Origin: Leptotrichia sp. oral taxon 218
GTDB lineage: Bacteria; Fusobacteriota; Fusobacteriia; Fusobacteriales; Leptotrichiaceae
Assembly: GCF_018128225.1 (NCBI RefSeq)
Contig: NZ_CP072377.1
Coordinates: 1,922,001 to 1,986,000, forward strand
Length of the DNA stretch: 64,000 nucleotides
Reading direction: 5' to 3'
Numbering within the stretch: position 1 is the stretch's first letter; every line of letters starts with the position of its first letter. Position numbers and translations under genes: made by a program. This document shows, piece after piece, positions 1 through 64,000 of this stretch. Under the pieces are notes generated by a model. It was not told the origin of the DNA. It made no database searches and was given only the letters and a program-made list of their open reading frames with translations.

Positions 1-475
1 TTTCTTCTACTCTAGCAATCGCCCCATCTTCCATCGCTTTATAAATTGGACTTGGTATCAACGCATCTTTTGTAGGCCCTTCTGCAATCAACATCGCATA
101 ATTCCAAGAGTATCTAATTTGCTCTTCAGTCGTTCCCGCTGTTCCTTGAATAACTCGTGTCGAATCTCCATTTATCGCCGCCGTCAAATGCTCTGACAAC
201 CAAGATTTCGCAGTCCCTGGCTCCCCAATCAGCAACAATGCCCTATCCGTAACCAAAGTCGAAATTGCAATCTCAACCAATCTTTTATTTCCAATATATT
301 TAGGCGTTATCACTTTTCTTCCAGCTTTCCCTCCACAAATATATGTCAACACTGATTTAGGTGACATTTTCCATCCAGTAGGTATTGGATTTTTTTCCGC
401 CTTAATTAACGCATCAATTTCATCTTGAAACATCTGTTCTGCTGTTAATCTTTGTAATTCTTCTTTTTTAGCCAT
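1..475 (-). CDS. MoxR-type AAA+ ATPase, 3' part cut by window edge
   Basis: The frame starts at an ATG 3 bases after the stop of the 638-aa gene and stays open to the left edge, giving about 158 residues of the N-terminal half. A Walker A motif GEPGTAKS lies at about residues 84-91 and is followed by SWLSEHL and a TAGTTEEQIR stretch. This is the style of MoxR/YehL-like AAA+ ATPases, which remodel or activate partner proteins, often with a von Willebrand factor A protein. The Walker B motif and sensors lie outside the window. It is the third gene of a leftward cluster with a SWIM zinc-finger protein, an arrangement like the yehLMPQ-type clusters. The AAA+ call is firm; the biological role is not known. 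Confidence 0.85.
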   Translation of the reverse strand, partial: MAKKEELQRLTAEQMFQDEIDALIKAEKNPIPTGWKMSPKSVLTYICGGKAGRKVITPKYIGNKRLVEIAISTLVTDRALLLIGEPGTAKSWLSEHLTAAINGDSTRVIQGTAGTTEEQIRYSWNYAMLIAEGPTKDALIPSPIYKAMEDGAIARVEE

Positions 476-478
476 TTT

Positions 479-2395
479 TTACAACTCCTTCACTTTCATT
501 CCATTATTTAACTTTTCTAGCCATTTTTCACATAAATTTATAGACATTCTTTTTGTTTTTTTATCCATTTCAAATAATTCTTCAATTTGCTTTATTAATT
601 CACTTTCAGATATAGGAACTTCATTTAAAATGTATCCTATTGATCTTACTCTATTATGTAATTTAGGTGCATTTTTTTCTATATCTATCTTTCCTTTAAG
701 AAAATCCTTATAATCTGTCCATCCCAATTTATTTAAGAATGCTATATCATCATTGTAAGGAATACGAGAAAGAATAATATTATAGTAAAATGCTCCGTAT
801 TTTTCTTTCATTCCCTTTATATCTGGATTATATAAGCTCTTTAAATCTCTATGATATGAACTGTAATAATTCCAATTTCCATAGAAATCATCTTCAATAT
901 TAAAGATTATATTATACCATTTTTTATCAAAACCATTTAACTTTATTTTCATAACACTATAATCATTTATATTTTGCCAATATAAAATATATTCTTTATT
1001 TTCTTCATCATAGTGAATATGGAAAATTACATTAAATAATGTACTAAAATCCTCTTGAACTTTAGCTTCTTCCTTATTTTTAGAAAGTTTATTATTAGCA
1101 AAGAATGTATGGAATAATTTTTTTATTCCTTTTTCATCTTTTCCTACTCCTGCAAATTTAGAAAAATTCTTATATGTAGTTTCAGGTTTATCTTTAATAA
1201 GTGAAATTAAAAATTCTTGTTCTAAGAACTCTCCTTCATATATCTTAGACAGTTTCTTTATTAAATTCGTAATTTCTTTATTTATTTCGGTTACTATGTA
1301 ATGGCTTAAAATTCTTTTTACAGCAGCTTTATTATAAGGATACAGTTCTTTGTATAATGATAAAGTTTTTTCTGTTCTTTTATTTGAACTAACTGAACAC
1401 AATTCTGCAACCTCTTCTTGAACTTTTCTTCTTTCTTCTTTTGTTTTTAATGTTTTATTTTTTAAATCTTCTGTATATTCTTTAATATAATTATTAATAT
1501 AATCTGATACCCATTGCTGCTCTGTTCTCGCCATATATTCCATATTTTCAAACGGTTTTTTTCTAAAAAATTTATCCCACTCTTTTTTGACTCTCTCATC
1601 ATCCATATACGCAAGACTTTCAAAAACTTTATTCTTCAATTTCCCACGTTCTTTTTTCATTAAATCTAAAAGATAATCAACGTTATCCTGATCATATGCC
1701 AAAGCTCCAATTGCAACTTCTTTCACTTCTTTTCCACCATTTTCAACACAATATTTATAAAATTCATTTTCATCACCTTTACAAATATCCTCGATAATTT
1801 CCAATCGGGCAATCATTTCCTTTTTACCTTGAGGATTAAATCCTTCTTTCAATAGCGGAACTATCTCTTTCCCCTGTTTCTTTAACATTTTAATCATTAA
1901 ATCTATAATTCCAGAATAACTATCATTAAGTCCGTTTATCATAAATTTCTTCACTCTAAAGTCATTCACTATTTCAGGATTATTCCATCGTAATGTCGAA
2001 TCAATAACTCTAAAACGACCACCGCCAGTTCCTTTAAATGCAGCAATTAATTCGCTCAACTCACTGTAATGAAGTTCTTGATAAAAATTTTCTTTTCCAG
2101 CAGTCGTTTCCATTTTTTGCAAATTATCACCTGAATAAGTTGTCGCTTGGGTACAAAGCACCGCATCAAGCAAAGCCAACAAATCTAATAATAAATCACA
2201 TTTATCTTCCTCATCGCCTTCAATCAATTTTTGCCCCATTTCATAAATTTGTTTAAATACTTTGGCAGCCGAAGCATACCCCTTCATTTGATCAACAGCT
2301 CTTTGTAAACGAAAATCATCTTTCACCAAATTTATCCCAACAATCGAAACATTTTCAAGCCTATTCTTCAATTCATATAACGGTTCTAAATTCAT
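479..2395 (-). CDS. 638-aa protein of unknown function between SWIM and MoxR genes
   Basis: I do not recognise a named domain with confidence. The N-terminal third has leucine-rich helical segments (for example DLLLDLLALLDAVL), and residues 160-290 read like HEAT-type helical repeats with phrases such as KEVKEVAIGALAYD. The rest is charged and Lys/Glu-rich. There are no signal peptide or membrane segments, so it is probably cytoplasmic. The ATG is preceded by AAGGAGA at good spacing. It starts 24 bases after the SWIM gene stop and ends 3 bases before the MoxR ATPase start, so the three are surely co-transcribed. By context it may be a scaffold or substrate-adaptor of the ATPase; that is inference only. 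Confidence 0.75.
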   Translation of the reverse strand: MNLEPLYELKNRLENVSIVGINLVKDDFRLQRAVDQMKGYASAAKVFKQIYEMGQKLIEGDEEDKCDLLLDLLALLDAVLCTQATTYSGDNLQKMETTAGKENFYQELHYSELSELIAAFKGTGGGRFRVIDSTLRWNNPEIVNDFRVKKFMINGLNDSYSGIIDLMIKMLKKQGKEIVPLLKEGFNPQGKKEMIARLEIIEDICKGDENEFYKYCVENGGKEVKEVAIGALAYDQDNVDYLLDLMKKERGKLKNKVFESLAYMDDERVKKEWDKFFRKKPFENMEYMARTEQQWVSDYINNYIKEYTEDLKNKTLKTKEERRKVQEEVAELCSVSSNKRTEKTLSLYKELYPYNKAAVKRILSHYIVTEINKEITNLIKKLSKIYEGEFLEQEFLISLIKDKPETTYKNFSKFAGVGKDEKGIKKLFHTFFANNKLSKNKEEAKVQEDFSTLFNVIFHIHYDEENKEYILYWQNINDYSVMKIKLNGFDKKWYNIIFNIEDDFYGNWNYYSSYHRDLKSLYNPDIKGMKEKYGAFYYNIILSRIPYNDDIAFLNKLGWTDYKDFLKGKIDIEKNAPKLHNRVRSIGYILNEVPISESELIKQIEELFEMDKKTKRMSINLCEKWLEKLNNGMKVKEL

Positions 2396-2419
2396 TTTTT
2401 CTCCTTCCTAAACTTCATT

Positions 2420-3859
2420 CTAAAATCCAAAACGAATAATTTTATCATCAGTTATGATACTTTGTGCTTGGGCATAAATATTTCTACCTTCATAAAATAA
2501 TTTTACAAACATCACTTGATTTTCCAAACATTCATTTGGCAAAAGTTCATAGAAATTTTCTGAAAATTCCTTGCTTTTTTTATCTCTAAACTCTATCATC
2601 TTTTGATTTTTATCAATTAAAATATATTTTTTCTTACCTTCTTCTTCAACAAACATAATTTTTTCAAATTCTAGTAATAAAGCCACTTCATTATTTGTCA
2701 AAATATTTTTTAATTCATTTTTAGCAATTTTTATAGCTTGATCTATACTTTGAGCATGTTTTTTTATCTCTTTGTAACAAGAACTTTCAATTTTATCAAA
2801 ACTAGCGGCATCCCATCTTATTCTCTTATTAACTCCACCTGGATAAAAAGTTAATGTAGGCACCGTCAATAATGAAAAATTAGAATTTTCCTGCTTAATA
2901 TATTTCATCGCCGAACGAGGTCTATAATTGGCAGTATATGACACTTCCCCACTCTCTAAATCAATCCAGTATCCACAATCTGTAAAAATCTTACTAGCCT
3001 CATCATAATTCACTTCAAATGAAAGCTGCACCAATCTCGCATTTTCCTTTTTTAACCCCAAATCATTCAACTGAGTTAACTTCCACACGCCTCCTAAATC
3101 CTCATACAACGTATTATCCGTCAATTCTGGATCATTCTTTTCAAGTTGCTCATTCAAAAACTCTCTACCTTTTTTCTCAATCGCCCTCAACTTTTTCAAA
3201 CATTCTAAAGCCGTCTGATAATGTCCCTTATCTTGATCCTCTTTATATGCCTGAATTTCCAAAAGTAATCTTTGAAACAAAACTTGTGGTCCCGGCAAAT
3301 AATAATCTCCCAATTGTTTTACAATATCTCGATACTCTGTAATCGAAACACTCCCCATTGCAGAAAGTCCAACTTTCAATAATTGCGAACTTATTTTCTT
3401 TATCAAATCTAGCCCTTCAAGTTGCTTTTTAATTTTCTTTGTTCTAGCTGATTTAGATGCTTTTGAAGAAGTTTTTTTCTTAACTTCCTTTTCCTCATTC
3501 GCCCTTTTAGCCTTTAATTTTTCCTTTTTTTCTCTCTTTGCCAAAATATCTTCTGGTATTTCACACTCCTCAAATTTTTTCCCTCTCAATATCTCAAATA
3601 ACAAAGCTAATCCATGCTTACAAGGAAATTGTCTACTTGGACAAGTACATCGTGTAACAGGATTTTCTTCATCAATAAAATCCACCGAAACCGTATAATT
3701 CGATTTCCCACTTCCCTTACACTCGCCCATATACAAAGTATCGTCAACCGAACGCCATAATTTCAAAAATGCCCCTTTATCGCACAATTTTTTTGCATTT
3801 GAAATCGCCGAAGCATTCGGAGCCATAGCAAGAATTCTACTCTCCTCTAATTTCTTCAC
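2420..3859 (-). CDS. SWIM zinc-finger protein
   Basis: The frame is open from 3898, but the best start is a GTG at 3859, because a strong AAGGAGG lies 9 bases before it; this gives 479 residues. A SWIM zinc finger (CxC...CxH) is visible as C71, C73, C80 and H82 in TRCTCPSRQFPCKH, followed by GLALLFEIL. A Lys/Ala-rich linker follows at about residues 115-160, then a long C-terminal region without recognised motifs. SWIM domains are thought to bind DNA or protein. It is the first gene of the leftward cluster with the 638-aa protein and the MoxR ATPase, which resembles the grouping of E. coli yehQ with yehL. Function unknown. Confidence 0.85.
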   Translation of the reverse strand: MKKLEESRILAMAPNASAISNAKKLCDKGAFLKLWRSVDDTLYMGECKGSGKSNYTVSVDFIDEENPVTRCTCPSRQFPCKHGLALLFEILRGKKFEECEIPEDILAKREKKEKLKAKRANEEKEVKKKTSSKASKSARTKKIKKQLEGLDLIKKISSQLLKVGLSAMGSVSITEYRDIVKQLGDYYLPGPQVLFQRLLLEIQAYKEDQDKGHYQTALECLKKLRAIEKKGREFLNEQLEKNDPELTDNTLYEDLGGVWKLTQLNDLGLKKENARLVQLSFEVNYDEASKIFTDCGYWIDLESGEVSYTANYRPRSAMKYIKQENSNFSLLTVPTLTFYPGGVNKRIRWDAASFDKIESSCYKEIKKHAQSIDQAIKIAKNELKNILTNNEVALLLEFEKIMFVEEEGKKKYILIDKNQKMIEFRDKKSKEFSENFYELLPNECLENQVMFVKLFYEGRNIYAQAQSIITDDKIIRFGF

Positions 3860-3969
3860 AATACAAACCTCCTTCTTTTTTATCCAAAATTCACTCAATT
3901 TTTCTAAATTTATCTAAACAAATAATACTAAAACAAATATTGAAAATTTAAGTAAAATAATTTTAATTT

Positions 3970-3978
3970 ATTATAACA
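3970..3978 (-). promoter_or_regulatory. Extended -10 promoter of the SWIM/MoxR cluster
   Basis: On the minus strand TGT directly precedes TATAAT, about 110 bases before the GTG of the SWIM gene. There is no good -35 hexamer at 16-18 bases, so it would rely on the extended -10 TGN element. Confidence 0.45.
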
Positions 3979-4012
3979 CAATTCACTATAAAAATATGAA
4001 AATATTTTTGCA

Positions 4013-4050
4013 TAAAAAAAGTTCCCACTTTAATAATAAAATGAGAACTT
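4013..4050 (-). terminator. Intrinsic terminator after rfbC
   Basis: An AAGTTC/GAACTT stem with further CA/TG and A-T pairs is followed on the minus strand by a run of seven T. It lies about 110 bases downstream of rfbC and upstream of the SWIM cluster promoter, so it separates the two transcription units. Confidence 0.7.
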
Positions 4051-4159
4051 CTATACGAATATTAAGAGTGTAAAAATTTTTGTGTAAATAAAATAGCGAA
4101 GTACTTAATTTACTAGATTTTCTATTAGTTCAGACAAAATTCTAGACACTCTTGCAACA

Positions 4160-4771
4160 TTAATATTTTTCAAAATATTTCTTATTTTTATCAAAATTCT
4201 GATGTTTAGTATCCTTATCAGAAATTGTCAATTCACTAGGAGCAATCCCAAACTCCTCAAATTTCCAGTCAATCCCAATAGTTTCGTCATTCCACATAAT
4301 TCCGCTATCATATTCTGGCGAATACAAATCTGTACATTTATACATAAATTCTGTATCATCTTCCAATGTCAAAAATCCATGCGCAAACCCTTCTGGCACA
4401 AAAAACATAGTCTTATTAGCTTCTGTCAACAAAACTCCATACCACTTACCAAAAGTTTCGCTATCCTTTCTCAAATCAACAGCAACATCGTAAACACTAC
4501 CTTTTGCAACCCTAACAAGTTTCCCTTGAGTATTTTGAGTTTGAAAATGCAACCCTCTCAATACGCCTTTTTTCGATTTTGAATGATTATCTTGAACAAA
4601 TTCCATCGTAAGTCCCAATTCCTCAAACGACTTTTTATTATATGTTTCCAAGAAAAATCCTCTTTCATCTCCAAAAACTTTTGGCTGAATTACTACTAAA
4701 TCTTTTATTGGTGTTTTAATTACTTCAAAATTATTCATAATTTTCTTGTATGACATTATAACAAATGCCAT
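4160..4771 (-). CDS. rfbC: dTDP-4-dehydrorhamnose 3,5-epimerase
   Basis: RmlC-type epimerase that converts dTDP-4-keto-6-deoxyglucose to the L-lyxo form on the way to dTDP-L-rhamnose. The cupin-fold signature is clear: PKVFGDERGFFLETYN near the N-terminus, RGLHFQ with the catalytic His, FVPEGFAHGF and YSPEYDSGI. The frame is 203 residues from 4771, where AAGGAG lies only about 3 bases before the ATG. Family members usually begin at MNNFEVIKT, the ATG at 4738, which has no good ribosome binding site, so the true start is uncertain. It follows rfbB in the same direction with a 120-base gap. rfbA and rfbD are not in the window. Confidence 0.95.
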   Translation of the reverse strand: MAFVIMSYKKIMNNFEVIKTPIKDLVVIQPKVFGDERGFFLETYNKKSFEELGLTMEFVQDNHSKSKKGVLRGLHFQTQNTQGKLVRVAKGSVYDVAVDLRKDSETFGKWYGVLLTEANKTMFFVPEGFAHGFLTLEDDTEFMYKCTDLYSPEYDSGIMWNDETIGIDWKFEEFGIAPSELTISDKDTKHQNFDKNKKYFEKY

Positions 4772-4891
4772 ATTCTCCTTTCTTTTTCATTTTTTTAATC
4801 TTTAATCCTTTTTATAGCAAAATCCTTCTTCTCAATCTAAAATCCAAAAATCATAATTTATAAAAATTCAAAACTTTGTTATTCAATATCC

Positions 4892-6100
4892 CTATTTATT
4901 TCCATACATTTCATCATAGTATTTTTGATAATCTCCAGAAGCCACTTCATTTACCCATTCTTGATTTTCTAAATACCATTTTACTGTTTTTCTAATTCCT
5001 GTTTCAAAATCAGTTTCAGGATACCATCCAAGTTCCCTCGCAATTTTTGAAGGATCAATCGCATATCTCATATCGTGACCCAATCTATCTTGAACATAAG
5101 TTATCAAATCATAATTTACATTCGCCAAGTCAGTTTTCAACACCTTTTTGTATTCGTCATTCGCAGTAATTTCATCCTTCAAAATATCAATTACCAATTT
5201 TACAATATTAATATTTTGCTCTTCATTAAATCCACCAATATTGTAAACTTCTCCCAATCTTCCGTTTCTCACAACCAAATCAATTCCTTTACAGTGATCC
5301 TCAACATAAAGCCAATCTCTTACATTGTCACCTTTCCCATAAACAGGCAATTTCTTCCCTTCAAGCACGTTTTTTATCATCAAAGGAATCAATTTTTCTG
5401 GAAAATGGTACGGACCATAATTATTCGAACATCTTGTAATATTTATCGGCATTTTGTAAGTTTCTCCATATGCAATTACAATGTGGTCAGCTCCTGTTTT
5501 TGAAGCAGAATAAGGACTTCTAGGATCAAGCGGTGTCTTTTCTGTAAAAAATTTATCTCCATAAGTTTTCAAATTAGTTCTATTTTTTACAACTTTTTTC
5601 ACTTCTTCATCTTCAATTACCAAATCAATCGCTGTTTCATAATCCTTAGACAAACTTCCATAAACCTCATCAGTAGACACTTGTAAATATTTCACACCAT
5701 CTTTGTAAATTGGATATCCATTTTCATCTTTTGAAACAGTCCAAGCTTTTTTTGCATTTTCCAACAAATTCTGAGTTCCTAAAATATTTGTTTCCAAGAA
5801 AATTTGTGGATTTTCAATCGATCTATCAACATGCGATTCCGCCGCAAAATTCACCACAAAATCAACATCATTTTCAGAAAAAACTCTCTCAATCTCTTTC
5901 CTATCCCTAATATCGACCTTCTCAAATTTTACTCTTTCATCCTTCAATTCCTCTTTAATCGTCCCCAAATTCCCCGCATAAGTCAATGCATCAACAACTA
6001 CAACCTTTATATCTTCTTTCCCTTCATACTTTTTCAAAATATATTTCAAGAAGTTTGCACCAATAAATCCCGCTGCTCCTGTTACTAAATATGTTTTCAT
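4892..6100 (-). CDS. rfbB: dTDP-glucose 4,6-dehydratase
   Basis: Short-chain dehydrogenase-fold enzyme that makes dTDP-4-keto-6-deoxyglucose with bound NAD. Visible motifs are the N-terminal NAD site TGAAGFIG (residues 7-14), NFAAESHVDRSI, the catalytic region STDEVYG, YSASK (the YxxxK pair) and RCSNNYGP. At 402 residues it is longer than the usual 330-360; an insertion follows STDEVYG, before the PRSPYSASK segment. The ATG at 6100 directly abuts the stop codon of the glycosyltransferase gene, so the genes are translationally coupled. Product supply for surface polysaccharide rhamnose is the likely role. Confidence 0.96.
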   Translation of the reverse strand: MKTYLVTGAAGFIGANFLKYILKKYEGKEDIKVVVVDALTYAGNLGTIKEELKDERVKFEKVDIRDRKEIERVFSENDVDFVVNFAAESHVDRSIENPQIFLETNILGTQNLLENAKKAWTVSKDENGYPIYKDGVKYLQVSTDEVYGSLSKDYETAIDLVIEDEEVKKVVKNRTNLKTYGDKFFTEKTPLDPRSPYSASKTGADHIVIAYGETYKMPINITRCSNNYGPYHFPEKLIPLMIKNVLEGKKLPVYGKGDNVRDWLYVEDHCKGIDLVVRNGRLGEVYNIGGFNEEQNINIVKLVIDILKDEITANDEYKKVLKTDLANVNYDLITYVQDRLGHDMRYAIDPSKIARELGWYPETDFETGIRKTVKWYLENQEWVNEVASGDYQKYYDEMYGNK

Positions 6101-6946
6101 TTATTTCCCTCCTAAATTTTGATATTTTCTTCTAGTTTCATCATTTTTAATTTTTCGCTCTTTATCAAAAAACCATCCCCATTTATTAAAATACTTAATG
6201 GCAGATTTTATATGAAACATCATTAATTTTCTTGATTTATACGAAGCTTTTCCATGCTCATGAAATATCTCAACTTCTGGATAATAAATAACTTTATATT
6301 TCTGCCCAATTCTTCGGCACAAATCGTAATCTTCCATATACATAAAATACCTTTCATCAAATCCGCCAATTTCCTTTAATGCCGAAACTCTTGAAAAAAT
6401 AAAGCATCCTGAAAGTATTGGAACTTCCATTATTCTGTCAAAATTAGCCCATCTCATTTCATAATCGTAATCCATTTTATAAATAATATTTTTAAACGGT
6501 AAAAATCTTCTAAATACAAGATTCGAAGGTTTTGGAAACAATCTGCAAGTATAACTAAAATTTCCTCCCAAATCTTTAATTTTAGGACCAATTTGCCCAA
6601 TTTCGCCCTGCTTTTTCATATACTCAAAAATTTTTTCAATGACATTTTCTTCAAAAAAAATATCTGCATTAATTATCAAATGAAATTCAGATATTTCAGA
6701 ATTGCTAATTAATTTATTAATAACTACATTATGACCAGCCCCAAATCCCTTATTCAAATTATTAAAAATATATTCTATTCTATTGTCATCTATTTCCTTA
6801 AAAAAACTTCTTAAATCATCTTTTTCAGAATTATCCGAAATCCATAATTTAAAATTCAATTTGATTTTTTGAAAACATTCAATTATTTTCTTCAAATCAT
6901 TTTTTGGAGTATTATATGTTACAATACACGCTGTAAAATCATACAT
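6101..6946 (-). CDS. Family 2 glycosyltransferase (rhamnosyltransferase-like)
   Basis: The 281-residue protein begins FTACIVTYNTP and continues with WISDNS, a GFGAGHN nucleotide-sugar loop, INADIFFEE (the DxD-like metal site, as NAD) and GGFDERYFMYMEDYDLCRR. These are the marks of GT-A fold family 2 transferases close to rhamnosyltransferases such as RfbF/WsaF. It has no membrane helices and would act at the inner face of the membrane, adding a sugar to a lipid-linked glycan. It heads the operon with rfbB and rfbC, which fits use of dTDP-rhamnose as donor; the exact sugar and linkage cannot be read from sequence. Confidence 0.9.
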   Translation of the reverse strand: MYDFTACIVTYNTPKNDLKKIIECFQKIKLNFKLWISDNSEKDDLRSFFKEIDDNRIEYIFNNLNKGFGAGHNVVINKLISNSEISEFHLIINADIFFEENVIEKIFEYMKKQGEIGQIGPKIKDLGGNFSYTCRLFPKPSNLVFRRFLPFKNIIYKMDYDYEMRWANFDRIMEVPILSGCFIFSRVSALKEIGGFDERYFMYMEDYDLCRRIGQKYKVIYYPEVEIFHEHGKASYKSRKLMMFHIKSAIKYFNKWGWFFDKERKIKNDETRRKYQNLGGK

Positions 6947-6988
6947 AACCTCTCCATCTCTCCTTTTCTAAAAAGTCAACTTAAGAGC

Positions 6989-7017
6989 ATTATACCATTT
7001 TTTTTAACAATTTTAAA
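6989..7017 (-). promoter_or_regulatory. Promoter of the GT-rfbB-rfbC operon
   Basis: On the minus strand TTTAAA, 17 bases, then TATAAT preceded by TGG (extended -10). It lies about 45 bases before the glycosyltransferase ATG and runs divergently from the HMA gene promoter. Confidence 0.6.
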
Positions 7018-7059
7018 TAAAAAATTACTTTTTAAATATTAAAAAATATTTCATAAAAC

Positions 7060-7088
7060 TTGAATTTTAAAAAAAAATTTTATATAAT
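7060..7088 (+). promoter_or_regulatory. Promoter of the HMA protein gene
   Basis: TTGAAT at 7060-7065 and TATAAT at 7083-7088 with an ideal 17-base spacer, 37 bases before the start codon. Confidence 0.7.
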
Positions 7089-7124
7089 AAAAGTGAAAGT
7101 TTAAAATGAATGGAGATGTTTTTT

Positions 7125-7352
7125 ATGATAAAAAAATTAATTGAAATCGAAGGAATGCACTGTGAACATTGCAAAAAAAAAGTTGAAGACACACTATATT
7201 CAATTCCAGAAGTTGAAGAAGCGACAGTAAATTTAGACAAAAAAAATGCAAAAATAACTTTAAATGAAGAAGTAGATGACATTTTAATCGCTAATTTAAT
7301 AAATAATGCTGGTCATTACAAAGTCAAAAATGTAACTGAAATTGCTGAATAA
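7125..7352 (+). CDS. Heavy-metal-associated (HMA) domain protein, CopZ-like
   Basis: A 75-residue single-domain protein with the ferredoxin-like HMA fold: IEIEGMHCEHCKKKVE carries the CxxC metal site in the first loop, and the rest follows the usual beta-alpha-beta-beta-alpha-beta pattern. Such proteins bind Cu(I) and pass it to copper P-type ATPases. The frame can be read from an ATG at 7110, but GGAG overlaps that codon and is correctly spaced from the ATG at 7125, so 7125 is chosen. It is a monocistronic gene with its own promoter and terminator; no copper ATPase is adjacent. Confidence 0.92.
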   Translation: MIKKLIEIEGMHCEHCKKKVEDTLYSIPEVEEATVNLDKKNAKITLNEEVDDILIANLINNAGHYKVKNVTEIAE

Positions 7353-7370
7353 AAATAGTCTTTAAAATAA

Positions 7371-7410
7371 AAAATACCAATTCTAAGAAATATAGGATTG
7401 GAATTTTTTA
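7371..7410. terminator. Bidirectional terminator between HMA gene and rrnA
   Basis: The stem CCAATTC/GGATTGG (7378-7384 with 7395-7401, one G-U pair) is flanked by an A run on the left and a T run on the right. It can therefore end the rightward HMA transcript and the leftward rRNA operon after tRNA-Asn. Confidence 0.75.
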
Positions 7411-7421
7411 ATACAAAAAAA

Positions 7422-7498
7422 TGGCGTCCCCGGTTGGACTCGAACCAACGACCCTCTGATTAACAGTCAGATGCTCTAACCAGCTGAGCTACGGAGAC
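7422..7498 (-). tRNA. tRNA-Asn (GTT), rrnA copy
   Basis: A 77-base cloverleaf on the minus strand: acceptor stem GTCTCCG/CGGGGAC, D arm GCTC...GAGC, anticodon loop CTGTTAA with anticodon GTT, T arm GTTGG-TTCGAGT-CCAAC, discriminator G and encoded CCA. It is the last gene of the first rRNA operon, 12 bases after the 5S gene, and is identical to the copy at 17793-17869. Confidence 0.97.
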
Positions 7499-7510
7499 GC
7501 AAAAGAAAAA

Positions 7511-7624
7511 GTTTGGCGACTACCTATTTTCCCTAGTACGGACTAAGTATCGTAGGCGTAAGCAGACTTAACTTCCGGGTTCGAGATGTAACCGGGTGTA
7601 TCCCTGCTGCAATGGTCACCAAAC
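7511..7624 (-). rRNA. rrf: 5S rRNA, rrnA
   Basis: About 114 bases whose ends (GTTTGG...CCAAAC) pair as helix I of 5S rRNA, with typical inner segments such as the GGGTTCGAGATG-like stretch read on the plus strand. It sits between 23S and tRNA-Asn. Exact ends are estimated to within a few bases. Confidence 0.95.
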
Positions 7625-7643
7625 AAGTAATTAAATGTCAAAA

Positions 7644-7680
7644 GACAATGAGAAATAAATAGTAGGCAAGTAAAAGATTA
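7644..7680 (-). repeat. 3' half of 23S precursor processing stem, rrnA
   Basis: This segment, just after the 23S 3' end, is an inverted copy of 10609-10641 just before the 23S 5' end (gacaatg, aaat, agtag and agtaaaagatta blocks match). Together they can form the long duplex normally cut by RNase III during 23S maturation. The same pair occurs in rrnB at 18015-18051 and 20980-21012. Confidence 0.7.
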
Positions 7681-7684
7681 AAAA

Positions 7685-10577
<2,893 letters not shown>

Positions 10578-10608
10578 TTTTTTATTAACAGAATAATCTA
10601 TTTTGTTG

Positions 10609-10641
10609 TAATCTTTTACCTACTATTCATTTCCCATTGTC
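10609..10641 (-). repeat. 5' half of 23S precursor processing stem, rrnA
   Basis: It lies in the short 16S-23S spacer and is complementary to 7644-7680. The spacer itself (about 10578-10691) carries no tRNA. Confidence 0.65.
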
Positions 10642-10691
10642 CTTAAAAGGAAAAACTACAAAGAAGAAGAAGTGTAAGAAAAACTCTCCTT

Positions 10692-12208
<1,517 letters not shown>

Positions 12209-12249
12209 ATATATTTCTATATCTTTTTTCACCTTTTATTCATTGACGA

Positions 12250-12267
12250 GATTTATTGCTAAATCTT
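12250..12267 (-). repeat. Palindrome in the 16S leader, rrnA
   Basis: AGATTTA-4 bases-TAAATCT, a perfect 7-bp inverted repeat about 45 bases upstream of the 16S 5' end, also present in rrnB at 22620-22637. It may be an antitermination or processing element of the leader. Confidence 0.4.
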
Positions 12268-12352
12268 GACTTGCTTTTTATCTATCACACTACTTTTTCT
12301 TCTTCTTTTTTCATTGTCCTTTATGTCGACTCTTTTCTTATCAACGAAATAT

Positions 12353-12381
12353 ATTATATCAAAAAAAAAATTTGTTGTCAA
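12353..12381 (-). promoter_or_regulatory. rrnA promoter
   Basis: On the minus strand TTGACA (12376-12381), 17 bases, TATAAT (12353-12358): a perfect consensus promoter about 145 bases upstream of 16S. The region upstream of -35 is T/A-rich, like an UP element. Confidence 0.9.
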
Positions 12382-12473
12382 CACTTTTTTTGAAATTTTT
12401 TTGTTTTTTTTTGATTTCTTATTTTTGATAACTTCTTTTCTAGGTTTTTTTATGTTTAAATTTTTTTATAATT

Positions 12474-13777
12474 TTAGATATAATTTAATTTTTTTATTTT
12501 TTCTAAATTCGAAGTTGAAATACGGTATATTTTTAACCCATAGCTTTTTAACTTATAATAAGCAGAGTGAGAATTGTAGGATGTATCGAAAATTATTATA
12601 TCTGAATTTTTTAATTTATCCGAGTTCCTGAAAACTTCTTTTGCATTTATAAATTCTATATCAAACTTTGTTTCTTCTGCGTACTTTTGAGCTTTTTCCA
12701 TACTTTGTAAACTCCATTTTCCGCCGACGACTTTTATATTTTTATCTTTAAAATTTAAAGTTTGTTCTTCTGGAAGTTCTTTTATATTTATATTTTCAGT
12801 CACTTCCATTTTTTCGTCTTGCTCCATATTTTCAATTTTATTTTTCAACTTTTCGATTTCTTTTTGCTGTTTTAAAATTAGTTTTTCAAGTTTATTATCT
12901 CCTTGATTTTTCAAATTTTGTTTTAGTTTTTTATTTTCTATTTCTAGTTTATCATGCTCCAAAATAAAAAAAAGATTTTCTCCTTCAATTTTTTCCAATT
13001 CAGCCATTAATTCTTCCACTTCTTTTTCCTGGTCACTCATTTTGCTAAAATTTGCATCCAGAATTTCAAAACTTATTTTGAGTTTTTCTAACATCTCAAA
13101 ACATTCTCTTATTTTTTCGTCAAAAAAAATTACATATTCTATTGGAACAGAAAAATATTTTAATTCTTTATTAAACTCTAAACCATATTTTTCTGATATT
13201 TTTTCTAAATTTCTTTTTTTTATATTTTTAAATTTTATATCTAAATAATTCTCAAATTCTTCTTGAAAATTTTTAGATTTAAAAATTTCTTTTAAAAATG
13301 GAGCTTTTTCAAAAATTTTAATATTTTTTTTGTTTAAATTTTTACACAAATTTAAATATTCTTTTTTGAAAAATTCTAAACGCTCACTCATTTCACCTGT
13401 AGTCAAAATATAAAGTATCATTTGTTCAGGATTTATTCCACGACCAAAAATTTTTCGTATTTTGATTTTTCTAAATTCTTCCAAATACTTTTTTCCGACA
13501 AATTTAAATAATTCTTTTTAACATATTCATTGTTAAAATTTATCAATTTTTTTAAAATGTTTTTATTTCCTTTTTTTATTTCTGCAATAATTTCAATTTT
13601 TTTCTCAAAAAAACTTTTATTTGACTTAACATTGCTAAAAAAAACTTCTTCAAATTTATTACTGTTAAAATTATCAATTAACAAATCTGCGAATATATTT
13701 TTATTTATCGAAATCAAATTTTCTATCAATGCCATTATATTTTTATTCACTTTATTCACTTTATTTACTTTATTCAT
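12474..13777 (-). pseudogene. DUF2325-type protein gene, split by a frameshift
   Basis: Two overlapping leftward frames, 13433-13777 (114 aa) and 12474-13484 (336 aa, TTG start), appear to be one gene. Adding one A to the A6 tract near 13492 joins them as LNLSEKKYLEEFRKIKIR and yields about 440 residues. The C-terminus (VVGGKWSLQSMEKAQKYAEE, then IIIFDTSYNSHSAYYKLK) matches the DUF2325 pattern, a small predicted nucleotide- or metal-binding domain of unknown role. The middle (about residues 160-225 of the second frame) is coiled coil. The first frame begins with an NKV repeat encoded by a 9-base unit. Either sequencing error, slippage or true decay explains the break. It sits just upstream of the rrnA promoter. 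Confidence 0.6.
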
Positions 13778-13933
13778 TTTTCTTCTTTATTCCTTCTTTT
13801 TTTAAATCTTATTATTCTAAATCTTCTTAATTATGAATTTTCTTAAATTATACATTTCTTAAAATATAACATACTGTATTTATCATTAGAAAAGTCTAAT
13901 ATGGATATTACTTTGTAATTTTTTTCATAAAAC

Positions 13934-13962
13934 TTGCCATTCACAAAATTTCCAGGTATAAT
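13934..13962 (+). promoter_or_regulatory. Promoter of the NAD operon
   Basis: TTGCCA (13934-13939), 17 bases, TATAAT (13957-13962), 20 bases before the nadE start codon, with GAGGTG as ribosome binding site. Confidence 0.8.
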
Positions 13963-13981
13963 AAGGTAAAGAGGTGATTTT

Positions 13982-14719
13982 ATGAAAAATGAAAAAGAAA
14001 AAGTTATCGAATGGATAAAAAAATATTTTGAAGAAAATGGAAAAAACTGTAAAGCAGTTGTAGGAATTTCTGGTGGAACGGATTCTTCGGTTGCGGCAGC
14101 ACTTTGTGTGGCAGCTCTGGGACGAGAAAATGTAATAGGAGTTCTTATGCCAAAAGGTATGCAGCATGATATTGATTATTCCAAAAAATTAGTTGAGTTT
14201 TTGAAAATAAAACATTATGAAATAAATGTGGAGAAGCCTGTGAATGACTTAAAAGAATTAATTTCGCAGCAAACGGGAGTAAATCCTGATGAATTTGATG
14301 CCTACAAGACTAATCAGCCTGCCAGAATACGGATGGCTGTGCTTTATGGAATTTCTGCCATTGTTGGTGGGAGAGTGGCTAATACTTGTAATTTGTCGGA
14401 AGATTTTGTGGGTTATTCAACAAAATTTGGAGATGCTGCGGGGGATTTTTCTCCAATTTCTGATTTTACAAAAACCGAAGTGCGAAAACTTGGAGCTGAA
14501 CTTGGACTTCCTGAAATGTTTTTGAAAAAAGTGCCTGAAGATGGAATGAGCGGGAAATCTGATGAGGAAAAATTGGGATTTAGCTACGAAGTTTTGGATG
14601 AATATATTAGAACAGGAAATATTTCAGATTTGAGAATAAAAGAAAAAATAGACTATTTACACAAAATAAATTTACACAAAATTTTACCTATGCCATCGTA
14701 TAAAAAAGGAGAAAAATAA
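13982..14719 (+). CDS. nadE: NAD synthase, ammonia-dependent
   Basis: Adenylates nicotinate adenine dinucleotide and amidates it to NAD in the cytosol. The 245-residue length is that of the short, NH3-dependent form without a glutaminase domain. The ATP-pyrophosphatase P-loop SGGTDSS is at residues 30-36; other family blocks are QPARIRMAVLYGIS, NTCNLSEDFVGYSTKFGDAAGDFSPISDFTKTEV and the C-terminal PEDGMSGKSDEEKLGFSYE. It is the first gene of an operon with pncB (1-base gap) and an adenylyltransferase, which together form a complete nicotinate-to-NAD route. Confidence 0.97.
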   Translation: MKNEKEKVIEWIKKYFEENGKNCKAVVGISGGTDSSVAAALCVAALGRENVIGVLMPKGMQHDIDYSKKLVEFLKIKHYEINVEKPVNDLKELISQQTGVNPDEFDAYKTNQPARIRMAVLYGISAIVGGRVANTCNLSEDFVGYSTKFGDAAGDFSPISDFTKTEVRKLGAELGLPEMFLKKVPEDGMSGKSDEEKLGFSYEVLDEYIRTGNISDLRIKEKIDYLHKINLHKILPMPSYKKGEK

Positions 14720-14720
14720 A

Positions 14721-15917
14721 ATGAAACTAAAGCCAATTATAACATCACTGCTTGATACAGATCTTTACAAATTTAATATGAACCAGGTAATTTTTCACAA
14801 ACATACTGATTTAGTTGGAGAATATCACTTTAAATGCCGTACTCCAAATATTTTCTTTACAAAAGAAATGGTTGCGGAAATAAACGAGCAAATTGACCAT
14901 TTGTGCAGTTTACGGTTTAAAAATGAAGAATTAAACTACTTGCGTTCGATAAGATTCATAAAGCCAGACTATGTCGAGTTTTTAAGGCTTTGGCATCCGA
15001 TTAAGGATTATGTGACTACGGTTCTTGAAAATGAAGAACTTAGAGTTATTGTCTCTGGACCGCTTTTTAGTGCAATGCAGTTTGAGATTTACTTGCTTGA
15101 AATTATTAACGAAGTGTATTTTAGAATGAAGTTTAATTATGATGAATTGCTTGTTTCTGCAAAAGAAAAATTAGAAAAAAAGATTTTGGATTTTAAAAAT
15201 AAAAAATATAACTTTAAATTTGCTGAATTCGGCTGCAGAAGACGGCTTTCAAGAGAATGGCAGGAAGAAGTAGTGAAAAAATTATCCAGCGAAACTCAAA
15301 ATATGGTAGGAACTTCCAATGTATTTTTGGCAATGAAATACAATTTAGTGCCAATCGGAACTTATGCACACGAGTATGTCCAAATGTACCAAGGAATCGA
15401 CTCAATACCGCTATCTTACACAAATCATTACGCATTAAAAGACTGGTATGACGAATACAAGGGAGATAACGGGACAGCACTTACCGACACAATAACGACA
15501 GACTTATTTTTAAGGGATTTTGACAGAAGCATGGTAAATAACTACACAGGAGTGCGGCATGATTCAGGTGATCCATATATCTGGGCTGAAAAAATATTGA
15601 ATCACTACGAAAAATATGGAATAGATTCAAAAACAAAGATGCTTTTATTCAGCGATTCGCTAAATTTTGACGAAGCAGAAAAAATTTACAAGACATTTAG
15701 AGATAAGATTAAACTTTCTTTTGGAATAGGGACATTTATAACTAATGACACGAAAGAAAAACCGCTGAATATCGTAATAAAACTTCAGTATGTAAATGGT
15801 AGACCAGTTGCCAAATTAAGTGATGTGGAAGGAAAAGTTATGTGTGATGATGAAAAATATTTAAAATATTTGAAGGCGTCAGTAAAATTTAGGCTAGAGC
15901 GGGAAAAAGAATATTAA
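14721..15917 (+). CDS. pncB: Nicotinate phosphoribosyltransferase
   Basis: Makes nicotinate mononucleotide from nicotinate and PRPP, driven by ATP. The 398-residue protein starts LLDTDLYKFNMNQVIF, typical for PncB, and shows EFGCRRRLS, GTYAHEYVQMY, the RHDSGDPYIWAEK phosphate-binding stretch and LLFSDSLNFDEA. The start codon follows AAAAGGAG at 14704-14711 and lies one base after the nadE stop, so expression is coupled. It supplies the salvage entry step for the NAD operon. Confidence 0.97.
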   Translation: MKLKPIITSLLDTDLYKFNMNQVIFHKHTDLVGEYHFKCRTPNIFFTKEMVAEINEQIDHLCSLRFKNEELNYLRSIRFIKPDYVEFLRLWHPIKDYVTTVLENEELRVIVSGPLFSAMQFEIYLLEIINEVYFRMKFNYDELLVSAKEKLEKKILDFKNKKYNFKFAEFGCRRRLSREWQEEVVKKLSSETQNMVGTSNVFLAMKYNLVPIGTYAHEYVQMYQGIDSIPLSYTNHYALKDWYDEYKGDNGTALTDTITTDLFLRDFDRSMVNNYTGVRHDSGDPYIWAEKILNHYEKYGIDSKTKMLLFSDSLNFDEAEKIYKTFRDKIKLSFGIGTFITNDTKEKPLNIVIKLQYVNGRPVAKLSDVEGKVMCDDEKYLKYLKASVKFRLEREKEY

Positions 15918-16035
15918 AAAAGTTTAAATCTTTAAATAAGCAGTTATAGCAGCAAGAAATCTTGACTCCTTGTAAAAATATATAAAAAATTTTGAAATTT
16001 TATATTTAATTTATAAAAAAAACGGAGAAACTTTA

Positions 16036-16578
16036 ATGAAAAAATATAAAACAGGCTTAGTTCTGGGAAGATTCCAGACATTTCATAAAGGACATGAATA
16101 CATTATAAATAAAGCTCTTGAGATATGTGACAAAGTTTTGGTATTTATCGGTTCTAGTGATAAATCTGGAACAATTGAAAATCCTTTTTCCTATGAACTA
16201 AGAGAAAAATTGATAAAAAAAATTTATGGGAATGAAATCGTGGAAAATAAATTGATAATTTCTCCACTCGCTGACTTGGGTGCTGGAAATGTTACAAAAT
16301 GGGGGGATTATTTATTTTGTGAAGCGGAAAAAATTTTGGGAAAAGTTGATTGTATTGTTTATGGAGAAGAATCTAAATGCAAGAGCTGGTTTAGTGAGAA
16401 AATAAAAAAATCTGTAAATTTTATTGTAATTTCTAGAGATGACATAAAAATAAATGCTTCCACTTTGAGAGAACATATGAGAAAAAATGATTTTGAGAGT
16501 TGGAAGAAATTTGTGAATGAAAAAAATTGGGGTGAATTTGGAAAAATGAGGGAAATTTTGATTAAAATTCAAAGATAA
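16036..16578 (+). CDS. Nicotinamide/nicotinate mononucleotide adenylyltransferase (NadM/NadR-like)
   Basis: The 180-residue protein has the nucleotidyltransferase signature GRFQTFHKGHEY (residues 11-22, with the HxGH site) and, near residue 132, ISRDDIKINASTLR, matching the second ATP-binding motif (ISxTxxR) of this superfamily. NadM and the NadR adenylyltransferase domain begin in this way, whereas NadD starts differently. In this operon it would supply the missing step between PncB and NadE. It has its own AACGGAG ribosome binding site. The 118-base gap after pncB is AT-rich and may hold a weak trace of a transposon end. The precise substrate, NMN or NaMN, is inferred. Confidence 0.85.
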   Translation: MKKYKTGLVLGRFQTFHKGHEYIINKALEICDKVLVFIGSSDKSGTIENPFSYELREKLIKKIYGNEIVENKLIISPLADLGAGNVTKWGDYLFCEAEKILGKVDCIVYGEESKCKSWFSEKIKKSVNFIVISRDDIKINASTLREHMRKNDFESWKKFVNEKNWGEFGKMREILIKIQR

Positions 16579-16598
16579 TTTTAAATTTTAACTTTTAT

Positions 16599-16634
16599 AA
16601 GGCTGTTTCGTACTTTTTTTATGAGACAGCCTTT
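16599..16634 (+). terminator. Terminator-like hairpin after the NAD operon
   Basis: AAGGCTGT pairs with ACAGCCTT, extended by five further pairs including G-U, with a T-rich loop. The downstream tract is only moderately T-rich (TCAAATTTTTAC), so termination strength is uncertain. Confidence 0.6.
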
Positions 16635-16655
16635 CAAATTTTTACTTTTTTATCT

Positions 16656-16982
16656 TGAACTACTTTTCTGAACCTCCCACAACTAAAGTCGCAGAGTTCT
16701 AAAATCTTTAAAAATATTTAAAAATTTTCTAAGAAGTTTGATAGCACAACAACTATCCTTATTCTTTATTCTTTTAGGCGTGTTCAACTCGCCCCCATTG
16801 TATAGGACAACTTTTAAGTCCACAACTTTACTTTTCTTTAGAATATTTAATACTCCATTACAGTCTTCAATCAAAGATGTTATATTATATATTCTACATT
16901 TTACCTAATAAAATTTTTCCATATGCTTACTAAATTTTCGTGCAATTCATCTCACAGCTAAAGTTGCGAGTGTTCTTGCACT
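16656..16982 (-). mobile_element. Decayed IS200/IS605-type element with a TnpB C-terminal remnant
   Basis: This 327-base block fills the otherwise gene-free stretch 16579-17001. The minus frame 16683-16874 reads DCNGVLNILKKS and then NTPKRIK, which matches the C-terminal tail of TnpB proteins (D-N-G-A-LNILRK ... P-RIR). It is bounded by subterminal hairpin sequences: GAACCTCCCAC...GTCGCAGAG on the low side and TGCAATTCATCTCAC...GCGAGTGTTCTTGCA on the high side. The same two end types recur at 24731-24985 and 44771-44962. No transposase or full TnpB survives, so the element is inactive on its own. Confidence 0.7.
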
Positions 16983-17001
16983 ATTTCATAAAATACAATT
17001 C

Positions 17002-17760
17002 TTAAAGACCTAAATTTATTCCTGCCAATTTAAGAAAAAAATCAAACATTAATAAAATTTTATCAGAAAAATATTCGTTTACAAAATATGCTATCATTAC
17101 TATTATCACAACTCCATATTTTTCAATAAAATCATAAATTTTTTTTATTTTTCCAGAAGAAAAAAAATAGACAATTCTTCCGCCATCTAAAGGAGTTATC
17201 GGTATTAAATTAAAAATTCCTAACAACAAATTTATTAAATAAATATAAATAAATATTTTTACAACATTACTATCAATTCCAAGTCTATTTCCAATAATTC
17301 GAAGTACAATTAATGAAACTGCCGCTAAAATAAAATTTACCACAACTCCAGCTATACAGACACAAAAAATGCCTTTTTTTCGAGGAATCAGCTTATAAAA
17401 ATTTACAGGTACAGGTTTTGCCCATCCAATTAAAAATTTAAATCCACATAAAAATATTATAAAAGGAACAACCATTCCAAATAAATCAATATGCTTTAGG
17501 GGATTCAAAGTTATTCTTCCCATATTTTTTGCCGTATTATCTCCAAAACAATATGCAACATATCCATGTGCAATTTCATGAAAAGTCATTGAAAACATGT
17601 AAACAACAAAAATAATCATCACATCTATCGACATTTCAAAATTTTCAAGAAATTTAAAAGCAAAAAAAATAGTTACTAATAAAAATAGTCCCAATCTAAA
17701 TTTAAAATTTTCATTCCAAAAAATTACAATCTTATCAAATAACTCACTTTTGACTCCCAT
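17002..17760 (-). CDS. Site-2 protease family (M50) membrane metalloprotease
   Basis: A 252-residue intramembrane metalloprotease. The zinc site HEIAH is at residues 61-65 inside a hydrophobic helix, and the third ligand motif NLIPITPLDGGR is at 184-195, both typical of the short S2P/YwhC-type family. About six hydrophobic segments place it in the inner membrane. The substrate is unknown; relatives cut membrane-bound regulators. The ATG is preceded by GGAGTG and lies 32 bases downstream of the rrnB tRNA-Asn on the same strand, with no hairpin terminator between them, so it may be read as part of the rRNA transcript. Confidence 0.93.
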   Translation of the reverse strand: MGVKSELFDKIVIFWNENFKFRLGLFLLVTIFFAFKFLENFEMSIDVMIIFVVYMFSMTFHEIAHGYVAYCFGDNTAKNMGRITLNPLKHIDLFGMVVPFIIFLCGFKFLIGWAKPVPVNFYKLIPRKKGIFCVCIAGVVVNFILAAVSLIVLRIIGNRLGIDSNVVKIFIYIYLINLLLGIFNLIPITPLDGGRIVYFFSSGKIKKIYDFIEKYGVVIIVMIAYFVNEYFSDKILLMFDFFLKLAGINLGL

Positions 17761-17792
17761 AAAAACACTCCAAAAAATAAAATAAAAAAAAA

Positions 17793-17869
17793 TGGCGTCC
17801 CCGGTTGGACTCGAACCAACGACCCTCTGATTAACAGTCAGATGCTCTAACCAGCTGAGCTACGGAGAC
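17793..17869 (-). tRNA. tRNA-Asn (GTT), rrnB copy
   Basis: Identical to the tRNA at 7422-7498, with anticodon GTT in loop CTGTTAA. It ends the second rRNA operon. Downstream are only T runs before the site-2 protease gene. Confidence 0.97.
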
Positions 17870-17881
17870 GCAAAAGAAAAA

Positions 17882-17995
17882 GTTTGGCGACTACCTATTT
17901 TCCCTAGTACGGACTAAGTATCGTAGGCGTAAGCAGACTTAACTTCCGGGTTCGAGATGTAACCGGGTGTATCCCTGCTGCAATGGTCACCAAAC
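17882..17995 (-). rRNA. rrf: 5S rRNA, rrnB
   Basis: Identical in sequence to the rrnA copy at 7511-7624; helix I ends pair. Ends are estimated. Confidence 0.95.
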
Positions 17996-18014
17996 AAGTA
18001 ATTAAATGTCAAAA

Positions 18015-18051
18015 GACAATGAGAAATAAATAGTAGGCAAGTAAAAGATTA
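18015..18051 (-). repeat. 3' half of 23S precursor processing stem, rrnB
   Basis: Same sequence as 7644-7680. Complementary to 20980-21012 on the other side of the 23S gene, as expected for an RNase III cleavage duplex. Confidence 0.65.
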
Positions 18052-18055
18052 AAAA

Positions 18056-20948
<2,893 letters not shown>

Positions 20949-20979
20949 TTTTTTATTAACAGAATAATCTATTTTGTTG

Positions 20980-21012
20980 TAATCTTTTACCTACTATTCA
21001 TTTCCCATTGTC
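20980..21012 (-). repeat. 5' half of 23S precursor processing stem, rrnB
   Basis: Partner of 18015-18051, within the tRNA-free 16S-23S spacer. Confidence 0.6.
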
Positions 21013-21062
21013 CTTAAAAGGAAAAACTACAAAGAAGAAGAAGTGTAAGAAAAACTCTCCTT

Positions 21063-22578
<1,516 letters not shown>

Positions 22579-22723
22579 ATATATTTCTATATCTTTTTTT
22601 CACCTTTTATTCATTGACGAGATTTATTGCTAAATCTTGACTTGCTTTTTATCTATCACACTACTTTTTCTTCTTCTTTTTTCATTGTCCTTGGTGTCGA
22701 ATCTTTTCTTATCGACGAAATAT

Positions 22724-22752
22724 ATTATATCAAAAAAAAATTTTGTTGTCAA
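22724..22752 (-). promoter_or_regulatory. rrnB promoter
   Basis: Minus-strand TTGACA (22747-22752), 17 bases, TATAAT (22724-22729), the same as rrnA. The stop codon of the 500-aa gene lies 28 bases upstream of the -35 box, at the edge of the duplicated segment. Confidence 0.9.
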
Positions 22753-22780
22753 CACTTTTTTTGAAATTTTTTTGTTTTTT

Positions 22781-24283
22781 TTACTTTTTTTGTTTTCTCA
22801 TTCTTTCAATCTTGCTTTTAATTTCTAATAATTTCTTTTTCTTTTGTAATTCTTTTTCTTTTCTTCTTTTATTTCTTTTTATAAGTCTTATACTTGCTTC
22901 TCTTTCAGAAATTAAAGCCTGATATTCTTTAATTAAATCTTCTAGTATAAGAATTTTTCCAATTAAATAGTCTTTTCTTTTTACTGATGTCATAGATGAT
23001 TTTAAATTTCCTACACTCAATAAATAGACTGGTATCTTTGAAAAATTTTTCATGTCATTTATTCTGTTTGAAGTTGAAACTATTACTATTTGTTCATATC
23101 TTTTTTCAGTTTTGTTTATACTTTTTTTAAATTCACTTAATTTAGAAACTTTTACTATTTCTAAAAATCCTGCCATTTTTTGTATTTCGGAAAAAATTCT
23201 AGAGATATTATTTTCTTCCACATCCATTAAAATTAAAGTTTTTGTTCTTTTTATTTCACTAGGGAAAACATATATTTTTTTTATTCTTTTATCTATAAAC
23301 TCTTGATTATTGTGTTTTCTTCTTTTTTCTTCAATTTTATAAAGTTCTATTTTATCTTCTATTGAATTTTCTTGTGTCAAATGTTCGTTGATTTTATTAT
23401 TTATACTTTCAACTTCATCCTTTTCTTTTTCTTCTTTTAAGTTTTTCTCCACTTTTTTGTAAATATCTTTTATTATTTTAGGATAAAATTCTATCTCTTC
23501 TTTTTTCAAAATTTTTTCAACCATTTTGAAATATTCTTTTTGTATTTGATTTTTAACAAAATTTTCTTTTTTTATTTTAGATTTTTGATTCTTTAAATTC
23601 ATCAAAAATTTAGTCAATATTTGATATTTTTCTTTTATTGAATTTATAACAGTTTTTTCATCTAAATATGAAAATAATATTTTCTTTATATATGTAATAT
23701 TTTTTGTGTTCAATGTCAATTCTAAATTTTCAAGATAAAAATTTTCTGAATAAATGTCATTTTTCTCTCTCTCCAATCTTTTTGACAAAATCTCTACTAA
23801 AAATTGTTCTCTAACTTTATTTATTTTATATCCTTTAGTTTGAAATAATTCTTTTATATCTTCAAAATCTTTATATTCTGAGTATTTTATTTTATATTTG
23901 AATAATACTTTATAAACATCTCTTTTTATTTTGTTTTTTTCATCTTCATTTAAATGCATTTTTTTTAGAATTCTGTAAATACTTAATTTTTTCTCACTGA
24001 AAAGTAAAAATAGCTCGATTAGTTCTCTTCTATATGTCATTTTTAATTTTTTGTCTTGACTTTCTAATTTGAAAATTTTCGTTGTATAATTTCCAAAATA
24101 ATAAATATAATTACTATTATCGTGAATACCTTCTTCATCAAAGATTCTAAAAATCTTGTTGAATTTTAAAATCATATATTTTAGATGATTAAATCCATAT
24201 CTTTCTTCAATGTCCTTTCGATTTATAATTTTAAAATTTATTATTTCTTGTAAAAAGTCTTTTTCTTCTAAATCCAATTTCAT
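22781..24283 (-). CDS. 500-aa coiled-coil protein of unknown function
   Basis: I do not recognise a family. The protein is extremely rich in Lys, Glu and Ile with no membrane segment or signal peptide. The N-terminal 45 residues (EEKDFLQEIINFKIINRKDIEERYGF) could form a helix-turn-helix. A middle region (about 225-325) is coiled coil. Residues 345-430 form an alternating strand/helix stretch (TLILMDVEENNISRIFSEI, EQIVIVSTSNRI, VYLLSVGNL) like a small Rossmann-like domain, and the C-terminus is a long basic coil. The layout, with a coiled coil before an alpha/beta domain, recalls the DUF2325 gene upstream of rrnA, but the sequences do not visibly match. It ends at the border of the rrnB duplication. 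Confidence 0.6.
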   Translation of the reverse strand: MKLDLEEKDFLQEIINFKIINRKDIEERYGFNHLKYMILKFNKIFRIFDEEGIHDNSNYIYYFGNYTTKIFKLESQDKKLKMTYRRELIELFLLFSEKKLSIYRILKKMHLNEDEKNKIKRDVYKVLFKYKIKYSEYKDFEDIKELFQTKGYKINKVREQFLVEILSKRLEREKNDIYSENFYLENLELTLNTKNITYIKKILFSYLDEKTVINSIKEKYQILTKFLMNLKNQKSKIKKENFVKNQIQKEYFKMVEKILKKEEIEFYPKIIKDIYKKVEKNLKEEKEKDEVESINNKINEHLTQENSIEDKIELYKIEEKRRKHNNQEFIDKRIKKIYVFPSEIKRTKTLILMDVEENNISRIFSEIQKMAGFLEIVKVSKLSEFKKSINKTEKRYEQIVIVSTSNRINDMKNFSKIPVYLLSVGNLKSSMTSVKRKDYLIGKILILEDLIKEYQALISEREASIRLIKRNKRRKEKELQKKKKLLEIKSKIERMRKQKK

Positions 24284-24629
24284 AGCTTAAACCCCATAAA
24301 ATAAAAATTTATAATTATTAAAAATTATTTTTTTATGATAACAATTATAAATTTAATTTTTTAGGTGCTTTTGCAGTTTTAAAAATCGCTATTTAAAAAG
24401 ATAAAACTATATTTTTCTGTTAATTTAAAATTAAAAATAATAATAAAGGGTATTTTTTTATTTTTTTGAATTTATTTAATTGCTGTTTTAGTGTATTTTT
24501 AGTGCATTACATATAACAATAAAAAAAAGAGAAATTAATCATTTCTCTTTTAAAAATATCTAGTAAATTTTCTTGAAAATTTAAAATTTTATTTTAAAAT
24601 TTATTAAATTAACAAACTTTTATTCATAT
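24284..24629. other. AT-rich intergenic stretch
   Basis: About 345 bases between the 500-aa gene and tRNA-Gln. Apart from the terminator hairpin at 24521-24551, I see only A/T-rich sequence with no open frame of note and no clear promoter for the 500-aa gene. Confidence 0.6.
24521..24551 (-). terminator. Terminator after tRNA-Gln
   Basis: Perfect 11-bp stem AAAAGAGAAAT/ATTTCTCTTTT with a 5-base loop; the minus strand runs on into T8. It would end the leftward tRNA-Gln transcript about 80 bases after the gene. Confidence 0.75.
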
Positions 24630-24703
24630 TGGCTCGGGAAAATGGATTCGAACCACTACCTACCGGGTCAGAGCCGGGCGTCCTACCATTAGACTATTCC
24701 CGA
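24630..24703 (-). tRNA. tRNA-Gln (CTG)
   Basis: A 74-base cloverleaf on the minus strand: acceptor stem TCGGGAA/TTCCCGA, discriminator G and encoded CCA, loop CTCTGAC giving anticodon CTG, and T loop TTCGAAT. The base pair closing the outer end of the anticodon stem is a C-U mismatch, which is unusual. The D region GTCTAATGGTAGGAC is like that of Glu/Gln tRNAs. It is a single tRNA gene with its own terminator. Confidence 0.9.
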
Positions 24704-24730
24704 ATAAAATTACAAGTTATAATAACACTT

Positions 24731-24985
24731 ATTCTGAACCTCTCACAACTAAAGTTGCAAGACTTTTAAGTATTTTTCAGCTTCTCTTGAATATCCATCA
24801 CTCAAGCACTAACTAACTTTCTTAAGACTTTAATGGACAAGTTCTCCAATGAGAGCATTAATGTCCTATTGGTTTGGTCCAAAATCATTTTTATTTTACC
24901 ATATTTATCTGATTATTTCAAGTTTTTTTAAGAAAAAGATATGCAATTCATCTCACGACTGAAGCTACGAATGTTCTTACAATAT
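24731..24985 (-). mobile_element. Remnant of the same IS200/IS605-type element, ends only
   Basis: It carries the low-side end (CTGAACCTCTCACAACTAAAG) at about 24733 and the high-side end (TGCAATTCATCTCACGACTG ... TGTTCTTAC) at about 24941-24980, in the same orientation as 16656-16982, but no readable TnpB frame between them. Near 24829-24873 it contains the imperfect inverted pair GGACAAGTTCTCC and AATGTCC. It fills most of the gene-free stretch 24704-25170. Confidence 0.55.
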
Positions 24986-25078
24986 TTAACAAATTTTTTC
25001 AAGAAATTTTTTATTTTCGTATTTTTGTTTGTTCCATAGAATAGTTGCGGTATAAAGAATGATAAGTTTAGAAATATC

Positions 25079-25107
25079 TTGACAAAAGTATAATTCTATA
25101 ATAGAAT
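25079..25107 (+). promoter_or_regulatory. Promoter of the parvulin-like lipoprotein gene
   Basis: TTGACA (25079-25084), 17 bases, TAGAAT (25102-25107), 63 bases before the start codon. Confidence 0.65.
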
Positions 25108-25170
25108 AAAAGCATATAAAAATAAGAAAAAAGATTTACTTAATTGTAATTCAAAATGGAGGATAGTTTA

Positions 25171-26064
25171 ATGAAAAACAAAATGAAATTAGTTATAGTT
25201 GCAGCTGCACTTTGTGCTTTTGCTATGTCATGTGGAAATAGCGGAAAAGGAGGAAAAGTTTTATTTGAATCAGATGATAAAAAAATAAAAGTTTATGAAA
25301 ACGAAGTAAACCTTGAGTTAGAAAAATCCTTATTTTCTAGTGGAGTTTCACAAAAGGATTTGACACCAGATCAAATAGCTCAAATGAAAAAAAATATTAT
25401 TCAGAATATAGCTTTAAATAGAGCATTAGTTTTAAAAGCAAAAGAACAAAAATTGGATCAAGATAAAAAATATACAGAAAGTGAAGATATTTTAAAAGAA
25501 CAGTCATTAGCTTCTCTTGCGATAGTAAATGACTTGAATGAAAAAGTAAAAGTATCTGATTCTGATGCAAAAGCAGCTTACGATGCGAATGCTGCAAAAT
25601 TCCAAAGAGCTGAAGATACTGTAAAATTACAGCTTATCGTATTTAGAGCAAGTGACAAGGCAAAAGCTGAGGCTGCTTTGAAAGAAGTTATGGCAAATCC
25701 AGCAAACTTTACTTCTTTTGTTCAAAAATATAACGGAAATTCAGGAACTGGAACTGGGGAAACTCAAGAAATACCAATGTCACAATTAGCAAAAAGCTTT
25801 GAACCAATTAGCAAAGCTGTACAATCTGTTTCAAACGGTCAAGTTGTAAATAGCGTAATTCCTGTTGGAGCAAATGAATTATATATTGTAAAAGTGCTAC
25901 AAAAAAATCCTAAAGGACAAATTCCTTTTGAAACAGTTAAAGAAGATATAAAAACACAAATTAGAACACAAAAAAGACAAATGGAACAACAAAACTTTAT
26001 GAAATCAGTTGCTGATGAATTTAAATTAACTAATATCGCTGATAAAATAAAAGATGTTAAATAA
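25171..26064 (+). CDS. Peptidyl-prolyl isomerase lipoprotein (parvulin/SurA-PrsA type)
   Basis: 297 residues from the ATG at 25171, which has GGAGG 8 bases before it; an in-frame ATG at 25156 overlaps that site. A lipoprotein signal (VIVAAALCAFAMS, then Cys at residue 21) precedes a SurA_N-like helical region (VNLELEKSLF, DQIAQMKKNIIQNIALNRALVLKAKEQ) and a PpiC rotamase domain at about 125-230 (DTVKLQLIVFRASDKAKAEAALKEV, then FTSFVQKYNG). A closing helix follows. The likely role is folding of exported or outer-membrane proteins in the periplasm. The next gene on the same strand follows after a 15-bp hairpin. Confidence 0.88.
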   Translation: MKNKMKLVIVAAALCAFAMSCGNSGKGGKVLFESDDKKIKVYENEVNLELEKSLFSSGVSQKDLTPDQIAQMKKNIIQNIALNRALVLKAKEQKLDQDKKYTESEDILKEQSLASLAIVNDLNEKVKVSDSDAKAAYDANAAKFQRAEDTVKLQLIVFRASDKAKAEAALKEVMANPANFTSFVQKYNGNSGTGTGETQEIPMSQLAKSFEPISKAVQSVSNGQVVNSVIPVGANELYIVKVLQKNPKGQIPFETVKEDIKTQIRTQKRQMEQQNFMKSVADEFKLTNIADKIKDVK

Positions 26065-26095
26065 TTAATATTAAATAAAATAATAAAAAAATAGG

Positions 26096-26134
26096 AGCTG
26101 TTTGAAATAGAAAGATTTTCTATTTTTGACAGCT
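26096..26134 (+). terminator. Strong hairpin between the parvulin lipoprotein and the next gene
   Basis: AGCTGT/ACAGCT and AAATAGAAA/TTTCTATTT form a 15-bp stem with a small TTG/TTG internal loop and a 3-base GAT loop. Only TGTTTAAT follows, so it may be a partial terminator or an mRNA-stabilising structure. It lies 20 bases before the next start codon. Confidence 0.55.
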
Positions 26135-26154
26135 TGTTTAATAAGGAGAAATTT

Positions 26155-27618
26155 ATGAAATTTTTAAAATCTATGCTCGTTTTAGTTTTATTAGTTTTAC
26201 TTTTTTTACTTGGCGGAGTAATTTTTTCAAATAATATTATTTCGTACATGACTAAAACCAAAAATTCGGAATTTCAAAATGTGAAATTTTCTTTTAAAAA
26301 CAAAGAGATGACTTTTGATAATTTTGTAATAAACGGAAAAGATTTAGGAAAAGGTAGAGCTACTGTTATTCCAACTCGAAGTGGATTATTTAAAATAATT
26401 CCTTCCATAAAATTGGCAAATCTTAAATTGGAAGAAGTGAATTTAGAAAAAATATATGGCGAAAAAGATGGAAAAATTGACAATTTTATTGAAAAATTGG
26501 AAGTGCCAACAGATTCTAACAAAGAAACTAAGTCAACAGACGAGTTTGTAAGCCAAACAACACTTAATACCCAAGTTTTAGCAAATAACATTGACGATTT
26601 TATTTATAATAAAATAAGAGAAAATATAATAAAAACAAATGTTCTAAAAAATGATTACAATACTTCCCAAGATTTAAAAACTAAAGCTCAAAAGATTTTG
26701 GATTTGAACAGTGAACTTGATCCGCTTGTAAAATCAATTAATGAACAGAAGGAAGATGCAGAAAAGACTGTTTCAAAAATTGAAGATGAAAGAAATCTTA
26801 TGCTAGAAAATGTTTCAAATGAACTTGAAAAACTGGAAAAAGAAATTTCTTTAAATGATGTCAATAAAATGAATAATAATAACATTCAAAATATGAATTT
26901 ATATATTTTTATGGACAAAGGAAAAGCAATTAGCGATACATTAAGTAGATCTTTTAAAATTGTAAATTTATTAAAAGAAATTGAAAAATTAAAACTTTCT
27001 ATTAGCAATATCAATATAAATAATGGAGAAGTTGTGATAAACGATTTAAAAAATCCACAAAATTTAAATGGATATATTTCTCAAAATAATTTAAAAGCAT
27101 TGATAAGTAAAAAAGATGGAGATTATCAAATTTCTTCTCATGAAAATGATTTGCTGATAAAAACATTGTATTCGGATAAAAAAATAGATCTTATAATTGA
27201 ATATTTGAAAAATAATTTAATTCCTGGGAAAGCGATAAAATTGGTTTCTGAAGTTGTATCAGAAAACAATAGCTTTAAAAACTTGAATAACACGGTTTTA
27301 ACAGATGAAGAAAAACAACTTTTAATGCAAAAAATGGAAAGTTTAAAAACTAATGACTATAACCAATTGATGACAAAATATGCGGAACAGACAAAAACGA
27401 TTGAAAGTCTTATTGAAAATGTGAATGTTAAAATTAGTAAACTTGATGCACTAAAAAAAGATTTGCTGTCACTTGATAAAATTGTAACATTGGAACCACA
27501 AAATAATGAGCAAAATAAAAATAATAGTTTACCAAATTCAGAAAATATTAATAACCAAACAAACGAAAATAATCAAACAGACAAAAAAAATAATTTAAAT
27601 TCACAAATTCAAAATTAA
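26155..27618 (+). CDS. Membrane-anchored coiled-coil protein, AsmA/TIGR03545-like
   Basis: 487 residues from the ATG at 26155, which has AAGGAG at proper spacing; the frame also opens at 26134 inside the upstream hairpin. One N-terminal membrane helix (LVLVLLVLLFLLGGVIF) is followed by a periplasmic part that begins VKFSFKNKEMTFDNFVINGKDLG and RSGLFKIIPSIKLANLKLEEVNLEKIYGEKDGKI, a pattern like the repeats of AsmA-type and TIGR03545 proteins. Residues 170-260 form coiled coil and the C-terminus is Asn/Gln-rich and probably disordered. Family placement is tentative. An envelope role is suggested by the preceding periplasmic foldase gene. Confidence 0.65.
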   Translation: MKFLKSMLVLVLLVLLFLLGGVIFSNNIISYMTKTKNSEFQNVKFSFKNKEMTFDNFVINGKDLGKGRATVIPTRSGLFKIIPSIKLANLKLEEVNLEKIYGEKDGKIDNFIEKLEVPTDSNKETKSTDEFVSQTTLNTQVLANNIDDFIYNKIRENIIKTNVLKNDYNTSQDLKTKAQKILDLNSELDPLVKSINEQKEDAEKTVSKIEDERNLMLENVSNELEKLEKEISLNDVNKMNNNNIQNMNLYIFMDKGKAISDTLSRSFKIVNLLKEIEKLKLSISNININNGEVVINDLKNPQNLNGYISQNNLKALISKKDGDYQISSHENDLLIKTLYSDKKIDLIIEYLKNNLIPGKAIKLVSEVVSENNSFKNLNNTVLTDEEKQLLMQKMESLKTNDYNQLMTKYAEQTKTIESLIENVNVKISKLDALKKDLLSLDKIVTLEPQNNEQNKNNSLPNSENINNQTNENNQTDKKNNLNSQIQN

Positions 27619-27628
27619 ATTATATAAA

Positions 27629-27670
27629 TAAAAATAGGAAATTTCTTTTATTTCCTATTTTTTTTTTTAT
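27629..27670. terminator. Bidirectional terminator between converging genes
   Basis: AAATAGGAAAT/ATTTCCTATTT, 11-bp stem, followed by T10 on the plus strand and by an A-derived T tract on the minus strand. It serves the rightward coiled-coil gene and the leftward ubiB-like gene. Confidence 0.85.
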
Positions 27671-27678
27671 AAAAATTT

Positions 27679-29310
27679 TTATTTTCTTTTTTTTATTATC
27701 TCATTGATTCCCAAAATTGCTGAAATTACATAACCTAAAAAACCAAGCGCTGGAATTCCATTTATTTTTGGTGGAACATTTGACAATACCAATATTGATG
27801 AAGCGATAAGTAATGCCGCAATAATTATTGCTGTCACAAGCCTATCCAGTGTCTTTTGCAGTTCTTTAAATCCGATGACTTCGTGTTTATGCTTTAATTC
27901 GCCGTTTAAAAGTTTTTGAGATATACTTTTTAAATCTTCAGGAAGTGAGAGCCAACTTTCAGATATTTGAGAAAATCTTTGGCTGCCTTTTTCAAAAACA
28001 TAAATTGGATTCAATCTTTTTTTAGAAATTTCATCGGCATAAGGTTTCATAACTTTTGTTATATTAAGAGATGGATCCAGATATCTTCCTATTCCTTCAA
28101 TTTGTCCAATCCCTTTTGCCAAAAGATAAATGTCTTCAGGAAGTGTTATTTGATTTTTTCCTAAAATAATTCTTATTTTTTCAAAAATATCTTCCAAGCT
28201 AATTTCATTTAATGAATTTCCATCGACCATATACACAATCTCTGTCAATTCCCGCTCAAGACTTTTTTCATCGGGAACATTGTAAATAACCGAAAGTTCT
28301 CTAATTTTTTCTATCGCCTTTTTTATATTTTTTTGTATAAAATATAGCAAAAAACTTTCCAAAAGTTCCTTATCTTGCGGATAAAGGCTTCCCATCGCTC
28401 CAAAGTCAATAAATACAATCTTTCCATCTTCCATCATCAAAATATTTCCAGGATGCGGGTCAGCGTGAAAAAATCCATATTTTAAAACTTGTTTAATATA
28501 CAAATCTAATCCTGTTCTTGCTATTTCTTGAGGCAAAAATCCATATTTTTCAATTTTTTCCTTGTCTGTAATTTTAAATCCGTCAATAAATTCCATACAG
28601 AGAATGTTATCATTTGAAAGTTCTCTAAAAGTTATTGGCACATGAATTCTTTCATCATTTTTAAAATTATTTGCAAAGCGCTCCATATTGTTTAATTCAT
28701 TTCTGAACGAGAGCTCTTTTGTGATAGAATTTGCAAAAGTATTTATTATGTATGATAAATTTATCTTTTTTATTTCTTCATTTGTTTTTTCAAGATACGC
28801 CGCTAAATCTTTCATCACAATCAAATCTGCTGCCACAATTTCTTTTATATTTTCCCTTCTAACTTTTAGAACAATTTTGCTTCCATCTTTTAATTTTCCT
28901 TTAAAAACTTGTGCCATCGAAGCAGAAGCCATTGGATTTTCTTCAATTTCTTCAAAACGCTGAAGCGGATCAATATTTAATTCTTTTTTTATTTTTTCAT
29001 AAATATCTATTTTTTCTGGCTCGACTTTATCCTGAAGTTTTTGGAACTCCACAATTAATTCTTCTGAAAAAATATCCGTTCTATTGCTGCACATCTGTCC
29101 TAATTTGACATAAGTCGGTCCTAATTCTTCCATCGCCATTCTGATTCTTTCAGGAAATGAAGTTGCCTTTATATTCTCAATTTTCTTACTTTTTTGTTTA
29201 ATTCTATTCGGAATAAATTTTTCAATTCCGCTGCGGTCAAAAAGCTCTTCAAATCCATATTTAAAGAGAACTTCTGATAATTTTGCCATTCTTTTAAATT
29301 TTTGTACCAT
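27679..29310 (-). CDS. UbiB/ABC1 (AarF) family protein kinase-like membrane protein
   Basis: 543 residues with the family marks: ELGPTYVKLGQMCSNRTD (the KxGQ helix) near residue 65, NPMASASMAQVFKGKL (Ala-rich nucleotide loop) near 124, HADPHPGNILM (catalytic loop) and VFIDFGAMG (metal-binding DFG-like motif). Two hydrophobic helices near the C-terminus (IIAALLIASSILVL and LGFLGYVISAILG) anchor it in the membrane. Relatives act in isoprenoid quinone synthesis or lipid homeostasis. No ubiquinone or menaquinone genes are seen nearby, so a lipid role in this fermentative lineage is possible. Confidence 0.93.
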   Translation of the reverse strand: MVQKFKRMAKLSEVLFKYGFEELFDRSGIEKFIPNRIKQKSKKIENIKATSFPERIRMAMEELGPTYVKLGQMCSNRTDIFSEELIVEFQKLQDKVEPEKIDIYEKIKKELNIDPLQRFEEIEENPMASASMAQVFKGKLKDGSKIVLKVRRENIKEIVAADLIVMKDLAAYLEKTNEEIKKINLSYIINTFANSITKELSFRNELNNMERFANNFKNDERIHVPITFRELSNDNILCMEFIDGFKITDKEKIEKYGFLPQEIARTGLDLYIKQVLKYGFFHADPHPGNILMMEDGKIVFIDFGAMGSLYPQDKELLESFLLYFIQKNIKKAIEKIRELSVIYNVPDEKSLERELTEIVYMVDGNSLNEISLEDIFEKIRIILGKNQITLPEDIYLLAKGIGQIEGIGRYLDPSLNITKVMKPYADEISKKRLNPIYVFEKGSQRFSQISESWLSLPEDLKSISQKLLNGELKHKHEVIGFKELQKTLDRLVTAIIIAALLIASSILVLSNVPPKINGIPALGFLGYVISAILGINEIIKKRK

Positions 29311-29445
29311 TTTTTCCTCTTTCTTTTTTTTATTTTTGGTTTTTCTTCTTTACTCTTTATTCTTTATTTTTTATTCTTGATTCTTGATTTCACATTCTTT
29401 ATTTTTACTTTTTTTTATTCTTTATGTTTATTTTCATTATATCAG

Positions 29446-29474
29446 TAAATTTCTATTCTTTCTACTAAATTAAA
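29446..29474 (-). promoter_or_regulatory. Promoter of the ubiB-like gene
   Basis: Minus-strand TAGAAA, 17 bases, TATAAT preceded by TGA (extended -10), about 135 bases before the gene. The leader between is very T/A-rich with imperfect repeats of TATTCTTTATT-like units on the plus strand. Confidence 0.5.
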
Positions 29475-29577
29475 AAATAAAAAATTAGAAAATAAAAGAT
29501 TAGAAAATAAAAAAAAATGGCGATAAAATTTAAACTCTTAAATTTTAACTATTTTTCAAAAAATATTTAAAAATATT

Positions 29578-30666
29578 TTATTTCTTGTTAATCTCTCCAG
29601 CTTCCAAAATTTCAAGATTATTTCCTTCAGGAAAATCAGTTTTACTTAAATTAATAATTTTTTTAGCAGCTGAATTTCTTGTGTCCAACATCACTTTAGA
29701 AACTCCGCTTTCCTGTTTTATAGATATAATTTTTCCATTGATAAAATTTCCGTTTTTATCAATATTTATTTTAAAAATTGGAGCAATTCCGCTTATTCCA
29801 GATAAACTTATATTTCCAAAAGTAGCAAAATTTCCAGCGCTATATGAAATAAATTTATTTTTATAAAGTTCTATCGCACGAGTTATATGCGGACCTTGTC
29901 CAAAAACGATATCAGCACCTGAATCTACAGCATTTCTAGCAAATTTAAACACATTTCCCCGATTTTCGCCGTGAAAAATCTCATTATTTCGAGTTATATG
30001 CTCATGTTCCTTTCCTTCAGCTCCGCCGTGAAAAAATACAACTACAATATCAGACTTCTCTTTTACAGATTTTATAAGATTTGAAGCATATTCATAATCA
30101 TTTATATCAACAGTTTTAGAATTTGGTGCAAATGATACAAATCCATATTTTATACCATCTTTTTCTAATATTGAATATTCTGCTTTTTCTTTGATTCCTG
30201 AATATTTAATTCCCAATGAATTAAGATTTTCCATTGTCTGCAAAATTCCAACTTCGCCAAAATCGTTGCTGTGATTATTTGCCAAGCTCAAATAGTCAAA
30301 ACCAGCGTTTTTTAAATATTTGCCATATTTTGAAGGCATTCTAAAGACATAACAAACTGATGGATTCTCACATTTTTTTGGATCTCCTCCCTTGTCAAAC
30401 AATGTTCCTTCCAAATTTCCAGCTGTTATATCGGCATTTTGTAAAATACTTTCAACATTTTGTAAAATATTCGTATTTGGCAGTAAATCTTCGTTTGGAT
30501 AATTACTTCCCAGCATGATGTCTCCGACACCAATAATTGAAATTTCTTTTTTATCTTTAATTTTTTCGTTATTTCCATTTTTTAAATCTTTTTTTTCAAA
30601 TTTGCTGCAACTAAAACTAAAAATTAAAAATAAAATTAATAAAAAATATTCTTTTATATTTTTCAA
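29578..30666 (-). CDS. CapA-family (metallophosphoesterase-like) lipoprotein
   Basis: 362 residues. A lipoprotein signal (FLLILFLIFSFSC, Cys20) is followed by the CapA/PgsA-type metallo-hydrolase fold: GVGDIMLGSN, GNLEGTLFDKGG, LANNHSNDFG, VVVFFHGGAEG and GQGPHITRAIE. CapA-like proteins take part in poly-gamma-glutamate export, but most family members are simply uncharacterised surface phosphoesterase-like proteins, and no capBC genes are present here. It is monocistronic, with an extended -10 promoter at 30711-30719. Confidence 0.88.
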   Translation of the reverse strand: MKNIKEYFLLILFLIFSFSCSKFEKKDLKNGNNEKIKDKKEISIIGVGDIMLGSNYPNEDLLPNTNILQNVESILQNADITAGNLEGTLFDKGGDPKKCENPSVCYVFRMPSKYGKYLKNAGFDYLSLANNHSNDFGEVGILQTMENLNSLGIKYSGIKEKAEYSILEKDGIKYGFVSFAPNSKTVDINDYEYASNLIKSVKEKSDIVVVFFHGGAEGKEHEHITRNNEIFHGENRGNVFKFARNAVDSGADIVFGQGPHITRAIELYKNKFISYSAGNFATFGNISLSGISGIAPIFKINIDKNGNFINGKIISIKQESGVSKVMLDTRNSAAKKIINLSKTDFPEGNNLEILEAGEINKK

Positions 30667-30710
30667 TTTTCCTCCAAATTTTTAATAATTTTTTGTTCTT
30701 TTAATTTAAA

Positions 30711-30719
30711 ATTATATCA
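30711..30719 (-). promoter_or_regulatory. Extended -10 promoter of the CapA-like gene
   Basis: Minus-strand TGATATAAT, 45 bases before the ATG, with TTACAA 16 bases upstream as a weak -35. Confidence 0.5.
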
Positions 30720-30853
30720 CAATTTTTTAGATTTGTAACAAAAAAAGAAAAATTTAAATAAAAATTTTTATTGATTTTTTTAACTTTAATATTTTATTTA
30801 TCAAAAATTTACTTTGATTTTTTTTAATAAAAAATTAAAATTTATAACAAATA

Positions 30854-30882
30854 TTTACTATTATTAGAAAAAATGATATACT
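30854..30882 (+). promoter_or_regulatory. Promoter of the phn transporter operon
   Basis: TTTACT, 17 bases, TATACT, about 70 bases before the phnC start. There is no riboswitch-like structure that I can see in the leader. Confidence 0.5.
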
Positions 30883-30950
30883 GATATTAACTTAACTCTT
30901 TTAAAAATATATTTAAAAAGTTATTAATTATATTTTGGGAAAGGAAATTT

Positions 30951-31699
30951 ATGTTACTTAGTATAAAAAATATTTCAAAAAGATATAAAAATGGGATAGA
31001 CGCTTTGAGTGATGTCTCTTTAGATGTAGAAAAAGGAGAGTTTATTTCAATAATTGGACCATCTGGTTCAGGAAAATCGACATTGCTTAGAAGTATCAAC
31101 AAAATGATTGATGTCACTTCTGGATCTATTTATTTTGAAAATCACGATATTACAAATATGAAAAAAAAGAAATTAAAAATATCCGCAGAGAAATGGGAAT
31201 GATTTTTCAAAATTATAATTTAGTGGAACGGCTTACGGCTATTGAAAATGTGCTTCATGGTCAGCTTGGCTATAAATCCACTTTTTCTTCGATTTTTGGA
31301 CTTTATTCAAAAGAAGAAAAAAAAGAAGCCTTTAATTTATTAGAAAAAGTTAATATGACTAAATATGCTTATCAAAAATGTAGTGAATTATCTGGTGGAC
31401 AGAAACAGAGAATTGGAATTGCCAGAGCAATTATGCAAAATCCAAAACTGCTTTTATGCGACGAGCCAATCGCTTCTCTTGATCCAAAATCTTCAGAAAA
31501 TGTAATGGACTATTTGAAAAAAATTGTCACAGAAATGAAAATTACTTGTATAATAAATCTTCATCAAGTCGACATTGCAAAAAAATATTCAACTCGAATT
31601 GTTGCACTTAACAAGGGGAAAAAAGTTTTTGATGGCAAAGTTGAAAATTTGACAGATAAAATGATTGAAGATGTTTATAAAAACGAAGAGAATGAATAG
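30951..31699 (+). pseudogene. phnC: Phosphonate/phosphate-type ABC transporter ATPase, frameshifted
   Basis: Two frames, 30951-31202 and 31193-31699, together give a PhnC-like ATPase of normal length (about 249 aa). Walker A GPSGSGKST and the lead-in to the Q-loop are in the first frame; MGMIFQNYNLVERL (Q-loop), LSGGQKQRIGIARAI (signature), LLCDEPIASLD (Walker B) and the LHQVD His switch are in the second. One extra A in the A8 tract at about 31161-31168 restores NMKKKEIKNIRREMGMIF. So this is either a homopolymer sequencing error, a gene read by transcriptional slippage, or a recent pseudogene. The intact permease genes downstream favour one of the first two. Confidence 0.85.
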
Positions 31700-31708
31700 G
31701 AGGATTAT

Positions 31709-32503
31709 ATGGAGTTAAATCAAAAAGATATTTTCAAAAAACGGCTTTACTCAAAAATCACATTTTTTGTAATGCTTGTAGGACTTTACATAATTTCGGC
31801 TGTTTTGGCTGGTTTTAAAAATGGAACTGCTTTTTTCTCGATTCCATCTGGAATAATTTGGCTATTTCAAAAGTTTATTCCAACCAAAAATTCTGTTCAA
31901 TATTTTCCAGTAATCTTGGATTCTGCCATAAAAACTATTTTGCTTTCCATAAGTTCTACAATGGTTTCAGCAATATTTGCACTATTTTTGTCAATTATTG
32001 GCTCAAATACCACAGGAATCAATATTGTAACAAAAATTATATCCAAAATTATAGCTTCATTTTTTAGAAATATGCCAGTTGTCGCTTGGTCTTTAATTCT
32101 GCTTTTTTCTTTTAAACAAAGTGAGTTTACTGGATTTTTATCCCTATTTTTTATAACTTTCGGCTATTTGACAAGAGCTTTTTCAGAAACAATAGACGAA
32201 GTTGCAACCGATAACATAGAAGCGTTAAAATCAACTGGAGCTTCCTATCTGCAAATTATTTTTTGCGGAGTTTTTCCAACTGTTTTTCCGCAATTTCTTT
32301 CATGGCTTCTATATTTTATCGAAAACAGTATAAGAGAAGCGACATTAATCGGAATTTTGACAGGAACAGGAATCGGATTTACATTTAACTTATATTACAG
32401 AAGTTTTAGATACGACGCTGCAGGATTGGTAATTTTAATTGTTACAATAATTGTAATAAGTATTGAATTGCTTTCTAACAAACTGCGAAGTGAAATGATG
32501 TAA
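31709..32503 (+). CDS. phnE: PhnE-type ABC transporter permease 1
   Basis: 264 residues with about six membrane helices. The cytoplasmic coupling (EAA) loop ETIDEVATDNIEALKSTGAS fits PhnE permeases, which work with PhnC and the binding protein PhnD to import phosphonates, phosphite or related compounds. AGGAGG lies 5 bases before the ATG, and the gene follows phnC by 9 bases. No PhnD gene is found in the operon or in the 285 bases upstream of phnC, so the substrate-binding protein must be elsewhere. Confidence 0.9.
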   Translation: MELNQKDIFKKRLYSKITFFVMLVGLYIISAVLAGFKNGTAFFSIPSGIIWLFQKFIPTKNSVQYFPVILDSAIKTILLSISSTMVSAIFALFLSIIGSNTTGINIVTKIISKIIASFFRNMPVVAWSLILLFSFKQSEFTGFLSLFFITFGYLTRAFSETIDEVATDNIEALKSTGASYLQIIFCGVFPTVFPQFLSWLLYFIENSIREATLIGILTGTGIGFTFNLYYRSFRYDAAGLVILIVTIIVISIELLSNKLRSEMM

Positions 32504-32554
32504 AAAAAAATAAATAAATAAAATAAAAAAAGAGAAAAAGAAAAGTGAAGAAAG

Positions 32555-32578
32555 AAAGAGAGAAAGAGAGAAAGAGAG
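32555..32578. repeat. AAAGAGAG x 3 simple repeat
   Basis: Three exact tandem copies of an 8-base unit, inside a longer purine-only tract, in the gap before the second permease gene and upstream of its ribosome binding site. Length variation here would change spacing or mRNA structure, not the reading frame. Confidence 0.7.
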
Positions 32579-32623
32579 TTTCTTTGTTTATGATAAGAAA
32601 GAAAAAAAGGAAGTGATTTTAAT

Positions 32624-33442
32624 TTGAATGACAATTATAAAAATATAAAAATAAGAAAAATTACAAAACAAAAGATATATTTATATGTAACTTTTACAAT
32701 TTTATTTCTTTTGACAATTTATACATTTGCAACGATGGACTTTGGCGGAGTAAATATAAAAATTGCGACAAAAAGTTTGCTTAAAGACTTAAAACTTATG
32801 TTTTTTGCACCAAAATTATCTGAAAGATATACTTTTTTAGAAGTTTTAAATAATCTAGTAATTACAATTGCATTGGCTGTACTTTCAACAATAATTGGTT
32901 CAATAATTGCACTTTTTTTAGCATTTTTTTCTGCAAAAAATTTGGCAAGCGAAAAAAGTTCAAAAATTATAAAAGTAATTATGTCATTTATTCGTGCAAT
33001 TCCAACTATTTTGTGGGTTATGGTTTTTTCGGTTGTGGCAAATATCGGAGTGGAAGCCGCTGTAATTGGAATGACTTTTCATAGCGTGGCTTATCTTGTA
33101 AAAGCATATTCGGAAAGTTTTGAAGAACTTGACGATGGAATAATTGAAGCATTAAAGTCGACTGGAGCTTCTTTTTGGCAAATTATATTTTGCGCAATTT
33201 TCCCAAGTACGATTACTTCTATTTTATCTTGGACTTTTATCCGTTTTGAAATAAATTTTACAAATGCTGTTTTAGTTGGAGCTGCTGCTGGAGCTGGTGG
33301 AATTGGTTATGATATGTTTATGGCGGGAACGATGTACTTTGACATTCAAGAAATTGGAGTTTTTGTCTATTTAATTTTTTCAGTTGCAATCATATTAGAA
33401 TTTATTTCTTATTTTTTGAAAAAAAATTATTTAAAAAAATAA
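32624..33442 (+). CDS. phnE: PhnE-type ABC transporter permease 2
   Basis: 272 residues beginning at a TTG, with AGGAAGTG about 10 bases upstream; the nearby ATG at 32628 is out of frame. About six membrane helices and the coupling loop ESFEELDDGIIEALKSTGAS mark it as a PhnE permease, paired with the upstream copy to form a heterodimeric channel. The gap between the two genes contains the AAAGAGAG repeat. Confidence 0.9.
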   Translation: MNDNYKNIKIRKITKQKIYLYVTFTILFLLTIYTFATMDFGGVNIKIATKSLLKDLKLMFFAPKLSERYTFLEVLNNLVITIALAVLSTIIGSIIALFLAFFSAKNLASEKSSKIIKVIMSFIRAIPTILWVMVFSVVANIGVEAAVIGMTFHSVAYLVKAYSESFEELDDGIIEALKSTGASFWQIIFCAIFPSTITSILSWTFIRFEINFTNAVLVGAAAGAGGIGYDMFMAGTMYFDIQEIGVFVYLIFSVAIILEFISYFLKKNYLKK

Positions 33443-33457
33443 ATAAAAAAAATAAAA

Positions 33458-33493
33458 AAAGTGCTAAAAATGTTAAACATTCAAAAGCACTTT
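33458..33493. terminator. Bidirectional terminator between phnE and secY
   Basis: AAAGTGCT/AGCACTTT outer stem and AATGTT/AACATT inner stem, with an A run on the left and a T run on the right. It serves the rightward phn operon and the leftward S10-spc operon. Confidence 0.85.
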
Positions 33494-33498
33494 ATTTT

Positions 33499-34812
33499 TT
33501 ATCTATGTTTTTTTGATATAAAACCCTTCATTTTTTTAACCGCTAGATAAGAATCAATTTGAAGTAGTAATTCTACCGCTGTTCCGACTAAGATTAATAA
33601 ACTTGTTCCCCCAAGCATAACAGGAAGATTTAGAACATATCCAAACCATATATTTGGCATAATTCCCAATACCGATAAAAATAAGGCACTTCCAAATGTT
33701 ACTCTTGTCGCAACTTTTTCTAAATAATCTGCTGTTTCAGCTCCAGCTCTTATACTTGGAATTGTTCCTCCACTTTGTTTCAAATCTTCGGCAACTTTTT
33801 CTGGATCAAAAGCTATTGTAAGTGTATAAAAAAATGAAAAAACTGTAATTAATACTGCGAACAATAATAAATATAATGGTCCTTTTGGCTCAAACTGAGC
33901 GGTCAATATATTTTTTATTCTTCCACTTTTCATCATTCCCACTAAAAATGGTGGTGCTGCCATTAATACTGAAGCAAAAATGATTGGCATTACTCCAGAC
34001 ATATTTATTTTTAACGGCAAATAAGTTCTTTTTCCAACTGAACTTGTTCCTCCACCAAAACCAAGACTTCCTTTTCCTGCATATTGAATAGGAATTCTTC
34101 TTTCAGCTAACTGAATATACACCATAAGAGCAATAAATACAACAAAAGCTACAAATGACAATGTCTGTAAAACTGTTCCCATTCCTGATTTTAATGAAAT
34201 CATCATCTGATTTACAACATTTGGCAAACCTGCGACAATATTCAAGAAAATCAACACAGAAGTTCCATTTCCAATTCCTCTTATAGATATTCTCTCAGAA
34301 ATCCACATTAAAAATGAAGTTCCTCCTGTAATTAAAACTACCGCACTAATTATAAATTTAGCTCCTGGCTCTAAAACCAATCCTTGATTTTGCAACATTA
34401 TAGCTATACCAAATGATTGAATTAAAGTCAATACAATAGTTATGTATCTAGTCCACTGCGTTATCTTATCTCTTTCTTTTCCACCTTCTTTTTGCATTTC
34501 ATCAATTTTAGGAAAAATTACTCCCAACAATTGAAATACAATCGAAGCGTTAATGTACGGAACTATTCCCAATGCGAAAATAGATGCTCTTTCTACTGCT
34601 CCACCAGAAAATAAATTTAAAAATTGAGCAATTGCATTGTTACTTTGAAAATTTTTAAAAGCTTCCTGATTTATTCCTGGTACTGCAATATGAATTCCAA
34701 CTCTTGCAACAAGTATCATAAGCAGCGTAAATGTAACTCTTTTTTCTAGTTCAGGAATGTTAAATATAGCTTTTAATCTACTAGTTACTGCTTCAGCTAG
34801 AGTCAATTTCAT
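33499..34812 (-). CDS. secY: Protein translocase subunit SecY
   Basis: 437 residues, ten membrane helices, central pore of the Sec translocon. Recognisable family blocks are RVGIHIAVPGI, FSGGAVERASIFALGIVPYI, ERRIPIQYAG and MAAPPFLV. The start is ambiguous: a GTG at 34815 overlaps the AAAGGAG site, the ATG at 34812 is only 2 bases from it, and a TTG at 34806 has ideal spacing. It is the last gene of the ribosomal protein operon here; the adk/map/infA/rpoA block that usually follows is absent. Confidence 0.97.
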   Translation of the reverse strand: MKLTLAEAVTSRLKAIFNIPELEKRVTFTLLMILVARVGIHIAVPGINQEAFKNFQSNNAIAQFLNLFSGGAVERASIFALGIVPYINASIVFQLLGVIFPKIDEMQKEGGKERDKITQWTRYITIVLTLIQSFGIAIMLQNQGLVLEPGAKFIISAVVLITGGTSFLMWISERISIRGIGNGTSVLIFLNIVAGLPNVVNQMMISLKSGMGTVLQTLSFVAFVVFIALMVYIQLAERRIPIQYAGKGSLGFGGGTSSVGKRTYLPLKINMSGVMPIIFASVLMAAPPFLVGMMKSGRIKNILTAQFEPKGPLYLLLFAVLITVFSFFYTLTIAFDPEKVAEDLKQSGGTIPSIRAGAETADYLEKVATRVTFGSALFLSVLGIMPNIWFGYVLNLPVMLGGTSLLILVGTAVELLLQIDSYLAVKKMKGFISKKHR

Positions 34813-34853
34813 CACTCCTTTAATATATGAAGAAAAAGCAAGATATTAAAATC

Positions 34854-35468
34854 TTACTTAACTTCTTCTTCTTTTTTGTTATTTCCTGCTTTAGCTGAAT
34901 ATGATCTAATTTCTAATAACTCTACACTTCCACCAGCTTTTTCAATTAATTCTTTAGCTGTTTTTGAAATTCTGTGAGCTTTTACTGTTAATTTTTTATC
35001 AACTTCTGTATTCCCAATAACTTTTAATAAACTTGTATATTCTCTTTCTTTTACATAAGAGTCAATATTTTCTTTTAAATAAGCTTTTACAGCTCTTTTT
35101 CCTTTAATATTTCTCAATGTTTCATCTGAATATTTAGTTATAAATCTTGGGTTTTTAACTACTCCATTTTCAACTAATGTTTCTAAACTAACTACATCTC
35201 CGTCGTTGAATTTTTTAACAACATCGTTTAATGTAATTACGATAAAATCTTTTTTAAATGGGTGATTAGAAAATCCTCTTTTAGGGATTCTTCTAACTAT
35301 TGGCATTTGTCCACCTTCAAATATTGGTGATACATATGAACCTGATCTTTGTTTTTGTCCGTTATGTCCTTTACCAGCTGTTTTCCCCCAACCAGTACCA
35401 TGTCCTCTTCCGATTCTTCTTCTTTCTCTTTTAGAACCTTCGGCAGGTCTTAATTCATTAAGATTCAT
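34854..35468 (-). CDS. rplO: 50S ribosomal protein L15
   Basis: Starts MNLNELRPAEGSKRERRRIGRG, the classic L15 N-terminus, with GHGTGWGKTAGKGHNGQ following. At 204 residues it is about 50 longer than usual: there is an insertion after the central beta region (about residues 95-150, NPRFITKYSDETLRNIKG and after) and an acidic/basic C-terminal tail. Its ribosome binding site lies in the last codons of rpmD. Confidence 0.96.
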   Translation of the reverse strand: MNLNELRPAEGSKRERRRIGRGHGTGWGKTAGKGHNGQKQRSGSYVSPIFEGGQMPIVRRIPKRGFSNHPFKKDFIVITLNDVVKKFNDGDVVSLETLVENGVVKNPRFITKYSDETLRNIKGKRAVKAYLKENIDSYVKEREYTSLLKVIGNTEVDKKLTVKAHRISKTAKELIEKAGGSVELLEIRSYSAKAGNNKKEEEVK

Positions 35469-35474
35469 TTATTT

Positions 35475-35654
35475 TTAAACCTCCTCTACTTTAAGTAAAT
35501 AAGAAACTAATTTAATTTTTCCTTCTATATCAGCAGTTTTGTTATGAACTGCGCTTTGACTGATTTTTCTTAATCCAAGTGATTTAACAGTCGCAACATG
35601 ATTAGGTTTTCTTCCATTAATTCCTTTAACAAGTGTTACTTTTATTTTAGACAT
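35475..35654 (-). CDS. rpmD: 50S ribosomal protein L30
   Basis: A 59-residue frame: MSKIKVTLVKGINGRKPNHV, then ATVKSLGLRKISQSAVHNKT and a short tail. This is the small bacterial L30 type. It fills the gap between rpsE and rplO in the usual gene order; the last codons GAG-GAG-GTT overlap the rplO ribosome binding site. Confidence 0.95.
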   Translation of the reverse strand: MSKIKVTLVKGINGRKPNHVATVKSLGLRKISQSAVHNKTADIEGKIKLVSYLLKVEEV

Positions 35655-35676
35655 TAATTTTACCTCCTAACCTATA

Positions 35677-36198
35677 TTATCCTAAAATTTCTTCAACTGA
35701 TTTTCCTCTAAGTCTAGCTACTTCTTCAATTGATCTTAATTGTTTTAAACCTTCTAATGTAGCTCTTGCAACATTATCTTTGTTTTTTGAACCTCTAATT
35801 TTTGTAAGTATATCTGTTACTCCTGCTAATTCTAATAATTCTCTCGCTGCAGAACCTGCGATAACTCCAGTCCCTTTAGAAGCTGGTTTTAATAATACAG
35901 ATGTCGCATTAAATTTACCAATTTGTTCGTGTGGTAAAGTTCCACCTTTTAATGATACAGTTACTAAATTTTTCTTAGCACTTGCAATTGCTTTTTTAAT
36001 TGCATCAGGTACACCGTTTGCTTTTCCAAGTCCGATACCTACTCTACCTTTTTCATCACCAACTGCTGCTAATACTGAAAACGATATTCTTCTTCCACCT
36101 TTAACAGTTTTTGATACTCTGCTTATTCTTAACAATTTTTCTCTAAATTCATTGTCTTTATTATCTCTTGAATCTCTACTTTCTCTCTCTCTTGCCAA
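35677..36198 (-). CDS. rpsE: 30S ribosomal protein S5
   Basis: 173 residues starting at TTG after AAAGGAGG. A charged Arg/Glu/Asp-rich N-terminal tail is followed by the S5 RNA-binding domain ([35 protein letters not shown]) and [12 protein letters not shown] in the C-terminal domain. Decoding-fidelity protein of the small subunit; usual position between rplR and rpmD. Confidence 0.97.
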
Positions 36199-36219
36199 AG
36201 TTATTTTCCTCCTTTTCTC

Positions 36220-36582
36220 TTAGAATTGTAATCCTGCTTCTCTTGCAGCATCTGCTAATGCTTTAACTCTTCCTGTGTAAATGTATCCCGATCTATCAAA
36301 TACAACAGTTGTTATTCCTTTATCCAACGCTTTTTTAGCAATTGATTCTCCGACTTTTTTTGCTGCTTCAATATTAGAACCATTTTCAAGTTTTGCATCT
36401 TTTTCAATTGTTGATGCAGAAACTAAAGTATTTCCAGTCACATCGTCAATTATTTGAACAAAAATATTTTTTGAACTTCTATACACAGAAAGTCTAGGTC
36501 TTTGTGCAGTTCCTGCGATTTTTTTTCTAATACTTTTATGTTTTTTTTGTCTTAATTTATTTCTATCAAGTTTTTTAATCAC
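36220..36582 (-). CDS. rplR: 50S ribosomal protein L18
   Basis: 120 residues from a GTG start. [20 protein letters not shown] and [25 protein letters not shown] are typical for L18, the 5S rRNA-binding protein. The N-terminus is strongly basic as usual. Confidence 0.97.
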
Positions 36583-36603
36583 TAAAATCTACCTCCTATC
36601 TTT

Positions 36604-37137
36604 CTATCCTTTTTTACCTTCTTTTCTTCTAATTACTTCGTCAGCGTATTTAACTCCTTTTCCTTTGTAAGGTTCAGGTGCTCTTTTTGCTCTGATATTT
36701 GCAGCAACTTGTCCAACAAGTTGTTTATCGATTCCTTCTACTGAAATTTTAGTATTTCCTTCCACTTTGAAAGTAATTCCTTCCACAGCTTCGATTTCAA
36801 CTGGATGAGAATATCCCAACGATAAAGTTAATCCTTTTCCATTAGCTTGTACTCTGTATCCAACCCCTACTAATTCCAATCCTTTAGAAAATCCTTCACT
36901 TACTCCTACAATCATATTATTTAAGTTTGCTCTTGTAGTTCCATGAAGTGCTCTAATATTTGGTAAATTACTTGATCTTTCAAATGTAATCTCATTACCA
37001 TCTATATTTACTTTTATTTCACTGCTAAGTTCTCTTTCAAGTTGTCCTTTAGGTCCTTTTACAGTGAATTTATTACCATCTTGTTTAATTTCTACACCAG
37101 CTGGTATAGTTATAGGTTTATTACCTATTCTTGACAT
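36604..37137 (-). CDS. rplF: 50S ribosomal protein L6
   Basis: 177 residues beginning [15 protein letters not shown], ending with [24 protein letters not shown]; both are hallmark L6 segments. Standard position between rpsH and rplR. Confidence 0.98.
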
Positions 37138-37170
37138 TGTTTATCCTCCTATATTTATAAAATGCGTAAA

Positions 37171-37566
37171 TTACCACACGTAGCAAAGTACTTCTCCACC
37201 AACATTATGCTTTCTGCATTCTTTGTCTATAATAACACCTTTTGGCGTTGAGACAATGGCAATTCCTAACCCACCTAATACTTTAGGTAAATTTTCAACA
37301 GATGTGTATACTCTTCTTCCTGGTTTAGATATTCTTTTTAAACCTTTGATTACAGCTTCCCCATCTACATATTTTAAAGATACAACTATATTTTTTATAG
37401 CTCCTTCTTCTTTTATTTCATATCCTGCTATATATCCTTCATTTTTTAATATACTAGCCATACTCTCTTTAATTTTAGAAAATGGAACTGCTACTTTTGA
37501 ATGTTTAGCCATTTGACCATTTCTAACTCTAGTAAGCATATCAGCAATAGGATCTGTTAAATACAT
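37171..37566 (-). CDS. rpsH: 30S ribosomal protein S8
   Basis: 131 residues from the ATG at 37566 ([17 protein letters not shown]); the open frame upstream simply encodes the GAGGAGG ribosome binding site. The C-terminus GGEVLCYVW is the S8 signature. S8 often represses the spc operon by binding its mRNA near rplE; I cannot see a clear target here. Confidence 0.97.
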
Positions 37567-37648
37567 TAATTTTCCTCCTCTCAATCTTTTGAAAAATTTT
37601 AATTTTAAATATTTTTAGCAATTTTATAACAAATTGCTTAACTTAAGA

Positions 37649-37936
37649 TTACCAACTTGATTTTTTAACTCCAGGAATAACTCCTTCTCCTGCTAATTGT
37701 CTAAACATAACTCTTGATATTCCAAATTCTCTCATATATCCTCTTGGTCTACCATTAATTTGACATCTGTTTCTAACTCTTGTAGGTGAAGCATTTCTAG
37801 GTAATTTTGATAACTCTAAAACTGCTTCTCTATCACCTTTTTTAGCTCTTGCTTTTAATTCAGCTCTTTTAGCTGCATATTTATCAACTGTTCTTTCTCT
37901 TTTTAAGTTTCTTTCAACCATTGCTTTTTTAGCCAT
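37649..37936 (-). CDS. rpsN: 30S ribosomal protein S14, zinc-free type
   Basis: 95 residues with [25 protein letters not shown]. It has no CxxC pairs, so this is the longer C-minus form that does not bind zinc, unlike the short C-plus S14 of many low-GC bacteria. In zinc-poor conditions it would not need replacing. Confidence 0.96.
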
Positions 37937-37966
37937 TGATTAAATTACACCTCCTTCAAAATAATA

Positions 37967-38521
37967 CTATTTTGCAAACGGCATTCCGAATGCTTTTAAC
38001 AAAGCTCTTCCTTGCTCATCATTTTCTGCTGTAGATACAATTGTGATTCCTAATCCAAAGATTTTATCTACTTTATCAATTTCGATTTCAGGGAATACGA
38101 TTTGTTCTCTTAATCCCAATGTATAATTTCCTCTTCCATCAAATCCTTTAGGTGAAACACCTTCGAAATCTCTAACTCTTGGTAAAGTAACACTAATTAA
38201 TCTATCTAAAAATTCGTACATTTTTTCTTTTCTCAATGTTACTTTTACACCGATTTTTTGTCCTTCTCTCAATTTAAATCCAGCTTCTGATTTTTTAGCA
38301 GTTCTTGCAACAGGCTGTTGTCCTGTAATCAGTTTTAATTCATTTAATGCTGTATCAATTAATTTAGGGTTGTTTACTGCTTCACCAATCCCCATATTTA
38401 CGATAATTTTGTCAATTTTTGGCACTTGCATGATGTTTTTTAAATTTAATTCTTTCATCAAAGAAGAGATAATTTCTTCTTTATATAATTTTTGTAATCT
38501 TGGCATGTATTTTTCAGACAT
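37967..38521 (-). CDS. rplE: 50S ribosomal protein L5
   Basis: 184 residues. [43 protein letters not shown] and [32 protein letters not shown] are standard L5 blocks. It binds 5S rRNA with L18. Confidence 0.98.
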
Positions 38522-38545
38522 TTATTCATCCTCCTCTCTCAAATA

Positions 38546-38929
38546 TTATATTTCATTACCAGATACTACTGATATTCTCACTTTTTTTCCATCTCTAAAT
38601 TCTTTTCTAGTTCTAGTTGGTTTTTTAGCACTTTCATCCCAAATCATAACTTTAGAAGCGAATATTGGCATTTCTCTTTCGACAACTTCACCTTGTGGGT
38701 TCGTTGCATTAGGTTTAACATGTCTTTTTTGAATATTTACACCTTCAACAATAATTTTTCCAGTTTTAGGGAATACTTTTAATATTTTTCCTATTTTTCC
38801 TTTATCTCCAGTTTGAGCGCTTTTTTCATTTCTAGGTAAATCTTTTGATCTTCCGCTAATTACAATAACTGTATCTCCAGTTTTAACATGTAATTTTTTA
38901 GGTACTGATTTTACTCTTGGTTTTGCCAC
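38546..38929 (-). CDS. rplX: 50S ribosomal protein L24
   Basis: About 127 residues from a GTG at 38929, which has GGAGAG about 8 bases upstream; a TTG at 38935 is too close to that site. The KOW motif KTGDTVIVISGRSKDL...GKIGKILKVFP and GVNIQKRHVKP identify L24. It is slightly longer than the usual 100-110, with a basic C-terminal extension. Confidence 0.96.
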   Translation of the reverse strand: MAKPRVKSVPKKLHVKTGDTVIVISGRSKDLPRNEKSAQTGDKGKIGKILKVFPKTGKIIVEGVNIQKRHVKPNATNPQGEVVEREMPIFASKVMIWDESAKKPTRTRKEFRDGKKVRISVVSGNEI

Positions 38930-38980
38930 TTTCAAACTCTCCTTCCTATTAATTTATCTTTTATAAAAAACTTTATTTAA

Positions 38981-39349
38981 TTATAGTACTTCTGGTGCCA
39001 ATGAAACAATTTTCATAAAGTTTTTACCTCTTAATTCTCTTGCCACAGGTCCGAAAATTCTCGTTCCTCTAACTTCTAATGCAGTGTTTAAAATAACAGC
39101 AGCATTATCATCAAATTTTATATAAGAACCATCTGCTCTTTTTAATTCTTTTCTTGTTCTAACGATTACAGCTTTTACAACTTCCCCTTTTTTCACATTT
39201 CCATTAGGGATAGCTTCTTTAACTGACGCTACTACAATATCACCAATTTTACCGAATCTTCTTCTTGAACCACCTAATACTCTGATAACCATAATTTTTT
39301 TAGCTCCAGTATTATCAGCAACATTAAGTATTGTTTGTTGTTGAACCAT
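38981..39349 (-). CDS. rplN: 50S ribosomal protein L14
   Basis: 122 residues, starting [20 protein letters not shown] and carrying [15 protein letters not shown] and [14 protein letters not shown], all diagnostic of L14. Confidence 0.98.
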
Positions 39350-39414
39350 TTAAAATTTCCTCCTCTCAAAAATTAAAAATATGTCTAAATTTGAATTTTA
39401 CTATTAATCTAAAA

Positions 39415-39675
39415 CTATTTAGCTTTTTCTAAAATAGTAACAACTCTCCATCTTTTATCTTTACTTAATGGTCTAGTTTCCATAATTTGAACTCTATCCC
39501 CTACGCCACATTCATTTTTTTCATCATGTGCTTTATATTTTTTAGAAGTTTTCACTCTTTTTTTATAAATTTTATGTAATCTCATTGTCTCTTCCAAAAC
39601 GACTACTGTTTTATCCATTTTATCAGAAACAACGATTCCTTCTCTTACTTTTCTTTCGTTTCTTTTAGCTTCCAC
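39415..39675 (-). CDS. rpsQ: 30S ribosomal protein S17
   Basis: 86 residues from a GTG start. [22 protein letters not shown], then [26 protein letters not shown] are typical of S17. Confidence 0.97.
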
Positions 39676-39686
39676 TTAGGATCCTC

Positions 39687-39878
39687 CTATTTAACAGTTT
39701 TTTCAGTCACAACAGTTTTTAATCTTGCTATTGTTCTTTTAACATCTTTTATTTTAGCAGTGTTTTGTAATTGTCCAAGAGTTTTTTGAAATTTTAAATT
39801 AAATAATTCCTGTTTCAACTCATTTACTTTAGTTTCCAATTCTTCTAATGATAATTCTCTAATTTCTTTGATTGTCAT
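39687..39878 (-). CDS. rpmC: 50S ribosomal protein L29
   Basis: 63 residues with TIKEIRELSLEELE, ELFNLKFQKTLGQLQNTAKI, a two-helix L29 protein at the polypeptide exit tunnel. Its ATG overlaps the rplP stop as TAATG, so translation is coupled. Confidence 0.97.
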   Translation of the reverse strand: MTIKEIRELSLEELETKVNELKQELFNLKFQKTLGQLQNTAKIKDVKRTIARLKTVVTEKTVK

Positions 39879-40300
39879 TATTTATCACCACCTACTTCTT
39901 TTCTCACAAATTTAACTTTTATAGGTAGTTTATGTCCAGCTTTTCTTAATGCTTCTTTGGCTTTTTCTTCCGATACTCCGCCAACTTCAAACATTACCTT
40001 ATCTCTTTTTACTACTGCTACCCAACCTTCTGTATTACCTTTACCTTTACCCATTCTTGTTCCTTCAGGTCTTTTAGTATAAGGTTTGTCAGGAAATATT
40101 CTAATCCAAATTTTACCTTCTCTTTTAAATGTTCTGTTGATTGTAATTCTACAAGCTTCTATTTGTCTTGAAGTAATCCAACCAAACTCTTTTGCTGCAA
40201 GTCCAAATTCTCCAAAGCTAACTTTGTTTCCTTTAGTTGCAATTCCTCCCATTTTCCCTCTGAACTGTTTTCTATATTTTGTTCTTTTAGGTATTAACAT
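39878..40300 (-). CDS. rplP: 50S ribosomal protein L16
   Basis: 140 residues from the ATG at 40300 ([19 protein letters not shown]); the frame open up to 40345 is the preceding AAGGAGGAG site. [31 protein letters not shown] is the classic L16 block. Confidence 0.98.
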
Positions 40301-40301
40301 A

Positions 40302-40958
40302 TTATTTTTCTCCTCCTTCCTTTGTAGCAGAAAGAACTTCACCATTGAAAATCCATACTTTCAATCCTAATGCACCATATGTAGTGTGTGCTGTCGCTGT
40401 TGCATAATCAACATCCGCTCTTAAAGTATGTAATGGTACTCTTCCTGAAAGTGTCCATTCACTTCTCGCAATTTCGGCACCATTTAATCTTCCAGATACC
40501 ATAACTTTAATTCCTTTGATTCCAGCTTTTTCAGCTCTTTGAATAGCTTGTTGAACCGCTCTTTTATAAGCAACCCTTTTTTCAATTGCTGTTGCGATAC
40601 TTTCAGCTACTAATTGTGCATCTTTATTTGGGTTTTTGATTTCTTGAACTTTAATTTGAACTTTTTTACCAGTTAATTTTTCTAATTTTATTTTTAAAGT
40701 TTCAATTTCTTGACCTTTTCTACCAATTAAAATTCCTGCTTTTCCAGTTTCAACAACAACTCCTACTTCAGTAGGTGATGTTCTCTCTATTTGAATAGAA
40801 GAAATTCCTGCATGGTAATAATTTTTTTTGATATATTCTTTTATTTTTAAATCTTCATGAAAGTTTACTAAATATTCTTTTCCCTCAGCGAACCATTTTG
40901 AATCCCAAGTTCTTGTGATTCCTAATCTTATCCCCCTAGGATCTACTTTTTGTCCCAC
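40302..40958 (-). CDS. rpsC: 30S ribosomal protein S3
   Basis: 218 residues from a GTG start ([13 protein letters not shown]). It has the KH domain [20 protein letters not shown]-like segment near residue 70 and [16 protein letters not shown] in the C-terminal domain. Its stop lies 1 base before the rplP start. Confidence 0.97.
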
Positions 40959-40985
40959 AGACTTACCTCCTTTATTTGTCTAAAA

Positions 40986-41327
40986 TTATCCTTCTTGTCT
41001 TTCATCAACTTCAACTGTTATGTGAGCAGTTGGTTTTCTTATAACATCCGCTCTTCCCATTGCTCTTGGGCTGATTCTTTTTAATACAGGTCCTTTGTCA
41101 ATTAAGATTTTTGAGATAAATAATTTATCAGGATCCATATTGTTGTTATGTTCAGCATTTGCAATTGCTGATCTTAAAGTTTTTTCTATATATTTTGCTG
41201 CTTTTTTATTTGTAAATTTTAATACATTTAATGCTTGTAGCGCATTTTTACCTCTTACTATATCAGCAACTAATCTTGCTTTTTGAGGACTTAATCTTTG
41301 ATATTTTAATTTAGCTACTACTGCCAT
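40986..41327 (-). CDS. rplV: 50S ribosomal protein L22
   Basis: 113 residues: LSPQKARLVADIVRGKNALQAL and the tunnel-loop region KRISPRAMGRADVIRKPTAHI. Standard operon position. Confidence 0.98.
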   Translation of the reverse strand: MAVVAKLKYQRLSPQKARLVADIVRGKNALQALNVLKFTNKKAAKYIEKTLRSAIANAEHNNNMDPDKLFISKILIDKGPVLKRISPRAMGRADVIRKPTAHITVEVDERQEG

Positions 41328-41353
41328 TTAAAGGCCTCCTTTCGTTAATTTAC

Positions 41354-41626
41354 TTATTTTTTAGCTTTTTTCGCATCTTTTCCGTGTCCATAGAAAGTTC
41401 TAGTTGGTGCAAATTCACCTAACTTATGTCCTACCATTTCCTCAGTTACATATACAGGTATATGTTTTTTACCGTTATACACAGCAAATGTGTGTCCAAT
41501 AAATTGAGGGAATATAGTTGATCTTCTTGACCATGTTTTAATAACTTGTTTTTTTTCTCCTAATGCTTCAACTTTTTTTAATAAATATGCATCAACAAAA
41601 GGTCCTTTTTTTAATGAACGAGCCAT
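41354..41626 (-). CDS. rpsS: 30S ribosomal protein S19
   Basis: 90 residues from the ATG at 41626 ([16 protein letters not shown]) with AAAGGAGG upstream; the longer frame to 41659 is not needed. [25 protein letters not shown] and [11 protein letters not shown] are the S19 signature. Confidence 0.98.
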
Positions 41627-41735
41627 TCTTTCCTCCTTTATCAAATTTTCTAAACTCATAAAAATGACGCTTACACACCATAAAATAATATTTTAGATGC
41701 GTTAAGCAACATTTTCATCTAATATCATTAAAATA

Positions 41736-42563
41736 CTATTTTTTTCTTCTTCTAACAATAAATTTATCACTAAGTTTTTTACCTCTAGTTTTCTTCCCAA
41801 GAGTTGGTTTACCCCAAGGTGTAACTGGTGATTTTCTACCTATTGGAGATCTTCCTTCTCCTCCTCCATGTGGGTGATCCACAGGGTTCATTACTGATCC
41901 TCTAACATGAGGTTTTCTTCCTAAGTGTCTATTTCTTCCAGCTTTACCTAATGATACTAATGAATGTTCAGAATTTCCTACTGTTCCAATTGTAGCCATA
42001 CATTCTTTGTGAATTAATCTCAATTCTCCTGATGGTAATTCCACATGGCAATAAGTTCCTTCTTTTGCAACAAGTCTTGCAGCTGTTCCTGCAGATCTTG
42101 CCAACTGTCCACCTTTACCAGGCATAAGTTCTACATTGTGAATTACAGTCCCAACTGGCAAGTTTTTCAATTTTAAAGCATTTCCTGGTTTAATATCAAC
42201 ATTTTCTCCAGCTATTACTGTATCACCTTTTTTTAATCCGTTTGGAGCTAAGATATATCTTTTTTCTCCATCAACATAGTGTAACAATGCAATGTTTGCA
42301 GTTCTGTTTGGATCATATTCAAGAGTTGCAACTTTTGCAGGCACTCCAATTTTATTTCTTTTCCAGTCGATTACTCTATATAATCTTTTATGTCCTTTAT
42401 GTCTGTTTCTTCCTGTTCTATGTCCATAGTTGTCAATTCCATATGAAGAATTTAATGGTTCAACTAAAGATTTTTCAGGTCTTACTTTATCTAATTCATT
42501 ATTAACTAATATCGACATATGCCTTGTCCCACTAGTTATTGGTTTCAACTTTTTAATTGGCAT
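41736..42563 (-). CDS. rplB: 50S ribosomal protein L2
   Basis: 275 residues. The C-terminal [22 protein letters not shown] block with the catalytic-site-adjacent His is complete, as is the N-terminal RNA-binding part. It has a 150-base gap upstream that carries a possible internal promoter. Confidence 0.98.
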
Positions 42564-42620
42564 AACTTTTTTTACCTCTTTTCTTTTATAATTTCTCTAA
42601 ATTTTTTAAATATTGTATGT

Positions 42621-42649
42621 ATTATAACATTTTTTTCAAATAATTTCCA
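42621..42649 (-). promoter_or_regulatory. Possible internal promoter before rplB
   Basis: Minus-strand TGGAAA, 17 bases, TATAAT in the 150-base rplW-rplB gap. This gap is far longer than any other in the operon, which supports a regulatory role. Confidence 0.4.
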
Positions 42650-42713
42650 CAAAAAAATTATAAAATTTTTATTTATTTAAAATTTTATTTTTTAAAAATT
42701 ATTTTAAATCTTT

Positions 42714-42998
42714 TTATCCTTCGTAAGCTGAGATAGTTTCTCCATCTTTCAATTTAACAATTGCTTTTTTAATAGCTGGAGTTTTATACATAGACATTCT
42801 AAATCTTTCAGATTTTGGTTTAATGTTCAATGTATTTACACCTTTAACTTTTACATTAAATAATTTTTCTACAGCTTCTTTTATTTGGATTTTGTTTGCT
42901 CTTTTATCTACGATAAAAACATATTCATTGTTTTCTAATAAAGTTCTTGCTTTTTCTGTATTAATTACAGGTTTTTTGATTATATCAGTAATATGCAT
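42714..42998 (-). CDS. rplW: 50S ribosomal protein L23
   Basis: 94 residues: DIIKKPVINTEKARTLLENN, FIVDKRANKIQIKEAVEKLFNVKV. Its ATG overlaps the rplD stop codon (TAATG). Confidence 0.97.
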   Translation of the reverse strand: MHITDIIKKPVINTEKARTLLENNEYVFIVDKRANKIQIKEAVEKLFNVKVKGVNTLNIKPKSERFRMSMYKTPAIKKAIVKLKDGETISAYEG

Positions 42999-43642
42999 TA
43001 CGCTAACACCTCCTCGATAGTTGCTAGTGCTTCTTTTGTAAGAACTACTTTATCTTGTTTAATTAACCAGTAAATATTTAATTCTCTCGTACTAATTGTA
43101 GTAACTTTTTCAATATTTCTAGTAGATAGTTCTACAGAATAATCTCTATCAAAGTTTTCTGAATCAAAACTTACTACGAATAATTGTTTCAATCCATCAA
43201 AATTTAAAGCTTTTGCAAAGTTTATAAATGTTTTAGTTTTTGGTGTTTCTAATGTGAAATCATCCAATACAATTACATTTCCTTCGTTAATTTTTGTAGC
43301 TAATGCAGATTTTAAAGCTAATTTTCTAACTTTCTTATTAACTTTTTTAGCATAACTTCTTGGTTTTGGTCCGTGAGTAACTCCTCCACCTACCATATGT
43401 GGTGCTCTTGTTGACCCTTGTCTAGCTCTTCCTGTTCCTTTTTGTCTAAAAGGTTTTCTTCCTCCACCTCTTACTTCTGCTCTAGTTTTTGTTGATGCAG
43501 TTCCTTGTCTAGCTTCTGCTAATTCTGCAACTAAAACTTCGTGCATTACATTTTTATTTGGTTCAATTCCAAAAATTTCGTTGTTTACTTCTACAGTTCC
43601 TGCTTGTGAACCGTCTAATTTGTATATGTTTAAAACTGGCAT
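42998..43642 (-). CDS. rplD: 50S ribosomal protein L4
   Basis: 214 residues. The extended tunnel loop [23 protein letters not shown] is present. L4 represses the S10 operon in enterobacteria; no such target is established in this phylum. Confidence 0.97.
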
Positions 43643-43668
43643 TTTATCCTCCTCTCTTTCCTACTTAA

Positions 43669-44295
43669 TTAATATTTTTTTACTGCTTTTTTTATTATTA
43701 AAAATCCATTTTTAGGTCCTGGAACCGCACCTTTTACTAATAAAAGGTTATTTTCTACATCAAATTTAACAACTTGCAAGTTTTGAACTGTAACTTTTTC
43801 AGCTCCCAATCTTCCAGCCATTTTTTTACCTTTAGGTACATTACTGTTTGAAGCAGCACCTCCGGCATTTGATCCTCCAAGTCTGTGATTTCTTGAAACC
43901 CCGTGTGAAGCTCTGTTTCCTCCAAAGTTATGTCTTTTCATAACTCCAGCAGTTCCTTTACCTTTTGAAGTTCCTGTAATATCAATAAATTCAATTCCTT
44001 CTAAAACATCTAATTTAATTTCTTGTCCTAATGAAAATTCTTCTGGATTTTCAACTTTAAATTCTCTTAAAAATCTTTTCGGAGTAATTCCAGCTTTTTT
44101 GAAAATTCCTAATTCTGGTTTAGTTGTATTTTTTTCTTTTTTATCTCCATATGCTAAGGTTATAGCGTTATATCCTTCTTTTTCAACTGTCTTGATTTGT
44201 GTTACAAAATTTGTTCCAGCTTCAATTACTGTAACTGGGATTAATTGTTCATTTTCGAAAATTTGAGTCATTCCAACTTTTTTTCCTAATATCAT
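43669..44295 (-). CDS. rplC: 50S ribosomal protein L3
   Basis: 208 residues, starting ILGKKVGMTQIFENEQLIPVTV and carrying GTSKGKGTAGVMKRHNFGG with the usual RASHGVSRNHRLGGS loop. Confidence 0.98.
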   Translation of the reverse strand: MILGKKVGMTQIFENEQLIPVTVIEAGTNFVTQIKTVEKEGYNAITLAYGDKKEKNTTKPELGIFKKAGITPKRFLREFKVENPEEFSLGQEIKLDVLEGIEFIDITGTSKGKGTAGVMKRHNFGGNRASHGVSRNHRLGGSNAGGAASNSNVPKGKKMAGRLGAEKVTVQNLQVVKFDVENNLLLVKGAVPGPKNGFLIIKKAVKKY

Positions 44296-44350
44296 TTTTT
44301 AATTTTCCTCCTTAATATATTGGTTGAGCTTACCCCAACTTGTACTAAGC

Positions 44351-44656
44351 TTACGATTGCTTAATTTCAACTCCCACACCTGATGGTAAGTTCAATGATG
44401 CTAATGCATTTACGATTTGTTGATTAGAATTTTTAATTTCTACAAATCTTCTATGTATTCTCATTTCAAATTGTTCTCTTGAATCTTTGTTCACATGAAC
44501 AGATCTTAAAACTGTATATTTTTTGATTTTTGTAGGCAATGGAAGTGGTCCTGCTAATTGTGAACCATTCTTTTTAGCTACTTCTGCAATTTTTTTAGCA
44601 GATTGGTCTAACAATTTATGATCGTAAGATTGAAGATATATTCTTAATTTATCCAA
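44351..44656 (-). CDS. rpsJ: 30S ribosomal protein S10
   Basis: 101 residues from a TTG start after TAGGAGG: RIYLQSYDHKLLDQSAKKI, PLPTKIKKYTVLRSVHVNKDSREQFE. First gene of the leftward S10-spc operon rpsJ-rplC-rplD-rplW-rplB-rpsS-rplV-rpsC-rplP-rpmC-rpsQ-rplN-rplX-rplE-rpsN-rpsH-rplF-rplR-rpsE-rpmD-rplO-secY. Confidence 0.98.
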   Translation of the reverse strand: MDKLRIYLQSYDHKLLDQSAKKIAEVAKKNGSQLAGPLPLPTKIKKYTVLRSVHVNKDSREQFEMRIHRRFVEIKNSNQQIVNALASLNLPSGVGVEIKQS

Positions 44657-44721
44657 TTTTTTTCCTCCTATTTTTATAAAACACTTTTCAAAGTTACAAA
44701 ATCTTTTTTTTTATTGAATTC

Positions 44722-44756
44722 CAAAGGAATGAGAAAATATTTCTCCCAAACCTTTG
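44722..44756 (-). promoter_or_regulatory. Hairpin in the rpsJ leader
   Basis: Two stacked stems, CAAAGG/CCTTTG and GAGAAA/TTTCTC, about 65 bases before rpsJ. On the minus strand it is not followed by T residues, so it is more likely a leader or mRNA structure than a terminator. Weak TTGTAA and TATAAA hexamers lie between it and rpsJ. Confidence 0.4.
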
Positions 44757-44770
44757 AAAATTTTATTTTA

Positions 44771-44962
44771 GTGAACTACTCCCGCTTTTAGAAGTGGGAG
44801 CTTCTTGGGAAGTATCTGCTTTTGTTAGCCAAATATATTTACCAAGCTCTTCGGGTAATTCCTACCCTGATATATTTAGTGTAATACATTTTGCTATAAA
44901 TATCAATCAAAAATGCAATTCATCTCCCACTTATAGATGTTGGAGACTTCTTGCTATCTTTT
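44771..44962 (-). mobile_element. Short IS200/IS605-type remnant (two ends, no transposase)
   Basis: Low end: GAACTACTCCCGCTTTTAGA, continuing as a perfect CTCCC...GGGAG hairpin and CTTCTTGGGA. High end: TGCAATTCATCTCCCACTTA, then TGTTGGAGACTTCTTGC. The 190-base block has the same end types and order as 16656-16982 but no TnpB. It sits between tuf and rpsJ, in the gene-free stretch 44657-44977. It could be a non-autonomous derivative or a deletion product. Confidence 0.6.
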
Positions 44963-44977
44963 TGTTAAATTAATCAA

Positions 44978-46162
44978 TTATTTAGTAATAGTTGCAACTA
45001 CTCCTGAAGCTACTGTTCTTCCACCTTCTCTAATCGCAAATCTTAATCCTTCTTCCATTGCAATTGGGTGAATCAATTCTACTGTCATTTCAATGTTATC
45101 TCCAGGCATTACCATTTCTACACCTTCTGGTAAGTTTACTTCTCCTGTAATATCAGTTGTTCTGAAATAGAATTGTGGTTTGTATCCTGTAAAGAATGGA
45201 GTATGTCTTCCTCCTTCATCTTTTGTCAATACATATACTTCTGATTTAAATCCTGTATGTGGAGTGATTGTTCCTGGTTTTGCCAATACTTGTCCTCTTT
45301 CCACTTCTTCTTTCTTAGTTCCTCTTAATAATGCTCCTATATTATCTCCAGCTTGTCCTGAATCTAATAATTTTCTGAACATTTCTACTCCTGTTACTGT
45401 TGTTTTTGAAGTTGGTTTAATTCCTACGATTTCTACTTCTTCCCCAACTTTTACTACTCCTCTTTCTACTCTTCCTGTTACTACTGTTCCTCTTCCTGTA
45501 ATTGTGAATACATCTTCAATTGGCATAAGGAATGGTTGGTCAATTGGTCTTTCTGGTGTTGGGATATATTCATCCACTGCATCCATCAATTCCATGATTG
45601 CATCTACCCATTTTTGTTCTCCATTTAATGCTCCTAATGAAGACCCTTTAATTACTGGTACATCGTCTCCAGGGAATCCGTATTCATTTAATAATTCTCT
45701 TACTTCCATTTCTACTAATTCTAATAATTCTTCGTCGTCTACCATATCTACTTTATTTAAGTATACTACGATATAAGGTACTCCTACTTGTCTTGCTAGC
45801 AAGATGTGTTCTCTTGTTTGAGGCATTGGACCGTCAGCTGCTGATACTACTAGAATAGCACCATCCATTTGAGCTGCTCCTGTGATCATGTTTTTTACAT
45901 AATCCGCGTGTCCTGGACAATCTACGTGAGCGTAGTGTCTTTTTGCAGTTTCATACTCAATGTGAGCAGTGTTAATTGTAATTCCTCTTTCTCTTTCTTC
46001 AGGAGCTTGGTCAATGTTTTCAAAATCAACTTTTTCAGCTAATCCTTTTTCAGATAATACTTTTGAAATTGCTGCTGTTGTTGTTGTTTTTCCGTGGTCA
46101 ACGTGACCAATTGTTCCTATGTTTACATGTGGTTTACTTCTCTCGAATTTAGCTTTTGCCAT
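44978..46162 (-). CDS. tuf: Elongation factor Tu
   Basis: 394 residues: [10 protein letters not shown] (P-loop), the [12 protein letters not shown] switch II block, [23 protein letters not shown] and the C-terminal [15 protein letters not shown]. Delivers aminoacyl-tRNA to the ribosome. Last gene of the str operon, 74 bases after fusA. Confidence 0.99.
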
Positions 46163-46236
46163 CTTTCTCTTTTTCCTCCATATTTTATTTTAAATTTCTT
46201 TTATTTTTTTTTAATTTTATTTAGTTTTACTTTACT

Positions 46237-48321
46237 TTACTTTCCTTGTCTTTCATCAATAACTTGTTGTGCAATATTTTTAGGCACTTCTACATATTTT
46301 TCAAATTCCATTGAATATGAAGCTCTTCCTTGAGTTTTTGATCTTAAGTCAGTTGCATATCCAAACATTTGAGCTAATGGTACTTGTGCATCAATAATTT
46401 TTGCATTATTTCTATCAGTCATTCCTGAAACTTGTCCTCTTCTTGAGTTCAAGTCTCCGATTACATCTCCCATATATTCTTCTGGTGTTGTAACTTCAAC
46501 TTTAAAAATTGGTTCTAATAATACTGGGTTTGCAGCTCTTAGAGCTTTTTTGATTGCCATTGATCCAGCAATTTTAAACGCCATTTCTGATGAATCGACT
46601 TCGTGGTAAGATCCGTCGTATAATGTAACTTTTACATCTTGAACTGGGTATCCTGCAACTACTCCCGCTTCTAGTGCTTCTTGAATACCTTTATCTACAG
46701 CTGGAATATATTCTCTTGGAATAGCTCCTCCTGTAATTTGATTGATAAATTCATAGCCTTTATCTGGATTTGCTTCAACTTTCATCTTAACATGTCCGTA
46801 TTGTCCACGTCCTCCTGATTGTTTAGCATATTTTTCTTCAACATCCGCTGCACCATTGATTGTTTCTCTGTATGCAACTTGTGGTTTACCTACATTTGCT
46901 TCAACTTTAAATTCTCTCTTCATTCTGTCTACGATGATTTCCAAATGTAATTCTCCCATTCCTGAAATCAATGTTTGTCCAGTTTCTTGGTTAGTTGTAA
47001 CTTTAAATGTTGGATCTTCTTCAGCAAGTTTTGAAAGTGCTGTTCCCATTTTTTCTTGGTCAGCTTTTGTTTTTGGTTCAACAGCTATTTGAATAACTGT
47101 ATCAGGGAATTCCATTTTTTCTAGGATAATTGGCGCATTTTCAGCACACAATGTATCTCCTGTTGTAGTATCCTTTAATCCAACTGCAGCAGCTATATCT
47201 CCAGAGTAAACTACATCAAGTTCTTCTCTCTTATTAGCGTGCATTTGAAGCAATCTTCCCATTCTTTCTTTTTTACCTTTAGTTGAGTTCAATACATAAG
47301 AACCTTTTTCTAAAATTCCTGAATAAACTCTGAAGAATGATAATCTTCCAACAAATGGATCTGTGATAATTTTAAATGCCAATGCTGAGAATGGAGCGTC
47401 ATCGCTAATTTCTCTTTCCATTGGTTCTTCAGTTTTAGGATCAGTTCCTTTTACTTTTCCTTCATTGATATCAACTGGTGAAGGCATATAAGCAACGATT
47501 GCATCAAGTAATGGTTGAATTCCTTTATTTTTAAATGCTGTTCCACATAATACTGGTACAACAGTTCCTTCGATTGTAGCAGCTCTCAATGCTTTTTTGA
47601 TTTCTTCTTCAGAAATTTCTTCTCCACCGAAGTATTTTTCCATTAATTCATCATCAGTTTCAACTACAGATTCAATCATATGCTCTCTTGCTTCTTCAGC
47701 TTTTTCAGCTAATTCTGCTCTAATTTCAGTAATATCATAGTCTGCACCCATAGTTTCATCTTTAAATAAATATTCTTTCATTGTTACCAAGTCAATGATT
47801 CCTTCGAAATCATCTTCAGCACCAATTGGTAATTGAATAGGTACGCCGTTTCCACCTAATTTTTCTTTAATGTCGTTGACGCACATATCGAAATCTGCTC
47901 CAACTCTATCCATTTTATTAAAGAAAGCCATTCTTGGAACGTTGTATTTATCAGCTTGTCTCCAAACTGTTTCAGATTGTGGTTGAACACCATCAACTGC
48001 TGAGAACACTGCAACCGCTCCATCTAATACTCTTAAAGATCTTTCAACTTCAACCGTAAAGTCAACGTGACCTGGTGTATCTATGATGTTAATTCTATGT
48101 TTATTCCAAAATGCAGTTGTTGCTGCTGATGTAATTGTAATTCCTCTTTCTTGTTCTTGTTCCATATAATCCATTGTAGCGGCTCCTTCATGAACCTCTC
48201 CAATTTTATGGTTAACTCCTGTATAGAATAAAATTCTTTCAGTTGTAGTTGTTTTTCCAGCATCAATATGAGCCATGATACCAATATTTCTAGTATCTTT
48301 CAAAGCAACTTTTCTTGCCAT
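46237..48321 (-). CDS. fusA: Elongation factor G
   Basis: 694 residues: [15 protein letters not shown] (P-loop), [34 protein letters not shown] and the domain IV segment [14 protein letters not shown]. Full length translocase GTPase with the usual str operon position between rpsG and tuf. Confidence 0.99.
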
Positions 48322-48435
48322 TTAAGTTTTCCTCCTTAATTTATTAACTGTCTTCTGACAAATAAAAAGTTTTTTACAAAAACTTTTAAAAATTCTCTTA
48401 AATCTGCTATATCAAGAGATTTTTTTATAAGAAAA

Positions 48436-48918
<483 letters not shown>

Positions 48919-48939
48919 TTACTTTTTCAAAAAATTTAA

Positions 48940-49320
48940 TTATTTAGCTGCTGCCGGTTTTTTTGCACCGTATCTTGATCTACCTTGTTTTCTGTTTACA
49001 ACTCCTGCTGTATCCAATGCTCCTCTGATTATTTTATATCTAACCCCTGGCAAATCTTTTGTTCTTCCTCCTCTTAAAAGAACGATACTGTGTTCTTGTA
49101 AGTTGTGTCCGATTCCTGGAATATAAGCAGTTACTTCAATTCCATTTACTAATTTAACCCTTGCTACTTTTCTTAACGCTGAGTTTGGTTTTTTAGGTGT
49201 AGTTGTATATACTCTTACACAAACCCCTCTTTTTTGTGGATTACCTTTTAATGCAGGTGATTTTTTCTTTTTTTCAGTTGTACTTCTACCAAATCTTACT
49301 AATTGATTAATAGTAGGCAT
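48940..49320 (-). CDS. rpsL: 30S ribosomal protein S12
   Basis: 126 residues: [47 protein letters not shown] and [15 protein letters not shown]. The streptomycin-site lysine in TPKKPNS is present, consistent with a sensitive-type allele. First gene of the str operon. Confidence 0.98.
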
Positions 49321-49622
49321 CTTTTTCCTCCTCTCAAATTTCTTTAATTTATATATATTCTGTCGTTATTTTCAAAACTAAAACTTTTTTCAAATAAAGC
49401 TCATTTCTTCAGTTTATGTCTTTTATTAAAAAACATAGGTGTACATTTATTTTAAATGTAGCAACTTACTTCTAAATTCACTCTATAAAAATATTAAAAA
49501 TATTTTTAATGATTTAGTTTATGAGTTATAACGGAAAGCTTTTCCCAATATTTCATATCAGGCACAACGGACGCTCAACCCTGAACTATTGCAATTTTAT
49601 TTTGCAACATTTTACCAAAAAC
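49321..49622 (-). promoter_or_regulatory. Long structured leader of the str operon
   Basis: About 300 transcribed bases lie between the promoter and rpsL. The promoter-proximal part contains TTGCAA...TTGCAA (near 49590-49605) and a GC-richer block (GGGTTGAGCGTCCGTTGTGCC on the minus strand, near 49565-49590) that stands out in this AT-rich genome. No reading frame is evident. It may be an autoregulatory or attenuating leader. Confidence 0.45.
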
Positions 49623-49651
49623 ATTTTATACTAAAAAAGACCTTTTGTCAA
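49623..49651 (-). promoter_or_regulatory. Promoter of the str operon
   Basis: Minus-strand TTGACA (49646-49651), then TAAAAT at 17 bases or, overlapping, TATAAA at 15 bases. It is the only strong -35 in the 428-base gap before rpsL. Confidence 0.7.
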
Positions 49652-49748
49652 GGGTAAACAATAGTTTTTTTTTAACTTAGCTCTCCAAAATTCCCTTCAA
49701 AAAAATAATTTTAGAATATCTTTTTTAGTTTCAAATAAATTTACATCT

Positions 49749-50459
49749 TTATTTTTCTCTAAAATATTTTTCTATTCCATTTAAAATTCCTGTCACCATT
49801 TTATTTTGATATTCTTGTGTTGCCATTTTTCTATCTTCTGCAGGATTTGACATAAATCCTAATTCTATTAATGTAGTTGGAACTTTTGACCAGTTTGTCC
49901 CTGTTAAGTCATCTCTGTATGAAATTCCTCTGTTTTTAGCACCTGTCGCTTTTACATATTCAGATAAAATATCTCTTGACAATTTTTCACTCGGACGCTG
50001 AACATCTTTTGTATATGGATTTTTTGCTGAAGCTGTCAAAACTGAAACTCCGTTTGTACTTGAATTGTTTATTCCATCGGCATGTATTCTGATATAGGCT
50101 TCACATCCCATGCTATTTGCTTTTTCAGCTCTCTCCTTATTACTTATATTTACATCATTTGTTTCTCTTATCATATAAACTGGATAACCTTTTGTTTTTA
50201 ATGCATCTCTTAATTTTAATCCAACTTCAAGAGTCAACTGATATTCATTTTTTTTTGTTGCAACTCCTCTTGTCCCAGATGAAACTTTCACTTTTCTCAC
50301 ATTCGATCCTGGCGCTACAGGTTCAAGTCCTGAATTTCCTTTTAATTGATGACCAGGATCAATACAAACTAAACCTTTATCGGTTCCAGCTGCATTAAGC
50401 GGTACCACTGCCATAAGTCCCGTTATTACTAAATACAATATTCCTTTTATTTTAAACAT
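49749..50459 (-). CDS. N-acetylmuramoyl-L-alanine amidase (Amidase_3), exported
   Basis: 236 residues from the ATG at 50459, which has GGAGGAG before it. A signal peptide (MFKIKGILYLVITGLMAVVP-LNA) precedes a zinc amidase domain: CIDPGHQ (first zinc His), a later Glu in KKNEYQLTLEVGLKL, RIHADG (second His) and TLIELGFMSNPAED with the catalytic Glu. It cleaves the stem peptide from MurNAc during cell-wall turnover or daughter-cell separation, in the periplasm. There are no cell-wall-binding repeats. Confidence 0.94.
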   Translation of the reverse strand: MFKIKGILYLVITGLMAVVPLNAAGTDKGLVCIDPGHQLKGNSGLEPVAPGSNVRKVKVSSGTRGVATKKNEYQLTLEVGLKLRDALKTKGYPVYMIRETNDVNISNKERAEKANSMGCEAYIRIHADGINNSSTNGVSVLTASAKNPYTKDVQRPSEKLSRDILSEYVKATGAKNRGISYRDDLTGTNWSKVPTTLIELGFMSNPAEDRKMATQEYQNKMVTGILNGIEKYFREK

Positions 50460-50492
50460 TTCTATCTCCTCCAAAATTTTTTTAAAAAATAT

Positions 50493-50528
50493 AGTCAAAC
50501 AAGTTTTACTAAAAATCTTTGCTTGACT
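50493..50528 (-). terminator. Terminator-like hairpin upstream of the amidase gene
   Basis: AGTCAA/TTGACT with an inner CAAG/CTTTG partial match, followed on the minus strand by ATATTTTTT. It lies between the extended -10 at about 50648-50656 and the amidase start, so a short transcript of about 150 bases may end here. Confidence 0.5.
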
Positions 50529-50575
50529 GTATTATTTTTTGTTTCAGCAATTGCTGTTATAAAAGCAGCAACCAT
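50495..50575 (-). CDS. Candidate small ORF, 26 aa
   Basis: From the ATG at 50575 the frame reads MVAAFITAIAETKNNTVKQR and ends in FLVKLV. The same frame stays open upstream (IKIKNLKALVNVV) without a standard start, so the full peptide may be longer and begin at an unusual codon, or the frame may be decayed. The hydrophobic stretch suggests a membrane peptide. No ribosome binding site is seen. The stop codon is inside the terminator-like hairpin. Confidence 0.25.
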   Translation of the reverse strand: MVAAFITAIAETKNNTVKQRFLVKLV

Positions 50576-50689
50576 TACTACATTAACTAATGCTTTTAAA
50601 TTTTTTATTTTTATGTAATCTAATTATTAACTTGTGAGTCAATTATACCATACAAAACTTTGTTTTTCTTTTATTTAAAGTTTTCTTTA

Positions 50690-50728
50690 TTTTAAAAAAA
50701 AAAGCAAGAATAAAAACTTACTCTTGCT
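50690..50728 (-). terminator. Terminator after gpmA
   Basis: AGCAAGA/TCTTGCT stem with extra TAA/TTA pairing, followed on the minus strand by T10, 18 bases after the gpmA stop codon. Confidence 0.85.
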
Positions 50729-50745
50729 CAAAAATTTTAAAATTT

Positions 50746-51432
50746 TTAGAAAGAATCTGGTGATGAAACCACATTTAAATCTTTGTCTATTTCAAAAACT
50801 AATGGTTTTCCAGTTGTTAAGTTTAATTTCAAGATATCTTCATCTGAAATATTTAACAAATATTTTATTAATGCTCTCAAGCTGTTTCCATGAGCTGCTA
50901 CAATAACATTTTTACCTTCTTTTAAGCTTTTTGAAATATCTGAATGCCAGTAAGGTAACACTCTTGCGATTGTATCTTTTAAACTTTCTCCAAGTGGTGC
51001 TTCTTCATCAGTTAAATCTGCGTATCTTCTGTCTGATTTTGGATAATATTCACTTGATTTGTCAATTGCAGGTGGTGCAACATCAAAACTTCTTCTCCAG
51101 ATAAGCACTTGGTCATCTCCATATTTTTTAGCAGTTTCTGCTTTATTCAATCCTTGTAATGCACCGTAGTGTCTTTCATTAAGTCTCCAAGATTTGTAAA
51201 CTGGAATATACAATTCATCCAATTCTTCCAAAACATAATTTAGAGTTTTGATAGCTCTTTTTAAGTAAGAAGTATAAGCAACATCAAAAACTAAGCCTTG
51301 TTCTTTTAATGCTTTTCCTCCAGCTTTTGCTTCTTCCACACCTTTAGGACTTAAATCTACATCTTTCCATCCAGTAAATTTGTTTTCCAAATTCCATTGG
51401 CTTTCACCATGTCTGATTAATACTAATTTCAT
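50746..51432 (-). CDS. gpmA: 2,3-bisphosphoglycerate-dependent phosphoglycerate mutase
   Basis: 228 residues of the dPGM type in glycolysis. The phospho-His motif [10 protein letters not shown] is at residues 5-14, followed by [44 protein letters not shown] and the second His in [13 protein letters not shown]. Single gene with its own terminator. Confidence 0.98.
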
Positions 51433-51589
51433 AAATCCTCCTTTAATTTAATTTTTTATCTAATTCATAAAAAATAATATTTAACAAAACTTAATTTTGA
51501 CAGACAAACTATTTTCTTAATTTAATTATATCAAATTTTTTCAATTTATTCAAATAATATCGAAAATTTTTTATAAAAAAATAAATAAT

Positions 51590-52003
51590 TTATTCTTTAT
51601 TTTTATCTTCGCTTTCATTACTTTCGTTTTCACTATAATTTAAGTGAATTCTCAACGCTTCAAGTGAAATCTGTATTTCCAAAAGTGAAAATAAGAGCGA
51701 AATTACAAGTAGCACAAGACTTATTGCAAAACTTATTTTTCCAACAAAATCTATCTGAAAAAATAGAAATAGCATCGAAATAGCGCACATAAGCAAACTT
51801 GAAACCCCAAAATACTGCATTTTTTTTATGTAATTAAGTCTTTTTTTCAAATTCTTTACTTGATAAAATTCATGTTCCACTTCTCCGCTTGAATCCATCT
51901 GCCTAACAATTGATGTCAATGCCAAAAATCTATTTGTATATGCAAGTAACAAAAGAGATACGGTAGGAAACAATACCGCTGGTGTAGTTATTTCCAAAGT
52001 CAT
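51590..52003 (-). CDS. DUF2721 family membrane protein
   Basis: 137 residues from the ATG at 52003; the ATG at 52015 overlaps the AAGGA site. TPAVLFPTVSLLLLAYTNRFLALTSIVRQ is the DUF2721 signature, and two or three further helices follow (FGVSSLLMCAISMLFLF, ISFAISLVLLVISLLF). The C-terminus is Ser/Glu-rich. Function unknown. It is downstream of the metal-transport cluster, separated by a terminator. Confidence 0.85.
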   Translation of the reverse strand: MTLEITTPAVLFPTVSLLLLAYTNRFLALTSIVRQMDSSGEVEHEFYQVKNLKKRLNYIKKMQYFGVSSLLMCAISMLFLFFQIDFVGKISFAISLVLLVISLLFSLLEIQISLEALRIHLNYSENESNESEDKNKE

Positions 52004-52060
52004 ATTTTTCACCATCCTTATTCTTTAAAATTTATATTTTTTAAAAAACAAAATAAAAAT

Positions 52061-52087
52061 GCAAGGACTTTTTCAATTTGTCCTCGC
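52061..52087 (-). terminator. Terminator after the small membrane protein gene
   Basis: GCAAGGAC/GTCCTCGC stem with one mismatch and an 11-base loop, followed on the minus strand by ATTTTTATTTT. It ends the HMA_2/P-type ATPase operon. Confidence 0.7.
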
Positions 52088-52104
52088 TTAAAATATATAT
52101 TATA

Positions 52105-52392
52105 CTATTTTTCGTCAACTTCCACAACTGTTTCTGAAACGGCAGTATTTGTAGAAAGTTCTTTTTCAGCAATTAAATCTTCAAGATGTTCTTTTGTTGT
52201 AACCAATTCTTCCAAAGCCATATTGTCATAAATCGCTTGAGAAGATGTTTTTATATTTATTCCTTGTTTTCTTAAAAAACTGTCAACTTTGCTTTGATTT
52301 TTTTTGTATAAATAGTAACCAACTGCAACTGTTCCCACTCCAACTGCCGCTCCCACTAAATGCTCTTTCTTTATACTTCCGAATTTTATCAT
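52105..52392 (-). CDS. Small single-helix membrane protein of the HMA_2 cluster
   Basis: 95 residues. An N-terminal membrane helix with a Gly zipper (HLVGAAVGVGTVAVGYYLY) is followed by a basic turn (KKNQSK), a SFLRKQGINI segment and an acidic helical tail (MALEELVTTKEHLEDLIAEKE), ending in EVDEK. I do not recognise a named family. The layout, one Gly-rich helix plus an acidic cytosolic tail beside a metal P-type ATPase, is like the PacL/DUF1490 chaperones of mycobacterial CtpC/CtpG; that parallel is inference, not visible homology. GGAGGT precedes the ATG. Confidence 0.75.
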   Translation of the reverse strand: MIKFGSIKKEHLVGAAVGVGTVAVGYYLYKKNQSKVDSFLRKQGINIKTSSQAIYDNMALEELVTTKEHLEDLIAEKELSTNTAVSETVVEVDEK

Positions 52393-52465
52393 TTTATTAC
52401 CTCCAAATTTTTAATTTATTTATTATATTTTTTCAAATAATTATATATTAATATTTTTTATAACT

Positions 52466-52520
52466 ATGTGAATTACTCCTACTTGTAGAATCTGGTGATT
52501 TCTTGATATCTTTTGTTAAA
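52466..52520 (-). mobile_element. Fragment of an IS200/IS605-type end
   Basis: GTGAATTACTCCTACTTGTA, then ATCTGGTGATTTCTTGATATC and TTTTGTTAAATT match, with changes, the high-side end at 44915-44970. It lies between two genes of the metal cluster. Confidence 0.45.
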
Positions 52521-52542
52521 TTCTTTTACTTTAAATCACAAT

Positions 52543-53289
52543 TTATTTCAAAGCTATATATTTATCATCCGAATCTTCATCTGATCTCTTGCTAAAGAAT
52601 ATATGATCTATTAAATCACTTACATTCTCAATAGTTTTATCATTTTTCACATCCACAACATAATGGAATTTCCCATTTTCAGCTTTTAACCGATAAATTC
52701 TCACTTCTTTATTCGATACATTATTTAATACAAGGTGTCGTCCAAAAGTTGTAAGCCACATAAGTGCTATTGCTGTAACTGATCTATTTGCCATATAGGA
52801 TCTTAAAAGATACAATGCTGGTAAAATTTCAATGTCAAAGAAACCTTTTCGTTGTGTTTCCATGTAGGCGTGTTCCATAATTGCCGCTGTCGTAAGTCCC
52901 GCTGTAAAATTGTTTATATCCAATTGTAATTTTTCAATTTTACTTTTTCCAAGTCCGTACAAGAAAGAAAGCAAAATCGCAGCTCCAGAATATACAGACA
53001 ACGAATCTATTGATTTTTCCTCAAAATCTTCCACTAATTTTACCGAAGTCATGCCATGCTCAACTGATAATGCTGTCGCAGTTCGATAAATCACTTCATC
53101 AATCGTAATTTCCTCTGGCTCAAAAGTTATAAGCAATGTATTTATAGTTTTATTATATCGTAACGCTGTACTTTTTGCTCCAACTTTTATTGTTTCAAAA
53201 AATTTTTTTGTGTCAATAATTTCGTGTGAAACTTTAAATCTGACACGATTCGGTAACTTATGCAATACCGTCAAAGTTAATTTTTTCAT
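52543..53289 (-). CDS. HMA_2-type domain protein with membrane-like C-terminal half
   Basis: 248 residues. The first 85 (VLHKLPNRVRFKVSHEIID, then LRYNKTINTLLITFEPEEITIDEVIYRTATAL) follow the HMA_2 pattern, a ferredoxin-like fold that usually lacks the CxxC of classic HMA domains. Hydrophobic stretches follow (VYSGAAILLSFLYGLG, ILPALYLLRSYM, AIALMWLTTFGRHL), then a strand-rich C-terminus. It resembles the N-terminal third of the adjacent ATPase and may be a subunit or regulator of it. It starts 36 bases after the ATPase stop codon. Confidence 0.7.
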   Translation of the reverse strand: MKKLTLTVLHKLPNRVRFKVSHEIIDTKKFFETIKVGAKSTALRYNKTINTLLITFEPEEITIDEVIYRTATALSVEHGMTSVKLVEDFEEKSIDSLSVYSGAAILLSFLYGLGKSKIEKLQLDINNFTAGLTTAAIMEHAYMETQRKGFFDIEILPALYLLRSYMANRSVTAIALMWLTTFGRHLVLNNVSNKEVRIYRLKAENGKFHYVVDVKNDKTIENVSDLIDHIFFSKRSDEDSDDKYIALK

Positions 53290-53325
53290 ATAATTTCCTC
53301 CAAAATCAGATACGCCACAAAAATT

Positions 53326-55509
53326 CTATTTATTGACATCATATTTTAGAAGTCTTAATGAATTTCCAACTACTAAAATTGTTATTGAATTATGTAAAAC
53401 TGAACTATATATTGCTGGTAGCAATCCTGTCGCACCTAATACAAGTGCAAAACTGTTTATTCCAATCGCCATCACAAAATTTTGTTTTATAATTTTTACA
53501 GTATTTTTAGCTAAACCGATTACAGCTGGTATTAACAACGGATCGTCAGAAGTTATTGTAACATCGGCAGCTTCCATTGCGACATCTGTTCTAGTGCTTC
53601 CAAGTGCTATTCCTACATTTGCGTAAGAAAGAGCTGGAGCATCGTTTATTCCATCTCCAATCATAATAACTTTTGATCCGATTGAACGGAATTTCAATAT
53701 ATCTTTTGCCTTATCTTCTGGTAACAATTCAGATTCGTATCTATCCATCGACATACTATTTGCAATGGTTTCAGCCTGTTGTCTCAAATCTCCTGTAAGT
53801 AGCACAATATCGTCTATTCCTTGATTTCTCAAACGGTTCATAGCTTTTTTGATATTTTCCCTTGGTGGATCAGAAACTCCGATTACACCGATTAAATTCT
53901 CATTTTTAGCCACATAAATAACGATTTCTCCATTATTTTGCATTCCTTTTACCACGTCAACTGACATCTCTACCGAAATATTATTTTCTTCCATGTATCT
54001 TCTGCTTCCCACACGAATAATATCCTTATTTACATAAGTTTCGATTCCTCTTGCCACTCTAATTACATCTTCTTTATGTCGTGGTATTTTTAATCCTCTA
54101 TTTCTTACTTCGTTTAAAATCGCACTTGCCAAAGGGTGTGTAGAAGTTTCTTCAGCAGCCGCAGCTAATGCAATCATTCTATTATCTTTCATATTTTTAG
54201 CAAAAGTTTTTACTGTTTGAACTTTAGGTTTTCCTTCTGTAATTGTTCCAGTTTTATCAAATATTACAGTATCAGCCTTTGAAAGTTCTTCCAAATAATT
54301 GCTTCCTTTAATCAAAATTCCGTTTTTAGCAGCTGTATTAATTGAAGCAGAAAATGCTGTCGCTGTCGACAATCTTATTCCACATGAATAGTCAATTACA
54401 AGCATACTCAATGCCTTTTGTAAATTTCTAGTCGAAGCATAAACTATTCCAGCAAGAAGGAAATTTAACGGAATCAACTGTGCAGAAAATGCATCGGCGT
54501 AAGATTGAATGTCCGCTTTGTTAAACGAAGCATCTTCCACCAATTTTATAATTCTTGAAGCCGTTCTATCATCTCCAACTTTTTCAGCTCTTACAGTAAT
54601 ATTTCCGCTTTTCAAAAGCGTTCCAGCAAAAACTTCCTGTCCTGTTTCCTTTTTAACAGGCATATATTCTCCAGTAATCGCCGATTGGTCAATTACCGCA
54701 CTTCCCTTTTCAATTGTTCCATCGACACTTATTTTTTCTCCAGTTTGAACAAGTATCAAATCACCCTTTTTAATTTCTTCAATTGGAACTTTTTTCGCCA
54801 CTTGGTCTTCATCTTCAGATGCTTTCCAAACATAGCTTTCTCCAACACTTAGCATATCTTTAATTACACCACGAGTCTTTTTCATAGTATAAGCCGTCAA
54901 AAGTTCTGCAATTCTTTCCAAAATCATAATTGTCAAAGCTGTTCGCTCACTTCCTAAAGCGATACTACTTACAATCGCCGTAGAACTCAATGTATCCGCA
55001 TTCGGACGCTTATTATGAATCAATGACAAAATTCCATTTTTTAAAACAGGCAATGCCAAAGAAATTGTTGAAATAGTTTTGTAATTAAATAATCTTCTAA
55101 TTCCAGTCAATTTCGTTTTTGGACCTGGAAGCAAAAGTAATAATACTGCCGCTCCAATATTTTTCATAATTTCTTTTGGTGATTCTTCCTGTAATCGTCT
55201 TTCTATCACATATTTATTCGATGCTTGTTTTTTCTCATTTTTGTAAATATCCACCAAATACCCATTCAATGTATTTTGAAGCAAAGATACAAAATTTTCT
55301 CCAGTTAGCGAAAAGTTATCAAAATAAATAAGTACAGAACCTGTAATAGTTGAAATTTCAACACTTTTTATATAATGAACTTGCATTAAACGCTTTGTTA
55401 TTTCTTCTTTGTGAACGCCAAGATATTTTAACGCTCTTGAACGAATTCTGATTCTCCCACGAATTTCATGCAAAATCTCACAATTTAGCAAATAATTTCT
55501 ACCAGCCAT
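53326..55509 (-). CDS. P1B-type heavy-metal ATPase with HMA_2 domain and SCG motif
   Basis: 727 residues. HMA_2 domain at about 8-75 (EIRGRIRIRS, VHYIKSVEISTITGSVLIYF, no CxxC). Actuator motif TGEYMP at 279-284, phosphorylation site DKTGT at D418, P1B-specific HP at 458-459 and hinge GDGINDAP at 618-625. The membrane metal site that is CPC in copper and cadmium pumps reads YSCGIR at 374-379, so only one Cys remains. This indicates a different or softer coordination and an unknown metal. It lies in an operon of HMA_2 proteins, presumably for export across the inner membrane. Confidence 0.92.
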   Translation of the reverse strand: MAGRNYLLNCEILHEIRGRIRIRSRALKYLGVHKEEITKRLMQVHYIKSVEISTITGSVLIYFDNFSLTGENFVSLLQNTLNGYLVDIYKNEKKQASNKYVIERRLQEESPKEIMKNIGAAVLLLLLPGPKTKLTGIRRLFNYKTISTISLALPVLKNGILSLIHNKRPNADTLSSTAIVSSIALGSERTALTIMILERIAELLTAYTMKKTRGVIKDMLSVGESYVWKASEDEDQVAKKVPIEEIKKGDLILVQTGEKISVDGTIEKGSAVIDQSAITGEYMPVKKETGQEVFAGTLLKSGNITVRAEKVGDDRTASRIIKLVEDASFNKADIQSYADAFSAQLIPLNFLLAGIVYASTRNLQKALSMLVIDYSCGIRLSTATAFSASINTAAKNGILIKGSNYLEELSKADTVIFDKTGTITEGKPKVQTVKTFAKNMKDNRMIALAAAAEETSTHPLASAILNEVRNRGLKIPRHKEDVIRVARGIETYVNKDIIRVGSRRYMEENNISVEMSVDVVKGMQNNGEIVIYVAKNENLIGVIGVSDPPRENIKKAMNRLRNQGIDDIVLLTGDLRQQAETIANSMSMDRYESELLPEDKAKDILKFRSIGSKVIMIGDGINDAPALSYANVGIALGSTRTDVAMEAADVTITSDDPLLIPAVIGLAKNTVKIIKQNFVMAIGINSFALVLGATGLLPAIYSSVLHNSITILVVGNSLRLLKYDVNK

Positions 55510-55539
55510 AAAATTTTCCTTTCTTTTTATTCCACAAAC

Positions 55540-55911
55540 TTAAAGTCTTTTTATCAAATCATAAAAAATTTCCAAATTATCTTCTATTTCTTTCAAAGAT
55601 TTATTTTCATACAATTCAGGATGATTGACAACCGTTTTCCAAACTTTGTTCATCCATTCAAGTATTTCCTTTTCTGAAATCAAATTTGGATCATAATAAA
55701 GCAAAATTTTATTCGTTATATACGAATATTCAACACTTTTTATCCCTTTTTTTGATAAAATAAGTTTTTTTACTTCATTATCATATTTTTTTAATTCCTC
55801 TGGAACTTTTGATAAATTTGGAACAAATAGCCTAAGTCTTCCAGGAATGCTGTGCACTACCTTTATCTGATTAAACATCAGATATGTTGTTCTAAAAAAA
55901 TTTTCTAACAT
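55540..55911 (-). CDS. HMA_2-type domain protein
   Basis: About 123 residues from the ATG at 55911, after AAAGGGA; the frame is open to 55980, overlapping the upstream gene by 43 bases, and that longer start also has AAAGGAG. The domain reads IKVVHSIPGRLRLFVPNLS, KKGIKSVEYSYITNKILLYYDPNLISEKEIL, the HMA_2 pattern seen in the ATPase, without Cys pairs. The C-terminus is helical. It is probably an accessory or regulatory subunit of the ATPase 30 bases downstream. Confidence 0.75.
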   Translation of the reverse strand: MLENFFRTTYLMFNQIKVVHSIPGRLRLFVPNLSKVPEELKKYDNEVKKLILSKKGIKSVEYSYITNKILLYYDPNLISEKEILEWMNKVWKTVVNHPELYENKSLKEIEDNLEIFYDLIKRL

Positions 55912-55937
55912 CTTTTTCCCTTTCAATTTTTTGTTTA

Positions 55938-56423
55938 CTACTTTCTTTTCTCGTCTGATAAAAGTCTTGAAGCCCACCATAACAATGTAGCTCCTTTAGG
56001 TAATCCTGGAACTTTCCATAATTTTTTTATTCCATAAAAAATAAAAATACCTGCAGTTAATGTCCTCAAATCCAAATAACCTTTACTCTTGTTATAAACA
56101 GCCATATCTGCTGATTCAAATATCTGCTTTAACAACTCTTTTATTCTCCCAGGTTTATTTTTCAAGGCTTCCTCATCCAAATGAAGCAATCTCAACACTA
56201 CCAAATACAAAAAAGAACTTTCAATAACTTTTTCATCAAAATAAATCAGAATACTTCCAGTAATAGAATTAACTTCCACAGAATTTATTCCTTCTATTTT
56301 ACGAATATTATTTAAAAATTCCTCTTTCAACTCTTCGTCATCTTTTAACACTTCCGTCTGCAATCGCAAACGTCCATTTTGATAATGTTTCACTTGAATA
56401 ACGCCATAAAAACTTTGCAACAT
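55938..56423 (-). CDS. HMA_2-type domain protein with C-terminal hydrophobic segment
   Basis: 161 residues. The first 75 (YGVIQVKHYQNGRLRLQTEV, GINSVEVNSITGSILIYFDEKVI) again give the HMA_2 fold, with SITGSILIYFD closely matching the ATPase phrase STITGSVLIYFD, so the two arose by duplication. The second half has LRTLTAGIFIFYGIKKLW and ATLLWWASRLL, one or two membrane segments. First gene of the leftward metal cluster, with a strong promoter and TAAGGAG site. Confidence 0.78.
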   Translation of the reverse strand: MLQSFYGVIQVKHYQNGRLRLQTEVLKDDEELKEEFLNNIRKIEGINSVEVNSITGSILIYFDEKVIESSFLYLVVLRLLHLDEEALKNKPGRIKELLKQIFESADMAVYNKSKGYLDLRTLTAGIFIFYGIKKLWKVPGLPKGATLLWWASRLLSDEKRK

Positions 56424-56453
56424 AAACTGACTCCTTAAACTTTTTTATAATTC

Positions 56454-56482
56454 ATTATATACCTTTTCATTTTAAATTACAA
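56454..56482 (-). promoter_or_regulatory. Promoter of the HMA_2/P-type ATPase operon
   Basis: Minus-strand TTGTAA (56477-56482), 17 bases, TATAAT (56454-56459), 31 bases before the first ATG. I see no clear operator palindrome. Confidence 0.75.
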
Positions 56483-56520
56483 GGTCGTTTCATCAGTAAA
56501 TTGCGTTAATTTTTTCTCTT

Positions 56521-56565
56521 AATGAGCTACTCCCTTTATAAAAAGCCTACAACTTCTTGCTAAAT
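56521..56565 (-). mobile_element. Fragment of an IS200/IS605-type end
   Basis: TGAGCTACTCCCTTTATAAA, then AAGCCTACAACTTCTTGCTA resembles the end sequences at 44771 and 44915 with loss of the stem complement. It abuts the stop codon of the His-rich gene. Confidence 0.35.
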
Positions 56566-56569
56566 TTTA

Positions 56570-56971
56570 TTAAGATAATTTTTTTATTATTTTATAAAAT
56601 CCTGAACCAATAAAAAGTATTACACCTGCAAAAATGATAAATATATCAAAAAGACCAATATTTTGACTCCTATTAATACAATTTTCTCTTTCTTTTGCAT
56701 CAACAATACTTTCACAGTTTATTCTCCCTGAACTGCTTGAATGAGAACCACGACTTCTCCAAAAAGATGACGAATTTTCTTGCTCATCATCACCAGATTT
56801 TTTAGATTTTCCATCTCCTTCTCCATCTGAATGTCCTCTCGAATGCTCTCCGCTACTATGTTCTCCACCATAGTGACCACCATAATGATGACTTCCACCA
56901 CTTCCATGAAAATGACCATGTCCACCACCATGAGAATGTCCGCCACCACCTCTTCTTACTAATTTTTCCAT
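56570..56971 (-). CDS. His/Gly/Ser-rich protein with C-terminal membrane helix
   Basis: 133 residues from the ATG at 56971 (AGAGAGG before it); an upstream in-frame ATG at 57001 has no ribosome site. Residues 5-60 are a low-complexity tract of GGHSHGG, HGHFHG, SHHYGGHYGG and EHSSGEHSRGHSDGEG, followed by a Ser-rich part, a short Cys pair (NCESIVDAKERENC) and one membrane helix (FDIFIIFAGVILFIGSGFY) with a basic tail. The His density suggests metal binding, which fits the metal-transport cluster 147 bases downstream. No family recognised; a surface-exposed low-complexity protein is the alternative. Confidence 0.7.
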   Translation of the reverse strand: MEKLVRRGGGGHSHGGGHGHFHGSGGSHHYGGHYGGEHSSGEHSRGHSDGEGDGKSKKSGDDEQENSSSFWRSRGSHSSSSGRINCESIVDAKERENCINRSQNIGLFDIFIIFAGVILFIGSGFYKIIKKLS

Positions 56972-57040
56972 TTTGACCTCTCTTTCTTCACTCTTTTTCA
57001 TTTTTTCAATTTCTGTGATCTCAAAAATTCAATTTTTCAT

Positions 57041-57305
57041 TCATTTTTTCAATTCTTTCACATCATATTTCCCAATATTTTCATACTCGTAAGACTGATT
57101 AATTCCATTCATCAACACATCTCTATCCTCTGTATCACTTGTCAAACTTTCCTTCAAAAGTTCCCACTTGAATATTTTTCAATATCCCATTATCAAACAA
57201 TTCTCTTGCCCTTCTTTTACTCAAAAATTCTTCTTCGTCTTGAGAAACTAGCCTTTTTAAAATTTTGTCACTTTTGTTTTCCCAGTTGTATTTGCTATTT
57301 GTCAT
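57041..57305 (-). pseudogene. Small gene of unknown function, frameshifted
   Basis: From an ATG at 57305 with GAGGGGG upstream, the frame runs 56 residues (TNSKYNWENKSDKILKRLVS ... ELFDNGILKN) to a stop at 57135. Removing one A from the A5 tract near 57175 continues it in a second frame (IFKWELLKESLTSDTEDRDV ... QSYEYENIGKYDVKELKK) to 57041, giving about 87 charged, helical residues. No family recognised. It lies 31 bases after the methyltransferase stop codon, so it would be the last gene of the restriction-modification cassette. Confidence 0.5.
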
Positions 57306-57336
57306 TTATTTCCCCCTCTTATAAAAATTATTTGTA

Positions 57337-59358
57337 TTATTTTTTATAACTAATTGTCTTACTAAAATTTGTAACTAGAACTTCCCTTGTCGTAGTATTC
57401 TTATTTTTAACTTGATAACTGGAATTATAATAATTAAAATCCATTTCATTTATAAAAAAATTATTTTTTAAACACCAATCTTTTAAAACCTCATTCTCTT
57501 TCCCTTTATGTTCCAAAACATTTGAAAGAGCAAATCTAATTTTTCTTTCATTGCATCTTTCTAAAAATTTTAATAAATCCTTTTCATCATTTTCAGTCCA
57601 GGAATTATTTTCATTATAACTCGCCTGACCCAATAAATATGGCGGATCAAGATAAAAAAAAGCATTTTCGCTGTCAATTCTTTCTAAATTTATATCACGA
57701 AAATCCATATTTTGAAATTTTGTTTCAACTAACTGTAAATTATAAATAAAATTTTTTAATTTTTTTCGTAAATTAGAATTAAAATCTCTCTTTCCGACAG
57801 GTAAATTAAATTCATTTTTTTTATTAAACCTAATTTGATTGTTAAAAGAATAAAAAATTAATAGAAGAAACAATATTTCATTTTTTTTATTATTATAATC
57901 TTCTCGTAATTTTAAAAATTTTTCTTTGTTATATTTTCCCAAACCATTCTGAGAATTACAGCCATAGTATTCATACCCATTTTCAAAAGAATTACTTAAA
58001 CCATAATATTCTATTTTTTTCTCTATTTCTTTTTCCAACTTTTCATAATTTTGTTTTTTCAAAAAATTAAGTAATTCTATCAATTCTTTATTTTTATCAA
58101 TCCCTATTACTCTTCCAGCATTAAAGTTCGCTCCTACATTAAAGCCACCACAAAAAATATCATAAAAAATTTCAATATCTTTGGGTATTTTTTCAAAAAT
58201 TTTTTTTAATAATTTAAATTTTCCACCTGTATAATTAAGTGGTGATTGGCTTAATTTTTTTTCTCTATTATTTATTTCAAAAAGTTTATTTTCTTTTTTT
58301 ATTTTATTTTGTTTCTGTTTTTCTTTTCTATCATCTTTTTTAAATTTTTTTACTTCACAAAAAAATATTCTTTCTGTATGGTTTTCAATATTTGTTTTTC
58401 CCACTGTAAACGGATTAAAATCTTTTTCAAATACAGTAACTTCCCCTTTGGATTCCAAAATTTCTAAAATTTCACTATCACTAATCCTTGCATTTGAACG
58501 AGAATTAGCCTTTTGCTGTGTATTATTATACGAAAAAAGAATATATTTTGCCGAAATATCTTCAATCAATTCTTCCAAAGTTTTTTTTGCACTTGATAAA
58601 CAATATTTACTTTTTATGTGGGTTCTATCCATTTTTCTAGCAACTCCAAATACATCTGGTTTTTCATTTGTCGCAATATTTTCTAAAAAATGATAAGCAT
58701 CGCTGTACTGCCTTGAATTATAAGGTGGATCAATATACACAATATCTGCACTAAATTCTTTTACTAATTCATTTGCATCCATACAAAAAATTTTATTGTT
58801 TTTATTATTTTCATTTTCAATTTGAGGAAATTTCAAAAGTAATTCTTTTTCTAAATCTCCATTTTTTCTGTAAGCATCATAATGTCCCACTGTATTAGCA
58901 ATTCTATCAACAGCATATATTAAAGATGTTATTAATATTGCTTTCTCTCGTTTATTTATTTCTTTTTTCTCAAATAAATCATCAATACCATCTCTTATAA
59001 ATCCAACTTTTTTTAAATTTTTCTCACTTAAATATGTATTTTTAAAATTTTCAGAATAATAATTATTATCTTCAATAATTTTTTCGTTATATTTTTTCAT
59101 AATCTCAATCAATTTTTTTTCATCATATTCCAAATTTGAAAAAAAACATTCATAAGAAAAATAATTACATCTTAGCAAATCATTCAGTACAACATCATAT
59201 TTTTTATTAAAATAATCTGCTACAACTCCTGTTCCTGCAAATAAATCCAAAAATACTTTACTATTTTCTGTATTTTTTTCTACTATTTTTTCAATAAATT
59301 CCAACAATTTATATTTACTTCCCAAATATCTTCTATTATATATTTTAAATCTTTCCAA
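57337..59358 (-). CDS. Fused double N6-adenine DNA methyltransferase (M.FokI-like)
   Basis: 673 residues with two complete adenine methyltransferase domains of the D12 (alpha) class. Domain 1: YLGSKYKLL (motif X) near 11, FLDLFAGTG (motif I) at 36-44, DPPY (motif IV) at 210-213. A Lys-rich linker lies at about 336-370. Domain 2: LNYTGGKFKLL near 374, DIFCGG at 400-405, DPPY at 571-574. Such fusions, as in M.FokI and M.StsI, methylate one adenine on each strand of an asymmetric site, protecting the host from a type IIS enzyme. It overlaps the endonuclease gene by 14 bases and is downstream of it. Target unknown. Confidence 0.93.
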   Translation of the reverse strand: MERFKIYNRRYLGSKYKLLEFIEKIVEKNTENSKVFLDLFAGTGVVADYFNKKYDVVLNDLLRCNYFSYECFFSNLEYDEKKLIEIMKKYNEKIIEDNNYYSENFKNTYLSEKNLKKVGFIRDGIDDLFEKKEINKREKAILITSLIYAVDRIANTVGHYDAYRKNGDLEKELLLKFPQIENENNKNNKIFCMDANELVKEFSADIVYIDPPYNSRQYSDAYHFLENIATNEKPDVFGVARKMDRTHIKSKYCLSSAKKTLEELIEDISAKYILFSYNNTQQKANSRSNARISDSEILEILESKGEVTVFEKDFNPFTVGKTNIENHTERIFFCEVKKFKKDDRKEKQKQNKIKKENKLFEINNREKKLSQSPLNYTGGKFKLLKKIFEKIPKDIEIFYDIFCGGFNVGANFNAGRVIGIDKNKELIELLNFLKKQNYEKLEKEIEKKIEYYGLSNSFENGYEYYGCNSQNGLGKYNKEKFLKLREDYNNKKNEILFLLLIFYSFNNQIRFNKKNEFNLPVGKRDFNSNLRKKLKNFIYNLQLVETKFQNMDFRDINLERIDSENAFFYLDPPYLLGQASYNENNSWTENDEKDLLKFLERCNERKIRFALSNVLEHKGKENEVLKDWCLKNNFFINEMDFNYYNSSYQVKNKNTTTREVLVTNFSKTISYKK

Positions 59359-61414
59359 TATTTTCTCCTTTTACAGAATTATTCCATGTATCTTCACACC
59401 AGTTATTTCCTATAAATTCTATTTTGCTGTAATTCTCAAAAACTCTATTTAGAAAATATTTATAATTTATATTATTTTCAAGTAAATAAATTATCTTGTC
59501 TATCGTTAATGAATAAATCTTTATTCCGTTTGTATATTTCTCTCTATTTTGTGTTGATTGAAGTTGAATTTGTGAAGTTACTCTAAAAATATTAATTACA
59601 TTTGCATCTAATTCGTTTGCAACAAAAAAAGTATATGTTTTTTTATTTTCTTCCATATTTTTTATTGTCAAATTCGTTGTATGGCGTATTACAGGCTCAA
59701 GTTCTCCTCTTTTCTGAGTATTTCTATCCATCAATGTTGCTTCTAGCATAACATCAAAATCTGAATATTCTGCAATTATATCGCCATCGCCACCTGGAGC
59801 ATGTGAAAGCGGAAATCCATCTCCATCAAGCGACAATTTCAGACTTTTCTTCAAATTAAATTCTTTATTAGAAATTCTATGCCAGGCGATTGCCAACATA
59901 TATTCAAAAATTGTAGGAATTTTTGCATTATCTGTAACTTCTTTTGAAATTTTTTCATCATTTTCCCTATTTTTAAACAAATTTAATATGCTACAGACTT
60001 TATCATTTGAAAATCTTTCTTCCAATTTTTTTTCAAAATCTTTATCTATTTTGTCCGAAAAATATTCAAAAATTGATAATTCTTTTGGAATATTGTTCTC
60101 TTTTCTTAGTTTTTCTATAAAACTTTCAATTCTCTCTTCTGATAAATCAAAAATCTCTGAAAATGAAATATTTTTATGAAAATTATCTTTGACTACTTCA
60201 TTATTTAACTTTTTCATACCTATAATTTCTGAAAAAATATTTTTACTCAACCATTTATACGATAAATTTACCAGTCCATTCTCAAAACTAATTATTCCTG
60301 AAAGATTAAAAGTTCTAATTGTCATATCATTATATTCAAAAATCAAATCATAGTTTTTAGAATCTCGAAATAATTCATAAAATAATTTATTGAACTCTTC
60401 AATATTTTTAGATTCAAATATCGTTTCTTTATTCTCTTCCAAAAATTCTTTTACTGTTTTACTAAATTTAAACGGAATTCTATTGAATCCAAAAGCCTTT
60501 TTTATACTCTCTTTTTTACTTATTTTTTCTAATTTTTTATATGTTTCCGAATCTCTATTTTCAAAAAAATCTAAAGATATTTCGTAAAATTCAAAATAAT
60601 CCTCTATTTTATCTTTACTTTTTCTATTTAAAAAATATTTTTCAAATTTCTCTTTTGAAATTCTATACTTTTCTTCAAATTTTATTTCTAAAGTTTCTTC
60701 TTGTATATATCTTGAAACATATTCACCAAAACTCATATTTTTATTTTTTACGAATTTATATTTATCCAGTATTTCTCTATATTCTTCCTCTTTCTTTCCT
60801 GCTCTGATTAAAGACAAAATCGTACAAAATTCCTTTTGTGGAATATCATCAAATTTACTCAGTAAATAAATTCCCATTCTAAATGGATAAATGTAATTTT
60901 CTCCTTCAGATTCATAAACTCTCAATTTCAATAATTGTCTTAAAAAAATAATGTTGTCTGCTGATAAATTAAATAATTTTTCAATATCATCCTGTTTTGT
61001 ATCTCCGTCTAACAACGCTTCTCCAACTGCTGTTATTTTTCTTTTTTCATCTACAAGTCCTATTTTTACAAGTGCATTCGTATAAGTTCTCCCTCTTTTT
61101 TTCTGTTCTAAAATAAAATATTTTACTAAACTCTTATAATCTGTGACTTCCTTTTTATTTTTATATTTTTCAAAAATACTTTCTTTAAATTTATCAGATA
61201 TAAAAGAATAATAATCTCCATAAAATGTATCATTTATCAATCCACTTTTAGCAACATATTGATAAAAAGTCATTTGTGAACTATTCTTCGTAGACCATTC
61301 TTCCAATTGTTCCGTAATTCCTTGCAACATTATTTTGTAATCATCTAACAAATTTTTTCTTCTAAAACTTGTATCTCCTAAATTCATCACGGAATCTTTA
61401 TTCTGTAGCTTCAT
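59345..61414 (-). CDS. AlwI-family type IIS restriction endonuclease
   Basis: About 689 residues from the ATG at 61414, which has GGGAGAG at good spacing; the frame opens at 61435 inside the previous gene. A long, mostly helical N-terminal part (about 500 residues), probably target recognition, is followed by a PD-(D/E)xK-type catalytic region near residues 535-580: HAPGGDGDIIAEY, VMLEATLMDRNTQ, GELEPVIRHT. The order D...ExT...QxxxxExEPVxRH fits AlwI/MlyI/PleI/BstNBI enzymes, which cut at a fixed distance from an asymmetric site. It is longer than the roughly 550-600 residues I expect for the family. The paired fused methyltransferase supports an asymmetric target. Confidence 0.82.
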   Translation of the reverse strand: MKLQNKDSVMNLGDTSFRRKNLLDDYKIMLQGITEQLEEWSTKNSSQMTFYQYVAKSGLINDTFYGDYYSFISDKFKESIFEKYKNKKEVTDYKSLVKYFILEQKKRGRTYTNALVKIGLVDEKRKITAVGEALLDGDTKQDDIEKLFNLSADNIIFLRQLLKLRVYESEGENYIYPFRMGIYLLSKFDDIPQKEFCTILSLIRAGKKEEEYREILDKYKFVKNKNMSFGEYVSRYIQEETLEIKFEEKYRISKEKFEKYFLNRKSKDKIEDYFEFYEISLDFFENRDSETYKKLEKISKKESIKKAFGFNRIPFKFSKTVKEFLEENKETIFESKNIEEFNKLFYELFRDSKNYDLIFEYNDMTIRTFNLSGIISFENGLVNLSYKWLSKNIFSEIIGMKKLNNEVVKDNFHKNISFSEIFDLSEERIESFIEKLRKENNIPKELSIFEYFSDKIDKDFEKKLEERFSNDKVCSILNLFKNRENDEKISKEVTDNAKIPTIFEYMLAIAWHRISNKEFNLKKSLKLSLDGDGFPLSHAPGGDGDIIAEYSDFDVMLEATLMDRNTQKRGELEPVIRHTTNLTIKNMEENKKTYTFFVANELDANVINIFRVTSQIQLQSTQNREKYTNGIKIYSLTIDKIIYLLENNINYKYFLNRVFENYSKIEFIGNNWCEDTWNNSVKGENIGKI

Positions 61415-64000
61415 TTTTTTCACTCTCCCATTCAAAATAAGCTTCTACAATATTATTATTTGAAATATTATCATTATTCTTAATTTTAGAAAAAATATAT
61501 TCTCTCACTAATTTTATTAATTTTTTATTATTTTTTTCTAAAAGATTTTTTATTCTTATTTTTGAAAATTTCTCTAACTCATTTTCTGTAAATTCAGAAT
61601 AATCAAAATTTTCTTGATTTAATATGTATTTCCATAATATCTCTGACTCATATTGTTCCAACGATTTAAAAAATTCCTTATTTTTATATTTTTTTAATTT
61701 TTCTATAAAAGAAATCGGTAATTTATTATTTAAACCCGATACTAATAAAAAATCTAAAATCTTTTCTTTTTCAGATGTATAACTTATTAAATTATTTATA
61801 TCTGTATCTTTTTTTTGAAAAATTCTATCTAATTCTTTTATTATTTTATCTTCTGTTTCTGGAATAACATCTATAAATTTTTGATTTAATAAAAAACTAT
61901 AAACTTCTATATTTAGTGTATCTTTTATTTCTTTTAGTATTTCATTTTTTAACTCTTCAAAATATATTTCATCTATTATTCTTAAAAAATAACATTTTAT
62001 TTTTAAATTATTTTTATTAATAAAGTTTTTTATTTTATCATTTTTTGAAATTTTTGGCATTTCTTTTTTATTAAAATAGTATGTAATGTGATCCAATAAA
62101 TTTTCATCTATTCTTTTCCTATCAATTAAAAAAATCTTTTCCAATATCTTATCAAAAAACTCTTTGTTTAAATTTTTAAAATTTTTATAAATTATAACTA
62201 TAAAGTTATCTGCTACATCCAAAGCATAATTATTTTCAAAAAAGACATTGCTATTTTTATCATTTAATATTATGTCAACTAATTTTTCAAACTGAGTTTC
62301 TATTAAATTTAATTTCGAGATTATTAGTAAAATACTTTCTAAAGTATCTATTTTTTCCATAAATTCGTTATCATTCTCTATTATCCAATCAAGTATATTT
62401 TTGAGTAATACAATTAATTTATCGAAAATTTCTTTCTCACATTTTAAATCTTTTATCTCATATTCATTAAATAATTTTTTCAAATCACTGTAACTTAATT
62501 CTAACATCATAAAAAAATCAAAATATTCAAATTCTTCTATAAGGTTTCTGTTTTTAAACATCTGATTTTTGACCTCAATATTCTTATTAGTATACGACAT
62601 GAGTAAAATTTCAATGTACTTTTTCATAAATTCTGAATAATCAGAAAATGAATTTCCAAATATTCCATTTAAAGAATAAAAATAAAATAAATCTCTTGAC
62701 AAAATTATAGCTTTGTATGACGGAGGTGTTCCCATTACATATGAAGTACTTTTCCCTTTTCTTACTTTATCAAATAATTTGTTCATTTCCTTATTTAAAG
62801 CTTCTAAAGTTGAATACTTAAATATTTCATTAAAAAGTTCTGTTTCATATTTAAAATATTCAAAATACTTATCTTCCAAACTTTCTTCTATACTTTCAAA
62901 AGTTTTATTTAAATTTTCTTCTGCATGTGTTATTTCCATAAATTCAATAATACTCAATATAAAGTTATCCCAAACTAATTTTTCATTTTTACTATTAACA
63001 TTTTCTTTTTCTTCTATCATACTTTTTATTGTTTCTTTTGCTTTATTTATTTTTTTAAAAAATAAATATCCATATACAATTACATATTTGTTAATATTGT
63101 TATTTTCTTTGTATTCTTCTACTAAATTCTGAAAATTTTTATAATCATAATCACAAATTATTTTTAAACATTTTTCTTCTACTTCTATTTTTTCTTCTAA
63201 AATATTTTTTTGTTCTTTTCTCTTAGGAGTAATTCCTTTTTCAGAAAAAGGAATTAATATTTCTTTTTCATTTCTATTTATCCTCTGAAGAATTTTTTTT
63301 ATCCTTGATTTAAAAAGTATCTCTTCATATTTTTCTATATCTTTAAACTCTAATCTTGTATATAAAATTCTTTTCCAGTCTTCATCTATACGAATTTCAG
63401 AATATTTATTAAGTTTATTCCAATTGTGCTTTGTTAAATAATTTAAATTTATATATATTTCAAAAATTTTTTCTTGCTTCACTTTCTCTTTTTCATTATA
63501 GATATTCGATAAAAATTTAGTTAAAGTTTTCTCGTAATTATTATTAAATCTTTCTTTTTTACTTTCATATAGTACTTCGTCGTTATTATTATTCAAAAGT
63601 TTTAATGAAATTTTATTTATCTGTTCACCATTTTCTTCCTCTTTATTATCCTCGTTTGTAAATTCAACAAGAAATGCCTTTCTAGTTTTCTCTTTCAAAA
63701 TTTCTTTTATCCAATTCATAATTTGTTGCACATTTGTATCACTGTATGAATAACCTATAAATAGTACTGTATTTGTTGTAAATAAACCTTTTACAAGAGT
63801 TGAAATTAATTGAAAATTTTTTTCATAATTATCATAATCACTTTTCTTCAAAACTATATTTTTATTTTCAAAATCACCATGCATTTTTATAAGCATTCTG
63901 TTAGAATTAGTGTACGGTAAATCTTCATCTTTACTTACAATTTGTAAATTTTTTATTTCATCTTCAATTAATGTATCATAATTTGTTGTAATTATATAAG
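61398..64000 (-). CDS. SIR2-like anti-phage protein (DSR-type), N-terminus beyond window
   Basis: The reading frame does not begin at the ATG at 63896; it stays open to the right edge, giving at least 866 residues. The edge sequence reads IITTNYDTLIEDE, then LIKMHGDFENKNIVLKKSDY and VLFIGYSYSDTNVQQIM: the TTNYD, catalytic-type HGD and GYSxxD motifs of SIR2_2/SIR2-like NAD-binding domains. About 700 residues of Lys/Glu/Asn-rich helical sequence follow without other motifs. This is the layout of defence-associated sirtuins, which deplete NAD on phage infection. The stop lies 16 bases inside the endonuclease gene, so expression is coupled. Confidence 0.85.
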   Translation of the reverse strand, partial: YIITTNYDTLIEDEIKNLQIVSKDEDLPYTNSNRMLIKMHGDFENKNIVLKKSDYDNYEKNFQLISTLVKGLFTTNTVLFIGYSYSDTNVQQIMNWIKEILKEKTRKAFLVEFTNEDNKEEENGEQINKISLKLLNNNNDEVLYESKKERFNNNYEKTLTKFLSNIYNEKEKVKQEKIFEIYINLNYLTKHNWNKLNKYSEIRIDEDWKRILYTRLEFKDIEKYEEILFKSRIKKILQRINRNEKEILIPFSEKGITPKRKEQKNILEEKIEVEEKCLKIICDYDYKNFQNLVEEYKENNNINKYVIVYGYLFFKKINKAKETIKSMIEEKENVNSKNEKLVWDNFILSIIEFMEITHAEENLNKTFESIEESLEDKYFEYFKYETELFNEIFKYSTLEALNKEMNKLFDKVRKGKSTSYVMGTPPSYKAIILSRDLFYFYSLNGIFGNSFSDYSEFMKKYIEILLMSYTNKNIEVKNQMFKNRNLIEEFEYFDFFMMLELSYSDLKKLFNEYEIKDLKCEKEIFDKLIVLLKNILDWIIENDNEFMEKIDTLESILLIISKLNLIETQFEKLVDIILNDKNSNVFFENNYALDVADNFIVIIYKNFKNLNKEFFDKILEKIFLIDRKRIDENLLDHITYYFNKKEMPKISKNDKIKNFINKNNLKIKCYFLRIIDEIYFEELKNEILKEIKDTLNIEVYSFLLNQKFIDVIPETEDKIIKELDRIFQKKDTDINNLISYTSEKEKILDFLLVSGLNNKLPISFIEKLKKYKNKEFFKSLEQYESEILWKYILNQENFDYSEFTENELEKFSKIRIKNLLEKNNKKLIKLVREYIFSKIKNNDNISNNNIVEAYFEWESEKNEATE

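Follow-up and report, generated by a model that had tools for sequence, protein, structure and literature searches.

A DSR2-like SIR2 gene overlapping an AlwI-type restriction-modification pair in Leptotrichia: a candidate two-layer phage defence cassette

At one end of a 64,000-nucleotide window from Leptotrichia sp. oral taxon 218 (the window is the whole stretch analysed, G000:C1:1922001-1986000, where G000 is the source genome of 2,172,496 bases), three overlapping genes on the reverse strand encode a probable SIR2-type NADase, an AlwI-family restriction endonuclease, and a fused adenine methyltransferase. On balance, we somewhat favour reading this cassette as a horizontally acquired, two-layer phage defence installed behind a housekeeping ABC-F gene, with the SIR2 protein sensing infection on its own. 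The first layer would be a conventional AlwI-type restriction-modification (R-M) pair, with the fused methyltransferase placing marks on both strands of an asymmetric site and the endonuclease cleaving DNA that lacks them. The second would be a DSR2-like SIR2 protein that detects a phage product through its C-terminal 700 residues, upon which the N-terminal SIR2 domain would destroy NAD and halt the infected cell. We expect both layers to be encoded on one transcript and to travel together, and sensing of infection by the SIR2 protein is most likely independent of the R-M enzymes.

The SIR2 gene crosses the window edge. It occupies 61398..64295 on the reverse strand, of which 61398..64000 falls inside the window and 295 bases beyond it (L009:7399-10296; L009 is a 20-kb stretch of the same genome that reaches past the edge and was used for neighbour scans). 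Extending the contig past 64000, as the earlier note on this DNA had suggested, recovered the missing N-terminus: the gene begins with GTG and encodes 965 residues with no internal stop, and domain matches place the SIR2 domain at about residues 6-212, from 63660 to beyond the window edge. The endonuclease gene (R; 59345..61414, reverse strand) encodes 689 residues from an ATG at 61414 and overlaps the SIR2 gene, whose stop ends at 61398, by 17 nt (61398..61414). The methyltransferase gene (M; 57337..59358, reverse strand) encodes 673 residues from a TTG at 59358 and overlaps the endonuclease gene, whose stop ends at 59345, by 14 nt (59345..59358). The description of three leftward, overlapping genes is confirmed, the SIR2 stop said to lie 16 bases inside its neighbour corresponding to the 17-nt overlap and the 14 nt being as claimed. 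In a second Leptotrichia genome, G075, the SIR2/R overlap has the identical sequence, and the two frames overlap in G073 too.

The same note had called the genes translationally coupled and placed the effector first. The overlaps are real, but coupling would be a deduction from them, and R and M are each preceded by a possible ribosome-binding sequence, as judged by eye. SIR2 is indeed the first of the three; the ABC-F ATPase gene, however, is co-directional and its stop precedes the SIR2 start by only 13 nt, so the cassette may not head its transcript and the SIR2 gene is perhaps not the first in it. Scans for promoters (84 promoter-like sites against a shuffle mean of 66.7, sd 8.6) and terminators (2 terminator-like sites against 1.0 in shuffles) gave signals too weak to rest on, and no Rfam families or tRNA were found in the 20-kb stretch. 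The other flank, outside the cassette, holds a 56-residue remnant of a Fic gene (57135..57305, reverse strand), whose full frame of 207-232 residues is present in nine cassette-free Leptotrichia genomes; the copy of G073 matches the Fic family in Pfam. Beyond it, a small His/Gly-rich gene (56570..57001, reverse strand) is, by neighbour comparison, the native right-hand flank.

A separate disruption lies beyond the window, at L009:15313-18805, where a host gene is present in two fragments that are 91% and 93% identical to the halves of a 457-residue frame in G080. Between the fragments are an IS200-type Y1 transposase gene and an OrfB/TnpB-like gene, and a DUF2207 C-terminal domain falls in the downstream part of the host gene.

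The 965-residue protein matches the SIR2_2 family (E 5e-24, Pfam scan), and its best solved-structure match is DSR2 of Bacillus subtilis (PDB 8wkt, 8k98) over residues 6-212, with E-values of 1.5e-35 for the single sequence and 2.6e-54 for a six-sequence profile. Asn105 and His139 are invariant in 6/6 aligned sequences, three of them Leptotrichia alleles, and align with Asn133 and His171 of DSR2 (numbering counted from the alignment). Asn133 is a catalytic residue of DSR2, and the PDB holds a DSR2 H171A entry. A SIR2 NADase domain with the catalytic Asn and His is thus present, and the gene product is a probable NADase. The likeness to DSR2, which is of about 1000 residues, continues in a full-length profile alignment: by hhalign against three DSR2-like proteins, it runs co-linearly across 833 columns (E 2.8e-45). 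Once the SIR2 domain is taken out, the same comparison falls to Prob 3.6 and E 0.012, and because the C-terminal part alone has no significant match to DSR2, we call the protein DSR2-like rather than DSR2. Judged by these alignments, homology to DSR2 is proven for the N-terminal domain only, and for the same reason the sensor region may be quite different from that of DSR2. Unlike DSR2, to which it is ~22% identical, the protein is encoded in an R-M cassette. The PADLOC Dsr2 model stayed below reporting even at E 1 for the 965-residue protein and matched the N-terminus of three relatives. Relatives from the genomes G007, G011, and G022 share 49-59% identity with the 965-residue protein over its first 240 residues and 33-34% over the remainder. 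Within the gene, dN/dS is 0.58 in the last quarter versus 0.11 in the first, as a sensor might behave, on few changes.

The best PADLOC models were those of ThsA (1e-36), and identity with Thoeris was considered and rejected. The protein shares a SIR2 domain with ThsA, but the match is limited to that domain (residues 4-232), the length is 965 residues versus ~480, and the neighbours, ABC-F and R-M genes, do not fit: no TIR gene (ThsB) was found among the 14 of 17 ORFs of L009 scanned with Pfam, a set that comprised all but the three at the ends of the stretch. No SLOG-type Pfam match was found in the protein at E up to 1.

The R-M pair shares two features with AlwI-type systems, an RE_AlwI-family, type IIS-like endonuclease (Pfam, E 8.4e-41; PADLOC REase_II, 1.4e-110) and a D12-D12 fusion methyltransferase. 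Part of the endonuclease aligns with the small subunit of R.BspD6I (E 9e-5). The methyltransferase contains two MethyltransfD12 stretches (Pfam, 5e-59), with DPPY at residues 210 and 571 and a second half that resembles Dam-type enzymes; each D12 domain would serve one strand. We compared the pair with nine AlwI-type loci outside Leptotrichia, from G081, G067, and seven plasmids (opened out of 55 plasmid records matched by an R search). M precedes R in eight of the nine, the ninth (H95) listing no M, and the R-then-M order of Leptotrichia is therefore inverted relative to AlwI-type loci elsewhere. The Leptotrichia methyltransferase is also shorter, with 673 residues versus 722 and 736 in G081 and G067, which have a longer N-terminus (in G067 with a weak HTH_17 match, E 0.0045), and three plasmids (H104, H106, and H134) list two methyltransferases as separate genes. 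R is followed by a gene for an AAA_15 ATPase in G081 and a DUF6414 protein in G067. The Leptotrichia cassette differs further in having a SIR2 gene in front, since none of the nine loci has an adjacent one (0/9). More distant SIR2 genes occur: in a Companilactobacillus plasmid, a 455-residue one lies ~3 kb upstream and on the opposite strand; in G081, R is 3.4 kb away from a 242-residue Sir2-family gene; and in the E. faecium plasmid H20, 6.3 kb separates a ThsA-type pair from the AlwI-type R-M genes.

Within Leptotrichia, the SIR2-R-M order occurs in 4/13 genomes and at one site: in G000, G073, G075, and, as remnants only, G080. All 13 genomes carry the ABC-F gene. In eight of the nine cassette-free genomes, the Fic gene follows ABC-F directly or past one small gene; the ninth, G077, carries two distinct genes for DNA methyltransferases, one D12 and one N6/N4 (L081:9649-11457), between ABC-F and Fic, and on that account the interval looks like an R-M hotspot. 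The cassette starts directly after the ABC-F stop, and the sequence that follows M in G073 and G075 is 97% identical to that of the cassette-free G070. In G075, a small junction deletion has fused R and M into one open frame of 1337 residues (L031:3849-7862), and R is out of frame over its first 35 codons.

Sequence distances differ gene by gene along the locus. Between G000 and G075, DNA identity is 79.9% for ABC-F, 98.7% for SIR2, 93.4% for R, and 87.3% for M, with synonymous distances of 1.11, 0.027, 0.22, and 0.49, respectively; between G073 and G075, the identities are 93.1%, 91.7%, 94.6%, and 97.0%, and between G000 and G073 the synonymous distances are 1.58, 0.26, 0.25, and 0.49. G075 therefore combines a SIR2 allele near that of G000 with an M near that of G073. 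This gene-by-gene pattern indicates that the cassette moved between species and that SIR2 alleles and M were exchanged in separate events. Such mixed ancestry argues against strict co-adaptation, although swapping SIR2 alleles with 98.7% identity tests independence only weakly. The dN/dS values between G000 and G073 (NG86) are 0.219 for SIR2, 0.136 for R, and 0.155 for M, pointing to purifying selection on all three genes. The GC content of the cassette genes (20.0-24.4%) is below that of ABC-F (34.8%) and the window (31.4%), which lends weak support to a foreign origin, the flank beyond ABC-F also reaching only 25.1%.

Relatives of the SIR2 protein were sought first in 98 Fusobacteriota genomes, where the 965-residue query (P0001; E up to 1e-20) matched 11: the four Leptotrichia genomes with the cassette gene, four with ThsA-sized proteins (including Leptotrichia G078), and three with full-length relatives. 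Each full-length relative lies beside a different R-M system. In G007, the SIR2 gene follows a complete MmeI-like enzyme after a 281-nt gap. In G011, it precedes a type III mod gene by 3 nt, with DUF1016 and res genes also present; res lies in two frames of 201 and 777 residues, and this type III system may therefore be broken. In G022, it follows a type ISP enzyme after 60 nt. A 1202-residue gene of G022 (L035:3019-6627) overlaps the stop of the SIR2 gene by 4 nt; it had no Pfam match at E up to 0.01 and no PADLOC match at E up to 1e-5, and its product is a possible further partner of the SIR2 protein.

Searches of wider genome samples (389 and 398 genomes) with a SIR2 profile at E up to 1e-40 added two more long relatives. 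G376 was the only match outside Fusobacteriota among the 389; its 1262-residue SIR2 protein, counted as a relative by the SIR2 domain only (profile positions 48-333) and having a different C-terminus, is followed by an N6/N4 methyltransferase gene and an ICEA gene, which we take to resemble NlaIII. G399, one of the 398, has the gene of a true DSR2 between HsdS and HsdR in a type I operon; the protein matches the PDB DSR2 with E=0 over residues 6-980. With Leptotrichia counted once, long SIR2 genes at E up to 1e-40 in the genomes searched adjoin R-M genes on the same strand in 6/6 contexts. Three further loci have no R-M neighbour: the Priestia megaterium plasmid H1, with a long SIR2 protein 61% identical to that of G399; the P. 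aryabhattai plasmid H91, with a SIR2 protein of 1248 residues; and a prophage locus, Mu-like by eye, in which a DSR2-like gene of 1002 residues (L038:7959-10967) sits among structural-looking genes. The two plasmids belong to 12 records opened (the other ten being ThsA-type) out of lists of 33 and 67 plasmid matches that overlap and contain many near-duplicates.

The SIR2-R-M order itself was not found outside Leptotrichia by SIR2 searches of samples of 98, 389, 398, 3, and 10 genomes, nor by R searches of the 98 genomes, plasmids, and phages, and a short-peptide-pattern search for R in genome contigs, which reaches close relatives only, returned it only in Leptotrichia. The genome samples overlap and represent a small fraction of the available genomes and not all phyla. 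Spore-forming Clostridia, sampled via Spo0A (210 handles), gave a match only in G148. Phage collections contained no match to P0001 or to the DSR2 of G399, yielding, for the G007 protein as a query, two matches to the SIR2 domain and, for R, one partial match; further phage and viral collections gave none. The earlier note had looked to conservation of the order in unrelated genomes, and to the co-occurrence of homologues elsewhere, for evidence of a unit. The order recurs at a single site in four Leptotrichia genomes, one of them holding a remnant, but it was not found elsewhere in the searches made; co-occurrence does extend to homologous SIR2 genes beside R-M genes, but these are of other types, and no SIR2 gene adjoins the AlwI-type R-M loci viewed elsewhere. 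The stronger proposal of obligate co-expression, or of a dedicated three-gene system, is not supported, given the restriction of the order to Leptotrichia in these searches, the 0/9 count, the long SIR2 genes without R-M neighbours, and the recombination of SIR2 apart from M.

As a control for the association, we used 15 loci with ThsA-sized SIR2 proteins, from G078, G090, G092, and G096 (Fusobacteriota), G148, and ten plasmids. R-M genes adjoin 4/15 of these (G096, H35, H41, and H56), compared with 6/9 of the long SIR2 genes (Fisher one-sided p=0.067, a rough value, as the control mixes plasmids with genomes and includes the similar pair H35/H41). H13, with an R-M gene ~2 kb from its Thoeris pair, and H20, at 6.3 kb, were counted as not adjacent. 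Because R-M genes often adjoin the control SIR2 genes as well, the excess of R-M neighbours for long SIR2 genes is suggestive only.

Three other accounts of the cassette can be weighed against this evidence. The SIR2 protein could be a guard of the R-M system, kept silent by the R-M proteins, or as long as restriction succeeds, and firing when a phage blocks or overwhelms restriction, in the manner of PrrC-EcoPrrI. Co-directional linkage to R-M systems of six types in six contexts could signal such a functional dependence, the DSR2 of G399 sits within a type I operon, and both the precedent and the hypothesis are already in print (PMC12707154, PMC3506569). PrrC is likewise a toxic partner encoded inside an R-M operon, a position that the cassette's SIR2 gene shares by gene overlap and strand, although PrrC is an anticodon nuclease rather than a SIR2 protein and EcoPrrI is of type I. 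The partner R-M enzymes are, however, structurally unrelated, which makes a single conserved inhibitory contact implausible; three of the long SIR2 loci viewed have no R-M neighbour, SIR2 alleles were swapped separately from M, and the DSR2 of published work is triggered by a phage tail tube protein. We therefore consider a guard unlikely and prefer an independent layer, mainly because the R-M enzymes found beside the SIR2 relatives are unrelated in structure and some relatives have no R-M partner; a guard responding to some general symptom of failed restriction is possible. A wider form of the idea, in which the long DSR2-like SIR2 proteins form a clade of general-purpose add-ons to R-M systems, whatever the type (I, IIS, IIL, II NlaIII-like, III, and ISP), that sense a cue shared by R-M systems that are failing or anti-restricted and then deplete NAD, seems to us still harder to credit.

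Adjacency by chance, with the ABC-F/Fic interval gathering R-M genes and the SIR2 gene being a functionally unrelated passenger, would suit the two methyltransferase genes found there in G077, the absence of adjacent SIR2 genes from AlwI-type loci elsewhere, and an excess over the Thoeris control that is not significant. It sits less easily with the 17-nt overlap of SIR2 and R, with the five other contexts in which long relatives all adjoin R-M genes on the same strand, and with the low dN/dS of all three genes, and we regard it as improbable. That the R-M pair or the SIR2 gene is no longer functional in G000 seems very unlikely: the remnants in G080 and the frame-shifted R start and R-M fusion frame of G075 do attest to decay in related genomes, but in G000 the three frames are open, the motifs are present, and dN/dS relative to G073 is 0.14-0.22.

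A link between SIR2 and R-M is not new in itself, having been published in 2012. According to Makarova et al. (2012, PMC3506569), Sir2 is among the domains found within many type I and type III R-M systems; with PrrC as the model, these authors propose a coupling of immunity and suicide. The cassette agrees with that account in having a SIR2 gene in or beside an R-M operon and in the idea of a backup; the passage concerned names types I and III, whereas the system here is AlwI-type and its relatives accompany MmeI-like, ISP, and NlaIII-like enzymes. PrrC and PARIS are presented as R-M guardian systems in a 2025 review (PMC12707154), and another paper places the TgvAB defence pair inside a type I R-M operon (PMC11411939). 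The claim that no named system has this gene order holds to the extent that we found no name for it in the open-access literature, mainly titles and abstract openings (subscription papers and preprints being outside this scope); SIR2 genes in R-M operons and the backup idea, however, had been published (PMC3506569). The same literature, at the same depth, yielded no report of DSR2-like proteins beside AlwI-type, MmeI-like, or ISP systems.

The 2012 hypothesis of immunity-suicide coupling posed the question of whether suicide effectors in R-M operons are guards or fellow travellers (PMC3506569). The Leptotrichia cassette is small, occurs in natural allele combinations that join a nearly identical SIR2 to diverged R-M genes, and has relatives on several R-M types, and these properties make the two models separable. 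The pairing of SIR2 with R-M may be a recurring design.
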